Shown piece by piece: positions 1 to 64,000 of a stretch of 64,000 nucleotides of DNA. The notes under the pieces were generated by a model. The model saw only the letters and a list, made by a program, of their open reading frames with translations. It did not search any database and was not told the origin of the DNA. Positions within the stretch are counted from its first letter, which is position 1; each line of letters opens with the position of its first letter. The stretch is from Agreia sp. Leaf210 (GTDB lineage Bacteria > Actinomycetota > Actinomycetes > Actinomycetales > Microbacteriaceae). A program made the position numbers and the translations under genes. The DNA lies in contig NZ_LMKK01000002.1 of NCBI RefSeq assembly GCF_001421485.1, positions 248,001 through 312,000 of the forward strand, written 5' to 3'.

Positions 1-206
1 CTTCGACCTACATTTGTCAAGAAGTTCGGGGATGTAAGACCATGGCTGCCGACCGCGATATGAGGGCATGGTTTTACTGGGAGCGCAAAGGTCAACTATA
101 TGCGCATCCGACGCGCCTGTCCACCGCTTTTCTTGATTAGTTTCTGAATCTCCGGTATAACCGCCATCGCCGCGGTCCCCGAGCCCGTCGAGGGGATACT
201 GGAACC
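1..206. other. left edge, no supported gene
   Basis: No gene can be supported here. Frame 1 is open from the edge to a TGA at 61-63 and could be the last 20 codons of a gene entering from the left, but there is no recognisable motif. The rest is a short spacer before the methyltransferase-like gene. Confidence 0.3.
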
Positions 207-1097
207 ATGAGCAGATCCACGCGAGGCGCCGATCGGGCCGAGCCCGAGCATCCATCGGCGACGCTCTCGAAGAGCGGCTTCCACGCCCGGATCGAGTCGG
301 ATCGCTACTCCCCCGGCAGCTTCCTGCTCGTGGTCGACGGCACTCCGCAGTCGCACGTCGACATCGACGACCCGACACACCTGAACTTCGAATACGTACG
401 CCGCATCGGTCACGGCATCGACCTGCTGAGGCCCGCGGGCGACGCGATCACGGCGGTGCACCTGGGCGGCGGCGGTCTCACTCTCCCCCGCTACGTCGCC
501 GCGACCCGAGCGGGTTCGCGCCAGCAGGTCGTGGAGTACGAGAGCGAACTCGTCGAGCTCGTTCGCCGGGAGCTGCCCCTTCCTCGTGACGCGCAGATCC
601 GCATCCGGCACGGCGACGCCCGCGAGCAGCTCGCGGCCTTCCCACCCGGGTTGGTGGGCAACGTCGATCTGCTGGTCGTGGATGTCTTCTCGGGCGCCCG
701 AACGCCGGCCCACGTCACGAGCGCCGAGTTCTACACGCTGGGTCGTACACTCCTCGCAGACGACGGCATGATCGCTGTGAATGTCGCCGACGGCGCCGGC
801 CTCGCGTTCGCCCGGGGGCAGGCGGCGACGCTGTCGAGTGTCTTCGAGCACGTGTCGATCGTCCTCGACTCGCAGATGCTGAAGGCGAAGCGTTTCGGCA
901 ACGTGGTCATGTTCGGCTCGACCTCCCCTCTGCCGTTCGAGCGCATGCCACGGCTCGTCGCCGGCGACCCCGTCGCATCCAAGGTCGTCACCGGAGCCGA
1001 GCTGCGCAACTTCATCGCCGGCGCAGCGATCGTCACCGATCAGACGGCCGTCAAGTCGCCTCCCCCGGGGCGCAGCATCTTCCAGATCAAGCCCTGA
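207..1097 (+). CDS. spermidine synthase-like methyltransferase-fold protein
   Basis: A 296-residue cytosolic protein of the spermidine-synthase-like Rossmann methyltransferase group. The glycine-rich nucleotide-binding motif HLGGGGLTLP lies near residue 90, an acidic strand (VVEYESELVE) near 110, and the DVFSGA segment near 158 sits where true polyamine synthases carry an Asp-Thr/Ser-Ser-Asp-Pro catalytic motif. That motif is not conserved, so polyamine synthesis should not be assumed; actinobacteria carry many such fused or orphan members of unknown substrate. ATG start. A PQQ-type dehydrogenase gene follows after 25 bp and may be co-transcribed. Confidence 0.75.
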   Translation: MSRSTRGADRAEPEHPSATLSKSGFHARIESDRYSPGSFLLVVDGTPQSHVDIDDPTHLNFEYVRRIGHGIDLLRPAGDAITAVHLGGGGLTLPRYVAATRAGSRQQVVEYESELVELVRRELPLPRDAQIRIRHGDAREQLAAFPPGLVGNVDLLVVDVFSGARTPAHVTSAEFYTLGRTLLADDGMIAVNVADGAGLAFARGQAATLSSVFEHVSIVLDSQMLKAKRFGNVVMFGSTSPLPFERMPRLVAGDPVASKVVTGAELRNFIAGAAIVTDQTAVKSPPPGRSIFQIKP

Positions 1098-1122
1098 CCG
1101 GGCAGCAGACAGGAGCATCACC

Positions 1123-2289
1123 ATGAGCGTCCGCCGCACCGCCACCGCACTGGCCGCCGCCGCGGTCTCGATGCTCGTGCTCAGCGGATGCGATTCGCCG
1201 AGACCCGAACGCACGGTCTCGACCGCGACGCCGCCGGTCGTCGCGACCGCCTCGCCCTCCCCCACTCCGACAGAGAGCGCGAACCCGCTCGCCGGGCCGT
1301 ACTCGCCCACCGGCGACCTCACGGCCCTGGCCAACGACCTCGACGCCCCCTGGTCGATCGCGCCCGTCGGTGCCGACGGCATCCTGATCTCTGAGCGGGA
1401 CTCGGCTCAGATCGTTCTGATCGACACCGCCGGGCAGAAGCGCGTCATCGGTGGCGTGGGCGGAGTTACGGCGACGGGCGAGGGAGGCCTCCTCGGCATC
1501 GCGGTGCAGAGCGCGGGTACCGAGCGCCGACTCTTCGCCTATTTCACCACCGCCGACGACAACCGGGTCGTGTCGTTTCCGCTCACCGGAACCGGCGCTT
1601 CCCTCGCTCTCGGCGCGGCCGCGGAGGTGATCACGGGTCTGCCCAAGGCGTCCAACCACAACGGTGGACGCATCGCCTTCGGTCCCGATGGCCTGCTCTA
1701 CATCACCACGGGCGACGCCAACCAGCGCGATCGCGCGCAAGACGTGGCGTATCTCGGCGGCAAGATCCTGCGCCTGGATGCCTCGGGCTCGGTTCCCGCC
1801 GACAATCCGTTCGCCGGTTCCCCGGTCTACAGCCTCGGCCATCGCAACCCGCAGGGCATCGCCTGGCGTGCCGACGGCACCATGTTCGCCGCGGAATTCG
1901 GGCAGGACACGTGGGACGAACTCAACGTCATCGACCCCGGCGCCAACTACGGCTGGCCTGATGTGGAGGGGACCGACTCCTCCGACACCCGCTTCGTCGC
2001 CCCGATCGCACAGTGGGCGACCGACGATGCCAGCCCCAGCGGCATCGCGGTGATCGGCGACACGGTCTTCATGGCGGGTCTCGGTGGCGAGAGGCTGTGG
2101 ACGATCGATCCTGCATCGGGAGCGCAGACGAGGGAGTTCTTCTCCGGTCAACTCGGACGGATTCGCGACGTCTACTCAGCCGGCGATGGAAGTCTGTTGC
2201 TGATAACCAACAACACCGACGGCCGCGGAGAACCCCGCCCCGGGGACGACACGCTGTACCGAGTCACGCTGGCGCCGACCTCCGGATAG
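1123..2289 (+). CDS. PQQ-dependent glucose/sorbosone dehydrogenase-type lipoprotein
   Basis: A 388-residue exported protein. The signal peptide ends in a lipobox (LSGC, Cys23), followed by a Pro/Thr/Ser-rich linker and a six-bladed beta-propeller of the GSDH/sorbosone dehydrogenase family. Family landmarks visible are GEGGLLGIA near 125, NHNGGRIAFGPDG near 177 (its His is the expected catalytic base) and HRNPQGIAW near 240. The family oxidises aldoses with pyrroloquinoline quinone; the sugar, and whether this host makes PQQ, cannot be seen here. AGGAG lies 7 bases before the ATG. It would act at the outer face of the membrane. Confidence 0.85.
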   Translation: MSVRRTATALAAAAVSMLVLSGCDSPRPERTVSTATPPVVATASPSPTPTESANPLAGPYSPTGDLTALANDLDAPWSIAPVGADGILISERDSAQIVLIDTAGQKRVIGGVGGVTATGEGGLLGIAVQSAGTERRLFAYFTTADDNRVVSFPLTGTGASLALGAAAEVITGLPKASNHNGGRIAFGPDGLLYITTGDANQRDRAQDVAYLGGKILRLDASGSVPADNPFAGSPVYSLGHRNPQGIAWRADGTMFAAEFGQDTWDELNVIDPGANYGWPDVEGTDSSDTRFVAPIAQWATDDASPSGIAVIGDTVFMAGLGGERLWTIDPASGAQTREFFSGQLGRIRDVYSAGDGSLLLITNNTDGRGEPRPGDDTLYRVTLAPTSG

Positions 2290-2366
2290 GGTTGTTCGCA
2301 GCCCGCGAGACTTCAGAACGTCGAACGCGGCAGCACCGCGTGCCAATCAACGGAGTACCTGACCTA

Positions 2367-2882
2367 GTGAGCATCATCACCGGCTACGACCCTCGCAATC
2401 TCAGGGAGAAGATCGACGTCCAAGCGGCATCCGCTCGACTCGGCGAGCTGGGCCAATTGCGCAGCCTCTCGGCCCTCAACGAGAAGGTCGGTCTCTACCG
2501 CCTGCTCGGCCGTCTCGACGAGGCCTGGACCGTGGCGAACGAGGCCGTCAGGCACACCCGCTTCTCCGGAGACCGGGAGCAGCTGCTCGGGGCACGGATC
2601 CGCCGCGCCCAGGTGCAGCAGTACCAGGGAAAACTGCAGGCGGCTCTCTCCGAGCTGTCGCTGTGCGTCGACGAGGCGAGGGTGCACGAGTGGGGCCCGC
2701 TCGAGGCCGCCTCGCAGCTCACCCGGGGCAAGGTGCTCTTCGACATGGGCGACTACGAGGCCGCCCTGGTCGACTTCAAGGCCACCGTCTTCCTCTACGA
2801 GAAGATGGGCGCGTCGCTCGACCAGCTCGAGAGCTCACTCGTCGCCGTGGCCGTCACGGAGTCCTTTCTCACCGAGTCCTGA
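2367..2882 (+). CDS. TPR-type helical repeat protein, function unknown
   Basis: A 171-residue cytosolic protein made of paired helices resembling tetratricopeptide repeats, for example LNEKVGLYRLLGRLDEAWTV and SQLTRGKVLFDMGDYEAALV. I chose the GTG at 2367 because the reading frame upstream overlaps the dehydrogenase gene in another frame and is unlikely to be coding. No catalytic motif is visible. Its likely role is protein-protein interaction; the partner is unknown. Confidence 0.65.
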   Translation: MSIITGYDPRNLREKIDVQAASARLGELGQLRSLSALNEKVGLYRLLGRLDEAWTVANEAVRHTRFSGDREQLLGARIRRAQVQQYQGKLQAALSELSLCVDEARVHEWGPLEAASQLTRGKVLFDMGDYEAALVDFKATVFLYEKMGASLDQLESSLVAVAVTESFLTES

Positions 2883-2938
2883 GTAGCTCGAGCCCGCTCT
2901 CGGGTCACGATATCGCACGGTCGGGTTAGTGTCTTCCC

Positions 2939-3430
2939 GTGGCTGATCTTGCAAAAGTACGCGTCTGGGCAGACGCGCTCATTTCGCTGCACCTCGATCC
3001 CCAGCTGTGGTCGTTCGGCTTCGACAATGCCAAGACACGCGCGGGGCTCTGCAGCTTCACCACGAAGCGCATCACGGTCTCGCGCTACCTTGCCGCCACA
3101 TTCGACGACGACGAGATCCACCAGGTGCTGTTGCACGAGGTGGCGCACGCCATGGCGGGTCACCGAGCGGGGCACGGTCCCTCGTGGCAGCGCATCGCCG
3201 CATCCATCGGGTACGTCGGCTCGCGCACCCACAGCGGTTCCGTCGCCGACGAACTGGCGCCGTGGGTGGGCGTCTGCCCTGCGGGCCACGAGCACTTCCG
3301 CTATCGAAAGCCCGCTCGTACGCTCGCGTGCGGCACCTGCTCCAAGCGTTTCGATCCGGCCAACGTGATCGCCTGGCAACGCCGCGACATCGCCCCGGCA
3401 CGACGTCGTCAGGCGGCCTTCCGCGGCTGA
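2939..3430 (+). CDS. SprT-like zinc metalloprotease domain protein
   Basis: A 163-residue protein with the SprT-like catalytic signature HEVAH (His66, Glu67, His70) and a C-terminal zinc ribbon with Cys113, Cys131 and Cys134. Eukaryotic SprT proteins (Spartan) cleave DNA-protein crosslinks; the bacterial role is less certain. The GTG start at 2939 is preceded by TAGTGT (2927-2932) with a 6-base gap and no Shine-Dalgarno, which suggests a leaderless mRNA. Confidence 0.8.
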   Translation: MADLAKVRVWADALISLHLDPQLWSFGFDNAKTRAGLCSFTTKRITVSRYLAATFDDDEIHQVLLHEVAHAMAGHRAGHGPSWQRIAASIGYVGSRTHSGSVADELAPWVGVCPAGHEHFRYRKPARTLACGTCSKRFDPANVIAWQRRDIAPARRRQAAFRG

Positions 3431-3438
3431 GGCGCCCG

Positions 3439-4029
3439 CTAGACGGGCGGTTGCGGGTCGTACTGGATGCCGCGGCGCACCTCACGTGCGCGCTCGACCC
3501 CCGCGAGTCGCGCGACGAGATGCAGGGCCATGTCGATGCCGGCGGAGACACCCGCTGCCGTGATCACATCACCGTCGTCGACGAAGCGGTCGTCGGGCCG
3601 TACCTCGATGGTCGGGTCGAGCTCACCGAGCCGGTCGAGAGTGCTCCAGTGCGTCGTCGCCGGCCTCCCGTTCAGGATGCCCGCCGCGGCGTAGACGAGC
3701 GATCCGGTGCAGACGCTCGTCATCAGCGGCACGGTCTCGCGCTGCCCGCGCACCCACGCGAGACGCCGCTCGTCGGTCAGGTGCCCGCGGGTGCCGCGAC
3801 CGCCCGGATAGATGAGCACGTCGAGAGGCTGTGCGGCATCCACTCTCACGTCGGGCAGGATGCGCAGGCCCTTGGCGCAGGTCACCGGGTCGAGCGAGTC
3901 GGCCATCGTGAACACGTCGTACCCGTCGTCGGGACTCGTCCGGGTCCACCACGAGAGCACCTCCCAGGGGCCCACGGCGTCGAGCTCTTCGACGCCGTCG
4001 AACAGGAGGATTCCGATGTGCTTCGTCAT
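3439..4029 (-). CDS. DJ-1/PfpI family protein (GATase1-like)
   Basis: A 196-residue protein of the DJ-1/PfpI superfamily. The nucleophile elbow is TSVCTGS with Cys107, preceded by the acidic segment DGVEELDAVG near residue 15, as in isonitrile hydratase-like and transcription-factor-derived members. No HTH domain is attached, so it is the stand-alone enzyme type. Possible activities include isonitrile hydratase, glyoxalase III or deglycase; the sequence does not decide. The gene converges on the SprT-like gene. The start is leaderless-like: TAGGGT (plus-strand 4037-4042) with a 7-base gap. Confidence 0.8.
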   Translation of the reverse strand: MTKHIGILLFDGVEELDAVGPWEVLSWWTRTSPDDGYDVFTMADSLDPVTCAKGLRILPDVRVDAAQPLDVLIYPGGRGTRGHLTDERRLAWVRGQRETVPLMTSVCTGSLVYAAAGILNGRPATTHWSTLDRLGELDPTIEVRPDDRFVDDGDVITAAGVSAGIDMALHLVARLAGVERAREVRRGIQYDPQPPV

Positions 4030-4075
4030 GGAACAAACCCTATCCGCGCCACGCCGTCGGGTATCGCGGCACTAC

Positions 4076-4687
4076 TCAGAACGCCTCGCTGACTCCGGTG
4101 TTGTGCGGGTCGTCGTGATGAGCACGCACCAGGCTCGCCGGCCATGAATTCCGCGGGGCCTTCTCCGGGGTGCGAAGCGCCTGCTCCAGCACCGCGTCGC
4201 CCAGATGCTTCTCCACGTCGAGCCGCGGGTAGGCATCCTCGATCGCCTGGCGCTCGGCATCGGTGACCGTCTCGAGGCCGAAGTCGCCACGCACACCGAG
4301 CCGCGTCAGCTTCGTGATAGGGCCCCTGCGCTCCGCGATCTGCGGCGAGGTGTGCAACGCGATGGCCTCCCATACGACGTCGATCTCGGCGGGGTTCCTG
4401 CCCTCGGCGGCGAGAAAGCGAGCGGCGGCATCGGCGCCGTCGACCTCGAAACGGAGCTCGCCGTCGGCATCATCCGTCGTGCCGATGTCGTGCAGAACAC
4501 ACGCGAGAAAGAGCACCTCGGCGTCGTAGTCCTGACCCGCGACAAGACCGTCGGATGCCGCGACCACGCGGGCATGCAGAAAGGTGCGAACGCTGTGGTT
4601 GGCGATCGAGAGCTCCTCGGTGCGCTGCACCCAGTCGAGCGCGCGACGCGCGGTGTCTGCGGTGGGCAGCAGCAGAAGTTCCGTCAT
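4076..4687 (-). CDS. HD-domain metal-dependent phosphohydrolase-like protein
   Basis: A 203-residue HD-domain protein. His31 in NHSVRTF and the His66-Asp67 pair in VLHDIGT match the metal site of the HD superfamily. The NHSVRTFLHA stretch and length resemble the cyanamide-hydratase-like subgroup, so the substrate may not be a phosphate ester. I chose the ATG at 4687 rather than the longer frame because TAGCGT (plus-strand 4695-4700) lies 7 bases upstream and the upstream extension has low-complexity, shadow-like sequence. Confidence 0.75.
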   Translation of the reverse strand: MTELLLLPTADTARRALDWVQRTEELSIANHSVRTFLHARVVAASDGLVAGQDYDAEVLFLACVLHDIGTTDDADGELRFEVDGADAAARFLAAEGRNPAEIDVVWEAIALHTSPQIAERRGPITKLTRLGVRGDFGLETVTDAERQAIEDAYPRLDVEKHLGDAVLEQALRTPEKAPRNSWPASLVRAHHDDPHNTGVSEAF

Positions 4688-4767
4688 GCTCTCGACGCTA
4701 GCCCTGGGCGCTTGAGGTCGATGCTCTGCAACCGGCCAATCTGGCACGAGATTCCGCCGAGTTGCAC

Positions 4768-4805
4768 GAAAACGCCGCCTCACCCAACGGGGAGGCGGCG
4801 TTTTC
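4768..4805. terminator. bidirectional hairpin terminator between DUF427 and HD genes
   Basis: A perfect 14-bp inverted repeat (4768-4781 with 4792-4805) encloses a 10-base loop. The stem core is GCCGCCTC and the arms end in AAAA/TTTT, so a U-run forms on either strand. It lies downstream of the DUF427 gene on the minus strand and would isolate it from the HD gene. Confidence 0.85.
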
Positions 4806-4827
4806 AGGCAACTCGATGAGACGAGAA

Positions 4828-5130
4828 CTACTCGGTGACCTGGACTTCTTTCCAGAACGCCACGTAGTTGCTGTAGTCCTGGCCGACGCGATCGAACGAC
4901 GCCGGATACGGCTTCGGGTAGCTCCACGCGCGATCCTTGAGACTCACGCCGCTGTCGCTCACGCTGAAGTACTGGCACTCGCCCTTCCACGGGCAGGTGT
5001 AGGGCGTGTCCGTGGGCGTGAGCAGATCGAAGTTCACGCTCGACGGGGGAAAGTACCAGTTCCCTTCGATGGCGATCAGATCTTCCTTGGGTGCCTCGGC
5101 GATGACGGTGCCGTTGACGACTGCTTTCAT
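4828..5130 (-). CDS. DUF427 domain-containing protein
   Basis: A 100-residue single-domain DUF427 protein. The conserved TPYTCPWKGECQYFSV segment (centre) and the late aromatic-rich YSNYVAFWKEV are typical. The function is unestablished; members occur singly or in tandem in many actinobacteria. The start at 5130 is fixed by AGGAGG seven bases upstream, the clearest Shine-Dalgarno in this part of the window, in contrast to the leaderless genes around it. A strong terminator follows the gene. Confidence 0.9.
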   Translation of the reverse strand: MKAVVNGTVIAEAPKEDLIAIEGNWYFPPSSVNFDLLTPTDTPYTCPWKGECQYFSVSDSGVSLKDRAWSYPKPYPASFDRVGQDYSNYVAFWKEVQVTE

Positions 5131-5166
5131 GATGAAACCTCCTGCAGTCACGCTACGCCTTGGAGG

Positions 5167-6330
5167 CTACCTGGCGTCCTGAATCGGACGGATCACACGC
5201 TGGAAGATCAGGATTCCCGCAGCCACGACCGGAACAGCGACGAGCGCACCGAGGATGCCGCCGAGAGCCGCGCCTCCGATGGCGGCCACGATCACCAGTA
5301 CTCCGGGCACGGCGACGGCCTTGGCCATCACGCGCGGCGTCAGCACGTACGCCTCGACCTGCAGATAGACCAACATGATGATCGCGAAGATCAGGGCACC
5401 GATCGGGTTGACGGTGAGGATCGACACGGCACCGATCGACGTACCGAGGATCGGCCCGACCACGGGGATGAGAGCGCAGACGAACGCGACGAGGGCGAGC
5501 AGAAGCGGCGCGGGGCCGCCCACGATGGTGACGAGGATCAGCGTGATCGTCGCGTTGGCCAACGCAAGCACGAATTGACCCGCCACGTACTTGCCGACCG
5601 ACTCGAGGATCTCCTCCGTGATGTCCATGAAGCCGTCTCGCCGGGATCGGGGCACGGCCTGGTAGACGGTCGCCATCACGCCACGCAGGGTGAGGGTCAG
5701 GTAGATCGTGAGCACGGTCACGACGATCACGGCAGTCACACTCTCGAAGACCCCCGATCCGACAGAGAGGAGCCCTCCGCCGATCGAGAGCAGCTTGTCG
5801 GGGTCGGAGAGGAACGACGTGATGTCTTTGATGATCGAATCGAGATCGAGCGAGGTGCCGAGCTGCTCGCTGATCCAGGTCACCCACGGCTGGGCGAGAA
5901 GACGGTCGGTGAGTTCGCTCGCGTGGGTGATGAGGTAGTTCACCTGGCGTACGAGGTTCGGAACGATGGCGAGGGCCACGCCGCCGATGACCGCGAGCGC
6001 GAGGAGGGCGACTCCGAGCGATGCCGCCCAGCGCGGGATCCTGTGCCGCTCCGCCAGCTTCATCAGCGGCTCGAGTGCCAGCGCGATGAAGTAGGCGATA
6101 CCCATGTAGACGAACACGGTCGAGAGCGATCCGATGGCGCCCCAGAGTCCGAGACCCACGCAGGCTCCGAGTGCGCCGAGCAGCCCGATCAGAAAGGGGT
6201 TGAACCGGATGCGCCGCTGGGGCACACGGTCTTCCTCGGCTCGTCGACTGGGCACCCTGCCGAGGGTAGAGCGGATTCGCGGCGAGGTGGTCGGTCGCCG
6301 GCCCGGCGAACGCATGTCGGCTCGTGTCAT
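5167..6330 (-). CDS. AI-2E family transporter (PerM-like permease)
   Basis: A 387-residue polytopic membrane protein. An Arg-rich cytoplasmic N-terminus is followed by paired helices near residues 45-110, a long soluble stretch with the membrane-associated region typical of PerM/YdiK proteins, and a C-terminal group of glycine-rich helices (PVVGPILGTSIGA near residue 290). The family includes TqsA, the AI-2 exporter, but most members have unknown cargo. The start is leaderless-like: TAGCCT (plus-strand 6337-6342) with a 6-base gap. Confidence 0.85.
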   Translation of the reverse strand: MTRADMRSPGRRPTTSPRIRSTLGRVPSRRAEEDRVPQRRIRFNPFLIGLLGALGACVGLGLWGAIGSLSTVFVYMGIAYFIALALEPLMKLAERHRIPRWAASLGVALLALAVIGGVALAIVPNLVRQVNYLITHASELTDRLLAQPWVTWISEQLGTSLDLDSIIKDITSFLSDPDKLLSIGGGLLSVGSGVFESVTAVIVVTVLTIYLTLTLRGVMATVYQAVPRSRRDGFMDITEEILESVGKYVAGQFVLALANATITLILVTIVGGPAPLLLALVAFVCALIPVVGPILGTSIGAVSILTVNPIGALIFAIIMLVYLQVEAYVLTPRVMAKAVAVPGVLVIVAAIGGAALGGILGALVAVPVVAAGILIFQRVIRPIQDAR

Positions 6331-6381
6331 TGCTCGAGGCTAGTGGACGGAGCCGTCTCCGCAGGGCGGAGATTCATGGCC

Positions 6382-7395
6382 TCAGAGCAGGTCGGAGTGA
6401 TGGATGGCTGCCACGTCGGGGTGCGCCCGCAGCCGATAGCGCAGCACGTTCTCGCCGTAGACCTGCAGGATCGGGCTGTCGTCGGGATCCGGCGTGATGC
6501 CCGTCGCTTCAGACTGCAGTGCCTCGGGCAGCGGGATCGACGGGATCGACGCATCCAATGCCGGGTTGAAGAAGAACGGGATCGAGATGCGGTCGCTGCC
6601 GATCGACGGCGAGATGACCCGGTGCACCGTGGCCTTGAGGTAGCCGTTCGTGGCGTACTCGAGCAGCTCTCCGATGTTCACGACGAAGGCTCCCGGCACG
6701 GGAGGAGCGTCGATCCACTCGTCTCCATAAGCGACCTGCAGGCCGCCCTTGCCTTCTTCGACGAGCAGCAGTGTCAGGGCGCCGCCGTCACGATGAGCTC
6801 CGACGCCCTGCTTCGGGGTCGGGTCGCTCTTGCCGGGATAGCGCACGATCTTGATCAGCGTCGAGGGTCGCTCGGCGAACGCCGCGTCGAAGACGTGCGG
6901 GTCGGCGCCGAGAGACTGCGCCCACGCCTGAAGAAGACGGATGCTGATGGCCGAGAGCTCGTCGTGCCACCGGGTGACGACATCCTGCAGCTCGGGCAGC
7001 GCTTCGGGCCAGAGGTTGGGCCCCTCGAGCCGCCAGTAGTCCGGAACACCCTCGCCGCGCTCGACAGTCTCGCGTTCGCTTCCGACGTCGATCTGCTCAC
7101 GCCAGTCGACCAGGCCCTGCGTGAGTTCGCCACCGACACGGGTATAACCGCGGAACTGGGGGCTCAGCACGTTCTCGATCGAGAGCTTGTCGGCCTCGGG
7201 CAGCTCGAAGAAGCGCCGCGACGTCTCGAGGATGCCGCTCACCAGAGACTCGGGAACTCCGTGGCCCGTGAGATAGAAGAAGCCGTAATCGTGTGTTGCG
7301 CGACGGAGATCCTCACGGAATCCGGCGGCCTCCTCCGGGGAGGCATCGAGGCGAGAGAAGTCGAGTACGGGAAGGCTCTGGGTCATGATTTCCAC
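6382..7395 (-). CDS. 2-oxoglutarate/Fe(II) oxygenase, isopenicillin N synthase family
   Basis: A 337-residue soluble oxygenase of the IPNS/plant 2OG family. The N-terminal DIOX_N region includes the YGFFYLTGHGVP motif. The Fe(II) facial triad is visible as His-x-Asp in AHRDGG (near 198) and a distal His in TVHRV (near 257). The Arg-x-Ser motif (DRISIPFFFNP, near 268) would bind 2-oxoglutarate. The substrate is unknown; bacterial members hydroxylate or desaturate amino acids and small metabolites. The GTG at 7395 has GAGGTG five bases upstream; the ATG at 7386 is a weaker alternative. No biosynthetic partner genes adjoin it. Confidence 0.85.
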   Translation of the reverse strand: MEIMTQSLPVLDFSRLDASPEEAAGFREDLRRATHDYGFFYLTGHGVPESLVSGILETSRRFFELPEADKLSIENVLSPQFRGYTRVGGELTQGLVDWREQIDVGSERETVERGEGVPDYWRLEGPNLWPEALPELQDVVTRWHDELSAISIRLLQAWAQSLGADPHVFDAAFAERPSTLIKIVRYPGKSDPTPKQGVGAHRDGGALTLLLVEEGKGGLQVAYGDEWIDAPPVPGAFVVNIGELLEYATNGYLKATVHRVISPSIGSDRISIPFFFNPALDASIPSIPLPEALQSEATGITPDPDDSPILQVYGENVLRYRLRAHPDVAAIHHSDLL

Positions 7396-7515
7396 GGTGT
7401 CACCTCGCCGCGGGGAACACCAATTGCATTACGGCGTATTGAGCCGACACGCAATGCCGGGCCCACGACTTGTCGTCGCTTGCCTCACCACCCAGACTGA
7501 GGCGTGGAGGCCCAC

Positions 7516-8049
7516 ATGAGAGTTCTGCTGAAGTTCGTGCTCGACACCGACCCGGATGCCGCGTGGCGGGCGATCCGCAGCCCCGCCGTCTTTCGCGAGG
7601 TGTCGAGTCCCTTCCTGAAGATCCGTTCGTTGAGCGCCGACGGATTCCCCACGATCTGGCAGCCGGGTGAACACCCGGTCGAGATCGAGGGAGGCGGACT
7701 GGTTCCCCTGGGCAAGCAGATCATCAGGCTCTCCTTCCTCGAGCGCCCCGACGGCGTGCGCATCGTGCGCGACTCCGGGCGCGGCGTCTCGGGCGCCGTC
7801 GCCATCCCCACCACCTGGGATCACCAGATGGCGATCTCGCCAGACCCCGCGGGAACCGGCAAGACGCTCTATCGCGACAGACTCATCATCGGCGCCGGGG
7901 CGCTGACCCCCGCCGCCTGGTACGGCATGTGGGCGTTCTGGCAGTGGCGGGGCGCGCGACTGCGCCAGCTCGCCCCGAACTGGGCGTTCGATCCCGAGCC
8001 GACCCCAGAGTCCGGCGCACAGGGCGTCGACCCCGACATCGCCGCGTAG
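7516..8049 (+). CDS. SRPBCC-like hypothetical protein
   Basis: A 177-residue protein with a pattern resembling the START/SRPBCC fold: it begins with a strand and helix (LLKFVLDTDPDAAWRAI) and contains several later strands, including the tail GARLRQLAPNW. This implies binding of a hydrophobic ligand, but there is no direct evidence of function. The ATG at 7516 has GGAGG five bases upstream, which is why the slightly longer GTG start at 7504 was rejected. It lies 10 bp before the DUF1684 gene. Confidence 0.65.
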   Translation: MRVLLKFVLDTDPDAAWRAIRSPAVFREVSSPFLKIRSLSADGFPTIWQPGEHPVEIEGGGLVPLGKQIIRLSFLERPDGVRIVRDSGRGVSGAVAIPTTWDHQMAISPDPAGTGKTLYRDRLIIGAGALTPAAWYGMWAFWQWRGARLRQLAPNWAFDPEPTPESGAQGVDPDIAA

Positions 8050-8058
8050 CCTGAACTC

Positions 8059-8694
8059 GTGACGAACGCGCAATCAGCAATCCAGGTCGCCGACTGGCGC
8101 CAGCGCGTCTTCGCGCTCTACGACGAGGTGCGGATGCTCGCCCTCGTCGATCCCGAATCGGCTCACGGAGCGTGGCGCGACGGTCGCGACGACCTGTTCC
8201 GCACGCATCCCCAGACTCCGCTGCTGGCGGAGGACCGGCCGGGCTTCACGGGCTTGCCCGTCGCGCCCTACGACCCGGCGTGGCGGTTCGAGGTCGAGAT
8301 CACTGCCCCGGATGCGCCGGGCGGCTTCGACTTCGAGACCGGCACCGACGGCATCGTGCCCTTCGAACTCGTCGGTCACGCCAGCATCGACGAGGTGGGC
8401 CGCCTCGATGTGTGGCGGCTGCGCTCGTACGGCGGCGGCCTCTTCATCCCCGTGCGCGATGGCCTCGCCGGCACGTCCGGCGGAACCTACGGCGGCGGCC
8501 GCTACCTCATCGATTCGATTAAAGGGGCGCACCTCGGCCTCGGCGCGACCGCCGGCTCGCTGGTACTGGACTTCAATTTCGCCTACAACCCGTCGTGCGC
8601 CTACGACCCGGCGTGGGCCTGCCCGCTGGCCCCTCTGGGAAACCGCGTGACCGGCGCCATCCCGGTCGGCGAGCTGTACTCCGGGGCGCACTGA
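8059..8694 (+). CDS. DUF1684 domain-containing protein
   Basis: A 211-residue DUF1684 protein. Conserved landmarks are SYGGGLFIPVRD, YGGGRYLIDSIKGA and the closing NFAYNPSCAYDPAWACPLAP, all typical of the family. The biochemical role is unknown. The GTG start is leaderless-like: TAGCCT at 8047-8052 sits 6 bases upstream and uses the stop codon of the previous gene as part of its -10 element, a compact layout. Confidence 0.88.
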   Translation: MTNAQSAIQVADWRQRVFALYDEVRMLALVDPESAHGAWRDGRDDLFRTHPQTPLLAEDRPGFTGLPVAPYDPAWRFEVEITAPDAPGGFDFETGTDGIVPFELVGHASIDEVGRLDVWRLRSYGGGLFIPVRDGLAGTSGGTYGGGRYLIDSIKGAHLGLGATAGSLVLDFNFAYNPSCAYDPAWACPLAPLGNRVTGAIPVGELYSGAH

Positions 8695-8714
8695 CCCGCA
8701 CTACTGTCGTGGGT

Positions 8715-9404
8715 GTGGACAACGAGGGCGGCGCCGAGACGAACGACGAATCGAAGGCGCTGTCGCAGTTCGTCTACGAGCGCCTGCGCGAGGGCATCAT
8801 CAGCGGGCGCTATGCCGCCGGTGAGCCCCTCCGCGAGCGCGATATCGCGAGCGAGTTCAACGTCTCGCGCATTCCCATCCGCACGGCGCTGCCCCGTCTC
8901 GAAGTGGGCGGCTTCGTACGCGTGCTGCCGAGGCGAACGGCCGTGGTCACGCACATCACCAGTCGCGAGGTCGGCGAGCTCTACGATCTGCGCGCCGTGC
9001 TCGAGCCCCTGATCGCGCGAACGGCCGCCGAGCGAGTCTCGAACGGCGCCGACTCCGACGACGTGGAACGCGCACTCGCTGCCGCTGCCGAGGCCCTGCA
9101 CCGCTCGGATTTCGCGGAACTGGACCGGCTCAACACGGCGCTCCACGCGTCGATCGTCGAGCTTGCCGACACCCGGCTGCTCAACAAGACCTTCGCTCCC
9201 CTGCAGGATCGAATCGACAGGCTGAGCGGCGTGACGATCGCCAGCGACCCGGTCACGCGACACAGCGAACACGCCGCCCTGGTCGACGCGATCGTGAGCG
9301 GCCACGCCGAACTCGCGGCCGCGACCGCGTACACCCACACGGAACGCGGACGCTCTCGCACCCTCGCGGTGCTACCCGAGCATCCGCACTACGCCGCAGA
9401 ATAG
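8715..9404 (+). CDS. GntR family transcriptional regulator (FCD/FadR subgroup)
   Basis: A 229-residue regulator with an N-terminal winged helix-turn-helix (ALSQFVYERLREGIISGRY through SEFNVSRIPIRTAL) and a C-terminal all-helical FCD ligand domain (ELYDLRAVLEPLIARTAAE onward). It probably controls the adjacent racemase-like and MFS genes, with a small acid as effector; this is inference from position. I chose the GTG at 8715 because TACTGT (8702-8707) lies 7 bases upstream; the GTG at 8709 would sit 1 base from that element. Its 3' end overlaps the convergent racemase-like gene by 16 bp. Confidence 0.85.
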   Translation: MDNEGGAETNDESKALSQFVYERLREGIISGRYAAGEPLRERDIASEFNVSRIPIRTALPRLEVGGFVRVLPRRTAVVTHITSREVGELYDLRAVLEPLIARTAAERVSNGADSDDVERALAAAAEALHRSDFAELDRLNTALHASIVELADTRLLNKTFAPLQDRIDRLSGVTIASDPVTRHSEHAALVDAIVSGHAELAAATAYTHTERGRSRTLAVLPEHPHYAAE

Positions 9405-10072
9405 GCGAGGAGCCGGGCGATCGCGCTCGGGACGGGTTCGATGATCGGCACGCTGGATGCCGCCGCGATCCGGCGGGCCGACTCGCTCAGCGGGCCTCCT
9501 CCGATGATCACGGCTTCAGCCCCGTCGAACACCGCCGAGTCGTGCACAGCGCGCTGGAGCTCGACGAACTGCTGCTCGGGGTCGGCCGCGAGGTCGTCGG
9601 CCAGAGTCGGGGTGAATCGGATGCCGGTGAATCGGCCGGCCGCGGAATGTCGCGCCACCAGCTGCTCGAGGCGCAGAGAGAGCAGCCCGGTGCTCGTCGC
9701 CATGCCGAAGCGTCGCCCGCCCTCAGCCGCCGCGCGCACGGACGCCTCGCCGATTCCGATCACCGGGATGTCGTAGAGCCGGCGGAGCTCGTCGACTCCC
9801 GGATCGCCGATGGCTCCGACGATGACTCCCCGTGTCTGCTCGGTGACGGCGCGGCGGGTGCGCTCGACGACATAGGAGACGCTCGCATCGAGGGCCGCCG
9901 GCTCGACGATCATGCGGGGCCCCTCGTCGACCGTCACACCGCGGACCGCGAGATGCGTACCCTCGAGCTGCTGGCGAGCCACCGTCTCGAGCAGGCGAGT
10001 CGTTGCCGCGTTGGTATTCGGGTTCACGATCAGCAGGTGACCGTCGTCGGCGCGCACGGCACATCTGGGCAC
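9389..10072 (-). CDS. Asp/Glu/hydantoin racemase family protein lacking both catalytic cysteines
   Basis: A 227-residue member of the Asp/Glu/hydantoin racemase superfamily, starting LLIVNPNTN as in hydantoin racemases. The two catalytic cysteines of that family are replaced: the first motif (usually A-C-F-D-D-P-G) reads GAIGDPG with Ala87, and the second (usually L-G-C-A-G) reads IGGGP with Gly192. The only cysteine in the protein is Cys4. It is therefore unlikely to racemise by the two-base thiol mechanism; a lyase, binding or regulatory role is possible. GAGGAGG eight bases upstream supports the GTG start. It lies 3 bp downstream of the MFS gene in one operon. Confidence 0.8.
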   Translation of the reverse strand: MPRCAVRADDGHLLIVNPNTNAATTRLLETVARQQLEGTHLAVRGVTVDEGPRMIVEPAALDASVSYVVERTRRAVTEQTRGVIVGAIGDPGVDELRRLYDIPVIGIGEASVRAAAEGGRRFGMATSTGLLSLRLEQLVARHSAAGRFTGIRFTPTLADDLAADPEQQFVELQRAVHDSAVFDGAEAVIIGGGPLSESARRIAAASSVPIIEPVPSAIARLLAYSAA

Positions 10073-10075
10073 CAG

Positions 10076-11461
10076 CTAGACCTCCTCGACCATCGGGCGT
10101 CCGACGGTCTCACGGGGAAACTGTACGGCGATTCCGCAGAGCACGAAGAGGGTGGCGAGCACAGCGAACATGGCGCCAACGCCCTGGTTCTCGAGGACGG
10201 CTCCCGCGATGAGCGGGAACAGCCCGCCGGAGAGCGAACCGATGGCGAGGATGATCGACGTTCCTAGCCCTCGGATCCGCGTGGGGTACTGCTCTGGAGC
10301 GAACAGCCAGATCGTGGTGTTGAGCACGATGACAGAGAAGTTGAAGAGGGCGCCGAAGACCAGGACGAGCGGGATGCTCGTGGCCACGAATCCGAATCCG
10401 AGGGCGGCGGCCAGCCCGAGCACGGCGGCGACGCTCATCACGGCCTTGCGTGGCAGATTCCGCGCGATGAAGGCGGCGACGATGGCTCCGAGCAGGCTTC
10501 CCGACTGCATGATGAGTGTGTACCAGAGCGCGCTCGTGATGCTGAAGCCTCGATCCGTGAGAATCACCGGGATGAGGGTCAGCATCGAGATCTGGGCGGC
10601 ATACGACATGGTGACCGCGACACCCAGGGAGACAGTCGTGCGCAGGTAGCGCCCCCGGAAGACGGCCGTCCACGAGACGCGGGGAGCAGCCGGGCCGGTG
10701 GCGAGAGAACCGGCGTCGAGGTAGGACTCCTCGAAGGAGAGTTTTCCGGTGAGCTTGCCCTGAGCCAGTCTGTTGATCACGGTGTTGGCTTCGGCGAACC
10801 GGCCCTGCGAGGCGAGGTATCGCGGCGTCTCGGGCAACGCGCGCCGGTAGACGACCACGAGGAGGGCGGGAACGATCAGGATGCCGAAGAGGTATCGCCA
10901 CTGATCCTGGCCGGTGAAGACCGCGAAGACCAGCACACCGACGAGAGGGGCGAGCATGTTGCCGAGGCCTGCGGCGGCCACGTTGATGAGACCGACCGCC
11001 GTTCCCCGGTGCTTGGCCGAGAAGAACTCGCTCATCATGATGACGGCCGTCGCGATCTCTCCGCCCAGGCCGAGCCCGACGAGGAACCGTGCGAAGACGA
11101 GCACGCCGTAGTCGGGTGCGAGAGCGCACAGCAGCGAACCGGCGCTGAAGACCAGCAGGTTCAGGCCGAGCAGCTTTCGGCGTCCGATCCTGTCCATCAT
11201 GAATCCTGCGAAGAGGCGGCCGAGGGCGACAGCGGTGAACGTCGCCGTGTTGAGGAGGCCGATCTCGGTTGCTCCGATTCCCCAGTCGGCCTTCAGCAGG
11301 GGGCCGGCGATGCCGACCGTGTTCTGCTCGATCGCGTCGAAGAATGCGCCGAGCAGGATCATCGCGATGATTCCGAGGTGCGCACCCGAAAGGCCGATCC
11401 TCGAGTACGCGGATTCGATCTGACTGCTGAGCGTCTTCGGTGGTTCGAGAACCGAGGTCAT
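10076..11461 (-). CDS. MFS transporter (sugar/aromatic acid:H+ symporter type)
   Basis: A 461-residue 12-helix major facilitator. The loop 2-3 signature GRLFAGFMMDRIGRRKL and the later PETPRYLASQGR between the two halves are typical of the sugar-porter/AAHS branch. It is the first gene of an operon with the racemase-like protein and lies near a GntR regulator, so it may import a hydantoin, amino acid or organic acid; the substrate is not determined by sequence. GAAAGG lies seven bases before the ATG. Confidence 0.88.
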   Translation of the reverse strand: MTSVLEPPKTLSSQIESAYSRIGLSGAHLGIIAMILLGAFFDAIEQNTVGIAGPLLKADWGIGATEIGLLNTATFTAVALGRLFAGFMMDRIGRRKLLGLNLLVFSAGSLLCALAPDYGVLVFARFLVGLGLGGEIATAVIMMSEFFSAKHRGTAVGLINVAAAGLGNMLAPLVGVLVFAVFTGQDQWRYLFGILIVPALLVVVYRRALPETPRYLASQGRFAEANTVINRLAQGKLTGKLSFEESYLDAGSLATGPAAPRVSWTAVFRGRYLRTTVSLGVAVTMSYAAQISMLTLIPVILTDRGFSITSALWYTLIMQSGSLLGAIVAAFIARNLPRKAVMSVAAVLGLAAALGFGFVATSIPLVLVFGALFNFSVIVLNTTIWLFAPEQYPTRIRGLGTSIILAIGSLSGGLFPLIAGAVLENQGVGAMFAVLATLFVLCGIAVQFPRETVGRPMVEEV

Positions 11462-11899
11462 GGCCGCGCCTTTCGATGGTGTTCGGGGAGGATGAGGACA
11501 ACGCTAGGAAGCAGCGAGGCCCGGCAGGTTTCCCGCACGTTTCTGGATTGTAAAAAATGCGCAATCTGGGATACCGAGATGCACTCTGAGTCGTGTTGGG
11601 GGCCGGTGGAGCATCCTTGGGGATACCCGGGAGCTTTCCCGGGGCATGTGCGCTAGGCTTTAATCACTTGCGAGCGCGATCGTGCGCTCCCTGCGTCGTA
11701 GAACGCACCTTGCGGTTCGGGCCTCGTGTCTGGATTTTGCGAAAACTTTCTCACGGCGAACGGAAGTGCCTACTGGCACCTTCGCCATCATTTCCGCACA
11801 GTCGCGGCATTGCCGAGAGAGTCTGTGCGAATCAGAAGCTCTGTGCGATGCCGTCGTGTCACACTGCGGATCCGATGCCTGAAAGGCACCGAAACAGCT
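11462..11899 (+). promoter_or_regulatory. long intergenic region with structured leader of the DEAD-box helicase gene
   Basis: No protein gene is supported in these 438 bases. A TAGGCT element at 11654-11659 would place a transcription start near 11666, leaving a 5' leader of roughly 230 bases. A perfect 6-bp hairpin sits at 11672-11689 (GAGCGC/GCGCTC), near the predicted 5' end, and a second smaller hairpin (TGCC-TACT-GGCA core) lies near 11768. Long structured leaders are known for cold-induced RNA helicase mRNAs, so thermal or autogenous control is possible. Confidence 0.45.
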
Positions 11900-13441
11900 A
11901 TGTCAACACCCACCTTCTCCTCGCTCGGCGTTCCCGCGCCCGTCGTGGCCGCGCTCACCAACGCCGGCATCACCGAGCCCTTCCCCATCCAGCTCGACAC
12001 CCTTCCCGACACCCTCGCCGGACGCGACGTGCTCGGCCGCGGAAAGACGGGCTCGGGCAAGACGCTCGCGTTCTCCATTCCGATGGTCGCCCGCCTCGGC
12101 GGCGCCCTGTCCGGCGGACAGCGCCGCTCCGGCCGTCCCCTCGGGCTGGTGCTCGCGCCGACCCGTGAGCTCGCCACGCAGATCTCGGCGGTGCTCCAGC
12201 CGCTCGCCGACGCGTACGGCCTGAAGTCGACCACCATCTTCGGTGGTGTGTCGCAGCAGCGCCAGGTCGCCGCCCTCAAGGCCGGCGTCGACATCATCGT
12301 CGCCTGCCCGGGCCGCCTCGAAGACCTCATGAAGCAGGGCTTCGTCTCGCTCGACGCGATCGAGATCACGGTTCTCGACGAGGCCGACCACATGGCCGAC
12401 CTGGGCTTCCTGCCCGTCGTGACCCGCATCCTCGACAAGACCCCTCGCGGCGGACAGCGCCTGCTGTTCTCGGCCACGCTCGACAACGGCGTGGACAAGC
12501 TGGTGCGCAAGTTCCTGCAGAACGAGGTGCTGCACTCGGTCGACGAGGCCACCAGCCACGTCGAGCTCATGACGCACCACGTGTTCGAGGTCGACGGCGC
12601 CACCGCCAAGACCGAACTCGTTCAGAAGCTCGCCTCCGGAACCGGCCGTCGCATCCTGTTCATGCGCACCAAGCACCACGCCAAGAAGCTGGCCCGCCAG
12701 CTGATCGATGCCGGCATCCCCGCCGTCGACCTGCACGGAAACCTCTCGCAGGTCGCCCGTGACCGCAACCTCGCCGCGTTCAGCGCCGGCGACGTGAAGG
12801 TCCTCGTCGCCACCGACGTCGCCGCCCGCGGTGTGCACGTCGATGACATCGAACTCGTCATCCACGTCGACCCGCCGGCCGAGCACAAGGCGTACCTGCA
12901 CCGCTCGGGCCGCACCGCCCGCGCCGGCAGCGCCGGAGACGTCGTCACCGTGATGCTGCCGACCCAGAAGAAGGACACGGCGGATCTGCTCCGCAAGGCG
13001 GCCATCCAGGTCACACCTCAGCGGGTCACCGCCAACTCCCCCGCGGTCACCGAACTCGTCGGCGAGCTGGCCGAGTGGGTCAAGCCCGCTCCCCGTGCCG
13101 CCGTGCAGGTTCAGGGAACCCCGCGCCGCCAGGGTGGATCGCAGGGTGCCAACGCTCAGCGCAAGCGCGCCCAGCGCGACGGTTCGCCCGCGGCCGGAGG
13201 CGGCGAAGGCCGTCCCCGTCGCGATCGCTCGGGTCGCCCCGCTGCAGCAGGCGCCCCGGCGTCGGCGAGCGGCGCTCGTCGCGGCGGCGCCGGTGGAGGT
13301 CGCACCGCGGCTCCCGCCGGAGGCTCCTCGCGCACCTACTCGACGTCGACCGGCGGACAGGGCGGCTACGCTGCCGGCGCCGCCGCATCCGGTGGCAATG
13401 GATCTGGCGCACGTCGCCAGGGTCGCCGAGCCCAGGGCTAG
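11900..13441 (+). CDS. DEAD-box ATP-dependent RNA helicase
   Basis: A 513-residue helicase that remodels RNA duplexes. Motifs in order: Q-motif region (PFPIQLDT), Walker A (GKTGSGKT), APTRELA, DEAD box in VLDEADHMADLGF, SAT, the ATDVAARG region, and HRSGRTARAG. A Gly/Arg/Ala-rich basic tail of about 110 residues follows the core and probably binds RNA, as in CsdA/RhlE-like proteins. The ATG at 11900 aligns with the Q-motif start of the family; in-frame sequence further upstream reads like untranslated leader. A long inverted repeat lies just after the stop. Confidence 0.93.
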   Translation: MSTPTFSSLGVPAPVVAALTNAGITEPFPIQLDTLPDTLAGRDVLGRGKTGSGKTLAFSIPMVARLGGALSGGQRRSGRPLGLVLAPTRELATQISAVLQPLADAYGLKSTTIFGGVSQQRQVAALKAGVDIIVACPGRLEDLMKQGFVSLDAIEITVLDEADHMADLGFLPVVTRILDKTPRGGQRLLFSATLDNGVDKLVRKFLQNEVLHSVDEATSHVELMTHHVFEVDGATAKTELVQKLASGTGRRILFMRTKHHAKKLARQLIDAGIPAVDLHGNLSQVARDRNLAAFSAGDVKVLVATDVAARGVHVDDIELVIHVDPPAEHKAYLHRSGRTARAGSAGDVVTVMLPTQKKDTADLLRKAAIQVTPQRVTANSPAVTELVGELAEWVKPAPRAAVQVQGTPRRQGGSQGANAQRKRAQRDGSPAAGGGEGRPRRDRSGRPAAAGAPASASGARRGGAGGGRTAAPAGGSSRTYSTSTGGQGGYAAGAAASGGNGSGARRQGRRAQG

Positions 13442-13458
13442 TCACCCCCGCTTCGCCT

Positions 13459-13525
13459 GAACGGGCGGAGATTCCTGCACACCGATGCGCTCTGCGCCCC
13501 GGTGCTGCGGAATCTCCGCCCGTTC
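13459..13525. terminator. long perfect inverted repeat downstream of the helicase gene
   Basis: A 17-bp perfect inverted repeat (13459-13475 with 13509-13525; core GGGCGGAGATTCC) encloses 33 bases that can extend the stem through GCACACCG/CGGTGCTGC. It separates the helicase gene from the convergent DUF4916 gene. There is no U-run, so it may act as an RNA-stabilising or bidirectional Rho-assisted element rather than a classic terminator. Confidence 0.6.
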
Positions 13526-13537
13526 GTGCGTGAGGCG

Positions 13538-14134
13538 TCAGATCAGACGGCCGACAGAGGCCAATGCAGCTCGCAGCAGCGACCCGCGCCCGCCCTCGAA
13601 CTCGGCGGACAGCTCGTCTGACGCTGCCTCCTGCGGCGACATCCACGTGACCTCCAGAGCGTCCTGGCGAGGCTCGCAGGTACCGGTGACCGGAACGACG
13701 TAGGCGAGCGAGACCGCGTGCTGACGCTCGTCGTAGAACTGGGTGACGCCCGGCAGCGGAAAGTACTCGGCCACGGAGAAGGGGATGGGGCTCGCGGGAA
13801 GCTGGGGAAACGCCATCGGCCCGAGGTCCTTCTCGAGGTGGCGGAAGAGGGCGTCCCGGAGCGTCTCGCCGTACATGACGCGGCCGGAGACCAACGTTCG
13901 CGTGATCGACCCCGTGGGCGTTGCTCGAAGCAGCATGCCCACCTCGGTCACCTGACCGAGGCCGTCGACGCGCACCGGAACCGCCTCGACGTAGAGCAGC
14001 GGCAGACGCCGTCTGATCTCGGCGAGTTCGACATCGCTGAGCCAGCCCGGGTTGGAACTCTGCGACGGTGTGGGCGGGATGTTGCTGCCCTCGGGGGTCC
14101 ACTCGGGATCGGGGTCTGGAGTTCTCACGCTCAT
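13538..14134 (-). CDS. NUDIX-fold protein, DUF4916 family
   Basis: A 198-residue protein of the actinobacterial DUF4916 group, related to NUDIX hydrolases. Conserved segments are GWLSDVELAEIRRRLPLLYV, TRTLVSGRVMYGETLRDALF, HLEKDLGPMAFPQLPASP and RQHAVSLAYVVPVTG. A canonical NUDIX box (Gx5Ex7REUxEExGU) is not evident, so hydrolase activity is uncertain. The first 28 residues are Pro/Ser/Glu-rich and probably disordered. Confidence 0.82.
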   Translation of the reverse strand: MSVRTPDPDPEWTPEGSNIPPTPSQSSNPGWLSDVELAEIRRRLPLLYVEAVPVRVDGLGQVTEVGMLLRATPTGSITRTLVSGRVMYGETLRDALFRHLEKDLGPMAFPQLPASPIPFSVAEYFPLPGVTQFYDERQHAVSLAYVVPVTGTCEPRQDALEVTWMSPQEAASDELSAEFEGGRGSLLRAALASVGRLI

Positions 14135-14211
14135 AGTCCATTCTTACCCCACGTGGCCAGCCACCGGCGCCGCAGGACACACTGTCGGCGGTATGCGTGA
14201 GGATGGAGCCT

Positions 14212-17200
14212 ATGGGCGATGTGCTCGACAGATTCTCCCCCGCGACGCAGCAATGGTTCCGCGGGGCGTTCAGCGCGCCCACACCCGCACAGCTCGGCGC
14301 ATGGGAGGCCGTGTCATCCGGGTCGAACGCCCTGGTGGTGGCACCGACCGGCTCCGGCAAGACGCTGTCTGCCTTCCTGTGGTCGATCGACAGGCTCACC
14401 TCCGAGCCGCCGCCCGAGAAGGCCGGCGTGCGCGTCCTCTACATCTCCCCTCTCAAGGCGCTGGCCGTCGACGTCGAGCGCAACCTCCGCTCCCCCCTGG
14501 TCGGCATCACCCAGACGGCCAAGCGTCTCGGCACCGAACCTCCGAACATCCAGGTCGGGGTGCGAAGCGGCGATACGACGCAGGCCGACCGACGCAACCA
14601 GTCGAAGAATCCTCCCGACATCCTCATCACGACGCCCGAGTCGCTCTTTCTCATGCTCACCTCGGCGGCCAGGGAGTCGCTCTCGACGGTCGAGACGGTC
14701 ATCATCGACGAGGTGCACGCCGTCGCGGCCACCAAGCGTGGAGCGCATCTCGCGGTGTCGCTCGAGCGACTCGACGGGCTCTTAGAGAAGCCCGCCCAGC
14801 GCATCGGGCTCTCGGCCACGGTGCGACCGCGCGAAGAGGTGGCGCGCTTTCTGGCCGGGGGCCGCCCCGTCGCCATCGTGGCCCCCACCTCGACCAAGAA
14901 GTTCGATCTGCGGGTCGTCGTTCCCGTCGACGACATGACCGCGCTGCCCTCGGCCGGCGAGCGTGAGGGCTCCGCAGCGGGGGCTCTCAGAGAAGACGAC
15001 GGCTCCGGGGGCGGGCAGGGCTCGATCTGGCCTCATGTCGAAGAGAGCATCGTCGATCGCATTCTCGCCCACCGCTCGTCCATCGTCTTCGCCAACTCCC
15101 GCAGACTGGCCGAGCGGCTCACCGCCCGACTCAACGAGATCTACCTCGAGCGGCTCGAGCAGGCGGCCTCGACGCCCGCACTCCCCGAGGCCGTCGACGA
15201 GGCTGGTTCCGTTTCAGAGGGTCAGGCGCCGACGGGCTCGAAGCGGCCCCCCGCGGCCATCATGGGCCAGGCCGGCCAGACCAAGGGCCTTCCCGCCAGC
15301 GTCAGCGCCCGAGCCGGCGACGGTGCCGATGAGCCGATCCTCGCGCGTGCGCACCACGGCTCCGTCTCGAAAGAGCAGCGAGCCGTCATCGAAGACGATC
15401 TCAAGACGGGTCGTCTGCGTTGCGTCGTCGCCACGTCGAGTCTCGAGCTCGGCATCGACATGGGCGCCGTCGACCTCGTGGTCCAGGTGGAGTCTCCCCC
15501 GAGCGTCGCCAGCGGTCTGCAGCGCGTGGGTCGTGCCGGTCACCAGGTGGGCGAGATCTCGCGCGGCATCCTGTACCCCAAGCACCGGGCCGACCTGTTG
15601 CATTCTGCGGTCGCCTCGCTGCGCATGACAGAGGGGCTCATCGAGTCGCTCTCCGTGCCGACGAACCCGCTCGACATCCTCGCTCAGCAGACCGTTGCCG
15701 CCTGCGCGCTCGAGCCGATCGATGTCGAGGAGTGGTTCGACACCGTGCGGCGCAGCGCTCCCTTCGCGGGGCTCCCCCGCTCGGCCTACGAGGCGACGCT
15801 CGACCTGCTCGCGGGCAGGTACCCCTCCGACGAGTTCGCCGAGCTGCGCCCGCGCCTGGTGTGGGATCGAGACGAGGGAACGCTCACGGGGCGGCCCGGC
15901 GCCCAGCGCCTCGCCGTCACGAGCGGAGGCACCATTCCCGATCGCGGCCTCTTCGGGGTCTTCATGGTCGGCGGAGCCGCATCAGAACAGGCGTCGGGCA
16001 CGGCGTCCACCGCCAAGGGCGGCAATCGCGTGGGCGAGCTCGACGAAGAGATGGTCTACGAATCGCGCGTCGGCGATGTCTTCGCGCTGGGCGCCACGAG
16101 TTGGCGCATCCAAGAGATCACCCACGACCGCGTGCTCGTCACTCCGGCATTCGGCGAACCGGGTCGCCTGCCGTTCTGGCGCGGAGACGGTCAGGGGCGG
16201 CCCGCAGAACTCGGCCGGGCGATCGGCGAGTTCACCCGCAAGCTCGCAGGGGCGGATGCCGAGGAGTCCGCGCGCATGACCGCGAGCGCGGGGCTCGACG
16301 AGCGCGCCGCGAACAACCTCGTCACCTTCGTGACGGAGCAGCGCGAGGCCACCGGGCACGTGCCGAGCGACAAGACGTTGGTCATCGAGCGCTTCCGCGA
16401 TGAGCTGGGCGACTGGCGCGTTATTCTGCACTCGCCCTTCGGCATGCAGGTGCACTCGCCCTGGTCTCTGGCGATCGGCGCACGCCTGCGCGAGCGCTTC
16501 GGCATCGATGGGGCGTCCGTCGCGAACGACGACGGCATCATCTTGCGGTTGCCCGACACCGAGAGCGAGCCGCCCGGCGCCGAGCTCTTTCTGTTCGAGG
16601 CAGACGAACTCGAGCAGATCGTCACCCAGGAGGTCGGCGGGTCTGCCCTGTTCGCCTCGCGTTTCCGCGAGAACGCGGCGCGCGCGCTGCTGCTGCCGCG
16701 GCAGAACCCGGGCAAGCGCTCGCCGCTCTGGCAGCAGCGTCAGCGCAGCGCTCAGCTGCTCGATGTCGCCCGAAAGTTCCCGAGCTTCCCGATCATCCTC
16801 GAGACGATCCGCGAGTGTCTGCAAGACGTCTACGATCTGCCCGCGCTCATCGGCCTGGCCCGAGACCTCGACGCGCGGCGCATCCGTGTGGTCGAAGCCG
16901 AGACGCACGACCCCTCGCCGTTCGCCAAGTCGCTGCTGTTCGGCTACGTCGCGTCGTTCGTCTACGAGGGAGACAGCCCCCTGGCCGAGCGCCGGGCGGC
17001 CGCGCTCTCGCTCGACCCGACGCTGCTGTCAGAGCTGCTGGGCCGCGCCGAACTGCGCGAACTGCTCGACCCCGGTGTCATCGCACAGACCGAACTCGAA
17101 CTGCAGCGACTCGCGCCCGACCGCAAGGCCCGCGACCTCGAGGGCGTGGCCGATCTCATCCGGGTGCTCGGCCCTCTGTCTCTCGCCGAGGTCACGGCGA

Positions 17201-18969
17201 GGCTCGTCGACGAGGCCGCGCCCCACGCATCCGATCTGCTCGCCGGCCTCGTCGACTCTCGCCGCGCCCTCGTCGTCACCATCGCGGGCGACGAGCGCTG
17301 GGCAGCCATCGAAGACGCCGGTCGGCTTCGCGACGCGCTCGGCACGCCCATTCCCTATGGCGTTCCCGACGCGTTCATCGAGCCCGTTCCCGATCCTGTC
17401 GCCGACCTCGTGGCGCGCTACGCTCGCACCCACACGCCCTTCACCGTTGCCGAGGCGGCGACTCGGTATGGCCTCGGCTCCGCCGTCGTTCTGGATGCGC
17501 TGCGCCGGCTCGAGAGCGCGCGGCGCGTGCTCGAGGGCGAGTTCCGGCCCCTGGGTGCAGACTCTCCCGCCGCTGCGCGAACCGAGTGGAGCGACGCCGA
17601 GGTTCTGCGTCGACTCAGGCGGCGTTCGCTCGCCGCCCTCAGGCACGAGGTCGAGCCCGTCGACACCACCACCCTCGCGCGCTTCCTGCCGTCGTGGCAG
17701 CACGTCGGCGGCAATCTGCGTGGCGTCGACGGCGTGGCCACGGTCATCGACCAGCTCGCCGGAGTCCCCATTCCCGCCTCTGCGTGGGAGACTCTGATTC
17801 TGCCCAGTCGCGTGCGCGAGTACAGCCCTGCCATGCTCGACGAGCTCACGGCGACGGGCGAGGTCGTCTGGTCGGGCGTCGGCTCGCTGCCCGGCAACGA
17901 CGGCTGGGTGGCGATGCATCTCGCCGAGACCGCGCCTCTCACCATTCCCCTGGCCGAGCCGCTCGAACCGACGACGCTGCAGCATGCCGTGCTCGGCGCG
18001 CTCGAGGGAGGGGGCGCGTTCTTCTTCCGCACCCTCTCCGATACGGTCGGCACCGCGCTGGGCTCGGCCGTCGATGATGCCGAGCTGGTGACCGCACTGT
18101 GGGATCTGGTGTGGGCGGGGCGCATCACCAACGACACGCTGGCTCCGCTGCGCTCTCTCACCGGCGGGGGCAAGACGGCCCACAGCACCAAACGCAGTGC
18201 GCCCCGGTCGAAGCTCTACAGGGGGCGCTCCTACGCTCGGCCCACCATGGTCACCCGCGTCGGACCGCCCACCGCGGGCGGCCGCTGGTCGCTGCTGCCC
18301 GCTCCCGAGACCGATGCGACCGTTCGCGGTCACGCGCTGGGCGACATGCTGCTCGAGCGGTACGGAGTGGTCACCAAGGGCGCCGTCGTGGCCGAGCGCA
18401 TCGTGGGCGGCTTCGCCCTCGCCTACCGCCTGCTCTCCGGCTTCGAAGAGACGGGCCGCGCACGACGCGGCTACTTCGTCGAGACCCTCGGCGCATCCCA
18501 ATTCGCCACCGGCGGCACGATCGATCGTCTGCGATCATTCACCTCCGAGGCGATGGCAGAGAGGCGGTCGGGCCCGACCGACGCGGGCGCCGAGAACGCG
18601 GCGGCACTCAAGGCTGTGACCCTGGCCGCGACAGACCCGGCCAACCCCTATGGTGCGGCGCTCCCGTGGCCAGCAGGAACGGGCCACCGCCCCGGCCGCA
18701 AGGCCGGCGCGCTCGTGGTTCTCGTCGACGGACGACTCGTGCTCTACGTCGAACGGGGCGGCAAGACCCTGCTCTCGTTCGCCGAGAACGAGGGCGAGCT
18801 CGCGAGCGCGAGTGCGAGCCTAGCCACCACCGTGATCAGCGGTCGAGTGGCCAAGCTCACCGTCGAGAAAGTCAACGGAGACTACGCCGTGGGCACCGAC
18901 ATCGGTCGCGCCCTCGAGACAGCCGGCTTCGGCGCGACTCCGCAAGGGCTCCGGCTCCGCGCCTCGTGA
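14212..18969 (+). CDS. lhr: ATP-dependent helicase Lhr (long form)
   Basis: A 1585-residue superfamily 2 DNA/RNA helicase. The N-terminal half carries APTGSGKTLSAFLW (Walker A, near 40-55), LYISPLKALAVD, TTPESLFLML, the IIDEVHAV motif II near 166, LSATV and a RecA2 domain with VGRAGHQ. A long C-terminal region has the winged-helix and Lhr-C modules typical of full-length actinobacterial Lhr, a DNA-repair helicase induced by crosslinking damage in mycobacteria. I chose the ATG at 14212 because the protein then begins GDVLDRFSPAT, as in the family, with AGGA eight bases upstream. Confidence 0.95.
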   Translation: MGDVLDRFSPATQQWFRGAFSAPTPAQLGAWEAVSSGSNALVVAPTGSGKTLSAFLWSIDRLTSEPPPEKAGVRVLYISPLKALAVDVERNLRSPLVGITQTAKRLGTEPPNIQVGVRSGDTTQADRRNQSKNPPDILITTPESLFLMLTSAARESLSTVETVIIDEVHAVAATKRGAHLAVSLERLDGLLEKPAQRIGLSATVRPREEVARFLAGGRPVAIVAPTSTKKFDLRVVVPVDDMTALPSAGEREGSAAGALREDDGSGGGQGSIWPHVEESIVDRILAHRSSIVFANSRRLAERLTARLNEIYLERLEQAASTPALPEAVDEAGSVSEGQAPTGSKRPPAAIMGQAGQTKGLPASVSARAGDGADEPILARAHHGSVSKEQRAVIEDDLKTGRLRCVVATSSLELGIDMGAVDLVVQVESPPSVASGLQRVGRAGHQVGEISRGILYPKHRADLLHSAVASLRMTEGLIESLSVPTNPLDILAQQTVAACALEPIDVEEWFDTVRRSAPFAGLPRSAYEATLDLLAGRYPSDEFAELRPRLVWDRDEGTLTGRPGAQRLAVTSGGTIPDRGLFGVFMVGGAASEQASGTASTAKGGNRVGELDEEMVYESRVGDVFALGATSWRIQEITHDRVLVTPAFGEPGRLPFWRGDGQGRPAELGRAIGEFTRKLAGADAEESARMTASAGLDERAANNLVTFVTEQREATGHVPSDKTLVIERFRDELGDWRVILHSPFGMQVHSPWSLAIGARLRERFGIDGASVANDDGIILRLPDTESEPPGAELFLFEADELEQIVTQEVGGSALFASRFRENAARALLLPRQNPGKRSPLWQQRQRSAQLLDVARKFPSFPIILETIRECLQDVYDLPALIGLARDLDARRIRVVEAETHDPSPFAKSLLFGYVASFVYEGDSPLAERRAAALSLDPTLLSELLGRAELRELLDPGVIAQTELELQRLAPDRKARDLEGVADLIRVLGPLSLAEVTARLVDEAAPHASDLLAGLVDSRRALVVTIAGDERWAAIEDAGRLRDALGTPIPYGVPDAFIEPVPDPVADLVARYARTHTPFTVAEAATRYGLGSAVVLDALRRLESARRVLEGEFRPLGADSPAAARTEWSDAEVLRRLRRRSLAALRHEVEPVDTTTLARFLPSWQHVGGNLRGVDGVATVIDQLAGVPIPASAWETLILPSRVREYSPAMLDELTATGEVVWSGVGSLPGNDGWVAMHLAETAPLTIPLAEPLEPTTLQHAVLGALEGGGAFFFRTLSDTVGTALGSAVDDAELVTALWDLVWAGRITNDTLAPLRSLTGGGKTAHSTKRSAPRSKLYRGRSYARPTMVTRVGPPTAGGRWSLLPAPETDATVRGHALGDMLLERYGVVTKGAVVAERIVGGFALAYRLLSGFEETGRARRGYFVETLGASQFATGGTIDRLRSFTSEAMAERRSGPTDAGAENAAALKAVTLAATDPANPYGAALPWPAGTGHRPGRKAGALVVLVDGRLVLYVERGGKTLLSFAENEGELASASASLATTVISGRVAKLTVEKVNGDYAVGTDIGRALETAGFGATPQGLRLRAS

Positions 18970-18977
18970 CGTGAGAA

Positions 18978-19006
18978 GGCCCAGGCAACGTGTCGTTCCC
19001 TGGGCC
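18978..19006. terminator. hairpin between convergent lhr and the surface-protein gene
   Basis: An 8-bp perfect stem (GGCCCAGG at 18978-18985 with CCTGGGCC at 18999-19006) and a 13-base loop lie between the convergent stop codons. No U-run is present. Its position suggests bidirectional termination. Confidence 0.55.
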
Positions 19007-19032
19007 CCTCGCCGTTCCGCTAGGTCAGTCCG

Positions 19033-22000
19033 CTACTCCGAGGAGCGTCGGCGACGCACCAGAAGCAGCGCTCCGAGGCCGGCGACCGCCGTGACCAGTG
19101 CCAGCAGGGCGACCCGCAGGCTGGAACCCGCGTCGAGGCCCGTGTTCGGCAGCGCCGAGACGGAGGACGCAGCCGGCGTGACCGCGTGGAACGGGTCGTG
19201 ATCGGTCAACGTGCGCGGCGTTCCGTCAGGGTTTCGCGACAGAACGGGCTTGCCGTCGTCGTCGAGCTGTGGCTTGCCGGTGGGCACGCCGTTTTCGTCG
19301 ACCTCCGGCACGATCGGCGTTCCGACGACAGTCACGTCGTCGGCGTGCGAGTCGGCGACGCCCAGGGTCAGGGTGCCGTCCGAGAAGAACGACGCTCCGG
19401 GCGGCAGCATGCCGTGCCAGGTTCCGTCCTTCACGAAGCTGTACGAACTCGGTCCACCGAACGCGCTGAGATCGCTCGTCCAGTCGGTGACGTTCGGGCC
19501 CGACAGGGTCGCATCGGCGAGGTCGATCTCGGTGAGCCAGGTGTTTCCGGTGTTGGTCACGACCCAGCGCACGTGCTTCGCCTTGCCCGACTCATAGGTC
19601 ACCGCGTGATCGGCGTCGTTCGCGTCCTGCGCGGCGGAGACGAGCGGCTTGGTGGGTACGATCCAGTTTCCTGCCGCATCCTTGACCGCGGGGTCGGCCA
19701 CCGAGCCGTCGTACTTGATCACCTGGATCGCCGCCGTGTAGGCGTTGTAGTCGTTCCGATCGGTCACCGGAGTGCCGGTGGCGGAGCCCTTCGCGTCGAC
19801 CGTCACGCGGTCGACGTGAGCGGCCACATCCGAGTTGGCGATCGTCAGCGTCGCCGTACCTGTGATGGTCGCTCCGGGCATCCACTCGGCGGTGCCGGGT
19901 TCGAATGTCGCGTCCCAGCGGGCCGTCAGTTCACCGTCGACGATGCTGGCCGCGGCCGAGCTTCCGTCGGGGAAAGACCAGACCAGCGACTGGATCGCCG
20001 CACCCGAGAGGGTGTCGTCGTGCAGCACGACCTCGCGCAGCCTGTCGGTTCCCGTGTTCGTCGCCGTGATGCTGATCTGGCGGGTCTCCCCCGGCGCGTA
20101 GAACTCCGCGTCGATCATCGTGTCGGCGTTGTGGAAGACGCCGGCGACGACATCACCCTTGACGATGGAGACCTTCGGCGTCACCGTCGTGGGATTCTCG
20201 AGCGTCACGGCCAGCGTGGAGTTCTGGCCGATCGTGATCGTGACCACTCCATCGGTACCGATCGGTTGGCCGTCGACCAGGAAGATCGGCTTCGCCCAGC
20301 CCGACAACTCCGGCAGACCGCCCTTGGGGGCGTCCTCCGTGAGGGTCACGACCCTGCCGGCCGGCAATTGCGGGCTCGTGAAGGTCGAACCGTTCGTCAG
20401 TGAGAACGGTGCGGGCACCGTCTCGCCCGCCGGCAGGTACGTGCCGGTGAACGAGAAGCCGGGCGTCAGCGTGTCCGCGGCGGGACCGGTGACCTGCTTC
20501 GTGATCGAGAACGATCCGAGCACGAGTTCCGTAGGGTTCGTGAGCACGACCTGCACGGGCTCGGCGCCGATCGTGAAGCTCGCGGTGCCATCGGTGTTCG
20601 GTGTGACCCCCACTCCGGAGAACACGGGGGTGCCCCACTTCACATCGGGAGCCGCAGCGCCGGGTGTCGCCTCGGAGAGCGTCACCAGGGTGCCGACAGG
20701 AAGGCCCGTCACCGTCTTGACCGAATCGGCCTTGGTCAGCGTCAGCTGCTTGGCCGCCTGACCGGGCGTCGTGTAGCTGACCGTGTAGGCGAAGTCATCG
20801 GGAACAGACTCCGATGCATCGCCCGTGACGAGCTTCGTCACAGAGAAGCCGTTGACCAGCTGCGTCGTGGGATTCTCCAGTCCGACAGCAATCGTCGAGC
20901 CGTCGCCGATGGTCAGCGTCGTCGAGGCGCCCGGGCTCGCGGCACCGTCACCGACCGTCCAGATCGGCGTCTGCCAGAGGACGTCCGCCGGAGCACCGGT
21001 GGGGACCGCCTCACTGACGGTGACGACGGTGCCGTATGCAATGGCATCCGACTTCACCGTCTCGCCGGGCGTGACGACGAGCGTCTTGGGCTCCTCCAGA
21101 CCGGGGTAGGTGTAGCTCACGGTGAATTGCTGCTGCGCAGAGACAGACGCAGCGGCGTCGCCCGTCACCGATTTGGTCACCTCGAAGAAGCCGTCGGCGA
21201 AGAGGGTGTTCGTCACCGTGATGAGGGTCGGCGCGGCACGGGTTCCCGTGACCTTCACCGCACCCTTCGGACTCACGGAGTAGCTCTTCACCGTGGCATC
21301 CGCACCCTCGGTGATGGTGGCCGACGAGCCCACCGGCAGGGTGACCGTCTTGCCGACCGGGTCGCTCGGGTCGACGATGATCTTCGCGTTCGTGCCCACG
21401 TCGATCGTGTCGCCGCGGAAGTCGGTGGCGGCCAGGTCGACCGTGTACCTGGCTCCCGACGGGGCCACGCCTCCGTCTTCCGAGATCTTCTTGACCACGG
21501 CCAGCGTGCCGTCGGCGACGAGCCCCGCATCGAATGTGTGGTTGTTCTCGCCCGGCGCTCCAATCGTCGGGATCGAGATCGACGCGGAGGAGTTGTCTTC
21601 GACGGGCACGGCGTCGGAGTCGACGGTGTCGTCACCTCCCGCATCCGGGGTCGTGAACCCCACCTGGTTCCAGCCGACCGTGCCGAAGCGCGGGTCGTCT
21701 GTGAAGGCGTTGCCCGTCGTCGGCTTGATGAAGCGAACCGCGTAGCTTCCGCTGCCGGGAACGAAGCCCTCGGCTTCGAGCGCCGGGTCGGTGGTGGAGA
21801 AGTAGTACTGCCCGCCATCCTTGGTCGTCGTGGTTCCGATGACCTTGCCGTCGGCGTTCACGAGTTCGACCTCGACGCCGTCGAAAGCCGGCTCATCGGC
21901 ATCCTGGACGCCGTCCTGGTCGGCATCGAACCAGACGCGGTTGCCGATCTCGACCGGGGCGAGCTGGGCGAGCGCCTGCACGACGGCGAGACCGCCGCCC

Positions 22001-23949
22001 TTCTGGAACGTGCCCGCGGTGCTCGGGGTGGCGCTGTCTCCCGCGTCGGCGATCTGCTGGTAGCCGCGCACGACGGCTCCCGTCGACGACTGGAACCAAT
22101 TCAATCCGGTGACGCGCACCGGAGTGAGCGGGTCGTAGGTGGTGGCGACGATCGAGTCGACTCCGGCCAGGGTGGCGAGACCGCCGAGAGCGATCTCGCG
22201 GTGGCTGCCTCCGGCGCCGAGCGCCTGACGATCGTTGTAGTACTCGCCCCCTCCGGGGCCCTCGTTGTTTCCCGCATTCGCGGAGGCGGGCCGGTTGCCG
22301 ACCTTGCCGTTGCTCTCGAGCGCGTAGCCCGTGGCGGTGGGGGCGGCGACGAGGAGGTCGCCGCTCGCGACCGTCTGGTAGTACGCGGTATCGCCGGTGT
22401 TGGTGCCGAAGTTGCGGTTTCCGCCCTGGATGCTCGTACGGTCGGCCAGCGCCAGGTTCATATACCCGTCGGTGTCGAAGTCGATGTCGGTGAGCATGGG
22501 CTGCGGGTAGTCCTGCAGAGGGCTGTTCCACGCCGTGCGAGAGACCGATCCCCAGGCGCCCGACCAGACGTCGACCCAGGAGTTCCAGCGGAGGATGGGA
22601 GGTCGCTGCGCGTCCGGCACGTTGGCTCCGGAGAGGGTATCGCCCTTCGCGTAGCCGAGCGAGCCGTCGAGCACGGTCGTCCAGACGCCGAGGTCGGACT
22701 CGGACGCGCTCTTCACGTGCAGCTGCAGAGTCGCCGCCGTCGAACCCACGGGAAGCTGTTCGCCGCTGTCGACGTACCCCACGAAGAGCTGATTGCGGTG
22801 CACGCTCAGCGCCCAGGGGCGCTCGCCGCCTCCGAGTCCGAGATCGATGACGTCGGCGACGGTCGGCGCCGCGTTCGGGTCACTGATGTCGAGCTGGTAG
22901 ATCTTCTTGTCGAAGAGGTTCACGAAGTACAGCGACTTCTGGTCTGTGCTCACGGCGATGGAACCGATGCCGACCTTTCCGGCCTGCGCGAAGGCGTCCG
23001 CGTCGACCGCGGGGCTGTTCGGCGTGCCGAGCCCACGCCCTCCCGCAGACGCGGGAGCAGCGTCTGCGGGCACGGCGCCCACGTCGATTCCGAGCGATGT
23101 GACGTCGAGCCACGACTGCACGTCGGAGGATCCCGACGCGGCCAGGTCTCCGTCGGACTCGACCGCTCCGGTGATGCGGTAGATACCGCCCAGGCCCAGG
23201 GGGCCGAAACCCGCGTGACGCTTGTAGGTCGCCGCGGCGAACAGGCTGCCGGTGCTCGCCTGGAACGACGAACCCCACGTGCTTCCGACCTGCGGCACGG
23301 TGGCCAGGACCATACGGTCGGGATAGCTGCCCGTGGGCTGCCCCTGGGTACTCGTGTTGAAGTTCGTGCCCCAGGGCTGCGCGACGATGGCCGGCGTCGA
23401 CGCCAGCGCCGCCGACGTGCTGAGCCCCGAGTACTGGATCGCCGTGACGATCGGAGGGTTGCCCTGCGAGAAGTCACCCGGCGCGTTGACGCCGTAGTCG
23501 ACTCCGCTGTCGCCGACCGAGACGAACTGCACGCTGGTGCCGTTGCCGTCTCCGTGGCTGGCCGGCTCGTACTCGTCGGGCACATCGCTGAACTCGACGC
23601 GGACAGCGCTTCCCGCTGACCCGTCGACGGAGATCGAGTACGTGCCATCCGCCTGCGTGGTCGTCGACCAGTTCTTGCCGTGACCATCCGTCGCGGTGAC
23701 GGCAACGCCGGCGAGACCCTTGTCGTTCGCGATGCCGGTCATGGCGCCGTTGCCGGAGTCGAAGGATCCGTTCGAGTTGAAGTCGCGATACACACGACCG
23801 GAGACACTGCCGTCGGCAGCAAAGGCGGGAGTACTCGCTCCCGCGAGGATTCCCCCCGCGACGAGCGCGGTGATCACGGAGAACGCGAGAGCCGTCTTTC
23901 CGTGCTTCTGGACCCGGATACCGGGGTGTTTCTGGACGCTGAAATGCAA
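19033..23949 (-). CDS. LPXTG-anchored surface protein with SdrD-B-like and DUF5979 repeats
   Basis: A 1638-residue cell-wall protein. A signal peptide of about 44 residues ends in TPAFA. An SdrD-B-like domain at 45-145 (SGRVYRDFNSNGSFDSGNG) leads into a large beta-propeller-like region, and a second SdrD-B-like module lies near 665-740 (NRVWFDADQDGVQDADEP). Three DUF5979-type Ig-like repeats begin near 916, 1031 and 1144 (each x-F-x-[VI]-T-K-x-V-T-G), followed by DUF11-like modules. LPNTG near 1599, a hydrophobic helix and RRRR form the sortase signal. The TTG at 23949 is preferred (GGAAAG seven bases upstream); a GTG at 24006 is a weaker alternative. No sortase or pilin genes adjoin it. The role is presumably adhesion or surface display. 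Confidence 0.88.
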   Translation of the reverse strand: MHFSVQKHPGIRVQKHGKTALAFSVITALVAGGILAGASTPAFAADGSVSGRVYRDFNSNGSFDSGNGAMTGIANDKGLAGVAVTATDGHGKNWSTTTQADGTYSISVDGSAGSAVRVEFSDVPDEYEPASHGDGNGTSVQFVSVGDSGVDYGVNAPGDFSQGNPPIVTAIQYSGLSTSAALASTPAIVAQPWGTNFNTSTQGQPTGSYPDRMVLATVPQVGSTWGSSFQASTGSLFAAATYKRHAGFGPLGLGGIYRITGAVESDGDLAASGSSDVQSWLDVTSLGIDVGAVPADAAPASAGGRGLGTPNSPAVDADAFAQAGKVGIGSIAVSTDQKSLYFVNLFDKKIYQLDISDPNAAPTVADVIDLGLGGGERPWALSVHRNQLFVGYVDSGEQLPVGSTAATLQLHVKSASESDLGVWTTVLDGSLGYAKGDTLSGANVPDAQRPPILRWNSWVDVWSGAWGSVSRTAWNSPLQDYPQPMLTDIDFDTDGYMNLALADRTSIQGGNRNFGTNTGDTAYYQTVASGDLLVAAPTATGYALESNGKVGNRPASANAGNNEGPGGGEYYNDRQALGAGGSHREIALGGLATLAGVDSIVATTYDPLTPVRVTGLNWFQSSTGAVVRGYQQIADAGDSATPSTAGTFQKGGGLAVVQALAQLAPVEIGNRVWFDADQDGVQDADEPAFDGVEVELVNADGKVIGTTTTKDGGQYYFSTTDPALEAEGFVPGSGSYAVRFIKPTTGNAFTDDPRFGTVGWNQVGFTTPDAGGDDTVDSDAVPVEDNSSASISIPTIGAPGENNHTFDAGLVADGTLAVVKKISEDGGVAPSGARYTVDLAATDFRGDTIDVGTNAKIIVDPSDPVGKTVTLPVGSSATITEGADATVKSYSVSPKGAVKVTGTRAAPTLITVTNTLFADGFFEVTKSVTGDAAASVSAQQQFTVSYTYPGLEEPKTLVVTPGETVKSDAIAYGTVVTVSEAVPTGAPADVLWQTPIWTVGDGAASPGASTTLTIGDGSTIAVGLENPTTQLVNGFSVTKLVTGDASESVPDDFAYTVSYTTPGQAAKQLTLTKADSVKTVTGLPVGTLVTLSEATPGAAAPDVKWGTPVFSGVGVTPNTDGTASFTIGAEPVQVVLTNPTELVLGSFSITKQVTGPAADTLTPGFSFTGTYLPAGETVPAPFSLTNGSTFTSPQLPAGRVVTLTEDAPKGGLPELSGWAKPIFLVDGQPIGTDGVVTITIGQNSTLAVTLENPTTVTPKVSIVKGDVVAGVFHNADTMIDAEFYAPGETRQISITATNTGTDRLREVVLHDDTLSGAAIQSLVWSFPDGSSAAASIVDGELTARWDATFEPGTAEWMPGATITGTATLTIANSDVAAHVDRVTVDAKGSATGTPVTDRNDYNAYTAAIQVIKYDGSVADPAVKDAAGNWIVPTKPLVSAAQDANDADHAVTYESGKAKHVRWVVTNTGNTWLTEIDLADATLSGPNVTDWTSDLSAFGGPSSYSFVKDGTWHGMLPPGASFFSDGTLTLGVADSHADDVTVVGTPIVPEVDENGVPTGKPQLDDDGKPVLSRNPDGTPRTLTDHDPFHAVTPAASSVSALPNTGLDAGSSLRVALLALVTAVAGLGALLLVRRRRSSE

Positions 23950-24014
23950 GGCAGTTCTTTCCGTGGGAAGGATGATTCGAAGGCAGCGAGGCCGGGGTGA
24001 AAACACGCGAGGTT

Positions 24015-24035
24015 TTCTCAGTTGAAAGCTGAGAA
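24015..24035. promoter_or_regulatory. palindrome in the divergent promoter region
   Basis: TTCTCAG and CTGAGAA form a perfect 7-bp inverted repeat around TTGAAAG. It lies in the leader of the surface-protein gene and upstream of the divergent glycosylase gene. It could be an operator or an RNA hairpin in the surface-protein leader. Confidence 0.4.
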
Positions 24036-24163
24036 TATGCCGACTTTTGGCCCGGAATCGGGGGTTCTCGCCTCGATCGAGCCGATTTCACCCGGGATTT
24101 CACCCTCGCTCGACGCCCTGACGCCCAGACCGGGCGCAGCCCCCGCCCGCGTAGTCTTGAGCC

Positions 24164-24949
24164 ATGCCCGAGGGAGATACCGTTTACCGCACGGCTCGAC
24201 ATCTCGATGCCGCGCTGGCCGGTCAGACACTCCTCAGCTCCGATTTCCGTGTGCCCCGCTATGCGGAGATCGACCTCTCCGGACGCACGGTCGACGGCGT
24301 CGTGAGCGCCGGCAAGCATCTGCTCACCCGGGTAGGCGACGTGAGCATCCACAGTCATTTGAAGATGGAGGGCTCCTGGCATCTCTATCGACCGGGGACG
24401 AGATGGAAGCGCCCCGCATCGACCGCCCGGCTCATCCTGACCACCGACGACTGGGTCGCCGTGGGGTTCGATCTCGGCACCATCGACGTCGTCGACCGTG
24501 ACGACGAGGCCTCCGTCGTCGGACATCTGGGTCCGGATGTGCTCGCACCCGACTGGGACGAGTCAGCGGAGGCCGAGGCGGTCGCCCATCTGGCTGCCTC
24601 CCCCGACAGGGAGATCCATGTCGCCCTTCTCGACCAGCGCAACCTCGCCGGCCTCGGCAACGTCTACGCCAACGAACTCTGTTTCCTCAGGGGCCTGTTG
24701 CCGACCCGGCCCGTGTCGTCGGTCGATCTTGCGCCTCTGGTCGCGCTCGCTCACCGGGTGATTCTGGTGAACCGAGACCGCACCGAGAGATCCACGACCG
24801 GAGATCTGCGTACGGGCCGGCAGAGCTGGGTCTATCGCCGCGAGAACCAGCCGTGCCGTCGCTGCGGTACGCGCATCCGGGCCGGCAAACTGGGTGCCGA
24901 CGAACTGACGCTGCGCGATGTGTACTGGTGCCCGCGCTGCCAGACGTAA
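24164..24949 (+). CDS. nei: Fpg/Nei family DNA glycosylase (endonuclease VIII type)
   Basis: A 261-residue base-excision repair enzyme that removes oxidised bases and nicks the strand. The mature N-terminus PEGDTV gives the catalytic Pro and Glu (Pro2, Glu3), as in Nei rather than Fpg (which has PELPEV). Lys51 in SAGKHLL is the conserved beta-delta elimination lysine. The helix-two-turn-helix segment NLAGLGNVYANE is present, and a C4 zinc finger closes the protein (CRRC with CPRC). The start is leaderless-like: TAGTCT at 24152-24157 with a 6-base gap. Confidence 0.92.
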   Translation: MPEGDTVYRTARHLDAALAGQTLLSSDFRVPRYAEIDLSGRTVDGVVSAGKHLLTRVGDVSIHSHLKMEGSWHLYRPGTRWKRPASTARLILTTDDWVAVGFDLGTIDVVDRDDEASVVGHLGPDVLAPDWDESAEAEAVAHLAASPDREIHVALLDQRNLAGLGNVYANELCFLRGLLPTRPVSSVDLAPLVALAHRVILVNRDRTERSTTGDLRTGRQSWVYRRENQPCRRCGTRIRAGKLGADELTLRDVYWCPRCQT

Positions 24950-25001
24950 CGCTTCGGCGTACCCCGGGGAGGTACGTCGTCAACACGGGTATCCTGGCCG
25001 G

Positions 25002-25280
25002 GTGATCGACGACATCAAGAAGCGCGCCCTGCACCGCACCCGCATCCTGGAAGGTCAGCTGCGCGGCCTCGAGAAGATGATCGAGAGCGAGGAGTACTGC
25101 CTCGACATCATCACGCAGTCGCTCGCGATTCAGAAGTCGCTCGGCTCGCTCAACAAGCTGATGGTCGAGAACCACCTGAAGACCCACGTGACCGACATGT
25201 TCGAGGCCGGCGGCGAGACCCGCGACGGCGCCATCGACGAGCTCGTCAAGATCTACGAGCTCAGTCGCAATCGCTCCTGA
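25002..25280 (+). CDS. CsoR/RcnR family metal-sensing repressor
   Basis: A 92-residue all-helical DUF156 repressor. Potential ligands are Cys33, His58 and His62. The spacing is that of Cys-His-Cys in copper sensor CsoR, but the last Cys is a His, which matches three of the four ligands of Ni/Co sensor RcnR (Cys35, His60, His64). The N-terminal RcnR His3 is absent. The metal or other effector is therefore uncertain. The GTG at 25002 has TATCCT (24990-24995) 6 bases upstream. No efflux gene adjoins it; the downstream esterase is the only nearby candidate target. Confidence 0.85.
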   Translation: MIDDIKKRALHRTRILEGQLRGLEKMIESEEYCLDIITQSLAIQKSLGSLNKLMVENHLKTHVTDMFEAGGETRDGAIDELVKIYELSRNRS

Positions 25281-25319
25281 CCGGCGGCGCCCGCACGGGC
25301 ATCCGGTAACGTCGTGCCC

Positions 25320-26018
25320 GTGACCGATTTCTCTCCGACCCAGCCGCAGATCGACGATTCGGCCGTGGTGTGGTCGATCCCCCGCGACGAGCTCGCGACC
25401 CGCCTCCCCGGCTCTCCCCTGCTCGTGATCATGCACGGCTACGGATCGCACGAAGCCGACCTCATGTCGCTCGCTCCGTACCTGCCGGGCGGCATCGTCT
25501 GCGCCAGCCTCCGCGCCCCCCTCATCGCGCCGGCGCCGATCGAGAACGGCTTCGCCTGGTTCCAGATCGGCGAGCCGGGCAACCCCGAGCCCGCCGGGGT
25601 GGATGCCGCGGCCCGTGGGGTGCTCGCCTGGCTCGACGGCCTCGCGGCCGAACACGGCGCCCCCGCAGCCGTCTCCGCTCTCGGCTTCTCGCAGGGCGGC
25701 GCCATGGCCCTGCAGTTGTTGCGCCACGCGCCGGAGCGCTTCGCCTCTGCCGTCGTCCTGTCGGGATTCGTCGTCTCTGGCGACGCCCCCGCCGATGCCG
25801 CACTCGAGACCCTGCGGCCCCGCGTCTTCTGGGGGCGTGATGAGCGCGACCCGATCATCCCTCCCTCCGCGGTCGCTCGCACGAACACCTGGCTCGAGAC
25901 GCACGCCGAGGTCGACGCGCGTCTGTACCCGGGCGCGGGGCACGGCATCGTCGGAGACGAGATCACGGCGGTACGCGAGTTCCTCGACCAGACGCTGCTG
26001 GTCGCGGCCGAGGCCTGA
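25320..26018 (+). CDS. phospholipase/carboxylesterase family alpha/beta hydrolase
   Basis: A 232-residue soluble serine hydrolase of the carboxylesterase/acyl-protein-thioesterase-like family. The catalytic triad is visible: Ser124 in GFSQGG, Asp177 in RDERDP and His208 in GAGHGI, with an oxyanion region MHGYGS near 38. The substrate is probably a short acyl ester. I chose the GTG at 25320 over 25314 because TAACGT then sits 7 bases upstream, as in other leaderless genes here. Confidence 0.88.
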   Translation: MTDFSPTQPQIDDSAVVWSIPRDELATRLPGSPLLVIMHGYGSHEADLMSLAPYLPGGIVCASLRAPLIAPAPIENGFAWFQIGEPGNPEPAGVDAAARGVLAWLDGLAAEHGAPAAVSALGFSQGGAMALQLLRHAPERFASAVVLSGFVVSGDAPADAALETLRPRVFWGRDERDPIIPPSAVARTNTWLETHAEVDARLYPGAGHGIVGDEITAVREFLDQTLLVAAEA

Positions 26019-26023
26019 GAACG

Positions 26024-26521
26024 GTGGCCAAGAAGTCGTCAACGGCCGGGCCGACGACCGCGGCCACGACAGCGCTGAGCAGAGCCGGCGTCGCGTTCGT
26101 TCCGCACGCCTACACGCATGATCCCGCGGTCACGGATTTCGGCAGCGAGGCGGCGGCGGCGCTCGGGATCGACGCCGTGCGGGTGTTCAAGACCCTCATG
26201 GTCGACACCGACGCGGGGCTCGGCATCGGCATCGTGCCCGTCAGCGGAATGCTCGACCTCAAAGCGTTGGCCTCGGCCCTGGGCGGCAAGAAGGCCGCCA
26301 TGGCCGATCTCGTGATCGCCGAGCGCAAGAGCGGCTACGTCGTGGGCGGCATCAGCCCGTTCGGGCAGAGAACCGCGCTGCCGACCGTGCTCGACGATTC
26401 CGCGCTGGACTTCGACACGATCCTGGTCTCAGGGGGCCGCCGCGGATTCGACATCGAGATCGCTCCCGCGGACCTGCTGGCGGTGACCCGGGGAAGGGCC
26501 GCACGCATCCGTCGCCTCTGA
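26024..26521 (+). CDS. ybaK: YbaK-type aminoacyl-tRNA deacylase
   Basis: A 165-residue YbaK/EbsC protein that hydrolyses misacylated Cys-tRNA(Pro). The conserved core includes the FKTLMV segment with the functional Lys, the VPVSGMLDLKALA helix, KSGYVVGGISPFGQR and ILVSGGRRGFDIEI. It starts with GTG 5 bp after the esterase stop and is probably translationally coupled, although the two functions are unrelated. The gene converges on the HAD gene. Confidence 0.92.
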   Translation: MAKKSSTAGPTTAATTALSRAGVAFVPHAYTHDPAVTDFGSEAAAALGIDAVRVFKTLMVDTDAGLGIGIVPVSGMLDLKALASALGGKKAAMADLVIAERKSGYVVGGISPFGQRTALPTVLDDSALDFDTILVSGGRRGFDIEIAPADLLAVTRGRAARIRRL

Positions 26522-26533
26522 CGAGGGTGCGCG

Positions 26534-27433
26534 CTATGCGGCGATCTCACTGTCGGTGAGCGCCTCGTCGCTGAGCATCTCGACCCAGCGGGCGAGGAAA
26601 GCCGCTCCCGCGTCGTCGTGGATCAGCTCACCCGCCGTGAGCACCGGATAGGCGGTCTCGGGGATCCCGTCCTCCGGGCGCACGTCGGCGTGCGCCACGG
26701 TCTCGCCGCGTTCGTGCAGCCACGTCGCCATGGCGTAGTCGCCGCGCGAGTCGCCCATCGTGCGCCACTCCGTCGGCATCGGGCCGGTTCCCTCGAGCAG
26801 CATGAGCGCGCGCTCCGCCCCGAAATCCTTGCCGACTCTGATCGACTCGAAGTCGGTCGAGATGATCGACGGGTCGGCGCGATACTGCACGGCACCGGAT
26901 GCGTCGGCATAGTCGACGGCGCCGCGTCGCGCCCCGAAACCGCGAGCGTTGAGCAGAGCGATGGCGGTCTCGTCGATCTCGAGCTGGCGCGCCAGGAACG
27001 ATTCCTTCGACACGTCGAGGCGCTGCTCGTACGTCACAGTCGCGCGCTTGGTCTCGTCGTAGAAGACCAGGTCGGCGTAGTGCTCCGTGACGAGCGCTCG
27101 CACATCGTCGTCGAATCCGGGCGGTGGCGAGAGCGAGGCGTCGATGGACAGCTCCCCCGCACCCTCCGGGGTGATCGCGAACCAGGTCGCTCCCTTCTCG
27201 CAGATGGCGAAGACGCGAGCGTGCGCCTCGAGCCCGGCGGCCAGCAACGGCTCGACGACCTCGTCGGCGATGAAGGCATCCGAGCGACCCGTGTTGAAGA
27301 TCACCGGAACGCCCGCGTTCGCCAATGTGGCGAGATCACGACCGATCGACGGGAGGTTGATGGAGCGGGTCACCGGGCTGGCGATCGGTCCGTCGACGTC
27401 GAGAAGAAGTCCGAAGCGGCGAGATGAGGTCAC
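26534..27433 (-). CDS. HAD superfamily hydrolase (Cof-like phosphatase)
   Basis: A 299-residue HAD phosphatase. Motif I is LLLDVDGP with Asp12 and Asp14, motif II is FNTGRS, and motif IV is MGDSRGDYAM. The large cap inserted between them is Cof/C2-type. It probably dephosphorylates a sugar phosphate or nucleotide. I chose the GTG at 27433 (GGAAGA upstream); a GTG 18 bases further out is possible. It lies 38 bp downstream of the LysR gene on the same strand and may be co-transcribed. Confidence 0.8.
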   Translation of the reverse strand: MTSSRRFGLLLDVDGPIASPVTRSINLPSIGRDLATLANAGVPVIFNTGRSDAFIADEVVEPLLAAGLEAHARVFAICEKGATWFAITPEGAGELSIDASLSPPPGFDDDVRALVTEHYADLVFYDETKRATVTYEQRLDVSKESFLARQLEIDETAIALLNARGFGARRGAVDYADASGAVQYRADPSIISTDFESIRVGKDFGAERALMLLEGTGPMPTEWRTMGDSRGDYAMATWLHERGETVAHADVRPEDGIPETAYPVLTAGELIHDDAGAAFLARWVEMLSDEALTDSEIAA

Positions 27434-27471
27434 CGACCCATTCTTCCGCACGCCGAGCGCGGAGCCCGCGT

Positions 27472-28545
27472 CTAGCGGCCCTTCTGGCGGTAGCCACCCG
27501 ACGGGCGGGGCTTACGCGCCGTTCCCAGAGGGCGTGGCGTCTTCGTCGCCGCACCCTTCGCGCCACCCTTCGCACCCTTCGCTCCCTTGGCCCCGGTGCG
27601 GGGCTTCTTGGCCTCGGCCTTGGGCGTCTTCTCGGTGTTGCCCTGGCCCGAGGCCGGGGCGGTCGCCGGGGCACGAGAACTCGTGGCTCGCCGTCCGCGG
27701 ACGATGCCGATGAACTCCTCGATACGATCGCTCGGGTCACCGGCGAGCCAGCAGAGGGCGATCTGCGTCTCGGGCAGGTCGAGCACGGGCCTGGCGACCA
27801 CATCTTTGCGCGCGTGCAATCGGGCCACCGAGTGCGGCAACACCACGATGCCGGTTCCCGCGGCCACGAGGTCGAGTGCATCCTCAACCGAGGCGGGCTC
27901 GGGCAGGTCGGGACGAGTACCCTCGAGCATCTCGGTCGCCACGTCGGCCCATCCCTCCACCTCGTCGGGGTGCTGGATCAGATGCTCGCCCGCGAGCTCG
28001 GTGAGGCGGACTTCCTCGAGAATCGAGAGCGCATTGTCTTTCGCGACGACGACGACGGGCACCTCGTCGTAGAGCCGGATGGCGCTGAGCCCGTCGCGGT
28101 CGATGGGCAGGCGCACGAACGCCACGTCGACCGAGTTCTCGCGCAAGACGGACACCGCCTCATCTCCGGGCGTCGGCAGCACCACGAGCGGAATGTCGGG
28201 GAAGCGCGTTTCCCATTCCGTCGTCCACTTGGTGATCGTGACGCCGGGAACGAACGAGATGCGGAAGGGAACGGGCCGCGCCGCCTCTTCCGCCGCGATG
28301 GCCGCCCGCTCGTCTGCCGCCACGATCAGCTCGGGAGCCGCCTCGAGAAGCGAGCGACCCGCATCCGTGAGCTGTGTGCCGGGCTGTTCGCGGTCGAACA
28401 GCGGGTAGCCGAGCTGCGCCTCGAGCTCGACGACGGCCTTGCTCAATCGCGTGCGGGCGATGCCCAACGACGTCGCGGCCCGGCCGAAATGCAGCTCCGT
28501 GGCGACGGCGGAAAACCATCTCAGGGTGGTCGGGTCGATGTCCAC
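27472..28545 (-). CDS. LysR family regulator with a lysine/alanine-rich C-terminal tail
   Basis: A 357-residue regulator. The N-terminal HTH (TLRWFSAVATELHFGRAATS onward) and a periplasmic-binding-type effector domain end near residue 285. The last 70 or so residues are a low-complexity basic tail rich in Lys, Ala, Pro and Gly (repeats such as GAKGAKGAKGGAKGAATKTP), unlike ordinary LysR proteins of about 300 residues. The tail resembles actinobacterial histone-like extensions and may add non-specific DNA binding. The GTG at 28545 has GAGGAG four bases upstream. It is divergent from the DUF5997 gene, a common actinobacterial pairing. Confidence 0.88.
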   Translation of the reverse strand: MDIDPTTLRWFSAVATELHFGRAATSLGIARTRLSKAVVELEAQLGYPLFDREQPGTQLTDAGRSLLEAAPELIVAADERAAIAAEEAARPVPFRISFVPGVTITKWTTEWETRFPDIPLVVLPTPGDEAVSVLRENSVDVAFVRLPIDRDGLSAIRLYDEVPVVVVAKDNALSILEEVRLTELAGEHLIQHPDEVEGWADVATEMLEGTRPDLPEPASVEDALDLVAAGTGIVVLPHSVARLHARKDVVARPVLDLPETQIALCWLAGDPSDRIEEFIGIVRGRRATSSRAPATAPASGQGNTEKTPKAEAKKPRTGAKGAKGAKGGAKGAATKTPRPLGTARKPRPSGGYRQKGR

Positions 28546-28605
28546 TGGGCTCCTCGAAGGCTTGTGACCGGGCAACCGGTGCGGTCTCAGGCTACCCTTG
28601 GCATC

Positions 28606-29043
28606 ATGACGCCCGCGAAAACCCCCCAGACAATGAAGCCCGCCACCGCGGCCAAGAAGCTCGGCGTGCTTCTGGATGCGACGCCCGCCGACTTCCAGCA
28701 GGGCACGGTGTCGCGCACAGAGCTCGACGAACTGCTCGCCACGCCCCCGGAGTGGGTCGTGCAGCTGCGACTCAACGGCCCGCATCCGCGCCAGATCGTG
28801 GCCTCGAAGCTGGGAGTGACCATCTCGGGCCTGGCCCGCGGCGGAGTGACCGAGCCGCTCACCACAGCCGAGATTCAGGACTTGCTGGCGAACCGCCCTG
28901 AGTGGCTCGTGCGCGAGCGCGCGACGCAGGCCGAGGTGCGCCGCGAGGCCGCCCGCGTCAAGCAGCTGAACGAGGAGAAAGCCCGCAAAGCAGCCCATCT
29001 CGCGCGCCAGGAGAGCCAGCGCGCCGCCGCAGCCTCCAACTGA
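28606..29043 (+). CDS. DUF5997 family protein
   Basis: A 145-residue protein of the DUF5997 family, starting TPAKTPQTMKPATAAKKLGV as family members do. It has duplicated short units around PPEWVVQLRLNGPHPRQIVA and RPEWLVRERAT, and a charged helical C-terminus. The function is unknown. It is divergently transcribed from the LysR gene and may be its target. The start is leaderless-like: TACCCT at 28593-28598 with a 7-base gap. Confidence 0.85.
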   Translation: MTPAKTPQTMKPATAAKKLGVLLDATPADFQQGTVSRTELDELLATPPEWVVQLRLNGPHPRQIVASKLGVTISGLARGGVTEPLTTAEIQDLLANRPEWLVRERATQAEVRREAARVKQLNEEKARKAAHLARQESQRAAAASN

Positions 29044-29049
29044 TCCGCG

Positions 29050-30168
29050 GTGAACGCATCGGCGCCTGACCGACCGGTCGCGGCCGAACCGGCCACCTCG
29101 GCGCCCCGTGCCGCCGACATCCGGCGGTGGCGGCGCTACCTCGCCGACGAACAGCTCGAGGCAGCGGTCTACCGCGACCTGGCCCAGCGACGCACGGGCG
29201 AGGAACGCGAGATCCTGCTGGCTCTCGCCGATGCCGAGGCCCGGCACGAGCAGCACTGGCGCCGCCTGCTGGGAGATGACGTCGGGCGCACGCTGCGGGG
29301 GGCCACCCGCACTCGAATCCTCGGCTTTCTGGCCCGACGCTTCGGCTCGGTCTTCGTTCTCGCCCTCGCGCAGAGAGCCGAGGGTCGCTCGCCTTACGAC
29401 ACCGACACCGACGCGACGGCCGCGATGGCCGCAGACGAGCGCATCCACCAGGAGGTCGTGCGAGGTCTCGCGACGCGGGGGCGCATGCGTCTCTCGGGAA
29501 CGTTCAGGGCCGCGGTCTTCGGCGCGAACGACGGCCTCGTCTCGAATCTCGCCCTCGTCATCGGAATCTCCGCGAGCGGGGTGCCGACGCACGTCGTTCT
29601 GCTGACCGGCATCGCAGGCCTCTTGGCGGGTGCCCTGTCGATGGGCGCCGGCGAGTACGTCTCCGTTCGGTCACAGCGCGAGTTGCTCGAGTCGTCGACT
29701 CCCGATCCCGAGGCGCGTTCGGCCGTCGCCGACCTCGACGTGGATGCCAATGAGCTCGCACTCGTGTACCGAGCGCGGGGCATGAGCGAGGCAGAGGCAG
29801 AGGAGCACGCGCGCGAGGTGCTGCGCACCCACGACCTCGCTCTCACAGCCGACCCCGCCGTGCACGCGGAGAGCGACGAGCACGAGGCCGTCGGCACGGG
29901 ACTGAGCGCGGCCCTGTCGAGCTTCTGCTTCTTCGCGTCGGGTGCGATCATCCCGATTCTGCCCTATCTGTTCGGCGTCGAAGGTCTGCCGGCCGTGCTG
30001 ATAGCCGCCCTGCTCGTGGGCCTGGCGCTGCTCGGAACGGGCGCCATCGTGGGCATTCTCTCCGGCGCTTCTCCGCTGAAGCGCGGGCTGCGCCAGCTCG
30101 CCATCGGCTACGGCGCGGCCGCCGTCACGTACCTGCTCGGGCTCCTCTTCGGCACGACCGGCGTCTAG
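29050..30168 (+). CDS. VIT1/CCC1-type Fe/Mn transporter with N-terminal ferritin-like domain
   Basis: A 372-residue inner-membrane transporter. An N-terminal helical rubrerythrin-like domain (about residues 20-130, with acidic/His clusters such as ALADAEARHEQHW) precedes the VIT1/CCC1 membrane domain. That domain has the signature FGANDGLVSNLALVIGISA and MGAGEYVSVRSQRE, and ends in glycine-rich helices. The family moves Fe(II) or Mn(II) out of the cytosol. The GTG start lies 6 bp after the DUF5997 stop, so translation is probably coupled. Confidence 0.88.
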   Translation: MNASAPDRPVAAEPATSAPRAADIRRWRRYLADEQLEAAVYRDLAQRRTGEEREILLALADAEARHEQHWRRLLGDDVGRTLRGATRTRILGFLARRFGSVFVLALAQRAEGRSPYDTDTDATAAMAADERIHQEVVRGLATRGRMRLSGTFRAAVFGANDGLVSNLALVIGISASGVPTHVVLLTGIAGLLAGALSMGAGEYVSVRSQRELLESSTPDPEARSAVADLDVDANELALVYRARGMSEAEAEEHAREVLRTHDLALTADPAVHAESDEHEAVGTGLSAALSSFCFFASGAIIPILPYLFGVEGLPAVLIAALLVGLALLGTGAIVGILSGASPLKRGLRQLAIGYGAAAVTYLLGLLFGTTGV

Positions 30169-30237
30169 GACTCGCTCCGGGCTGACCGCGGCGGCCGGCG
30201 AACAGTATCGTCGCCTCTGTGACGATAAACTCGCTCT

Positions 30238-31563
30238 GTGAGTTATCGCTTCCTCCCCGCAGTACTGGCACTCGCCCTGGTCGCCACCCTCAGCGGCTGT
30301 GCCGTCGACGGGAGCCCGTCCGGCCCCACGACCGCCTCGTCGTCGACTGTGCGCGTGCCGGCCGACGCCGCCACGATCCAACAGGCGGTCGACGAGGTGC
30401 CCGAGGGCGGCCTGGTGCTCGTCTCGCCCGGCACCTACACCGAAGAGGTCACGGTGGCGACGAAGAACATCACCCTGCGCGGGCTCGATCGCGATGGCGT
30501 GATCATCGACGGCGAGGGGCTCCGAGCCAACGGGATCCAGGTGATCGCCGACGGCGTTCGCGTGCAGAACCTCACGGTGACCAGGCACACGTTCAACGGC
30601 GTCCTCGTCACGGGGATGCACGACGAGAACGGCCCCCAGGCCCACAACCTCACGGGCTACCAGAAGCTCGACCCCGAGAAGTTCCCTCCCCTGCAGCGGT
30701 TCGAGGTCGACCATGTCACGGCCAGCAACAACGGGCTCTACGGCATCTACGCCTTCAACTCGCAGAACGGCGTGCTCAGCAACAACTACGCCTCCGGTTC
30801 CGCGGATTCCGGCTTCTACGTCGGCCAATGCCAGAACTGCGCGATCCTCGTCTCGGGCAACGTGGCCGAACGCAACGCCATCGGCTACGAGAACGCGAAC
30901 GCCTCCGACTCCGTCGTGGTCACCGGCAACCGGTTCTCGGGCAATCGCGTGGGCCTCACCCTGCTCAGCTGGTACCAGGAGGCCTTCGTTCCCCAGCGCG
31001 GCGCAACGGTGGTCGGCAACGTGATCTCAGACAACAACTCCGCCGACTCGCCCGCCCAGGCGCAGGGCGGCTTCGGCATCGGCGTGGGGCTCTCGGGCGC
31101 ACAGAGCGACACCCTCGAGCGCAACATCATCGCCGGCAACAGCGTCTCGGGCGTGCAGCTCTCGAACACCGAGGACATCGCGACGACGGGAACGCGCCTC
31201 ACCGACAACGCCCTCTCCGGCAACGGAGTCGACGTCGCCGACGTCGCCGCACCCCGAAGCCCCACGAGCACCACGTGCATCACCCCCGACACCGGCCTCG
31301 GTCTGCTGCCGGCCGACCTGGCCGCCTCCTGCTCGGCGGGCGCCTCAGCGGGTGTGCCCACCTCGGCCCTGCCCCAGGTGCAGGCGCCCGCGGGAGTGTC
31401 GTTCCTCAAGGTCGGCCGGCCCGTGCCTCAGCCGAACCTCGACGGCGACCTGACCGCTGTTCCCGACGCCCTGCCGAAGAGCGGCCCGGCGGGCTCGTTC
31501 GACACCTCTGGCGTCGCGCTCCCCGCCGCGGAGCTGCTGGCCGGCAGCGCGGGCACGCGATGA
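30238..31563 (+). CDS. parallel beta-helix repeat lipoprotein
   Basis: A 441-residue exported lipoprotein. The signal peptide ends in TLSGC (Cys21). A right-handed parallel beta-helix of NosD/pectate-lyase type follows, with about ten Asn-rich rungs such as GVLSNNYASGSADSGFYV and VVVTGNRFSGNRVGLTL. A Pro/Ala-rich C-terminal stretch contains two cysteines. No catalytic residues can be assigned; it may bind a glycan or metal. The last base of its stop overlaps the DyP start (ATGA), so the two are co-expressed. The GTG is leaderless-like (TAAACT at 30226-30231, 6-base gap). Confidence 0.85.
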   Translation: MSYRFLPAVLALALVATLSGCAVDGSPSGPTTASSSTVRVPADAATIQQAVDEVPEGGLVLVSPGTYTEEVTVATKNITLRGLDRDGVIIDGEGLRANGIQVIADGVRVQNLTVTRHTFNGVLVTGMHDENGPQAHNLTGYQKLDPEKFPPLQRFEVDHVTASNNGLYGIYAFNSQNGVLSNNYASGSADSGFYVGQCQNCAILVSGNVAERNAIGYENANASDSVVVTGNRFSGNRVGLTLLSWYQEAFVPQRGATVVGNVISDNNSADSPAQAQGGFGIGVGLSGAQSDTLERNIIAGNSVSGVQLSNTEDIATTGTRLTDNALSGNGVDVADVAAPRSPTSTTCITPDTGLGLLPADLAASCSAGASAGVPTSALPQVQAPAGVSFLKVGRPVPQPNLDGDLTAVPDALPKSGPAGSFDTSGVALPAAELLAGSAGTR

Positions 31564-32744
31564 CCGACGCAGAACCGCGCACGGGTCCCAGCCGGCGCGC
31601 ACTCCTCGGCGCGCTCGGCGTCGCGGTGGGCGCGGGCGCCGCGGGCGCTGCTGGCGCGCTGACCGCTACGGGCTCATGGCCGGGTGAGACACAGAGACCG
31701 GATGCCGCTGTCACGCCCGCGGGCTCGGCCGGTCAGCCGGTGCCCGCCGCCGGTCGGTATCAGGCGGGAATAGCCAGGCCCGCGACTCCTCAGCATTTCG
31801 GCCTGCTGCTCGTCTGCGACCTCGACGGCACCGACACCCCGTGGCTCGGCGCGCTCAGCGAGCGGATCCTCGAGCTGACGACAACGTCGACGCCGACAGA
31901 CGTCTTGCCCGACGGTCCGGGCGATCTCACGGTCACCGTCGGTCTCGGACCGCGAATCGTGGCCGCACGGGATGCGACGCTGCCCGGCGCCGAGGATCTT
32001 CCCGCATTCGCCGGTGACGACGCGATCGAACCGCACCGCCGCGGCGGAGACCTTCTGCTCGCGCTCTACTCCGACGATCCGAGCGTGCTCGCCGCCGTGG
32101 GCGATGATCTGCTCACTCTCGTGCCGGGTGCCACCCCACGCTGGCGTCAGCGCCTGTTCCGCGGTCACGGCGAGCGGGGTGTGGTGCGCAACCCCTTCGG
32201 ATTCCTCGACGGCGTGATCGTGCCGCACGGCGACGAGGAACTCGCCGAGAATGTCTGGATCGGAGCCGCCGACGCCGCGCTGGGCGCGGGCACCGTATGC
32301 GTCATCCGGCGGCTGCGTCTCGACACCGCTCGCTTCGCGGCGCTCGGCACACCCGCACAGGAGCGGGTCATCGGCCGCCAACGCATCGATGGGACGCCAT
32401 TGTCTGGTGGACCGAAAGACGGCGAGGTCAACCTGAACGCGAAGACGCCGGAGGGCGAATTCATCACCCCGCTGCGCAGCCACGCGCGCGCCGCGCATCC
32501 GTCGTTCACAGGCTCATCGCTGATGCTGCGGCGCGGTTACGCTTTCGACGACGGGCTGCTGCCGAACGGCGAGGCCGACGCGGGCCTGGCGTTCATCTGC
32601 TTTCAGAACACCCTGCGCACATTCGTCGTCACGCAGCAGCGGCTCGACGAGAACGACGATCTGATGACGTATGCCACCCCCACCGGCAGCGCGACGTTCC
32701 TGATCCTGCCGGGGTTCTCGGCGAGCTCGCCGCTGAGGTTCTGA
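31560..32744 (+). CDS. Tat-exported DyP-type haem peroxidase
   Basis: A 394-residue dye-decolorising peroxidase. Arg12-Arg13 in SRRALLGALG followed by a hydrophobic Ala/Gly stretch is a Tat signal, so the enzyme is exported folded with haem. The distal catalytic Asp is in NPFGFLDG (near 215), and the proximal haem His is expected in the PLRSHARAAH region (near 306). DyP enzymes oxidise phenolics with H2O2. It overlaps the beta-helix lipoprotein gene by four bases. Confidence 0.92.
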   Translation: MTDAEPRTGPSRRALLGALGVAVGAGAAGAAGALTATGSWPGETQRPDAAVTPAGSAGQPVPAAGRYQAGIARPATPQHFGLLLVCDLDGTDTPWLGALSERILELTTTSTPTDVLPDGPGDLTVTVGLGPRIVAARDATLPGAEDLPAFAGDDAIEPHRRGGDLLLALYSDDPSVLAAVGDDLLTLVPGATPRWRQRLFRGHGERGVVRNPFGFLDGVIVPHGDEELAENVWIGAADAALGAGTVCVIRRLRLDTARFAALGTPAQERVIGRQRIDGTPLSGGPKDGEVNLNAKTPEGEFITPLRSHARAAHPSFTGSSLMLRRGYAFDDGLLPNGEADAGLAFICFQNTLRTFVVTQQRLDENDDLMTYATPTGSATFLILPGFSASSPLRF

Positions 32745-32752
32745 ACCTGACG

Positions 32753-32890
32753 CTACTTCTTCTTGACGTTGGTCACGGCGTCGGAGGAGTGGTTCGCGGT
32801 ACCGCTCTTCGTCTTCTTGTCTGCCCGCTTCTCTTTCAGAGAGCGTGCTGCCGGCTTGGCGACGGCCTTGCGTGCTGATTTCTCGCCCAT
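32753..32890 (-). CDS. small basic protein, 45 residues
   Basis: A short gene with a good Shine-Dalgarno (GAGG seven bases upstream of the ATG). The product is very basic and Lys/Ala-rich (RSLKEKRADKKTKSG, ending VTNVKKK) and hydrophilic, with no membrane segment. Similar small KEKRADKK-type proteins occur in actinobacteria without known function; nucleic-acid binding is a reasonable guess only. It converges on the DyP gene with 8 bp between stops. Confidence 0.65.
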   Translation of the reverse strand: MGEKSARKAVAKPAARSLKEKRADKKTKSGTANHSSDAVTNVKKK

Positions 32891-32990
32891 GGTGCATCCT
32901 CGTTTCGAGAGCCCGGATGACCCTTGACTCGACGATATGCCCTGCGGGTGTTCACGCTCGACCATCCAGGCGACTTGGGAGGATGACCGG

Positions 32991-33611
32991 TCAGTAGGAG
33001 GTCACGTACGAGAACGCCGCAGACATGATGTCGACGACCTTGACGACCACGACGATCATCGACAGAACGAAGACGCCGATGGTGATCCAGATCGGCACCA
33101 TCGCGCCGCCGCCCGCCCGGCGCCGAACGACGACCGTTCGGCCGATGATGTACACGGTGCTGCCGAGGAAAGTCCAGGCCCAGTGGAACGGTCGGTCGAA
33201 TCCGCGCGCGTGCAGGGTCTTCCAGTCGAAGTAGGCCAACAGCACCGAGACGCCGTAGATGACGAATCCGAGTGCCTGCACGAGGAGGTACCCCGGGTCA
33301 CGGAACTGCCCCAGGGGGTCGTTCGCCGAGTCGAGCGAGACGCGCATGTAGGCATCGGTGTCCCACAGGGCGACCCCGAGGATCGAGAGCAGCGGCAGCA
33401 GCGTGATCAGCCAGATGAAGGGCGTGTACACCGGCGTTCCCTGCGCCACCCGTCGCGGCGTTCCGGCCGGAGCGTAGGCCTGAAGCGTGGGGTCGGAGAC
33501 GTGCTCCGTCCAGTTCTGGCCGTCCCACCACCGGCTTCCCGGTCCGCCGGAGGGATCCGGGAACCATCCCGCAGCCGGTGGGACGTTGTCGAAACGGGGT
33601 GGGTTCGTCAT
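32991..33611 (-). CDS. DUF2510 membrane protein
   Basis: A 206-residue protein. An N-terminal DUF2510 module ([10 protein letters not shown] and [12 protein letters not shown], residues 12-40) precedes four hydrophobic helices, including [18 protein letters not shown], a central helix around [11 protein letters not shown], and a C-terminal pair. The function is unknown; DUF2510 is usually a soluble module on membrane proteins. Its ATG overlaps the stop of the upstream deazaflavin-type oxidoreductase gene, so the two form an operon. Confidence 0.82.
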
Positions 33612-34051
33612 TCGACGCCCTTCTCGGTCAGCACGAACAGCGGAATCTCGCGCTCGGTCTTCTTCTGGTAGTCGGCGTAGTCAGAATAGGCCGCGACCGC
33701 ACGCTCCCACCACACGGCTTTCTCATCGTCGGTCACCTCGCGAGCGATGTAGTCCTTCTTCACCGCACCGTCTTGCAGTTCGACATGCGGGTGGGCGAGC
33801 AGGTTGTAGTACCAGACAGGATGCTTCGGGGCGCCTCCCAGAGACGCGACGACGGCGTACTCGCTCTCGTGCTCCACCCGCATCAGGGCGGTCTTGCGCA
33901 GCTTGCCCGACTTGGCACCGACAGAGGTGAGCACGATCACCGGCATGCCGCGCATGGTGGTGCCGCGGGTGCCACCCGACGACTCGTACTCCTCGACCTG
34001 CTCACGCGCCCAGTCAGACGTGCTCGGCTCGTAGTCACCTGTCAGTGGCAT
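33608..34051 (-). CDS. F420/deazaflavin-dependent nitroreductase-family protein (DDN-like)
   Basis: A 147-residue split-barrel protein of the Ddn family. Typical segments are [41 protein letters not shown] and the [16 protein letters not shown] motif. Members use coenzyme F420H2 to reduce quinones or small electrophiles. AGGAG lies seven bases before the ATG at 34051. Confidence 0.9.
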
Positions 34052-34128
34052 CAGGGTTCTCCTCGTGTCTATGGTCTGCTGCACCGACACTACGCTGGCA
34101 GACGGAACGATTCCCAAAGGAGCACGCT

Positions 34129-34776
34129 ATGGTTCGGCAGAACCGCGCACTGTATGTCGAGTCGACGATGAGGGCCGACATCGATGAGGTGTGGCGCCTG
34201 ACGCAGACCCCGGAGCTGCATTCACGCTGGGATCTGAGATTCAGTGTGATCGCACCCGAAGCCGCGCAGTCCGCGGCCGCCGACTCCCCCTCCCGGTTCC
34301 GCTACGAACGGCGGCTTCCGTTCCACACCATTCGGGGCACAGGAGTATCCCTCGGCGAGCGCACGGGAACTCGCGGCGCCCGCACCTCCGCACTCGTCTT
34401 CTCGACCCGCGATCCCCTCTCACCGCTCGCCTCCGGCCGTGGCTACTGGCGCTATCTCCCGAACGCAGATGGCTCGACCACATTCATCACGGGCTACGAC
34501 TACGTGCCTTTCGCCGGTCGGGCCGGAGCACTGCTCGATCGGATCATCCTGCGTCGCGTTGTGTGGTGGATGACCGCGTGGAGCTTCGATCGACTGCGCA
34601 TCTGGGCAGAGACCGGAACGCCACCGGAATCCTGGCCGCTCGCATCCGCCGCCGCATTCTGGAAGGCCGAGAGGCCGAAGGCCTCGCGCTGCCGCTCTCG
34701 CCCAGCGCGCGCTGCTCGCGACCATGACGCGATGTCCGAGGCCCCGGCGTCGTTGGCCGGGCTGGCCCACGAGTGA
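34129..34776 (+). CDS. SRPBCC-like protein
   Basis: A 215-residue protein with the START/SRPBCC pattern: an N-terminal strand and helix (YVESTMRADIDEVWRLTQTP), central strands, and a long C-terminal helix around RIILRRVVWWMTAWSFDRLR. It probably binds a lipid-like ligand. AAAGGAG precedes the ATG at 34129. The GTG of the DUF4166 gene overlaps its stop (GTGA), so the two are translationally coupled. Confidence 0.75.
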   Translation: MVRQNRALYVESTMRADIDEVWRLTQTPELHSRWDLRFSVIAPEAAQSAAADSPSRFRYERRLPFHTIRGTGVSLGERTGTRGARTSALVFSTRDPLSPLASGRGYWRYLPNADGSTTFITGYDYVPFAGRAGALLDRIILRRVVWWMTAWSFDRLRIWAETGTPPESWPLASAAAFWKAERPKASRCRSRPARAARDHDAMSEAPASLAGLAHE

Positions 34777-35447
34777 CCGCCGTCTTCGCGCTCGCACTCG
34801 GCGAGCAGTTCGAGCGGCTGCACCCGATGATGCAGAAAAGGTTCGGCGTCGGCCTCGAGGCGGGCTACGCGTGCGTGGGAACGGGGGTGATGAGCCGCAT
34901 CCGTCGCGGACCCTGGTGGACCATCCCGTTCCTGTGGATCGGGCGCATCCGCAACATCCTGGTGCCGATTCAGGGTACCGATGTTCCTTTCACTGTCGAG
35001 AACTACCCGTATCTCGATCCGCTGGGCCGCGAGACGATCACGTTCGTGCGCAGCTATGGCAGTGGACCTCGGCCACATCGCTTCGACGCCACCATGATCT
35101 ACAGCGAGCGCGCTGGGCGGGTGATCGACTACCTCGGCACGCATCAGCACCTCGCCGTCGACCTCGACCTCACGGTGAACGACGACGGCTCCCTGCTCCT
35201 TCTCTCAGACGCCCAGCGCTTCTACGAGGGCCCTGTCGCGTTCCGTTTTCCGATGCTGTTCAGCGGTCGCGCCGAGCTGCACGAGAGCTACGACGACGAG
35301 GCGCAGCTCTATCGAATAAAGCTCGAGGTACGCAACCGCTGGTTCGGCTTCCTCTTCGGCTACGACGGCACCTTCAGCTGCGACTTCCCGCCTGCTGTGC
35401 AAGCTCCGGCCCGGCTCAAACCGGTTCGGCACGAGCGACGGGAGTAG
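34773..35447 (+). CDS. DUF4166 domain-containing protein
   Basis: A 224-residue DUF4166 protein, starting with the LHPMMQKRFGVGLEAGYACVG type motif. In other bacteria the domain is found fused to SDR-type oxidoreductases and near SRPBCC proteins, consistent with its coupling to the SRPBCC gene here. The function is unknown. Its 3' end overlaps the convergent EamA gene by 32 bp. Confidence 0.82.
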   Translation: MTAVFALALGEQFERLHPMMQKRFGVGLEAGYACVGTGVMSRIRRGPWWTIPFLWIGRIRNILVPIQGTDVPFTVENYPYLDPLGRETITFVRSYGSGPRPHRFDATMIYSERAGRVIDYLGTHQHLAVDLDLTVNDDGSLLLLSDAQRFYEGPVAFRFPMLFSGRAELHESYDDEAQLYRIKLEVRNRWFGFLFGYDGTFSCDFPPAVQAPARLKPVRHERRE

Positions 35448-36300
35448 CCCCCGGGCCCGCGCTCCGCACCGCACCGATGCTCGCGGTCACCACGAGAGCG
35501 ATGGCGAGCACTCCGATGAGCGAGATGTGCTGAGCCAGCAGCACCACACCGGCGAGCGCCGCGATCGCGGGGGCCAGGCTCATGAGGATCGCGAAACTCG
35601 ACGAGGGGATGCGGCGAAGGGCGAACAACTCGAGCGCGTAGGGAATCGTCGACGACAGAACGGCGACGGCCGCGCCGAGAAGCAGGATGTCCGGCCGCAC
35701 GATGGCGGGTCCGGCCGTGGCGAGCCCGAGCGGTAGCGTGAGGACGGCGCCGATGGCCATGGCCAGCGCGAGTCCGTCGAGCCGCGCGAAGCGGCTGCCG
35801 GTGCGTGACGAGAGCAGGATGTAGCCGGCCCAGCTCGCTCCCGCGCCGGCGGCGAAGAGCACCCCCACGGGGTCGAGTTCGCCGAAGCTGCCCTGGCCCA
35901 GCAGAAAGACGCCGATAAAGGCGAGAACCGCCCAGAGCCAACTGGATGCGCGTCGGCTCGTGGCGACCGAGAGCACGAGCGGCCCGAGAACCTCGATGGT
36001 CACGGCTGCGCCGAGCGGGATGCGCGCCAGGGCCTCGTAGAACAAGCCGTTCATGACGGCAAGGGCCACGCCGAACAGCACCACCGTCATCCAGTCGCCG
36101 CGGCTGCGGCCACGCAGCGACGGCCGCGCGATGGCGAGGAGGATGAGGGCGGAGAAGGTGAGCCGCAGCGCGACCATGCCGAGCGCGCCGACGCTGGGGA
36201 ACAGCAGCACGGCGAACGCCGCGCCCACCTCCTGGCACGCCAGCCCTGCGACGACGAGCCCCGCCGCTCCGACGGGGCCGCCGAGACGGGCACGGCTCAT
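35416..36300 (-). CDS. EamA/DMT family transporter
   Basis: A 294-residue ten-helix drug/metabolite transporter with two EamA repeats: the first starts near GPVGAAGLVVAGLACQEVGA, and the second contains GAGASWAGYILLSSRTGS. RhtA-type members export amino acids or metabolites. It is the last gene of the operon SDR-PlsC-AGPS-EamA, with its ATG overlapping the AGPS stop, so it may export or supply something for that pathway, though coincidence is possible. Confidence 0.85.
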   Translation of the reverse strand: MSRARLGGPVGAAGLVVAGLACQEVGAAFAVLLFPSVGALGMVALRLTFSALILLAIARPSLRGRSRGDWMTVVLFGVALAVMNGLFYEALARIPLGAAVTIEVLGPLVLSVATSRRASSWLWAVLAFIGVFLLGQGSFGELDPVGVLFAAGAGASWAGYILLSSRTGSRFARLDGLALAMAIGAVLTLPLGLATAGPAIVRPDILLLGAAVAVLSSTIPYALELFALRRIPSSSFAILMSLAPAIAALAGVVLLAQHISLIGVLAIALVVTASIGAVRSAGPGATPVARAEPV

Positions 36301-37964
36301 TCGTCGAGAAGGACCTTGCCCGGGTTGAAGTGGCGACCGGGATCGACAGCTCCGAAGAGACCGCGCATGATCTTGACGCCCTCGGTCGAGATGTCCTGCT
36401 CCATCCAGGGAGCGTGCTCGAGACCGACGCCGTGGTGGTGCGACAGCGTTCCGCCGGCATCGATGAAGGCCTGCTGGATCGCACCCTTCACGACGTCGTA
36501 GTTGGGGATCGCATCGCCCGTGTCGAGGTAGGCGAACGTGAAGTACAGGCAGGCGCCCGACGTGTAGGAGTGCGACAGGTGAGCCATGATCCAGCCCTTG
36601 ACGCCGATCTCGTCGAACGCGTGGTTGGCGCTGGCGATCACGTTGCGGTAGAGCTCGGGCAGCTTGGCCCAGGGCGCGGCCGTCTCCGAGACGTCGGCCG
36701 ATCCGCCCCAGTCGAGGAACCAGTCGCGGATGTACGGGGTGTCGAACTTCTTCTGGTCGTAGAGAACGCCGGGGCCCTTGCCCACGGTGATGCCGCCGTG
36801 CTTCTTGACGATGCCGGCGATGATCTTCTGGTTCGTCGCCACGAGCTCTTCGCCGCCCTCATTGCCGACGAACGACAGGCACATCTTCTCGGTGTCCCAG
36901 CCCTTCGCCTTCAAGACGACGCCGAGGCCCTTGGTGGCGAGCGCAGAGAAGCCCTTGCTCTTCTTCGAGGTGGCGAACGAGAACAGCGTCTCGTTGCCGT
37001 CGGAGACGCGGGTGATGGAGGGCGTCGCGTCGCTCTCGGAGATCTCGCGCATGGCGGCGAGTCCGGCGTCCCATGTGGGGTAGAGATAGGCGAGGATCTC
37101 GCGCTTGGCCGGGATGCGGTGGATCTGCACGGTGACCTCGGTGATGACGCCGAGGCGGCCCTCGCTGCCGAGGATCATCTCGCGCACGCTGGGCCCGGTC
37201 GACGTGCTGGGCAGGGCGCGCAGAACGAGCACGCCGCCGGGGCGAACGACGCGCAGCCCCTTGGCGATGTCGGCGATGTCGCCGAACTTGTCGCTCTGCA
37301 TGCCCGAGGAGCGCGTCGCCACCCAGCCGCCCACCGTGGAGTGCGTGAAGCTGTCGGGGAAGTGTCCGAGGGTCCAGCCGGCCGCGTTGAGCTCGGCCTC
37401 GAGGTCGGGCCCCTGGGCGCCGCCCTGGATGCGGGCGAGGCTCGACTCGGCGTCGACCTCGATGACCCGATTGAGCCGGCCGAGGTCGAGAGAGACGACA
37501 GTGCGTTCTTCGTTCGCGAGGGGCTCGAGGCTGCCGGCGATGTTGCTGCCGCCGCCGAACGGGATGAGCACGGCGTCGGCAGCGACGACCGCATCGACGA
37601 TCAGGCGGACCTCGGCCTCGTTGGCCGGGTAGACGACGACGTCGACAGCGCGCGGGAACGCGCTGGTGCGAACACGGATGAGATCGCGGATGCTCTTGCC
37701 GAACGTGTGCACCACTCGGGACATGTCATCGGTTTCGACGTGGTCGTCACCGACGATGCCGGCGAGCAGCAGAACGAACGACTCCGCCGCACGGCTGAAC
37801 GGAACATCGATGTCCGCGAATGTCGGCGGCTCGCCCTTGGTCTTGGTGAGGTCGAGTCCCAGATTCTTCTTCACGAACGGCGCGAAGCCCGGCTTGTTCT
37901 CGTGGTGGAATGCGACGCCGTCGACGCCCCAGCCCCACCATTTCATGTGCTTGACATCGCTCAT
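36297..37964 (-). CDS. FAD-dependent alkyldihydroxyacetonephosphate synthase (AGPS) homologue
   Basis: A 555-residue flavoenzyme expected to exchange the acyl group of acyl-DHAP for a fatty alcohol, making the ether bond. It matches eukaryotic AGPS along its length: MKWWGWG at the N-terminus, the FAD loop PFGGGSNIAGS, TRSSGM, LGSEGRLGVITE, the catalytic Arg in ITRVSDG (near 318), ETAAPW, the catalytic Tyr region SGACLYFTFA (near 470) and the His triad GGTLSHHHGVG (near 508). These are the residues AGPS needs. There is no peroxisomal targeting extension, as expected in a bacterium. AGAGGAG lies seven bases before the ATG. Overlaps of 4 bp on both sides place it in an operon with PlsC and EamA. 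Confidence 0.87.
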   Translation of the reverse strand: MSDVKHMKWWGWGVDGVAFHHENKPGFAPFVKKNLGLDLTKTKGEPPTFADIDVPFSRAAESFVLLLAGIVGDDHVETDDMSRVVHTFGKSIRDLIRVRTSAFPRAVDVVVYPANEAEVRLIVDAVVAADAVLIPFGGGSNIAGSLEPLANEERTVVSLDLGRLNRVIEVDAESSLARIQGGAQGPDLEAELNAAGWTLGHFPDSFTHSTVGGWVATRSSGMQSDKFGDIADIAKGLRVVRPGGVLVLRALPSTSTGPSVREMILGSEGRLGVITEVTVQIHRIPAKREILAYLYPTWDAGLAAMREISESDATPSITRVSDGNETLFSFATSKKSKGFSALATKGLGVVLKAKGWDTEKMCLSFVGNEGGEELVATNQKIIAGIVKKHGGITVGKGPGVLYDQKKFDTPYIRDWFLDWGGSADVSETAAPWAKLPELYRNVIASANHAFDEIGVKGWIMAHLSHSYTSGACLYFTFAYLDTGDAIPNYDVVKGAIQQAFIDAGGTLSHHHGVGLEHAPWMEQDISTEGVKIMRGLFGAVDPGRHFNPGKVLLDE

Positions 37965-38710
37965 TGCAGGGCTCCTCTAGATCGTGGGGACTGGCCAAGG
38001 ATAGTCGCGGAATGCAGCTCGCGCAGGCGCAGGATCTCCTGCTTGGTGCGCTCGGCGAAGTGGCCCGGGGTCTCCCCCGCGATGGGCCGCAGCGGCTCGC
38101 CGAAGACGACGCCGACCGGGTAGCGGCCCCGACGGGGCCAGTTCGCGCCGCGCGGGTGGGCGACGTGAGCGCCGATGAGTGCCATCGGAATGGTGGGAAC
38201 GTCGCACGAGGCCGCGAGCGCAGCGGCTCCCGGCTTGAAGTTGCCGACTTCCCCGTCTTTCGACCGGGTTCCCTCGGGAAAGATCAGGATCGGAATGCCG
38301 CGTGACAGCAGCGAGCGGGCACTGATCGACTTCGCCTTCGATTCCATGCGCTTCACGGGGAAGGCGTTGAAGAACAGGGCGGTGAGGCCGCGCCTCCACC
38401 ACACCGCGAAGAAGTAGTCGGCTGCGGCGCCGGTGGCCAGATATCGTGCGAGCCGGCGGGGAAGGGAGCCGACGATGAGGGGCGCATCGAGGTGACTGGA
38501 GTGGTTGGCGACGACCACGAAGCCGCCGGACAGGTCTTTGAGCTTCTCCCTGCCGATCACCGTGACGCGGGTGAGCGACCAGATCAGGGGCTTCAGGAGG
38601 CCGCGTTGCACCACGAAACGGGCGGCCGCGACGCCGGGAGAGTTGAAACGATCCCGTGCGCCGGGGGCGACGCTGACCGGCCCTGCTGGGGCGTCTTCTT
38701 CTGCAGCCAT
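37961..38710 (-). CDS. PlsC-type 1-acylglycerol-3-phosphate acyltransferase
   Basis: A 249-residue membrane-associated acyltransferase. The catalytic motif NHxxxxD is NHSSHLD (Asn69-Asp75), and FPEGTRS (144-150) is the glycerol-phosphate-binding motif. The family acylates sn-2 of lysophosphatidate; next to an AGPS it could acylate 1-alkyl-glycerol-3-phosphate. Its ATG directly abuts the SDR stop (TAG-ATG), and its own stop overlaps the AGPS start. Confidence 0.9.
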   Translation of the reverse strand: MAAEEDAPAGPVSVAPGARDRFNSPGVAAARFVVQRGLLKPLIWSLTRVTVIGREKLKDLSGGFVVVANHSSHLDAPLIVGSLPRRLARYLATGAAADYFFAVWWRRGLTALFFNAFPVKRMESKAKSISARSLLSRGIPILIFPEGTRSKDGEVGNFKPGAAALAASCDVPTIPMALIGAHVAHPRGANWPRRGRYPVGVVFGEPLRPIAGETPGHFAERTKQEILRLRELHSATILGQSPRSRGALQ

Positions 38711-39487
38711 CTAGGTGACCGGCTTCTTTCGACTCGAGGAAATCGACCCGGAGACTGCGCGTATCGCACTCCTCGGTGCGTGGCGAGCCAACCAGATGAG
38801 GGTTCGGTACCGAACAGTCGGTATGGAGATTACCCTGCCCCGGTCGACGTCGCGCAAGCATGCCGTGACAAGTTGTTCGGCGTCGAGCCACAAGAAGTTT
38901 GGAATGCTCGACGCCTTGATTCCGGCGCGCTCGTGAAACTCGGTGTGCACCCAGCCCGGGCAGAGCGCCGTCACGCCGATACCCGTGCCGCTCAATTCGA
39001 CGGCCAGGCCCTCGGTGAACGACGTGACCCACGCCTTCAGCGCCGAGTAGGCGCCCATGGTCACGAAACCCGCGGTGCTCGAGACGTTGACGATCTTGCC
39101 CGTGCCGCGCGGCAGCATCCCCCGCGCCGCGGCGCCGGAGAGCACCAGCACGGCGCGACACATGACCTCGAACGCGCGATCGTGCGCCGAGACGTCGGAG
39201 TCGATCAACGACGTGTGCACGCCGAATCCGGCGTTGTTCACCAGCATGTCGATCGGTCTCGACGGGTCTTCGAGACGCTCGGCGACGCGTGCCACGTCGG
39301 CACGGTCGGCGAGGTCGGCCGGAAAGATCTCGACCGATCGACCCAGCGCGCGGATCTCGTCGGCCATCTCCTCCAGTCTCGGAACGCTTCGAGCGACGAG
39401 AACAAGGTCATATCCCTGCGCAGCGAGGGACCGGGAGAACGCAGCACCTATGCCAGACGTTCCTCCCGTAACGAGAGCTACAGCCAT
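38711..39487 (-). CDS. short-chain dehydrogenase/reductase, candidate acyl/alkyl-DHAP reductase
   Basis: A 258-residue classical SDR. The cofactor motif TGGTSGIG is at 7-14, NNAG near 84-87, and the catalytic Ser136/137-Tyr147-Lys151 triad (NVSS, YSALK) is intact. Arg33 after strand 2 (VARS) suggests NADPH. The closest functional model by context is Ayr1-type 1-acyl/alkyl-DHAP reductase, itself an SDR, because the gene leads an operon with PlsC and AGPS; this is inference. The start is leaderless-like (TAACCT on the minus strand, plus 39494-39499, 6-base gap). Confidence 0.85.
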   Translation of the reverse strand: MAVALVTGGTSGIGAAFSRSLAAQGYDLVLVARSVPRLEEMADEIRALGRSVEIFPADLADRADVARVAERLEDPSRPIDMLVNNAGFGVHTSLIDSDVSAHDRAFEVMCRAVLVLSGAAARGMLPRGTGKIVNVSSTAGFVTMGAYSALKAWVTSFTEGLAVELSGTGIGVTALCPGWVHTEFHERAGIKASSIPNFLWLDAEQLVTACLRDVDRGRVISIPTVRYRTLIWLARHAPRSAIRAVSGSISSSRKKPVT

Positions 39488-39558
39488 GGGGTTAGGTTAG
39501 TCTGCTCTTCACGGCGTCGTTTACGCACGCAGGTTTTCGACCAGTCGGCAGGGCTCTC

Positions 39559-40377
39559 ATGACATCCACAGACGCAGCTTCTCGTGCGCGCTTCGACGTG
39601 CGGGCTTTCGCCACAACGGCTCGCGGCACTCTGCGCCCCGAGCTCCAGCTCGAGGCCTACGAGGCCTCGCAGCTCTCTCCCGACGCGGTTCATCTGCTCC
39701 GCTACCTTGGTCGCCTCGAGAGCGCCACCATGGAGCAGCTGCGCAACCTCCTCGTGACCGCTACGCACAAAGACGCCCGAGTCACCGCCTTTCTCGTCAC
39801 CTGGGCCTTCGAGAAGTTCTGGATCGCAGACGCGATCGACCAGATCCTCGTGGCGAACGGCAGCGTCGGGGCTCAGGTCGGCGACGAGGGCGCGGCTCGG
39901 GCCGATCGCTCCGAGTCCGCCGAGCGCCGCGGGCCGATCCGACGCGCGATCCTCGCCATGGGCCAGGGCGTGCCGCTCACCGGTGTGCACATGACGGCCG
40001 GCCTCATCGACGAATGGGTCATGGACACGGCCTACGAACGGCTCGATGCTCTGGCCGCACACCCCACCCTCAGCGTGACGCTCGGCACGATTCGCAGCAT
40101 CAAGAGCCGGCACGAGTCGTTCTTCGCCGAAGAGGCGCGACGACGTCTCGCAGAGTCGCCCAAGACCGTGAAGCAGGCGACCAGCCAACTCGCTCACGCC
40201 GCCTGGCCGATCGGAGCGGTTGATCGCTCCGACACAGATCGAACCTTCTTCGAACAGACCGTCTTCGGCGGTGCCGACGGACTTCAGCGCGCAACCACGA
40301 TCGGACACAGAGTGGCAGAACTTCCCGGCCTGACCCCGCAGACCGGCGACGCCGTCGCCCGGAAGCTTCGATCGTGA
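39559..40377 (+). CDS. ferritin-like paralogue with degenerate diiron site
   Basis: A 272-residue helical protein related to the ferritin-like protein at 42710-43498 (shared RYL..., ATHKDA/PSHKEA, FW and RHxxFxxxxARxRLA patterns). Of the six metal ligands inferred in that paralogue, three are replaced here: Lys86, Ile89 and Lys182 stand where Glu77, His80 and Glu171 are expected. Glu54, Glu152 and His185 remain. It is therefore probably a non-catalytic partner or scaffold. Its stop overlaps the GTG of the reductase-HAD gene (GTGA), so the pair is coupled. Confidence 0.75.
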   Translation: MTSTDAASRARFDVRAFATTARGTLRPELQLEAYEASQLSPDAVHLLRYLGRLESATMEQLRNLLVTATHKDARVTAFLVTWAFEKFWIADAIDQILVANGSVGAQVGDEGAARADRSESAERRGPIRRAILAMGQGVPLTGVHMTAGLIDEWVMDTAYERLDALAAHPTLSVTLGTIRSIKSRHESFFAEEARRRLAESPKTVKQATSQLAHAAWPIGAVDRSDTDRTFFEQTVFGGADGLQRATTIGHRVAELPGLTPQTGDAVARKLRS

Positions 40378-42695
40378 GCGACGCGGTGGACACCACCGTG
40401 AACGACGCGCTGTCCTGGACGGCGTCCTCCGATCTCGGCGACGCCCACGTCTTCATCACGGGCGGAACCGGCTTTGTGGGCCAGGCCATCGTCGAACGGC
40501 TGCTCTCGTCGCATCCGGCGACCACGATCTCACTGCTCATCCGCACCAAAGGCAGCACCACCGCCGACGACCGTCTGCGCACGCTGCTGCGCAAGCCCGT
40601 GTTCGGTCCGTGGCGCGAGCGCGTCGGCGAAGACGAGGTCGAACGCGCGATGCGCGAGCGACTGCGTGTCGTCGAGGGCGACCTCGCCAACGTTCCCCCG
40701 CTGCCGGCCGACCTCGACGTCGTCATCCACAGCGCATCGACCGTGTCGTTCGACCCGCCCATCGACCAGGCCTTCGAGACGAACCTCGGCGGCGCGATCG
40801 CCCTCTACACGGCTCTGGCCGAATCCGGCGGTGACCCCCACGTCGTGCACGTCTCGACCGCTTATGTGGGCGGCCTGCGCAAGGGCATCGTGCCCGAGGG
40901 TCGACTCAAGCACGAGGTCGATTGGCGCGCAGAGCTCACCGCCGCTCGGGATGCCCGGGTGCGGGTGGAGATGGCATCGCGTCAACCCGAGACGCTGCGC
41001 ACGTTCATGAACGACGCCCGCGCGGTGCACGGCAAGGAAGGCCCGCAGGCGGTTGCCACCGCAGCCGAGACCGGACGCGTGGAGTGGGTGCGCGAGCGGC
41101 TCGTCGACTACGGCCGGAGCCGAGCGCAGAGCCTGGGCTGGACCGACGTCTACACACTCACCAAGTCGTTCGCCGAGCGGGCGGCGGAAGAGCTGTGGCG
41201 CGAGACCGGTCACCGTCTGTCGGTCGTGCGCCCGGCCATCATCGAGAGCGCTCTGCGACACCCGTATCCCGGTTGGATCGACGGCTTCAAGGTGGCCGAT
41301 CCCCTGGTTCTCGCCTACGCCCGCGGCAACCTCACCCAGTTCCCCGCCCTGCCAGACACGGTGCTCGACGTGATCCCGGTCGACTACGTGGTCAACGTCA
41401 TCCTCGCCGTCGCTGCGAACCCGCCTTCGGCAGAGTCCGAGGTCGACGCCGCGTATTATCACGTGAGCTCCGGCGCCCGAAACCCGCTGCCGATCCACCG
41501 CATGTTCACGAACATGAACGAGTTCTTCACCGCCACGCCCCTGCCGCACGAGAGCGACGGCCACATCGAGGTTCCGTACTGGACCTTCCCCGGCACCCGC
41601 AAGGTCGATCGCGTGCTCCACAACCAGGAGGTCTGGAACGCACGCCTCGAGCGGGCACTCGAGCGCCTGCCCTCGACCGAACGCAGTCGCGTGCACGTGA
41701 AGAAGGCTCTCAAGCGTCGTGACGACCTCGAGAACCTCCGCACCTTCGTCGAGCTCTACCGCGCCTATGTGCAGACCGAGATCATCTTCGACGACCGCAA
41801 TACACGAGCGCTGCACAACGCCCTGCCCGCCGAGCTGCGCGACGACATCGGCTTCGATGTCACGGCCATCGACTGGGAGGACTACCTGCAGAAGGTGCAC
41901 TTCCCGTCGATCACTGCTCTGACACGCGCCTTCGCGCTGCGCCCGGCGGCATCCGAGCGGGTGGCGAAGGCCCTTCCGACGCGCAGCGATGTCCTCGCCG
42001 TGTTCGACTTCGAGGGCACGGTCGTCGACTCCAACATCGTCGAGCAGTACCTCTGGGTGCGCTCGGCGGGCTTCCGCAAGGCCGCGTGGCCCAGCGAGGT
42101 CGCGAGCCTGCTCACCTCGCTCCCCGGATATCTGAAGGCCGAACACCGCGACCGCGGCGAGTTCATCCGCGCGTTCCTTCGCCGCTACAGCGGCATGCCC
42201 GCGAAGCGCCTCGAGAAGGTCGTGTCGGGCGGCTACCGCGAGACGCTGCTGCGGCACACGATGCCCTCGGCGATCGCGCGTATCGAAGAACACCGCGCCG
42301 CCGGCCACCGCACGGTACTGGTCACCGGATCCATCGGCATCCTGGCCTCGCCGCTCGCCGCGCTGTTCGACGACGTCGTAGCGGGATCGATGCATGAGCG
42401 CGACGGCATCCTGACCGGCTACCTCGCGCAGCCACCTCTGGTAGACGAGGCGCGCGCAGCGTGGCTGCGTCGCTACGCCGAGACGCACGGCATGGATCTG
42501 TCGAAGTCCTACGGCTACGGCGACAGCCACTCCGACCTGGTCTGGCTTCAGCTGCTCGGCAACCCCACAGCCATCAACCCCGACACCAATCTTTCTCGCG
42601 AGGCGCTCCGAAGAAGATGGAGCATTCACAACTGGAAACGCGGCACCCGCGGAGCATCCGCACTGCCGCAATTCGCGAAGGGAACCGGAGAGTAA
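40374..42695 (+). CDS. fatty acyl reductase (extended SDR) fused to HAD-IB domain
   Basis: A 773-residue fusion. Residues 1-400 are a male-sterility/FAR-type extended SDR with FITGGTGFVG (cofactor loop, Gly30-Gly36), HVSTAYVGG, and YTLTK (catalytic Tyr near 260, Lys near 264). It would reduce acyl-CoA/ACP to fatty alcohol with NADPH. A linker region follows, then an HAD-IB phosphoserine-phosphatase-like domain from about 540: motif I AVFDFEGT (Asp545, but Glu547 where Asp is usual), VLVTGS, and GYGDSHSD. The alcohol product is the second substrate of AGPS, encoded in the divergent operon. GTG start coupled to the upstream gene. Confidence 0.85.
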   Translation: MSDAVDTTVNDALSWTASSDLGDAHVFITGGTGFVGQAIVERLLSSHPATTISLLIRTKGSTTADDRLRTLLRKPVFGPWRERVGEDEVERAMRERLRVVEGDLANVPPLPADLDVVIHSASTVSFDPPIDQAFETNLGGAIALYTALAESGGDPHVVHVSTAYVGGLRKGIVPEGRLKHEVDWRAELTAARDARVRVEMASRQPETLRTFMNDARAVHGKEGPQAVATAAETGRVEWVRERLVDYGRSRAQSLGWTDVYTLTKSFAERAAEELWRETGHRLSVVRPAIIESALRHPYPGWIDGFKVADPLVLAYARGNLTQFPALPDTVLDVIPVDYVVNVILAVAANPPSAESEVDAAYYHVSSGARNPLPIHRMFTNMNEFFTATPLPHESDGHIEVPYWTFPGTRKVDRVLHNQEVWNARLERALERLPSTERSRVHVKKALKRRDDLENLRTFVELYRAYVQTEIIFDDRNTRALHNALPAELRDDIGFDVTAIDWEDYLQKVHFPSITALTRAFALRPAASERVAKALPTRSDVLAVFDFEGTVVDSNIVEQYLWVRSAGFRKAAWPSEVASLLTSLPGYLKAEHRDRGEFIRAFLRRYSGMPAKRLEKVVSGGYRETLLRHTMPSAIARIEEHRAAGHRTVLVTGSIGILASPLAALFDDVVAGSMHERDGILTGYLAQPPLVDEARAAWLRRYAETHGMDLSKSYGYGDSHSDLVWLQLLGNPTAINPDTNLSREALRRRWSIHNWKRGTRGASALPQFAKGTGE

Positions 42696-42709
42696 GCTCT
42701 CCTCACACC

Positions 42710-43498
42710 ATGGCATTCGACGTAGACAAATACACGGCCACCTCGGTCAGCGTGAACTGGGACGATCTCGACCTCGAGCGCTTCCGTGAACACCCCCTCC
42801 CCGAGGGCTCTCTGCGCACCCTCCGTTATATGGCCGATGTGGAATACCACACGGTCTGCTACACCCGCGACCTGCTCACCACGCCCTCTCACAAAGAGGC
42901 GGAGATGGGCGCGTTCATGACCATGTGGAACCGCGAGGAGTTCTGGCACGGCGAGGCCCTCGCCACGGTGCTGGGAATCCACGGCATCAACGTCGATTTC
43001 GACGAGCTCAAGGCCAAGCGGCTCAAGCTCGGCTGGCGCGACAAGTTCGACCCGATCAAGCAGTCCGTGATCGGCAAGGTCGTCGGAGCCGACTTCGTGG
43101 CCGTGCACATGGCCTGGGGCGCCGCCAACGAGTGGTCGGCGATCACCGCGTACAACCGCATGGCCGCGCTAGAGCAAGACCCGGTGCTCGCCGAGCTGCT
43201 GAAGCGCATCGCGAAGCAAGAGGCGCGTCACGTGGCCTTCTACACGTCGCAGGCGCGCGAACGACTCGCGAAGAGCACCAAGGCGCAGAAGTTCGCACGC
43301 TTCGCCCTGAGCAACTTCTGGGCCCCCGTCGGCTCCAGCATCATGGAGAAGAACGAGGTGAAGCACGTAATGGGCCATCTCATGGGTGGCGTCGAGGGTC
43401 GCAAGGCCGCGCGCAAGATCGACACTGCCATCAGCGGACTTCCCGGCCTCGAAGGGCTCACGATCGTCGACGACTCGCTCAACGCGCTCGGCGTCTAG
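42710..43498 (+). CDS. ferritin-like diiron protein (candidate lipid oxygenase/desaturase)
   Basis: A 262-residue four-helix protein. The diiron pattern is complete: Glu45 (helix 1, VEYHT), Glu77 and His80 (ExxH in REEFWHGE), Glu141 (ANEWSAITAY), and Glu171 and His174 (ExxH in KQEARHVAF). It resembles soluble acyl-ACP desaturase and aldehyde-deformylating oxygenase architecture, but the specific family was not recognised. Downstream of a fatty acyl reductase it could act on an acyl, aldehyde or alkyl-ether chain. The ATG lies 15 bp after the reductase stop. Confidence 0.8.
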   Translation: MAFDVDKYTATSVSVNWDDLDLERFREHPLPEGSLRTLRYMADVEYHTVCYTRDLLTTPSHKEAEMGAFMTMWNREEFWHGEALATVLGIHGINVDFDELKAKRLKLGWRDKFDPIKQSVIGKVVGADFVAVHMAWGAANEWSAITAYNRMAALEQDPVLAELLKRIAKQEARHVAFYTSQARERLAKSTKAQKFARFALSNFWAPVGSSIMEKNEVKHVMGHLMGGVEGRKAARKIDTAISGLPGLEGLTIVDDSLNALGV

Positions 43499-43539
43499 CC
43501 CCCTCCCCTGCCGACCTCGGGTCATGGCACTCTGGTTCC

Positions 43540-44517
43540 ATGCTCAGAATCGGAATCCTCGGCGCAGCCGGGATCGCCCCCAACGCCATCATCACCCCGG
43601 CACGGCGTCGCGACGATGTCGAGATCGCGGCCGTCGCATCCAGAAGCGCATCGTCGGCGAGCGCATACGCCTCGGCGCATTCGATCCCACGCTCCCACGC
43701 AGGATACGAACAGCTGCTCGCCGACCCCGACGTCGACCTCATCTACAACGCCCTGCCTCCGTCTGAACACGCGCGCTGGTCGATCGCCGCCCTTGAGGCC
43801 GGCAAAAACGTCCTCTGCGAGAAGCCTTTCGCCATGTCGGCCGAGGAGGCCCGGCTGATGACGACGGCCGCCAGCGATACCGGTCTGCGGCTCATCGAGG
43901 CGTTCCACGATCGCTACCACCCGCTCAGCGCGGAGGTCGATCGCATCGTCGCATCCGGGCGGCTCGGCGACATCGTGTCTGCGCACGCCGATTTCAGCGC
44001 ATCCATTCCCTTCGATCCCGCGTCGATCCGCCACGACCCGGCCGTGGGCGGCGGATCGCTGATGGACCTGGGCTGCTACCCGGTGCACTGGCTGCGGGCG
44101 CTGATGGCCGACGAGCCCGAGGTTCTGGATGCGACGGCGACGGTCAATTCGCTCGGCGCCGATCTCAGCATGGACGCCTCGCTGCGCTTAGCCTCGGGCG
44201 CCACGGCGCGCATGACCTGCAGCATGGTCGACGGCACGGAGCTGAACTCGTCGCTCGACGTGGTCGGCACCCTCGCGACGCTGCACGTCGACAACATGGT
44301 CTTTCCGTCGAAGGGGCACTACGTCAGCGAGACGCGCGACGGCATCGTCCGCAACTGGACCGTCGCCGGTCGAGAGACCTACGATCATCAGCTCGCCGCG
44401 ATCGTCGACGGCCTGGCCAGCGGCGAGAAGCTGCTCACAGAGGGCGAGGATTCCGTCGCTCAGATGCAGGCCATCGACTCGATCTACGCCGCTGCCGGAT
44501 TCGAGCGCACGCGATGA
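43540..44517 (+). CDS. Gfo/Idh/MocA family oxidoreductase
   Basis: A 325-residue NAD(P)-dependent dehydrogenase, typically of cyclic sugars or inositols. The N-terminal Rossmann motif is GILGAAGIAP, and NALPPSEHA and the hallmark CEKPF (catalytic Lys) follow. DLGCYPVHW in the C-terminal domain is typical. Its stop overlaps the ATG of the SMP-30 lactonase gene (ATGA), which suggests oxidation to a lactone followed by ring opening. Confidence 0.9.
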   Translation: MLRIGILGAAGIAPNAIITPARRRDDVEIAAVASRSASSASAYASAHSIPRSHAGYEQLLADPDVDLIYNALPPSEHARWSIAALEAGKNVLCEKPFAMSAEEARLMTTAASDTGLRLIEAFHDRYHPLSAEVDRIVASGRLGDIVSAHADFSASIPFDPASIRHDPAVGGGSLMDLGCYPVHWLRALMADEPEVLDATATVNSLGADLSMDASLRLASGATARMTCSMVDGTELNSSLDVVGTLATLHVDNMVFPSKGHYVSETRDGIVRNWTVAGRETYDHQLAAIVDGLASGEKLLTEGEDSVAQMQAIDSIYAAAGFERTR

Positions 44518-45431
44518 TCGACGCGCAGCCTGCTGGCACACCGAACTACGTTCTGAGCGAGGGACCGGTGTGGCACGGGCCCACCGACACCCTGGTCTGG
44601 GTCGACATCGAGGCCGGGCTCGTGCTGCGCGGCGAGCTCGACGATCGCGGGCGCATCTCCGTGATCCGCCGCACAGAGCTGGGCGAGTACGTGGGCTGCG
44701 CCATCCCCCTCGACGACGACCGGATGCTCGTGGCGCTGACCCGACGCCTGGCGATCGTCGACGCCGACGGCTCGGTCGACCGCGGGTCCGAGCTGCTGCC
44801 CGCCCACCAGCGTTTCAACGACGGATCGATCGACCCGCAGGGCCGCCTCGTCGTGGGGTCGCTCGCGCTCTCGGGTGACGCGAACGACAACGTTCTGCTT
44901 CGCCTCGAGACCACCGGCGAGCTGACGGTTCTCGACGACGACCTCGGACTGAGCAACGGCCTCGGCTGGTCGCCCGACGGCACCGTCTTCTACTCCACCG
45001 ATACCGACGCGCGCACGATCTACCGCCGCAGCTATGGCGCAGACGTCGTCGGCCAGCGAGAGCCCTTCATCGTGTTCGATGAGGGTGTGAATCCAGACGG
45101 TCTCACGATCGATGCCGCGGGCCGGCTCTGGGTCGCCATCTGGGGCGGCCACGGCATTCGCGTCTTCGACGACCGAGGCGACGAGCTCGCAGACCTCGGC
45201 GCGAGCATCCCGCCCCCGCACTCGTCGAGCGTCGCGTTCGCCGGGCCGGCGCTCGACCAGCTCGTCATCACGAGCGCGTCTCGCGACCTCGACGAAGCAG
45301 AACGGATGCGCTGGCCCGACGCGGGCGGCCTCTTCTCCGCGCATCCGGATGCACGAGGCCTGCCGGCCACGCCGTGGGTCGAGGCGCCCCTGCCCGGTGT
45401 CGGCCTCGATCGCGGGGCCATCCAGCGCTGA
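44514..45431 (+). CDS. SMP-30/gluconolactonase family protein
   Basis: A 305-residue six-bladed propeller lactonase. Metal ligands typical of the family are visible in SEGPVWH (Glu near 16), SNGLGWSPDG (Asn) and NPDGLTID (Asp). It would hydrolyse the sugar lactone made by the coupled Gfo/Idh/MocA dehydrogenase. No other sugar-catabolic gene adjoins the pair. Confidence 0.92.
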   Translation: MIDAQPAGTPNYVLSEGPVWHGPTDTLVWVDIEAGLVLRGELDDRGRISVIRRTELGEYVGCAIPLDDDRMLVALTRRLAIVDADGSVDRGSELLPAHQRFNDGSIDPQGRLVVGSLALSGDANDNVLLRLETTGELTVLDDDLGLSNGLGWSPDGTVFYSTDTDARTIYRRSYGADVVGQREPFIVFDEGVNPDGLTIDAAGRLWVAIWGGHGIRVFDDRGDELADLGASIPPPHSSSVAFAGPALDQLVITSASRDLDEAERMRWPDAGGLFSAHPDARGLPATPWVEAPLPGVGLDRGAIQR

Positions 45432-45434
45432 GAG

Positions 45435-45947
45435 TCAGTCGAGGGTCAGCACACTCACCCGGTCGGCCAGGTAGCGATCGAGCGTCGAGACTCCCCGCCC
45501 CGGGCTCGACCGATCCCAGTGCACGACGACGGCGCCGTCGCGCACCTCCAGGGGGCCGGATCCGGCGGCCAGGCTCTCGTCGTCGAGTGCGAGCGGGGCG
45601 TAGCGATGGTTCACGACCTCGCCCTCGGGAAACTTGCCGCGAGCCGCAGCCCGGCGGTCATCGCGCCGCGCCTCGGCTTCGGCCGACCTGTTGGTGACCG
45701 CTCGAAGCGGCTCGATGGCTCGCGTCACGTCACCGGTCTCGTAGACGCCGCCCGAGCGGTCGACGAGCAGAACGCCGAGTCTCCACGCCCGGCCCGCGGG
45801 AACGATCATCGGCGCGGTCTTGAACACCGAGAAGCCGCGCGGCTCTCGCATCACCCCGAGGGCCTCGTCATGCACGTTCTGCGCCTCGAGCGCCTCGATG
45901 CTGCGCGCCACCAGGCGGCGCACCTGCTCGGAGGGGGTCTCGTCCAT
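45435..45947 (-). CDS. conserved hypothetical protein
   Basis: A 170-residue soluble protein, not recognised. The N-terminal helix (SEQVRRLVARSIEALEAQ) is followed by strands with FKTAPMIVPAGRAWRLGVLL and a basic stretch EARRDDRRAAARGKFPEGE. No enzyme motif is seen. It converges on the lactonase gene with 3 bp between stops. The start is leaderless-like: TAGTCT (plus 45954-45959) with a 6-base gap. Coding-like composition supports it being real. Confidence 0.65.
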   Translation of the reverse strand: MDETPSEQVRRLVARSIEALEAQNVHDEALGVMREPRGFSVFKTAPMIVPAGRAWRLGVLLVDRSGGVYETGDVTRAIEPLRAVTNRSAEAEARRDDRRAAARGKFPEGEVVNHRYAPLALDDESLAAGSGPLEVRDGAVVVHWDRSSPGRGVSTLDRYLADRVSVLTLD

Positions 45948-46017
45948 GCCAGCAGACTACGACGATTCGCAGGCAGGCCGCAGCCCGCCCCTCGCGCGGC
46001 TTCTCTAGGCTGGGCAC

Positions 46018-46935
46018 ATGCGCATCGAGGTCGTGGTTTCAGGGTGGGAACAGCACTGCTGCGGCAAGGCATACAGGCGGGGCGAGACGACGACGGTCTC
46101 GATCGTCGCGCTCGACCCCGCCCAGACCGCACCGGATGCCCCGGCCCGGTTCGCCGAGGAGCACCACGGCCAGACACCGGCCGACGTACCGCAATGGGAT
46201 GTGACCGGTACGGTCGCTCGCGTTACCGGCGTCAGCTACGAACAGCGCCGCAGACCGGGCCCGCATCCAATCTTCGAAAGAGGAGATGCGATTGCGTCGT
46301 CCGCTGAGCTCGACGGTGTCGATGCCCGCGAGACCGGTGGATACGGTGAACTTCTTCTTCTGATCGACCTCGACGACGATACGGCGCTGCCTGCCTATGT
46401 CGTGAGCGACGAGAGTCGCGCGGCCGCAGAGCGCGCGGCGCGCGAACAGGAGCGCGCAGCGCAGCAGAGGGCAGATTCTCTCGGTCGTCTGCTCGACACG
46501 ATCGCCGATGACGCGCTCGCCGCCTACTCGACGGTCGCGACGATCGAACAATCCGAGGAGGGCGCGGCCGTGACGATAGAACCGCTCTCTGCGCAGGGAG
46601 CGAGCATCTCGTGGGCACGGTCGACTTATGCCGGCTCCGACCTCATCTCGGTGAAGGTGGGCGAAGGTCAATTCTCACTCGATGCCGATGTGGAGCACGC
46701 ATTCGAGCTGCGCGAGATGCTCGCGGCCGCGGCGGCGGGCCGGGTTCACGAAAAGGTGCGCCGTGGTGAGGAATCGACCGAGTTCGAGACGGTCGTCGAA
46801 TCGGCCGACGGTCGAACATGGACGGCCTCGACGACGTACGCGCCCCTTCGAATGGGCAACGGGGTCGTCATGATGCCCGGCGTGATCGGCTCACGAATTC
46901 AGGCTGGCGATCACGGCTACGAGGCGTGGGCCTGA
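46018..46935 (+). CDS. hypothetical protein, DUF6578-like N-terminus
   Basis: A 305-residue protein. The first third (MRIEVVVSGWEQHCCGKAYR) resembles DUF6578 proteins, with a Trp-x-x-x-Cys-Cys-Gly motif that may bind a metal. A middle helix is very rich in Ala, Arg and Glu (about 135-165, coiled-coil-like), and the C-terminal third is a predicted alpha/beta domain. The function is unknown. The start is leaderless-like: TAGGCT at 46006-46011, 6-base gap. Confidence 0.65.
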   Translation: MRIEVVVSGWEQHCCGKAYRRGETTTVSIVALDPAQTAPDAPARFAEEHHGQTPADVPQWDVTGTVARVTGVSYEQRRRPGPHPIFERGDAIASSAELDGVDARETGGYGELLLLIDLDDDTALPAYVVSDESRAAAERAAREQERAAQQRADSLGRLLDTIADDALAAYSTVATIEQSEEGAAVTIEPLSAQGASISWARSTYAGSDLISVKVGEGQFSLDADVEHAFELREMLAAAAAGRVHEKVRRGEESTEFETVVESADGRTWTASTTYAPLRMGNGVVMMPGVIGSRIQAGDHGYEAWA

Positions 46936-47009
46936 CACCCCGAACGCTCCCCATCCGCGATATACTTAGGGCACTAATCATTGCAGCACTCAGCACCTGA
47001 GGAACCGAG

Positions 47010-47252
47010 TTGACCAGGCAGGCCCGCACGCCCAATCCCATGAATCCGTTCGACGGCAAACCGGGGTTCATCAACAACCTCAACCGCATCGTCTATACAT
47101 TCACGGGGCCGGCTCAGGTGGGCATCGGTCGCAAGGAAGACCCGTACGTTCCCCCGGCCGACCCGCACTGCCCACTGTGCGGCATGTCGATGGCACTGCA
47201 CACCATCGACCGTTCGGGAGAGCGCACGCAGTTGCACTGCCCCGAGCACTGA
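47010..47252 (+). CDS. small Cys/His-rich hypothetical protein
   Basis: An 80-residue protein. A CPLCGM knuckle and a closing LHCPEH give three cysteines plus His residues, a probable zinc site. The N-terminal half (FDGKPGFINNLNRIVYTFTG) is amphipathic. A TTG start at 47010 has AGGA six bases upstream, and a TATACT element at 46961-46966 would give a short leader. The function is unknown. Confidence 0.7.
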   Translation: MTRQARTPNPMNPFDGKPGFINNLNRIVYTFTGPAQVGIGRKEDPYVPPADPHCPLCGMSMALHTIDRSGERTQLHCPEH

Positions 47253-47282
47253 GGCTTCCTCGCGGACCACGCTCGCTCTTCG

Positions 47283-47735
47283 CTAGAGCGACTTCTCCAT
47301 GCAGTAGCTCGTCGGGTCGTCGATGTACGGGCCGAAGGCGGGGATAGCGCGGTAGCCCGACTTCTCATAGAGCGCGATCGCAGCGGTCTGAGGCAGGCCC
47401 GTCTCGAGTTGGATCAGAGTGACACCGCGAGCGCGTGCGTGCTCTTCGACTGCAGCCGTCAACGCCCTGCCCACTCCAAGACCGCGCGCCGATGCCGTGA
47501 CGAACATCCGCTTCAGCTCGGCCGACCCATCGCCTCTGTCGACGATCGCGGCCGTGCCGAGAGCCTCACCGTTCTCTCTCGCGACGTAGAAGCCGACGGA
47601 CGCTTTCTCGAGGCCGTCGATGTCGAGCCGGTGGTAATTCTCGACGGGGTACAAAGACAAGGCGAAGTCGTCGGCCTGCTGAAGAAGCGTCAGCACGTCG
47701 TCGCGACGAGGAGATTCGAGAGAGACGACGGGCAC
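47283..47735 (-). CDS. GNAT family N-acetyltransferase
   Basis: A 150-residue GNAT enzyme using acetyl-CoA. The cofactor loop is RGLGVGRALTAAVEEHARARG (near 82-102, R/Q-x-x-G-x-G/A), with LKRMFVTASA before it and ALYEKSGYRAI after it, all standard. The substrate is unknown. The GTG start is leaderless-like: TAGACT (plus 47742-47747), 6-base gap. Confidence 0.9.
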   Translation of the reverse strand: MPVVSLESPRRDDVLTLLQQADDFALSLYPVENYHRLDIDGLEKASVGFYVARENGEALGTAAIVDRGDGSAELKRMFVTASARGLGVGRALTAAVEEHARARGVTLIQLETGLPQTAAIALYEKSGYRAIPAFGPYIDDPTSYCMEKSL

Positions 47736-47764
47736 CCGTTCAGTCTACGAAGGAGGATAGGGAG

Positions 47765-48382
47765 GTGAAGACTCTCATCGTTACCGCCCACCCAGATCCC
47801 GAATCGCTGAGCAACGATGTCGCCCGACGACTGGCTCACGTGCTCGACTCCGAGGTCGAGGTCGCCGATCTGGCAGAGGAAGGATTCGATCCCCGGTTCA
47901 CTCTCGATGACCGCCGCACGTACAGCACCGGCCGTGTCGTCGCATCCGATGTGGCCATCGAACAGCGGCGAATCGATGAGGCCGACCACCTGGTCTTGGT
48001 CTTTCCCGTCTATTGGTGGTCGATGCCCGCGTTGCTCAAGGGGTGGATCGACCGCGTCTTCGTCAACGGCTGGGCGTTCGATGTCGACACGGAGCACGGC
48101 ATGCGTCGTAATCTCGGCCGGCTGATGGTTCATCTCATTCCCATTGCCGGTGACGATGCCGGAGTGTACGAACGTCACGGCTATGAGCAGGCGCTGCGCA
48201 CTCAGATCGAGCACGGGATCATCGACTACTGCGGCAGCCGCCGCGGGGCAACGGCGTTCGTATACGAGTCCGAACGCGACGATGCCAGCGCGCGCGAGCA
48301 TGCTGTCACCGATGCGATCGCCGCCGTCGCGCGTACGATCGAGGGCGTGACGTTGCCGGGCGACACCACGCCAGCACAATAG
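47765..48382 (+). CDS. flavodoxin-fold NAD(P)H oxidoreductase (MdaB/KefF-like)
   Basis: A 205-residue flavodoxin-like quinone reductase. LIVTAHPDPESL is the FMN phosphate-binding start of the family, and VFPVYWWSMPALLKGWIDRV is the signature that places the flavin and dimer interface. It reduces quinones by two electrons. GGAGG lies about eight bases before the GTG at 47765. The divergent GNAT gene is 29 bp away. Confidence 0.9.
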   Translation: MKTLIVTAHPDPESLSNDVARRLAHVLDSEVEVADLAEEGFDPRFTLDDRRTYSTGRVVASDVAIEQRRIDEADHLVLVFPVYWWSMPALLKGWIDRVFVNGWAFDVDTEHGMRRNLGRLMVHLIPIAGDDAGVYERHGYEQALRTQIEHGIIDYCGSRRGATAFVYESERDDASAREHAVTDAIAAVARTIEGVTLPGDTTPAQ

Positions 48383-48391
48383 GCTCGTGTC

Positions 48392-48781
48392 ATGGCACAG
48401 GTCACCATCTATGCGCGGAGAGAGTGCATAAAGGCACGCCGAAATGCCATCTCCGACGCGATCCACGGGGCAATCATGTCCGCCCTCGCGTACCCCGCCG
48501 AGAAACGGTTCCATCGTTTTATCGCTCTCGATGCCGAGGACTTCATCTATCCCGAGGATCGCGGGGAGAACTACACGATCGTCGAGATCTCGATGTTCGA
48601 GGGTCGCAGTGAATCGGCGAAACGCGCTCTCATCGAAGAGCTCTTCGCTCGCTTCGACACCGGGGCCGGCATCCCGCCTCAGAGCGTCGAGATCACCATC
48701 ACAGAGACTCCGCGAGTGAACTGGGGCATCCGAGGCCGGAACGGCGCAGACCTCGCACTCGGTTACAGCGTCGACGTTTGA
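48392..48781 (+). CDS. tautomerase superfamily protein without Pro-1
   Basis: A 129-residue protein of the larger tautomerase-2 type. RFHRFIALDAEDFIYPEDR and EISMFEGRS and ETPRVNWGIRG are characteristic. The catalytic N-terminal proline of 4-oxalocrotonate tautomerases is absent: after Met removal the first residue is Ala. Other members of this branch appear similar, so it may use other chemistry. The start is leaderless-like: TAGGCT at 48380-48385, 6-base gap. The YdcF-like gene begins immediately after its stop. Confidence 0.85.
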   Translation: MAQVTIYARRECIKARRNAISDAIHGAIMSALAYPAEKRFHRFIALDAEDFIYPEDRGENYTIVEISMFEGRSESAKRALIEELFARFDTGAGIPPQSVEITITETPRVNWGIRGRNGADLALGYSVDV

Positions 48782-49372
48782 ATGAGGGTCCTCGCCGTCG
48801 TTCCGGCCGCAGCGATTGCTGGCATCCTGGCCTGGGCCGAATGGATGCATTGGGGCGCGAGCACTCGCAGGCTGGGTAATCCGCCGTCTGGGCCGGGCAG
48901 ACAGGCGATCGTGGTGCTCGGATGCCGAAACCGCGGCTCGCGCGCCAACTACCTCAATCGGTATCGCGTGCGCGTGGCGCTGCGATCGGTCGACCCCCGC
49001 TCGACCGAGACAGTACTCGTCTTCTGCGGAGGCGGCGTCGCAAGCGATACGCCCGAAGCCGATCTCATGCTCGACTACGCCCGCGCCGGGCGCGGCTACG
49101 ACGGCGCCTACCTTCTCGACCGACACAGCCGCACAACCTGGGAGAACATCGCGAACGTCGTCGACCTCGTGGCCGAGTTCGACACGGTGAAGATCGCGTC
49201 GAACAGCATGCACGCCGAGAAAGCACGCGCCTACCTCTGGAAGCAGCGGCCCGATGTCGCAGAACGCCTGGTGGCGGCGAGAGACTACCGTTTCGGCGAG
49301 ATCACCCTGGTGAAGCCGATCGCCGCGGTTCGCGGCATCCGGGCTCTGCGGCCGTGGAGAGCTACCCTCTAA
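48782..49372 (+). CDS. YdcF/DUF218 family protein
   Basis: A 196-residue protein with one N-terminal hydrophobic segment and the DUF218 domain: AIVVLGCRNRG (near 45), VFCGGGVAS, the acidic EADLMLDYA and SRTTWENIANV. DUF218 proteins such as SanA/YdcF bind nucleotide-like ligands and affect the envelope. Its ATG directly follows the tautomerase stop, so the two are co-translated. Confidence 0.88.
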   Translation: MRVLAVVPAAAIAGILAWAEWMHWGASTRRLGNPPSGPGRQAIVVLGCRNRGSRANYLNRYRVRVALRSVDPRSTETVLVFCGGGVASDTPEADLMLDYARAGRGYDGAYLLDRHSRTTWENIANVVDLVAEFDTVKIASNSMHAEKARAYLWKQRPDVAERLVAARDYRFGEITLVKPIAAVRGIRALRPWRATL

Positions 49373-49374
49373 CC

Positions 49375-49725
49375 ATGGACGCCGACTGGATCGAGCATCG
49401 TCGATCGGACGATCGTGAACTCGTGGGGTGGATGAAACCGGTCGGAGAGGGATTCGTCGCCATCGATCTGCTGGGCCGCCACCGAACGGATCCTGTGGAC
49501 TGGATGGTGGCAGAGGAGACGCTCGACGAACTCGGGCTCGCCTACCTCGCTGACCCGCACGAGTTTCGGCTGGACGACGGTTCCTGGCTGCGTGTCCGGA
49601 TCGCAGAGGTGTCTCCCTCCGCGATCCGTGTCAAGAAAGACGACTGGGGCGACATGAGCGCCACCCAGGTCTACTACTCGCTCCCCTTTCCGGTCACCGA
49701 AGACCAGCTCCGACCGTTGTCCTGA
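49375..49725 (+). CDS. conserved hypothetical protein
   Basis: A 116-residue soluble protein. Visible segments are ADWIEHRRSDDRELVGWMKP, DLLGRHRTDPVDWMVAEETLDE and a strand-rich end with VRIAEVSPSAIRVKKDDWGD. The family was not recognised. The start is leaderless-like: TACCCT at 49363-49368, 6-base gap, which gives it its own promoter despite lying 2 bp after the YdcF stop. Confidence 0.7.
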   Translation: MDADWIEHRRSDDRELVGWMKPVGEGFVAIDLLGRHRTDPVDWMVAEETLDELGLAYLADPHEFRLDDGSWLRVRIAEVSPSAIRVKKDDWGDMSATQVYYSLPFPVTEDQLRPLS

Positions 49726-49735
49726 CGGATGGCGC

Positions 49736-49758
49736 CGGCCTCTCTCATGACGAGGCCG
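49736..49758. terminator. hairpin at convergent gene ends
   Basis: CGGCCTC (49736-49742) and GAGGCCG (49752-49758) form a perfect 7-bp stem with a 9-base loop. It overlaps the last codons of the MetAP gene and lies just after the plus-strand hypothetical gene. Possible shared terminator without a U-run. Confidence 0.4.
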
Positions 49759-50515
49759 TGAGAATCTCGGCGGCACCGTCGGTGATAGCGATCGTGTGCT
49801 CCGTGTGCGCCGTTCTGCACCCGGTCGAGCTGCGCAGAGTCCAGCCGTCGTCGTCGGTCACCAAGACATCTGTGTCCTCCATGACCCACGGCTCGAGAGC
49901 GAGAAGCAGTCCAGGGCGCAGCGTGAATCCTCGCCCCGGCCGGCCGGCGTTCGCGACATGCGGGTCACCGTGCATCACCGTGCCGATTCCATGCCCACCG
50001 AACTCGACGTTGATCGAATACCCGGCATCGAAGAGCACCGTGCCGATGGCGTGGGAGATGTCTCCGATCCGATTGCCCGGGCGAGCCGCATCGATACCGG
50101 CTGCGAGAGCCCGCTCCGTGGCATCGATCAACGCGACGGAACCGGCCGGTCTCGATCGCCCGACGATGAAGCTGATGGCCGCGTCGGCCGCCATGCCGTC
50201 TTTGATCACGGCGAGGTCGAGAGTGAGCAGGTCGCCGTCGACGAGCGTGTAGTCGTGCGGCATCCCGTGAAGTACGGCGTCGTTGACCGCGGTGCAGATG
50301 TAGTGACCGAAGGGTCCGGCGCCGAACGATGGAGCGTAGTCGACGTAGCAGGACCGAGCACCCGATGCGGCGATGAGCTCGCGTGTCCATTCGTCGATGC
50401 TGAGCAGATTCACCCCCACCGTCGCTCTGTCTCGAAGCTCGCGAAGGATGCTGCCGACGACAGCGCCCGTCGATCGTGCACGTGCAATGTCTGACGGGGC
50501 GAAGATCTCGATCAT
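49745..50515 (-). CDS. map: type I methionine aminopeptidase
   Basis: A 256-residue enzyme that removes the initiator methionine. All five metal ligands are in place: Asp100, Asp111, His175, Glu208 and Glu239, with His83 (LHGMP) at the substrate site. The N-terminal zinc-finger extension of some actinobacterial MetAPs is missing. The promoter region shared with the divergent XRE regulator contains palindromic sites, unusual for a housekeeping map, so this may be an accessory copy. Confidence 0.9.
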   Translation of the reverse strand: MIEIFAPSDIARARSTGAVVGSILRELRDRATVGVNLLSIDEWTRELIAASGARSCYVDYAPSFGAGPFGHYICTAVNDAVLHGMPHDYTLVDGDLLTLDLAVIKDGMAADAAISFIVGRSRPAGSVALIDATERALAAGIDAARPGNRIGDISHAIGTVLFDAGYSINVEFGGHGIGTVMHGDPHVANAGRPGRGFTLRPGLLLALEPWVMEDTDVLVTDDDGWTLRSSTGCRTAHTEHTIAITDGAAEILTASS

Positions 50516-50530
50516 CTGCCACTCTCTCTC

Positions 50531-50558
50531 GGTATAAAAATACCAGGATAACTATACC
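50531..50558. promoter_or_regulatory. paired GGTATA-type palindromes between map and the XRE gene
   Basis: GGTATAAAAATACC at 50531-50544 is a palindrome with 5-bp arms. A related site, GGATAACTATACC (50546-50558), reads GGTATAGTTATCC on the other strand. The two overlap the divergent promoters and are good candidate operators for the adjacent XRE-type repressor. Confidence 0.55.
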
Positions 50559-50573
50559 GCTAAGCTGGTGGTC

Positions 50574-50840
50574 ATGATGGTTCGCCTGCCCCATTCGCCC
50601 GAAGCGATAGCGCGAGGCCGGCGTCTCGGCGCCTACCTGAGGCAGGCACGCGGTGAACGCCCGGCGGCCAACGTCGCGTCTGCAGCGAACATCTCGCCCG
50701 AGACACTGCGAAAGATCGAGACCGGCAGGCTGCTGACCCCCTCTTTCGCAACGGTGGCGGCGGTCGCAGCAGCCCTCGACATCTCGCTGGATACGATCGC
50801 GGCCGCTGTCGACGAGGCGGAGAAAGCCGTCTCGGCCTGA
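50574..50840 (+). CDS. XRE family helix-turn-helix regulator
   Basis: An 88-residue single-domain Cro/C1-type DNA-binding protein. The HTH is AANVASAANISPETLRKIE, with a following ETGRLLTPSFATVAAVAAAL helix pair. It probably autoregulates and controls the divergent map gene through the palindromes between them. I chose the ATG at 50574 because TAAGCT (50561-50566) lies 7 bases upstream. Confidence 0.85.
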   Translation: MMVRLPHSPEAIARGRRLGAYLRQARGERPAANVASAANISPETLRKIETGRLLTPSFATVAAVAAALDISLDTIAAAVDEAEKAVSA

Positions 50841-50865
50841 TCGCCCTCCGCGCCGACGACGCTCG

Positions 50866-51291
50866 TCAGCGAGAGTTGTCGAGGATCATCAATTTCTCTG
50901 GGTTTGGGAAGGGTACGAATCCGACCTGCTCGTACAGCCCATGAGCGTCGAGCGTCGACAGCATCACCCTCGTGAGATCCAACGGCACGAGAGCATTAAC
51001 CACCGCATCCGCGACGAGTCGACCGACCCCCAGCCCGCGGCGGGCAGGCTCCACGTAGACATCGCACACCCACGCGAACGTGGCCCGGTCGGTCACTACA
51101 CGCGCGTATGCGCAAAGCTCACCGTCTGGATCGAAGACGCCGAAATTCATCGAGCCTTCTGCGGCCTGCTGCACTGTCTGCCGTGCGCGTCCCCTCGCCC
51201 AGAACGTGTCCGTCGACAGCCATCGATGCACGGTGTCGAGGTCGATCCGCGCAAGGTCGGTGCTGACAGTGAAATCCTCGGCCACGTCCAT
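50866..51291 (-). CDS. GNAT family N-acetyltransferase
   Basis: A 141-residue GNAT. The core strand AYARVVTDRATFAWVCDVYVE is followed by the CoA loop RRGLGVGRLVADAV and the late segment LYEQVGFVPFP. This resembles a common bacterial subfamily (arsinothricin/short GNAT type) of unknown substrate. The start is leaderless-like: TAGACT (plus 51298-51303), 6-base gap. It converges on the XRE gene. Confidence 0.88.
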   Translation of the reverse strand: MDVAEDFTVSTDLARIDLDTVHRWLSTDTFWARGRARQTVQQAAEGSMNFGVFDPDGELCAYARVVTDRATFAWVCDVYVEPARRGLGVGRLVADAVVNALVPLDLTRVMLSTLDAHGLYEQVGFVPFPNPEKLMILDNSR

Positions 51292-51300
51292 CGCAAGAGT

Positions 51301-51696
51301 CTACGTAGACCTGGACACGCGGGCCCAATCGGTGATCGCCGCCAGCACAGGCTCGGGCGCGAGGAGCAGGTGCACCTCCGCCGTCGTCCAGCCCGGCAGA
51401 CGGACTCGTCGGTCATACTCGAGATGATCGACATCGAGCGGGTGGGCGCTCGTGCCGACATCCTCACCCGGCCCGCGCACCGTGACCCAGGTCAGGTGAT
51501 CGCCAGTCGGTTCGGAGGATCGAAAAACGATCTCGATGGCCATGCGCTCTCGATCGAGGGTTGCGACGGCCTCGTCATGCCGCTCGTTGAGCATCTGCAT
51601 CCACCGAGTGGCCTCGTCTTCCATTCCTGGCCGGATGCGCGCGCGATGCAGCGACACCGTCAGGCCGTCCGGGATCCCCCGCGCCGCGAGTGTCAT
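51301..51696 (-). CDS. DUF6176 family protein
   Basis: A 131-residue protein of the DUF6176 type, with RIRPGMEDEATRWMQMLNER, the helix EAVATLDRERMAIEIVFRS and DHLEYDRR. The fold is ferredoxin-like, and the function is unknown. Its ATG overlaps the stop of the metal-chelate binding lipoprotein (ATGA). It is the last gene of that ABC operon, so it may serve in metal or chelate handling. Confidence 0.78.
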   Translation of the reverse strand: MTLAARGIPDGLTVSLHRARIRPGMEDEATRWMQMLNERHDEAVATLDRERMAIEIVFRSSEPTGDHLTWVTVRGPGEDVGTSAHPLDVDHLEYDRRVRLPGWTTAEVHLLLAPEPVLAAITDWARVSRST

Positions 51697-52667
51697 CGCG
51701 GGAACAGAGTGTCGGCGACGTACTCGAGGTTGGCGATGAGAGAGACTCCCCCTGCCTCGTAGTCGGTCTCATCCGATCCATAGACGCGCCCGTTCTTGAC
51801 CGCGGGACTGTCGGGAAGAAGCGCCCGCACCTCGTCGATGCCTGCCTGCTCATTGCCGGCGCCGACGTAGTTGACCATGATGACGTCGGGGGTGAGCACG
51901 AGCGCCTGTTCTTTGGTGATCTCGGTGAAATTGTGCGGCAGATCGGCAAACACATTGGTCACATTCAGGGCGTTGAGGATACCTGCGGCCGGGTACCCGC
52001 CATTGGCATAGATCTTGCCGTCGTAGACCTGCAGGTATGCGACCGAGAGGGGATCGCCGGGGTTCCGTGCGGCGGCCGCCGAGACTCGGTCTTTGAGTGA
52101 GGCAACGACCTCGGAGGCTCGCTCGGGCACTCCGAAGATGGTGCCGAGGTCCGTGACGTCGTCGTAGACGCGGGTGATCGACGTGGGCGCGGGAGCATCT
52201 GCACAGTACTGACCGAGAACGTAGACGTTGGTGCCCGCTTGAGCGAGATCGTCGTAGCTCACCGTGCCGTCACCGCGAACCTGACCCTCGTCGTTGGCGA
52301 GATACAGGTCTGGGGCCGCCGCGATCATCGCCTCTCTGGCCGGCGCGTAGTCGGGTGAGACTTCGACGATCTTCGCCGGATAGTCCGCCGGCAGCGCGTC
52401 GTAGCCACCCAGCGTGTAGCCATAGACGCTGTCGTCCACTCCGAGGGCGGCCAGTGTCTCGAGGGTGCGCGGGTACCCCAAGACGACGCGGGACGGTGAC
52501 TGCGCATACTCGCCCTTCACGCCGCAACTGTCCACGCTCACCGGGTAGCCGGCGGCGGCAGGCGTCGAGGGTGACGCGCTCGTGGGAGATGCGCACCCGC
52601 TGAGGATGACTCCTGCGCTGATCGCAAGGGCGACGACGGATGCGGTGCGACGGTGGTGAGGTTTCAC
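51693..52667 (-). CDS. FecB-type metal-chelate ABC transporter binding lipoprotein
   Basis: A 324-residue lipoprotein. The signal peptide ends in ILSGC (Cys25), followed by a Ser/Thr/Pro/Ala linker and a class III binding protein fold joined by a long helix. Typical phrases are RVVLGYPRTLETLAALGV and LAPD-like AAPDLYLAN. It delivers a siderophore, haem, cobalamin or other metal chelate to the FecCD permease. Its GTG overlaps the ATPase stop (GTGA). Confidence 0.88.
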   Translation of the reverse strand: MKPHHRRTASVVALAISAGVILSGCASPTSASPSTPAAAGYPVSVDSCGVKGEYAQSPSRVVLGYPRTLETLAALGVDDSVYGYTLGGYDALPADYPAKIVEVSPDYAPAREAMIAAAPDLYLANDEGQVRGDGTVSYDDLAQAGTNVYVLGQYCADAPAPTSITRVYDDVTDLGTIFGVPERASEVVASLKDRVSAAAARNPGDPLSVAYLQVYDGKIYANGGYPAAGILNALNVTNVFADLPHNFTEITKEQALVLTPDVIMVNYVGAGNEQAGIDEVRALLPDSPAVKNGRVYGSDETDYEAGGVSLIANLEYVADTLFPR

Positions 52668-53488
52668 TGTTCTGCTTTCGTGATTGTTGAACGGATAGGG
52701 GGATCGAGTGTCGGCGGATCTGTTCGTGCAGGAGCGAATGCGATCAGGGGTCTGCCTGTCAGCGGGTGCGTGGAGCAATGCGCGGCGACTCCGTACACGT
52801 GGCCGATCATCTCCGGCGTGAGCACGACCGCGGGAGGGCCGTGGGCGATGACGCGTCCCGCCGCCATCACGTAGAGGTCATCGCAATAAGCCGCGGCGAG
52901 GTTGAGGTCGTGCAAGGCGGCGACGACGGTCAGCGGCAAAGAAGTGAGCAGCTCGAGGAGCTCGATCTGGGCCGAGATGTCGAGGTGATTGGTCGGCTCG
53001 TCGAGCACCATCACGGCTGCGCATTGGGCCAAAGCACGAGCCACGAACACGCGTTGGCGTTCGCCTCCCGACAGGGTGCCCACCAGGCGATCAGAGAGGT
53101 GGGCCACGCCCGCCGTCTCCAGCGCGTGGTCGATGGCATCGCCATCGGTCGACGTCTGACGCTCGAAGAGACGCTTGTGGGGCACGCGCCCGGTTTCGAC
53201 CGTTTCTCTCACGGTGAAGGCGAATTCGGATGCGTCGTCCTGCAACACGACGGATGTGCGGCGGGCACTCTGTTGGGCGCTTAGTTTCCACAGATCGTCT
53301 CCGCCGACGGTGATCGACCCCCGCACGGGAAGCAGCGCGCGGTGGATGCTCTTGAGCATCGTCGTCTTGCCGGACCCGTTCGGGCCGATGATGCCGACGA
53401 ACGATCCGGATGCGACGGCGATCGTCGCGTCGTGAACGATCGGGGTGTTGTCGATGTGCACGCTGACGTGATCGGCGTCGACCCTCAT
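52664..53488 (-). CDS. FecE-type ABC transporter ATP-binding protein
   Basis: A 274-residue ATPase. Walker A GPNGSGKTT (near 35-43), the LQDDAS Q-loop, signature LSGGERQR, Walker B AVMVLDEPTNHLD and the ALHDLN H-loop are all intact. It powers metal-chelate import with the adjacent permease. The ATG overlaps the permease stop. Confidence 0.93.
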   Translation of the reverse strand: MRVDADHVSVHIDNTPIVHDATIAVASGSFVGIIGPNGSGKTTMLKSIHRALLPVRGSITVGGDDLWKLSAQQSARRTSVVLQDDASEFAFTVRETVETGRVPHKRLFERQTSTDGDAIDHALETAGVAHLSDRLVGTLSGGERQRVFVARALAQCAAVMVLDEPTNHLDISAQIELLELLTSLPLTVVAALHDLNLAAAYCDDLYVMAAGRVIAHGPPAVVLTPEMIGHVYGVAAHCSTHPLTGRPLIAFAPARTDPPTLDPPIRSTITKAEQ

Positions 53489-54603
53489 GCACGCGCTCCC
53501 GATCGGCCGAGCGCCGCCAGCAGCCAGATGAAGAACGGAGCGCCGACCGCAGCCGTGACGATACCGATCGGGATCTCCGTGGGAGGGAGGAGGACGCGCG
53601 CGACGATGTCGGCGAGTGGCAAGAAGATCGCCCCGCCCAGGAGCGAGACGACGAGAACTCGCCGATGGTCGGCGCCGACGAGCAGGCGAGCGAGGTGCGG
53701 AATTATCAGTCCGACGAAGCCGATGCCCCCGACGACCGCGACGACCGCGCCCGTCATTAACGCGACCAAAGCCATGAGCTGCAGCTGGAACCGGCCCACG
53801 TTGATCCCCAGCGACGAGGCCAGCTCGGCGCCGCCGGCGAGGCCGTTCAGGCGCCGCCCGTTCGCGACCAGCCACACCATTCCCCCGGCGACGACGACCG
53901 CCAGAATCGGAAGGTCCTGCCACGTTGCACCGGAAACACTGCCCAGCGTCCAGAACAGCACGCGCTGCAGCTGGCCGGGTGTGGCCACGGTCTGTAAGAA
54001 GTACGTGAAGGCCGAGATGAGATAGCCGATGGCCACCCCGGCGAGCACGAGCCTGACAGCGGGCCAACGCCCCTGTTGCCTTCCGAGAGCGAAGGTGGCG
54101 ACGAACGCCGCCATGGCACCCACGAAGGCAGCCGCCGTGATCGAGAGTCCGCCAACCGCGCCGCTGCCCAAGACGATCACGATCACCGCTCCGAGACCCG
54201 CCCCTGGAACGATCCCGATCAGATACGGGTCGCCCAGCGGGTTCCGCACGACCGCCTGGATGACGGCACCCGCGACAGCGAGCGCCGCTCCGACCAGAAT
54301 CCCGAGCAGAGTGCGCGGCAACCGCACTGACCAGACGATCTGATCTGCGGCCGGAGGCCCGAGCCCGGTCGCACCCGTGAGATGCGCCGCGATCACCGAC
54401 CACACCGCATCCGGCGCTATCGCGACCGTGCCGACGCTGACCGAAACGGTCGCCACCAAGACCACAGCGGCCAGCAAACCGACGATCAACATCGAGTAGC
54501 GCCTCGGCGAAGCGAATGGCGCTCCAGGCCGGGTTCGTTTGAGCCCAAGCCGAGCGGTCGAGGCGGGCGGGGGCGCGGTGGCCGTCACACGGCGATCCAT
54601 CAA
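53485..54603 (-). CDS. FecCD-type ABC transporter permease
   Basis: A 372-residue ten-helix BtuC/FecCD permease. RLPRTLLGILVGAALAVAGAVIQAVVRNPLGDPYLIG is split here as RLPRTLLGILVGAALAV and the coupling segment NPLGDPYLIGI. The late GGIGFVGLIIPHLARLLVG is the family hallmark. One permease suggests a homodimer. First gene of the operon permease-ATPase-binding protein-DUF6176. A Fur-family-like box lies 18 bp upstream of the start. Confidence 0.93.
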   Translation of the reverse strand: MMDRRVTATAPPPASTARLGLKRTRPGAPFASPRRYSMLIVGLLAAVVLVATVSVSVGTVAIAPDAVWSVIAAHLTGATGLGPPAADQIVWSVRLPRTLLGILVGAALAVAGAVIQAVVRNPLGDPYLIGIVPGAGLGAVIVIVLGSGAVGGLSITAAAFVGAMAAFVATFALGRQQGRWPAVRLVLAGVAIGYLISAFTYFLQTVATPGQLQRVLFWTLGSVSGATWQDLPILAVVVAGGMVWLVANGRRLNGLAGGAELASSLGINVGRFQLQLMALVALMTGAVVAVVGGIGFVGLIIPHLARLLVGADHRRVLVVSLLGGAIFLPLADIVARVLLPPTEIPIGIVTAAVGAPFFIWLLAALGRSGARA

Positions 54604-54619
54604 GGTGACCCTTCAGTCT

Positions 54620-54637
54620 TAATGATAATCATTCTCA
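54620..54637. promoter_or_regulatory. Fur-family (Fur/Zur-like) operator
   Basis: AATGATAATCATT at 54622-54634 is a near-perfect palindrome around one central A and matches the core of the Fur box. It sits directly upstream of the FecCD permease start, so it predicts metal-dependent repression of the operon. It does not resemble the DtxR/IdeR box (TTAGGTTAGCC...). Iron or zinc cannot be separated from sequence alone. Confidence 0.7.
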
Positions 54638-54768
54638 CATAGAAGACTGGTCGATGACGGGTCGACCTGGAATCGAGTCCGAGCCCGGCGCACGGGAATT
54701 ACATGGTCACCGCGGCACACAGGGTGTGAGTCGAGGTGGTGTGACTCGAATGAGCGATGGCGCCCCGA

Positions 54769-55674
54769 CTACGCCGATTCCCGCTTCACCCCCCTCGATA
54801 GCGCCCGCCCCGACGCGTCGAGGTAGTCCGACCACGAGCGGGTCGGGGCGAATCCGAGCAGGCGCCTCGCCTTGGCGATAGAGATGCCGGATGCGTCGGG
54901 CCGGTCGAGCGGGCGCAGCTCGATCTGCCCACCGTAGTACCGCTCGAGCAGCTCGGCGAAGTCGTGCCCGCCCGCGTTGTCGGGAGACGCGATGTAGAAC
55001 ACCTCGTGCCCCGGCAACTCCGACTCGGTCGCCAACACGATCGCGTCAGCCAGGTCGTAGACGTCGATGTAGCTCCACAGGTTGGCGCTGAGGTTCGACG
55101 GGTCGCGCACCTGCTTGCCCAGGTTCTCCTCGTAGTTGTCCTCGTTGTGTACGGTGCTCGGCCGCAGAGAAATCGCGCGAATGTCGGAACGCCGCACCGC
55201 GGCATCCATCAGTTGCTCACCGAACGCCTTCGACAGCGCGTACGGGTCTTGAGGCAGAAGCGGGTGCTGCTCGTCGACCGGCGCGTACTGCGGCAGAAAC
55301 GGGCGCTCGGGAAAGAAATTGCCCACGATGCTCTCACTCGAGATGTTGACGAACCGCGTGACGCCGAAGCGCACCGCCGCCTCGATCATATTGAACGTCG
55401 ACATGAGGTTCGTCTGCAGCACCACGTGTGCCGGGTTGCCGGTTGGCTGTGGGATGGCGGCCACGTGCACCACCGCATCGGCGCCGGCCGTCACGGCGAA
55501 AGCCGAGCCCGCATCGGTGAGGTCGGCCATCTGGTAGCGGCCCGGAACAACAACACCCGCGTCGAAGACGGGACGAACGAGATCGACCCCGAGCACGTCG
55601 TGCCCCGCATCGACGAGCGCCTGCACGGCAGCCCGTCCGACCTTGCCGCGTGAACCGGTGACGACGACCTTCAT
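54769..55674 (-). CDS. NAD-dependent epimerase/dehydratase (extended SDR)
   Basis: A 301-residue extended SDR. The cofactor loop is TGSRGKVGRAA (7-17), the adenine-site Asp is in GVDLV near 31, and the catalytic motif is PYALSK. It resembles sugar epimerases and uronate dehydrogenases; VVHVAAIPQP and NISSESIVG fit that group. No sugar-pathway partner adjoins it. GAAAAGAG precedes the ATG. Confidence 0.88.
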   Translation of the reverse strand: MKVVVTGSRGKVGRAAVQALVDAGHDVLGVDLVRPVFDAGVVVPGRYQMADLTDAGSAFAVTAGADAVVHVAAIPQPTGNPAHVVLQTNLMSTFNMIEAAVRFGVTRFVNISSESIVGNFFPERPFLPQYAPVDEQHPLLPQDPYALSKAFGEQLMDAAVRRSDIRAISLRPSTVHNEDNYEENLGKQVRDPSNLSANLWSYIDVYDLADAIVLATESELPGHEVFYIASPDNAGGHDFAELLERYYGGQIELRPLDRPDASGISIAKARRLLGFAPTRSWSDYLDASGRALSRGVKRESA

Positions 55675-55763
55675 TGGTGCTCTTTTCGCTGAGGGGCAAG
55701 GTGCCCAGCGTATCCACGTACTGAGCTAGGCGACCCCGAAACTCCGGACGCTGAGCGGGCCTC

Positions 55764-56636
55764 TCAGTCGGCGAGGCAGATCGTGGTGAACAGCACGTGG
55801 GGATCCGGACTGCTCCACGAGTCATAGCCCAACCAGTCGGCCTCGGCTTTGTACTGCTCGTCGGACTTCGCATCTTCTTGTTTTGTCGCTGTGACGCCGC
55901 GGCTTGCCCAGTAGGCAATGACACCCGCCATGTCATGCGTCGCCGTAGGAAGCTCCTGAGAACCCTCGGGCACGAGCGGCTGACCAGTGGCATCGACCTG
56001 CGACTGGGCCTTGTACCGGTAGTACCACATGGTGCCAGGGTTGGAATTGTCGAGGTAGCACTCCTCACTGAACACGCGATATGTCGCGTCGAAGTTCTCT
56101 GTACCCAGTGTCGGGTCTCCGCCCAGAAGCCGGACCGTCTCGTCGCCCAGCTCGAGTACTTCTCTGCGGGGATCACCGCCATTTCGCTCGAAGAACGTCT
56201 CGGCCTCGCTCGGCGGCTGCGCCTTTTCTTTGGTTTCGGCCACAAGGCTCGCGACCTGGGAGCCGACGACAATGGTGTTCGTCGGGACCGCGATGACGAG
56301 CACCACGACCGCCCCGAGCACGGCAGCGATCGAGTGTCGCGGATTGCGCTTGTGAACGCGCGCCTGCAGGAGGAGCACCGCGATGGGCGACAGGATCGCA
56401 ATGGCGGCAGCGATCGAGATCCAGACAATGACTGCGCCGTCACTCAGCCTCTTTTCAAAAGGCCCGAAATCCCGCTGCAGGAACGCTGAGAGTTGGATCA
56501 ACCAGCTCGCTACGAGCAGCACGAACAGGATCGCGACGATGCCCAGTCCTGCCGCCCGGCCCGTGGTCGGCCCCTCCGACTCTGGGAGATTCGGTCCGCG
56601 CTGCGGCTCGACGCCCGGGTTCGACTCCTCGCTCAC
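55764..56636 (-). CDS. hypothetical membrane protein
   Basis: A 290-residue protein. A Pro/Glu-rich cytoplasmic N-terminus of about 30 residues precedes three hydrophobic helices (near 33-53, 72-95 and 105-128). The C-terminal extracytoplasmic domain contains cysteines (EECYLDN and TTICLAD) that could form a disulfide. Not recognised. The GTG at 56636 has GGAGGAG five bases upstream, stronger than the ATG 21 bases further out. Confidence 0.7.
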   Translation of the reverse strand: MSEESNPGVEPQRGPNLPESEGPTTGRAAGLGIVAILFVLLVASWLIQLSAFLQRDFGPFEKRLSDGAVIVWISIAAAIAILSPIAVLLLQARVHKRNPRHSIAAVLGAVVVLVIAVPTNTIVVGSQVASLVAETKEKAQPPSEAETFFERNGGDPRREVLELGDETVRLLGGDPTLGTENFDATYRVFSEECYLDNSNPGTMWYYRYKAQSQVDATGQPLVPEGSQELPTATHDMAGVIAYWASRGVTATKQEDAKSDEQYKAEADWLGYDSWSSPDPHVLFTTICLAD

Positions 56637-56898
56637 GCGTGCTCCTCCTCCATCCATCAGACGGCCTCGTCCTCACCGAGACGCCTCGACACAAAACCCC
56701 TCGATCCTCCCACGGAGCACGTCACGCCTCGTCGAATCAATGCAGCTGTTCTTCGCAATGCTGCGCCGCTTTTCGAACGCAGGCCTTTCTATATCGGCGC
56801 GCTATCGGCTTGGCAAGGCCCTCGGCTGGACCGTTCGCATTCGACCTGACGTGGATTCTGTCGAACCGGCGGCGCGTCGATTGACTACGGAGGCACAC
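56637..56898. other. intergenic, divergent promoters
   Basis: No gene is supported between the two divergent membrane-protein genes. The 262 bases presumably carry both promoters; I see no clear operator. Confidence 0.4.
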
Positions 56899-57291
56899 AT
56901 GGCGAAGGCATATGCACTCATGCTCGGGATTGTCATCGGGAGCCACGCGCTCCTCGGTTGGTTCATCGAGGGTTCCCTCATGCTGGGACTCTTCAACGTC
57001 GATATCGTCAACGACATCGTCTACACGATCTGCGCCGCGGCCCTGCTTCTCGTCGGGGCCACCCCGGCGCCCGTCAAGGCGATCCAGGCCGTGCTGGTGC
57101 TCGTCGGACTGGTGTTCGTGTTGCTCGGCGTCGGCAGCATGCTCGACGAGAACCTCGGCGGGGCGCTCCCGTCGGGCACCACGATCCTCGACCATGTGCT
57201 GCTTATGGGCACCGGCGCGGGGGCACTGCTGCTCGGCCTTTCACCGTGGGCCCGAAGGCCCCTGATGACGAGCGGCACCGCCCTGAACTGA
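56899..57291 (+). CDS. small membrane protein, DUF4383-like
   Basis: A 130-residue protein with four predicted helices: AYALMLGIVIGSHALLGWF, the DIVNDIVYTICAAALLLVG region, AVLVLVGLVFVLLGVGSML, and VLLMGTGAGALLLGL. Length and topology fit DUF4383. Function unknown. GGAGG lies five bases before the ATG. The stop codon lies inside an 18-bp tandem duplication. Confidence 0.75.
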   Translation: MAKAYALMLGIVIGSHALLGWFIEGSLMLGLFNVDIVNDIVYTICAAALLLVGATPAPVKAIQAVLVLVGLVFVLLGVGSMLDENLGGALPSGTTILDHVLLMGTGAGALLLGLSPWARRPLMTSGTALN

Positions 57292-57313
57292 GGCGCCGCC
57301 CTGAACTGAGGCG
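57278..57313. repeat. perfect 18-bp tandem duplication
   Basis: The unit CCGCCCTGAACTGAGGCG occurs twice head to tail (57278-57295 and 57296-57313). The first copy includes the stop codon of the DUF4383-like gene and the second repeats it in frame. It looks like a recent slippage duplication. Confidence 0.9.
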
Positions 57314-57328
57314 CGCCCACCTGCGGTA

Positions 57329-58135
57329 TCAGGTCGAGGGAAGAGGGTCGTCCCAGCCCTGCTGGGGCGTGGCGCAGGTTCCTCGGAACATGTATTGAGA
57401 GGGCAGCTTGCGCTGGTGACTCGACCAGTCGATCGCGGGCCGTCGTTGTTCTGGGGGCAGATATCCCAGCCGATACACCGCCATGAGCTCGAGCTCATCC
57501 GGCACCTCGAGCAGACGTTCGATGCGGTGCCAGTTCTCAGGCACCTCCATCGGAAAAAAGATGAACTGGATGCCCATGCCGAGTTCCACGGTCGTGAGCC
57601 AGACATTCTCCATCGCGGCGCCCAGGCTGAACGTGGGGTAGAACGATGACAGTTCGCCGGGTCGATTTTCTGCCCGAGTGAGCATCACGCCGAGCAACAG
57701 CGGCGAGCCGGCCACCAACTTCTCGTTCTCAGCGCCGAGGGTAGACGGGACCCGCAGCGCGTTCATCAGCTTCTGTCCGCGTGAGGTGTAGACCTGGCTG
57801 GTGAAGGGCCGCAGCGGCGCCGGCAGTTTGTCGAACAGCATGCCGTCCCGGCTACTCTCCATCTCCGCGGCGCTGAAACGGAAGTACGGCTTGTACCGCT
57901 CGAAGAATGCGCCGTTCGCCATGATCTTCTTCATGCTCTCGCCGCTGATCCGGGCAATACTGCGGATCGTGTCGGGCTCCTCGATCAGAACGAAGCGCCA
58001 CGGCTGGCTGTTCAGCTGCGACGGAGCCCTGCCCGCCACCTCCATGAGTAGCCGCTGGCGTTCTTCACTGACAGGATCGGGCAACATGTGCCCGTTGGTC
58101 GTGCAGCGGCGGCGGATGGCGTCAAGCAGGTGCAC
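57329..58135 (-). CDS. nitroreductase family protein
   Basis: A 268-residue flavin-dependent nitroreductase-fold enzyme. The FMN site is suggested by [19 protein letters not shown] (near 35-53). [21 protein letters not shown] and [12 protein letters not shown] are standard late motifs. About 60 residues longer than minimal members, with a central insert (residues 85-140). Substrates may be quinones or nitro compounds. The GTG at 58135 lacks a strong Shine-Dalgarno. Confidence 0.85.
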
Positions 58136-58140
58136 GCTGG

Positions 58141-58503
58141 CTACTTTCGAGAGTGGATGAAGGCTGCGACGAAGAACGGGGCCGCAGCGAGAGCGACAAT
58201 CGGATGCCGCGGCATCCGTGGGCCCAGATACGCGAGGGCGGCAAGCGGCCCCGCGGCGGGAAGCAACAGCCACCCGGAGCGACTGGAGCTCCAGAGCAGC
58301 GAGCTCGCAGCGACTCCGGCGAGCACGAGCGTGACGAGATACAGCGCGTGATGCGCCCATCGCGCTTTGCGCAGGTCGACGAGGCCACTGGCGACGCCGA
58401 CACCCAACGTGCAGCTCGCGGCATATCCCACTCCAGCCGCTCCGAACGCCGCACGAACGACAGGTCGCCCCGATTGTGCTCTCACCAACCTGCGAACACC
58501 CAC
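58141..58503 (-). CDS. small hypothetical membrane protein
   Basis: A 120-residue protein with an Arg-rich start and about four hydrophobic segments ([55 protein letters not shown] and the C-terminal [17 protein letters not shown]). Not recognised. The start is leaderless-like: TAGCGT (plus 58510-58515), 6-base gap. It ends 5 bp before the nitroreductase start, so the two may be one transcript. Confidence 0.65.
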
Positions 58504-58621
58504 CTCACCACGCTAGAAGAATGCTTCCGGTCGAGATTTGCGGGTTGACGCGGCCATCGTGAGATGCAGACGGCCGTCACGGGCGCCGGTCGGAATCGTC
58601 GCACTGAGCCGCATGCGCGAG

Positions 58622-59245
58622 TCAGCCCCGCTCAGACGCTCCCTGTGTTCTCATCGCCTTGTTCTCGCCGTCGCCCACCGCCTGATCAGGGACGAGTGCG
58701 TGCCGCGCGGCCCGGAGGATCTCGTCGGATGCGTCGGATCCTCGTGCAGCCCGTGCGATGACGACGGCACCCACGATCGTGGCGGCATCCGTCAGAGCCC
58801 GTTCGCGATCGCCGTCAGCCGATGTGAGCAGTCTCACCAATTCCGTGATGGCGACCGAGACGGCGTCGCCCATGGGGGACTCCGGGTCGCGCGTGACGTC
58901 CGAGGCAAGAGTCGAGATCACGCAGCCAGAACCGAGATCGTCGACATGCGCGTCAGACAGATACGCGGTGATCAACGTGTCCCGCGTGCTGTTCTGCTCG
59001 GGGGTGTTCTTCAATAGTCGGTCGAAGTCCTCGCGACTCCGGTCCACCGCCCAGTTGCTGGCTTCGGAGAGCAGCGCGTCCTTCGAGACGAACTGCTTGT
59101 AGAACGCGCCGGCGGTCAGCCCAGCACCCGCCGTGGCGGCCGCAACCGTCACCGCGGCCGGACCGGAGCTCCGGAGCAGGTGAGCCGCGCCTTCCAATAC
59201 ATCCTGGCGATGCAGCGCCATCTGCGCTCGTGAGGATCGAGGCAT
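58622..59245 (-). CDS. TetR/AcrR family regulator
   Basis: A 207-residue repressor. The HTH lies at 12-58 (LEGAAHLLRSSGPAAVTVAA, GLTAGAFYKQFVSKDALLSE). The C-terminal ligand domain resembles the AcrR group that ends in a helix around GAVVIARAARGSDASDEIL. It is divergent from a thioesterase gene across a perfect palindrome, its probable operator. AAGGGA lies five bases before the ATG. Confidence 0.9.
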   Translation of the reverse strand: MPRSSRAQMALHRQDVLEGAAHLLRSSGPAAVTVAAATAGAGLTAGAFYKQFVSKDALLSEASNWAVDRSREDFDRLLKNTPEQNSTRDTLITAYLSDAHVDDLGSGCVISTLASDVTRDPESPMGDAVSVAITELVRLLTSADGDRERALTDAATIVGAVVIARAARGSDASDEILRAARHALVPDQAVGDGENKAMRTQGASERG

Positions 59246-59303
59246 ATCCGTCCCTTCTCGAGCCAGTCGTCGTCGATCAGAATCCTAGGTTCTTCGATCA
59301 GAC

Positions 59304-59319
59304 TTTAGCTTATGCTAAA
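59304..59319. promoter_or_regulatory. TetR-type palindromic operator
   Basis: TTTAGCTTATGCTAAA is a perfect palindrome with 6-bp arms and a 4-base centre, located between the divergent TetR and thioesterase genes, 59 bp from the regulator start and 70 bp from the enzyme start. Its size and position are typical of a TetR operator. Confidence 0.75.
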
Positions 59320-59389
59320 CCTCTATTTGAGACCCTCCCTCTGCCGTCCGCGAGGCGCACCGGGATCCCGAGGCCCCGAGGAGGCCCCC

Positions 59390-59938
59390 GTGAATCTCTA
59401 CTTCCGACTGCTCCTGCTCCGCCTCCGATCACTGCGCTGGCCCCGCGTCGGGTTGTGGGATCCCGTGACGGTGACGTTCCGAGTCAATGCCGGGGATCTG
59501 GATGTGTTTCGGCACATGAACAACGCCCGATACTTGTCCCTGCTCGACCTGGGCCGCCTCGACGCCCTCCAGCGCTCGGGATTTTGGACGATCGTCAAGC
59601 AGCGCGGGTGGTATCCGGTCGTCTCCGCGCAGTCGATCACGTACAAGAAATCGCTCACCCTCGGACAGAGATTCGAGCTGACGACCCGGTTCATCGGATT
59701 CGACGACCGCGCCACCTACGCGGAGCAGATCTTCCATATCGACGGAAAAGTGCACGCGCACGCCGTGGTGCAGACGCGGTTCCTCCGCCGAAGCGGCGGG
59801 ATCGTCCCGCAGCCGGAGCTACTCGAGGCAGCGGGCGGGGCCCCAGCCCTCGTGCTTCCCGATGAGGTAGGAGCGTGGGCCCAGGCCGCCCGTACTCTGT
59901 CCTCTCGTGCCATCGGGTCGTCTGGGCCGGCGGCGTAG
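59390..59938 (+). CDS. acyl-CoA thioesterase-like hotdog-fold protein
   Basis: A 182-residue hotdog-fold protein of the 4HBT-2 type. The Asp/His region DLDVFRHMNNARYLSLLDLG (near 36-55) and SAQSITYKKSLTLGQRFEL are characteristic of the long-chain acyl-CoA thioesterase/Them6-like group. GAGGAGG sits five bases before the GTG at 59390; a longer reading from 59312 would start inside the operator and is rejected. Probably repressed by the divergent TetR protein, with an acyl-CoA or xenobiotic as inducer. Confidence 0.85.
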   Translation: MNLYFRLLLLRLRSLRWPRVGLWDPVTVTFRVNAGDLDVFRHMNNARYLSLLDLGRLDALQRSGFWTIVKQRGWYPVVSAQSITYKKSLTLGQRFELTTRFIGFDDRATYAEQIFHIDGKVHAHAVVQTRFLRRSGGIVPQPELLEAAGGAPALVLPDEVGAWAQAARTLSSRAIGSSGPAA

Positions 59939-60109
59939 GCAGGCACGGGTCAGCCCGGGCTCCTGCTCGCCTCAGAAAAAGCGAATGGTGGTGCGGTTGA
60001 GCCGCCATTTCCTTTCGATCCGCAACAGCACCTGCGGCGCGAAAAGGCCTAGGTGGAGTCATGGCATTCCGCGTATCGTGAATTTTTCACAACCCGGAGG
60101 TTATTGAAC

Positions 60110-60661
60110 GTGAGAATCGCACGTGGAATGACTCCCCTGCTCGTTATTGGGCTATTGACAGCTGGCTTGGCCGGCTGCGCGGCAGATTCACCCAAGGCCG
60201 TATCGCACGCATGCGGCCTCGTTTCACCCGACTTGGTGAAGCAAGCGATGCCGGACCTGCCGAGCGAACCGTCAACCGGGGTGGGGCTGATCCGTGACGG
60301 AGACTCGATCACGATTGATCCTGATGACGCGCAAGGCGCAGAGTGCTCTCAGTCGAGCGCTACTGACAGCGGGAACGCTCTCTCGATCCGCATCACTGCC
60401 CCGTCGAAGGATGAACTCGACCGATTGAGAGCCGCATCCTCCGACGCCGACAGCAAGGAAACCTGCGAACCACTCGGGGTGAAAGACGCGATTGGCGCGA
60501 CCTGCCTCGTCGCCGGGCCCTCGAAGCAGGTGGTTCATGTCTATTCAATCTGGGACTCGTACGTCATCTCCATCGACCTCAGCCGCAGCGACGGTCCGGC
60601 TGCAGATGATCGAACGCTAGCGGTCGAGATCGCTCAATCGGTCGAAGAACATCTGGAATAG
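60110..60661 (+). CDS. DUF3558-like lipoprotein
   Basis: A 183-residue exported lipoprotein. The lipobox is LAGC after a clear hydrophobic core. The mature part has the ACGLVSPDLVKQAMP start, two further cysteines (AECSQSS, ETCEPLG/ATCLVAG) and an amphipathic C-terminal helix, as in DUF3558 actinobacterial lipoproteins. Role unknown. GGAGG lies nine bases before the GTG. A hairpin terminator follows directly. Confidence 0.75.
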   Translation: MRIARGMTPLLVIGLLTAGLAGCAADSPKAVSHACGLVSPDLVKQAMPDLPSEPSTGVGLIRDGDSITIDPDDAQGAECSQSSATDSGNALSIRITAPSKDELDRLRAASSDADSKETCEPLGVKDAIGATCLVAGPSKQVVHVYSIWDSYVISIDLSRSDGPAADDRTLAVEIAQSVEEHLE

Positions 60662-60670
60662 CACGCACAA

Positions 60671-60692
60671 AAGACCATCCTTTTATGGTCTT
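60671..60692 (+). terminator. hairpin terminator of the DUF3558-like gene
   Basis: AAGACCAT (60671-60678) pairs perfectly with ATGGTCTT (60685-60692) across a CCTTTT loop, 10 bases after the stop codon. The U-run is short. Confidence 0.65.
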
Positions 60693-60864
60693 CGCTCAAG
60701 GACGTGGGTGCGGGCATGTCATCAAGCGGCAAGCGAGATGTGGCCTGACGCTGGTGCGCGATGGGGAGCCCTCCCCATGGCTCCGTGTCGCGGCCCTCGG
60801 ATACCTTTGGGCACACGATCCCGTTGACAATCGAGTGTCGGCAAGGGGGTCGGAAGGGGTCGAT

Positions 60865-61136
60865 ATGCGCGCACCACGCACAGCACATGGTTCGAGCCGT
60901 TCAGGAACGGCCACGACGGCGAGGGGCGGGGTGCTGGCCGTGCTCGCTAGCCGGGGTGCTAGGCCTCGGAGCCTGCGCGACGCCCGAACCGGAATCGACA
61001 CCCGGTATCGAACTCAGGGGATCCGGCACATCCAGCGCCAGACGCAGTCCCGGTAGCGCTCGGTGACGCCAAAATGTCTTCAGATGAGTCCAATTTGTGC
61101 GCGACCGACTCGATCGCGAACGAGAAAACCCCCTGA
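60865..61136 (+). pseudogene. decayed lipoprotein gene (two apparent frameshifts)
   Basis: Three frames give successive parts of one plausible lipoprotein. GGAAGGGG five bases before an ATG at 60865 starts a signal-like MRAPRT...GGVLAVLA. A second frame continues as LAGVLGLGACATPEPESTPG with a lipobox, and a third as SGDPAHPAPDAVPVALGDAK ending at a TGA at 61134-61136 inside the adjacent terminator. Such a pattern suggests a truncated, frameshifted gene next to an integration site; chance openness in GC-rich DNA is the alternative. Confidence 0.35.
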
Positions 61137-61169
61137 TTCCCTTATAAACAAAAGGGGAGCAGGGGGTTT
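61126..61169 (-). terminator. terminator downstream of the tRNA 3' fragment
   Basis: AAACCCCCTG (61126-61135) and CAGGGGGTTT (61160-61169) form a perfect 10-bp stem. On the minus strand the stem ends in TTTT, so it is a factor-independent terminator just downstream of the tRNA fragment. It would be the original terminator of the interrupted tRNA gene. Confidence 0.8.
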
Positions 61170-61174
61170 GATCG

Positions 61175-61198
61175 TGGCGGTACCGGTGGGATTTGAAC
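61175..61198 (-). other. tRNA 3'-end fragment (attachment-site core)
   Basis: On the minus strand, GTTCAAATCCCAC followed by CGGTACC, G and CCA gives the T-loop, 3' half of the T-stem, 3' acceptor strand, discriminator G73 and CCA of a tRNA. The 5' T-stem and everything before it are missing: the sequence diverges after one T-stem base. G73 and the GTGGG-type T-arm suggest tRNA-Ser. A 24-base 3' fragment beside the native terminator is the typical scar of a tyrosine-recombinase element inserted in a tRNA gene. Confidence 0.75.
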
Positions 61199-61713
61199 TC
61201 ATTGTCGGGGGGTTGATACAGCCTCAAAATTCCAGAAATCGCCGGAAAATCGGCTCTGTTGGATGACAAGACTGACACCCGAAAACGAGGAATGACCGCG
61301 AGTTGGGGGGTTTTTGCGGGGTGCAGCACCCGCAACAACGGTTCACGAACACAATGCCGCCCCGTCGCCTTCTGATACCTGGATGATGTGGTCAAAGGGC
61401 GAATGTACGGCTGGATCCGTATCTGATCGATCCAGTAACGTCAGAGTCCGATTGGCCCGCGCTCTGGATCTACAAACACAAAGTACTCAAGCCGTAACGA
61501 GCGATCACCCACCCCTTGCGACATGAGTTCAACTATCGGCGATATATCTTGATGAATCGCTGTGTCGATTGAGTGTATTCGGAGGCGGCAACCGCAAAGT
61601 TGTAAAGATCACTCAAGGCGCAACCGCGACATTTCATGCGATTAGACGCTGCTTATCGTCATAAAATGACAGAATCGCCCCTATACTCACACTATGCATG
61701 TAAGGATGTCGCG

Positions 61714-63036
61714 ATGCTTCTGAAGTTCGCCGTGGCGAACCACCGCTCAATTTTTAGGGAGGTCGAGCTTTCACTGATAGCCGTCGACGAAGATCGGGAT
61801 GCGGCTCGATCCTTTGAACTCCTAAACGAAAAGGTACTCACGGTTGCCGGTCTCTATGGACCGAACGCATCAGGGAAGTCGAATGTGATCTCCGCGATCT
61901 CGTGGTTAAGCAGTGCCGTGAAATCATCTCTTCGTCTTTGGGAAAACGTCATTCCCCGAGAGCCTTTTGCTTTCGAAGATGGGATGACGTCGCAGTCGAC
62001 CTTTGATCTCGATTCCGTCGTTGACGGCGTACGGTATTCGTACCAGCTCGAGATCGGAACTGAGGGCGTTGAGTATGAAGCTCTCTCTTACTATCCAGAG
62101 AAACGCCGTCGCAATATTTTTGAGCGCGAGCAGAACAGCATTAAGTTTGCCCGAGGCATCAAGGGTGCAGCGGGAACTCGGGAATTATTGACCCCATCGA
62201 CGCTCGCCCTTTCCGCGGCGCGACGGTTTAACGACTCATTCATAGTCGCGTTCGCAGACGATGTAGCCTCCTACACTTTCCTCGGCCAATCACTGCGACG
62301 TAGGCGTAGGGGTTTTGGGGGGCCGGGTGCTTTCGTCGTTCCTTCTGCGCGAACCGAGCGCTGGTTCGAGGAGGCCGATCAAGAGCAACTCGAAATGTTC
62401 GTCGAGGACGACGTGCTTACAACTAACCGCGCGCGCGCTTTGGCTTTGCTGAAGATGGCTGATTTGGGGATTTCGGATGTCGAGTTCGAGGAACCCGAAG
62501 AAAGCACGTTATCCAAGGACAATACGGCGAGCGGGCTTCGTCCGCGAGATCAGGTGCGGATGGTACATCGCACTGATCGCGAGAACGCATCATTTGCATT
62601 CTTCGAGGAGTCGGCAGGCACTCAAACATGGTTCAACCTCATCGGGCCAACGCTGACGGCTCTCGGGCGTGGCTCTGTGCTCTTTTTCGATGAAATAGAC
62701 GCGAGTCTCCACCCAACACTGACTGCACAGCTGATCGCCCTGTTTCAAGATCCGACAACTAATCGAATGGGCGCGCAGCTCATCTTCACAACCCACGACA
62801 CGACCCTGTTGAACCACCTCAATCGGGACGAAGTATGGCTCACTGAAAAACAGTCGAATGGCATGACGACCTTGCGCGCGTTGTCGGATTTTGCCGGGGA
62901 TCGAGTTCGAAGATCGCACAACCTTGAGCGCGGCTACCTTCAAGGTCGCTTTGGGGCGCTGCCCGATATTGACAAGTATCAGGTGCTTGTGGCGATGGGC
63001 TTTGCTGGGGGAGATCGTCTTGGCGCGGACGCCTAA
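61714..63036 (+). CDS. AAA ATPase of a RloA/AbiLi-type defence system
   Basis: A 440-residue ABC/SMC-like ATPase (AAA_15/OLD-like). It starts MLLKFAVANHRSI, typical of these proteins. Walker A is GPNASGKS (Gly49-Ser56), Walker B FFDEIDASLHP is near 325, and TTHDT (H-loop) is near 361. No nuclease domain is attached; the partner gene provides it. AAGGA lies seven bases before the ATG at 61714. It overlaps the RloB-like gene by 17 bp. The pair resembles RloAB/AbiL systems, in which the ATPase senses phage infection and releases or activates the effector. Confidence 0.85.
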   Translation: MLLKFAVANHRSIFREVELSLIAVDEDRDAARSFELLNEKVLTVAGLYGPNASGKSNVISAISWLSSAVKSSLRLWENVIPREPFAFEDGMTSQSTFDLDSVVDGVRYSYQLEIGTEGVEYEALSYYPEKRRRNIFEREQNSIKFARGIKGAAGTRELLTPSTLALSAARRFNDSFIVAFADDVASYTFLGQSLRRRRRGFGGPGAFVVPSARTERWFEEADQEQLEMFVEDDVLTTNRARALALLKMADLGISDVEFEEPEESTLSKDNTASGLRPRDQVRMVHRTDRENASFAFFEESAGTQTWFNLIGPTLTALGRGSVLFFDEIDASLHPTLTAQLIALFQDPTTNRMGAQLIFTTHDTTLLNHLNRDEVWLTEKQSNGMTTLRALSDFAGDRVRRSHNLERGYLQGRFGALPDIDKYQVLVAMGFAGGDRLGADA

Positions 63037-63643
63037 ACCTTCTGGGCTCAAACGCCCCGTCGCGAAGCTGCCGGAACGGCGAACATTCTTGATATTCACT
63101 GAAGGCGAGGTCACCGAAGTTGAGTACCTCAACGCGCTCAAGAGCTTGCCCGAAGTCAAGACCGCGAATGCGGTTGACCTCCAGATTGCCAGTCAACGGG
63201 GGGTGCCGTTGACGCTAGTCGAACTTGCCGTGGAGGCTCAATCAAAGAACGACGAGATTGACCAAATTTGGTGTGTGTTCGACGTCGAATGGCCAAAGCA
63301 TCACCCGCATTTGAACGAAGCAAAGTTGTTGGCACAAAACCACGGAATTCAGCTTGCAATCTCCAACCCAAATTTCGAGTTATGGCTAATTTTGCATCAC
63401 GCAAACACCGAAGGATTTCTAGACAACGATGGCGCACGCCGCTTACGTAGGGATCACGACGGCGTAGCAGACAAGCACCTCGACCACGCCGTGTATCTGC
63501 CGCTTCGTGCCGCCGCAACCATGCGCGCGATCGACTTGGATGCAAAACATCGAAACGACGGCACGAAGTTTCCAAGTGATAATCCTTCCTCGGGAATGCA
63601 TCGCTTGCTGCGCGCGATTGAGCCTGGTCTTCTGGAGGTGTAG
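63020..63643 (+). CDS. rloB: RloB family protein (AbiLii/Toprim-like effector)
   Basis: A 207-residue RloB-domain protein. FLIFTEGEVTEVEYLNAL gives the conserved Glu29 after the first strand. WCVFDVEW (Asp88, Glu90) matches the D-x-D/E position of Toprim folds, and ISNPNFELWLILH (Glu120) is the RloB hallmark. It is probably a nuclease that acts only when the ATPase partner senses infection. A TTG start at 63020 with GGAG six bases upstream gives a 17-bp overlap with the ATPase gene. Confidence 0.85.
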   Translation: MARTPKPSGLKRPVAKLPERRTFLIFTEGEVTEVEYLNALKSLPEVKTANAVDLQIASQRGVPLTLVELAVEAQSKNDEIDQIWCVFDVEWPKHHPHLNEAKLLAQNHGIQLAISNPNFELWLILHHANTEGFLDNDGARRLRRDHDGVADKHLDHAVYLPLRAAATMRAIDLDAKHRNDGTKFPSDNPSSGMHRLLRAIEPGLLEV

Positions 63644-63683
63644 CCATGCTGAGCATCCTCATCGGAAGCGATGGACCACCCGG

Positions 63684-63779
63684 ATGGGATCCTCTACATC
63701 GCACATCGACGAGGAGTGGATGACCGAGTATGACGCTCAAGCCTGGACGTCAGGGGTCTCTGACACGATATGTCCATGA
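63684..63779 (+). CDS. possible 31-residue ORF or gene remnant
   Basis: A short open frame (SHIDEEWMTEYDAQAW...) overlaps the start of the next gene by an ATGA. It is hydrophilic and acidic with no recognisable domain and no good Shine-Dalgarno. It could be a real small protein or noise. Confidence 0.2.
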   Translation: MGSSTSHIDEEWMTEYDAQAWTSGVSDTICP

Positions 63780-64000
63780 CCGAATTGGCGTACATGACGC
63801 GGGAAGACTGGGCGCAGCAAGCCACTGCGATGGTGTCGCAAAGCGCCGCGATCCGCGATTGGCTTGGCGAGGAACCTTATCTCCTCGCCATGACCGAAAT
63901 GAAAAAATACGGAGGTGACGGCAGCGTCGACCTCGAAGCGGCTCGTTTCATCGCCCCAGACAAGGCCACGCGCATTGTGTTCGACGTCTCGGAGCTCGGT
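63770..64000 (+). CDS. partial hypothetical protein, cut by the window edge
   Basis: The first 77 codons are visible, reading on without a stop to the right edge. It starts MSMTELAYMTREDWAQQATA (an ATG at 63776 is equally possible) and contains AIRDWLGEEPYLLAMTEMKK and an IAPDKATRIVFDVSELG end. Not recognised. Codon use matches the island genes, not the chromosome to the left. Confidence 0.6.
   Translation, partial: MSMTELAYMTREDWAQQATAMVSQSAAIRDWLGEEPYLLAMTEMKKYGGDGSVDLEAARFIAPDKATRIVFDVSELG

Follow-up and report, generated by a model that had tools for sequence, protein, structure and literature searches.

A divergent six-gene block in Microbacteriaceae as a candidate aerobic pathway to ether lipids and plasmalogens

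Layout of the divergent block

The window analyzed here is a stretch of 64,000 nt from an Agreia-type genome (Agreia sp. Leaf210, Microbacteriaceae). Positions 36297-43498 hold a six-gene divergent block, with SDR, PlsC and AGPS genes on the minus strand and FerA, FAR-HAD and FerB genes on the plus strand (Table 1). The original prediction had described these six genes as an aerobic ether-lipid cluster, and all of them are open reading frames where it had placed them. The end of PlsC overlaps the start of AGPS (37961/37964) and the SDR adjoins PlsC (38710/38711), as had been noted, and the motifs it had named were recovered, most of their columns being fully conserved among 28 homologues. The listed FerB ORF begins at 42461; we set the start at 42710 because the 29 aligned relatives begin with MAFD or MGFD.

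Table 1. Features of the divergent block and their positions in the window
Feature	Position	Strand	Remark
AGPS	36297..37964	-	FAD_binding_4 and FAD-oxidase_C
PlsC-type acyltransferase	37961..38710	-	Acyltransferase PF01553, E 9e-23
SDR, proposed alkyl/acyl-DHAP reductase	38711..39487	-	adh_short, 1.6e-45
Divergent intergenic region, 71 bp	39488..39558		between SDR and FerA
FerA, degenerate FerB paralogue	39559..40377	+	without Pfam domain match
FAR-HAD fusion	40374..42695	+	NAD_binding_4 (PF07993) and HAD (PF12710), sub-threshold Sterile
FAR (fatty acyl-CoA/ACP reductase) part of FAR-HAD	aa 21-513, about 40434-41912	+	PDB 7eoz match
HAD-IB phosphatase-like part of FAR-HAD	aa 541-738, about 41994-42587	+	PF12710
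FerB, predicted soluble diiron oxidase	42710..43498	+	FA_desaturase_2 just below cut-off

The intergenic region is predicted to be a promoter region in which both operon promoters are expected, and it is equal in length and near identical in the four Agreia loci compared. Relatives of EamA and Gfo (>100 bits) flank the block in five Agreia loci only, and an SGL relative (>100 bits) in three of these five. In the window, EamA overlaps the end of AGPS by 4 bp, and EamA may therefore be co-transcribed with the AGPS operon in Agreia.

Gene identities and catalytic sites

The AGPS protein matches the solved eukaryotic AGPS structures 2uuu (E 5.5e-116; 391 bits) and 4bby (E 1.3e-81; 278 bits), whereas the next family, glycolate oxidase, follows at 1e-21 and the glycolate/lactate oxidases reach 80 bits. 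It groups with AGPS and not with D-lactate/glycolate oxidases, as the original prediction demanded, and a glycolate oxidase identity is rejected. It is a homologue of the FAD enzyme alkylglycerone-phosphate synthase, and we propose that it forms the ether bond. Its catalytic positions R319, R413, Y474 and H509-511 are invariant in 28/28 cluster homologues. The first three align with guinea pig R419, R515 and Y578, which we take to be the matching catalytic positions, and with R352, R447 and Y508 of Dictyostelium AGPS (hand count, same offset of 3 throughout). Excerpts of PMC3509576 report mutagenesis that established the importance of these Dictyostelium residues. AGPS-like proteins at the ~35% level are widespread, being the sole matches (E 1e-50) in 134 of 325 class genomes, and the five paralogues of this kind that we examined all keep the catalytic residues, so these residues alone do not fix function: they support the chemistry rather than the pathway, and are a weak criterion, being shared by the block AGPS and the five paralogues alike. 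The match to eukaryotic AGPS is 391 bits for the block protein versus 268 bits for the one paralogue tested.

PlsC matches PDB 5kym (3e-16) and carries the NHxxxxD and FPEGTRS motifs. The sn-2 role originally assigned to it is less certain: the same genome encodes four further PF01553 acyltransferases, so sn-2 acylation need not fall to the block enzyme, for which acyl-DHAP (sn-1) formation appears at least as likely. The best NCBIfam match of the SDR is mycolate reductase (167.5 bits against a cut-off of 380), and its YxxxK residues Y147 and K151 are invariant in 28/28 homologues. Residues 21-513 of FAR-HAD match the fatty acyl-CoA reductase 7eoz (E 1.2e-45), with PF07993 at 8e-46 and Sterile at 34.6 bits against a cut-off of 35.4. 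Y260 and K264 of its YxxxK motif and the D, E, G and T of the HAD motif DxEGT are likewise invariant in 28/28. The protein thus has the hallmarks of an alcohol-forming fatty acyl-CoA reductase (NAD_binding_4 with YxxxK, C-terminal Sterile) and, as predicted, is an SDR-type reductase fused to HAD-IB (PF12710).

The two anticipated ferritin-like proteins are both present but not equivalent, FerB having all six diiron ligands and FerA about half. The FerB ligands E45, E77xxH80, E141 and E171xxH174 are invariant in 34/34 sequences. Its AF2 model (pLDDT 83.5) returned acyl-ACP desaturases as all 11 best Foldseek matches (E 1e-4 to 7e-4), with a moderate fit (TM 0.61-0.64; rmsd 5.7-7.5), and FerB thus combines the soluble acyl-ACP desaturase fold with the ligand pattern E, ExxH, E, ExxH. 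PF03405 scores 22.5 bits on the window FerB (curated cut-off 22.7); all 30 family members examined match it with E values no higher than 0.1, the lowest being 3e-5, so that some of them may reach the cut-off. FerB shares fold and diiron ligand pattern with the castor stearoyl-ACP desaturase and M. tuberculosis DesA2, but is only 262 aa long, about 15% identical to soluble acyl-ACP desaturases and borderline by its Pfam score; unlike them, it has a degenerate paralogue as partner and ties to ether-lipid genes. FerA is related to the FerB family (hhalign 100%, E 1.6e-51). Across 34 FerA sequences, three ligand positions are mostly replaced (E77 by K in 30, H80 by I/V/L/F in all 34, E171 by K in 26) and three are mostly retained (E45 in 31, E141 as E/D in 28, H174 in 26). 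The AF2 model of FerA (pLDDT 93.1) resembles R2-like oxidases and acyl-ACP desaturases only weakly, its best Foldseek match being at E 0.006 and none below E 0.001. Because three of six ligands are lost, we reject the idea that FerA also works as an active diiron oxidase. We propose that FerA is a partner subunit with a broken metal site, and FerB an ether-chain 1'-desaturase.

Co-occurrence of the genes and comparison with known systems

Among 299 Microbacteriaceae genomes, we found the AGPS ortholog in 85, FAR-HAD in 86, FerB in 92 and all three in 84; none of the 85 genomes with the AGPS ortholog lacks FAR. Fisher p values for this co-occurrence take no account of kinship, and we give them no evidential weight. 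When titled loci were collected via FerB, 62 out of 80 had all six genes in one order and orientation. This conserved order, together with the co-occurrence of the three genes, rules out a chance neighborhood. The gene set co-occurs across genera, as had been anticipated, and extends beyond the family: the six-gene order is also found on a Streptomyces plasmid, and the block genes are present in Jiangellaceae in another order. Jiangella carries FAR-HAD-SDR-PlsC-AGPS together and FerB elsewhere in the genome, and the association of AGPS and FerB is therefore not mere neighborhood. FAR-HAD was found in 17 of 25 chosen genomes in a search beyond the family survey. In 325 class genomes, the AGPS ortholog and FerB were each found in 36 and both in 21, versus ~4 expected (hand count), although 17 of these 21 genomes belong to one family.

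Other distributions count against the pathway proposed below. The AGPS ortholog occurs without FerB in 15/36 class genomes, and FerB without the AGPS ortholog in 15/36. The main evidence against it is the lone FerA-FerB pair, which lacks the other block genes nearby in 11 of 80 loci (Leifsonia, Agromyces, Humibacter, Glaciibacter); the AGPS ortholog and FAR-HAD were absent from the five such genomes searched. These FerAB-only entries fall in a clade (100/100) whose other members nearly all carry the full block, so the FerAB-only state looks derived.

The CarF/PEDS1 family was found in 0/299 genomes, but no positive control responded and this absence cannot be relied on; PF10520 (Lipid_desat) matched neither FerA nor 30 FerB members. 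DUF2229, which we take to be the PlsA domain, was found in 0/10 genomes, the control responding in 4/14, and we reject the anaerobic PlsA/PlsR route on this basis. That operon leads to the same end product class as proposed for the block, by reductive conversion of diacyl lipids (PMC9702350, in part). The nearest myxobacterial match is MXAN_1676-1674 of the aerobic, plasmalogen-containing M. xanthus, described in excerpts of PMC9131029 as an AGPS, a FAR with a GNPAT-like part and an NAD-dependent epimerase; AGPS, FAR, acyltransferase and reductase thus lie together in both. Its FAR is, however, fused to the acyltransferase, with CarF as desaturase, whereas the block has FAR fused to HAD, a separate PlsC and a diiron pair in CarF's expected place. 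The ElbB-ElbE operon also ties FAR-like, HAD and acyltransferase parts to ether lipids (same excerpts), but is without AGPS and has another domain architecture. The original comparison with ElbD holds for its FAR and acyltransferase parts (it also has acyl-CoA synthetase and ACP parts) but not for the phosphatase, the HAD protein being ElbB (PMC9131029, in part). The animal peroxisomal system (FAR1-GNPAT-AGPS-PexRAP/DHRS7B plus PEDS1/TMEM189) follows the same logical steps with a homologous AGPS. PEDS1 is an eight-histidine membrane protein (PMC8960569, in part) that uses ethanolamine lipids, whereas FerB has a soluble E/ExxH diiron fold.

A candidate aerobic route to plasmalogens

These grouping and co-occurrence results favor the original reading of an aerobic ether-lipid cluster, and the block very probably encodes AGPS-type alkyl-ether synthesis. 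The sequences show what the genes are, that their catalytic sites are intact and that they are inherited together; the individual reactions and their order, above all the FerAB step, we infer. FAR would make a branched fatty alcohol, which AGPS would exchange for the acyl chain of 1-acyl-DHAP provided by PlsC or by a housekeeping enzyme, and the SDR would reduce 1-alkyl-DHAP to 1-alkyl-glycerol-3-phosphate. Normal phospholipid synthesis would then yield alkyl-acyl phosphatidylglycerol and cardiolipin, into which the acyl-ACP-desaturase-like diiron protein FerB, with degenerate FerA, would insert the 1' double bond using O2; the resulting plasmalogens would appear as dimethyl acetals. We give this reading of the whole block a probability of roughly 0.52. 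That FerAB is a new, non-CarF plasmalogen desaturase is an even call. The fuller proposal falls just short of even odds. In it, FerB and FerA would be a 1'-alkenyl desaturase that is unrelated to CarF/PEDS1, evolved independently from the soluble acyl-ACP-desaturase fold and uses ether lipids of the phosphatidylglycerol/cardiolipin type. The block would then supply the genes so far missing for the plasmalogens of aerobic actinobacteria, including plasmalogens that a mis-called 'C14:0 2-OH' peak conceals. The absence of an electron donor gene within the block counts against the reading of the whole block, as does the use of acyl-ACP, not ether phospholipid, by the nearest known kin of FerB.

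Dimethyl acetals (DMAs) are acid products of plasmalogens. Vinyl-ether signs in block hosts are printed for the genus Subtercola, with i-16:0, a-15:0 and a-17:0 DMAs, including in S. lobariae (PMC5945732, in part), which carries the block; they are low or ND for Agreia within that paper (up to 4% in the text, ND in its Table 3). These printed data answer the lipid check of the original prediction indirectly, and less clearly for Agreia than for Subtercola. Excerpts of PMC5945732 and PMC7472656 credit a report of DMAs in aerobic Subtercola to Mannisto et al. (2000). A 'C14:0 2 OH' component is listed for two further block carriers, F. faeni (17.0%) and G. tibetensis (4.2%); in Kineococcus, the MIDI peak of that name was a-15:0 DMA by GC-MS (PMC7472656, in part), and four DMA-bearing Subtercola type strains read 3.9-15.6% 2OH-C14:0 by MIDI. 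Counting against the explanation, S. lobariae is listed with both 14:0 2-OH and a-15:0 DMA and the block carrier Frondihabitans is said to be without DMAs (both in excerpts of PMC5945732), MIDI 2-OH and a-15:0 DMA values do not track strain by strain, and C14:0 2-OH is at trace level in Lacisediminihabitans profunda and none in S. endophyticus. In contrast to the ethanolamine lipids used by PEDS1, no PE is listed among the polar lipids of Subtercola, Agreia and Frondihabitans, which comprise PG, DPG, glycolipids and unknowns (PMC5945732, in part).

The best-surviving alternative, which we still consider unlikely, is that the block yields alkyl rather than alkenyl ethers, FerAB acting for example as a hydroxylase or mid-chain desaturase and another enzyme making the vinyl ether. 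It would accommodate FerAB without AGPS or FAR, the resemblance of FerB to mid-chain acyl-ACP desaturases, the missing DMA or C14:0 2-OH reports for some carrier genera, the high 18:1 of several Subtercola strains by MIDI and the listing of 18:1 as major in Frondihabitans (PMC5945732, in part); however, the ether-lipid sign reported for Subtercola is DMAs (PMC5945732, in part), the other printed profiles of carrier genera are mostly saturated branched chains, and the searches for CarF (without positive control) and DUF2229 found no other known vinyl-ether enzyme. A decidedly improbable alternative is that vinyl ethers form without FerAB, e.g., by the reductive route once proposed for M. xanthus ElbD, with FerAB as a passenger: some genomes have the AGPS ortholog without FerB and FerAB stands alone in others, but AGPS and FerB co-occur even unlinked in Jiangella, FerB is the last gene of the plus-strand operon in 62/80 loci, and the FerAB-only state looks derived. 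Finally, an FAD oxidase with FAR alcohols destined for wax or storage lipids is very improbable, despite the widespread ~35% paralogues with intact catalytic residues, given the eukaryotic set of AGPS, acyltransferase, reductase and FAR and the higher eukaryotic AGPS score of the block protein.

A 2022 review, in the excerpts considered, presents myxobacteria as exceptional among aerobic bacteria for plasmalogens, with CarF/PEDS1 as desaturase (PMC9131029), and the parts of the open-licence literature searched, subscription journals being outside its scope, propose no genes for aerobic actinobacterial plasmalogens. The block offers candidate genes for plasmalogen signals reported for years from such bacteria, and its presence predicts which genera should contain plasmalogens. 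It further predicts that a plasmalogen product lies behind many of the 'C14:0 2-OH' values printed in taxonomic descriptions of Gram-positive bacteria. In this member of the plant-associated genus Agreia, the block resembles a full set of genes for making ether lipids, and probably plasmalogens, with the use of oxygen; an unfamiliar iron enzyme pair occupies the expected place of the known plasmalogen desaturase, predicting a second chemistry for vinyl ether formation.

The divergent block and its enzymes

The motifs and coordinates predicted for the six-gene block of Agreia sp. Leaf210 (genome of 3.54 Mb) both proved correct when the window was read again. The block encodes an alkylglycerone-phosphate synthase homologue (AGPS), PlsC, an SDR, a fatty acyl reductase fused to a HAD domain (FAR-HAD) and two ferritin-like proteins (FerA and FerB; FerAB as a pair). 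Its two operons are separated by 71 bp; within each, neighboring genes overlap or adjoin, or are spaced by 14 bp. Many relatives of FAR-HAD align only from residue 16-23 onward, and translation may therefore begin a little downstream of 40374.

Positions of the block, its neighbors and related loci
Feature	Position	Strand	Remark
EamA	35416-36300		4-bp overlap with the end of AGPS
SDR, PlsC, AGPS (in reading order)	within 36297-43498	-	one arm of the divergent block
FerA, FAR-HAD, FerB	within 36297-43498	+	other arm of the divergent block
FAR-HAD	40374-42695	+	HAD motif at amino acids 544-549
TAnnnT-like motif (by eye)	39488-39502	-	TAACCT
AbiLi-like and AbiLii-like genes	61636-63643		window end of low GC (56%)
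Region with a distant AGPS-like gene	L041:8105-12939		AGPS-like gene beside a diacylglycerol-kinase-like gene
LarA-like gene and second PlsC, Subtercola lobariae	L152:7596-9859		between FAR-HAD and FerB
LarA-like gene and second PlsC, Jiangellaceae genus	L212:7959-10966		between FAR-HAD and FerB

Among the best 80 of 237 FerB loci, the nearest FerB relatives (98-99%) were five loci, all Agreia, and EamA exceeded 100 bits in these five only. By eye, the TAnnnT-like motif (TATCGT in several relatives) ends 6-7 bases ahead of the SDR start, a pattern as for a putative leaderless transcript. At the end of the window, PADLOC matched an AbiLi-like ATPase (E = 1.1e-90) and an AbiLii-like protein (E = 4.7e-22), likely a phage-defence pair and perhaps located on an island.

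The possibility that the AGPS homologue groups with D-lactate or glycolate oxidases was not borne out: it scored 391 bits against Dictyostelium AGPS and 278 bits against mammalian AGPS (phmmer), and the next family, glycolate oxidase, reached 80 bits. According to a review (PMC3509576), mutagenesis of Dictyostelium AGPS shows that R352, Y508 and R447 matter. These residues align, by hand count, to R319, Y474 and R413 of the window protein, which also retains the HHH motif, and all are invariant across 28 cluster homologues. The same catalytic residues are present in five of five distant paralogues (~35% identity) and therefore do not prove the pathway on their own. This second AGPS-like family is widespread across the class (e.g., L039-L043); at L041, a nearby gene resembles, by eye, a glycerol-phosphate dehydrogenase.

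Residues 21-513 of FAR-HAD match a fatty acyl-CoA reductase of known structure. The usual HAD motif is DxDGT; all 28 sequences present DxEGT, with an invariant Glu at the second Asp of DxD, and this substitution suggests that phosphatase chemistry is altered or lost. The closest NCBIfam model of the SDR is mycolate reductase, with a score well under the cut-off. PlsC is of the ordinary type, and since the genome carries four further PF01553 genes, we lean towards the view that the block copy would acylate DHAP. The LarA-like genes of the two loci in the table resemble NPN-dependent hydroxyacid isomerases (LarAH14/15/16 being the best NCBIfam models for the Subtercola copy, under cut-off; the Jiangellaceae copy was assigned by eye). 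No AGPS match was found in that Jiangellaceae genus at E = 1e-50. A nickel-pincer racemase relative inside an ether-lipid block is odd.

Distribution of the block and of FerAB alone

We searched 299 genomes of Microbacteriaceae. AGPS matches at E = 1e-40 were found in 96, and 85 of these were counted as orthologs (at least 60% identity), the other 11 presenting matches of 28-38% only. FAR-HAD was detected in 86 genomes and FerB in 92, including one (G113) with a FerA-grade match only. The gene set, which the original prediction expected to stay together, does co-occur in other genomes: AGPS ortholog, FAR-HAD and FerB were found together in 84 of the 299 (83 without G113), and all six genes stood in identical order in 62 of the best 80 of 237 confirmed FerB stretches from named genome contigs. 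The rest of these 80 loci comprised two with five genes and a divergent FerA (both Subtercola), two cut by contig ends, 11 with FerA-FerB only and three with FerB only. No genome had AGPS without FAR-HAD; one had FAR-HAD without AGPS, on a contig ending inside the block; one had AGPS without FerB (G101, 85% complete), and eight had FerB without AGPS. The orthologs were spread over 29 of 85 genera.

Beyond the family, the whole block is carried by a Streptomyces plasmid. Jiangella has FAR-HAD, SDR, PlsC and AGPS side by side, and FerB elsewhere in the genome; in another genus of its family the divergent block is complete (L208, L219). Across 325 genomes of the class, FerB was found in 36. AGPS-like matches occurred in 170, of which 36 had an AGPS ortholog (E below 1e-180). 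FerB and an AGPS ortholog were both present in 21 (hand count) against ~4 expected, an excess partly explained by kinship since 17 of the 21 belong to one family. FAR-HAD was present in 17 of 25 chosen genomes. Of the 11 that had an AGPS ortholog, 10 carried it (the copy in G528 with an internal stop), as did seven of nine with FerB and no AGPS ortholog, and none of five FerAB-only Microbacteriaceae.

Leifsonia, Glaciibacter, Agromyces and Humibacter have the FerA-FerB pair by itself (L085, L089, L090, L094, L095, L097-L102), with no further block gene in the flanks searched (up to 10 kb). In the FerB tree, all 13 FerAB-only rows retained fall within a 36-row clade (support 100/100) whose other 23 rows, except L092, represent the full block; its inner branching is weakly supported. 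The FerAB-only state likely arose by loss of the ether module or by transfer of the FerA-FerB pair.

FerAB as a candidate desaturase

All 34 FerB sequences have the ligands E45, E77xxH80, E141 and E171xxH174. FerA is clearly homologous to FerB (hhalign, E = 1.6e-51) and, across 34 sequences, mostly retains E45, H174 and an acidic residue (E or D) at E141; it has K at E77 in 30 and at E171 in 26, and His at position 80 in none. The predicted FerB model (pLDDT 83.5; below 50 at residues 104-117) resembles soluble acyl-ACP desaturases most, which make up its top 11 hits in the PDB (E = 1e-4 to 7e-4, TM ~0.6, rmsd ~6). The FerB profile matched DesA2 at E = 0.0036, and the window protein fell below every Pfam cut-off, missing PF03405 by 0.2 bits. 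FerAB reads as a desaturase-type diiron oxidase (FerB) with a degenerate partner (FerA).

Two known routes to vinyl ethers were searched. DUF2229, which we take to be the domain of the anaerobic PlsA, was found in none of 10 genomes, of which eight represent genera with reported dimethyl acetals (DMAs, the acid products of plasmalogens) or 2-OH acids, and matched in four of 14 controls. The aerobic desaturase family CarF/PEDS1 was found in none of the 299 genomes, with control genomes likewise at zero in the same search; it is likely absent. This exclusion, taken with the linkage of FerB to the block, makes FerB the best candidate for O2-dependent 1' desaturation.

Lipid reports and overall reading

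The lipid reports below come from the available parts of the cited papers. The DMAs i-16:0, a-15:0 and a-17:0 are recorded for four species of Subtercola, among them the block carrier S. lobariae (L152), and Agreia is given iso-C15:0 DMA up to 4% in the text and ND in Table 3 (PMC5945732). DMAs are an indication of plasmalogens, and in a Kineococcus the 'C14:0 2OH' peak of the MIDI typing system was anteiso-C15:0 DMA by GC-MS (PMC7472656). By MIDI, four Subtercola type strains showed 3.9-15.6% 2OH-C14:0, with DMA unreported, as a mis-called DMA peak predicts; S. endophyticus itself showed none (PMC9287328). Compared for individual strains, the 2OH-C14:0 values do not follow those of a-15:0 DMA (PMC9287328 vs PMC5945732), and S. 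lobariae is listed with both 14:0 2-OH and a-15:0 DMA (PMC5945732). C14:0 2 OH reaches 17.0% in F. faeni and 4.2% in G. tibetensis, which both carry the block (L120, L077), and is a trace in Lysinibacter cavernae and Lacisediminihabitans profunda (PMC7033078); the block is present in another Lacisediminihabitans (L105). Frondihabitans, also a carrier (L109, L125), has 18:1 and 14:0 2-OH as major acids and lacks DMAs (PMC5945732). The major acids listed for Agromyces chromiiresistens and Salinibacterium metalliresistens include no 2-OH acid (PMC10713820). We infer that the printed 2-OH entries are DMAs.

We consider it very probable (about 0.88) that the block represents AGPS-type ether lipid synthesis, and give roughly even odds that FerAB is the plasmalogen desaturase. 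We found no paper naming this gene set in the open-licence literature, where a single paper, a review on the blood microbiome, mentions plasmalogens as well as Microbacteriaceae. Bacterial plasmalogens or AGPS are discussed in PMC9702350, PMC9131029 and PMC11868695, the last reporting AGPS homologues in Black Sea actinobacterial genomes, with no mention of a ferritin-like enzyme in the available parts of the three. The pathway type is known. New in this variant are the fusion of FAR to HAD, the divergent operon and, most of all, the FerAB pair.
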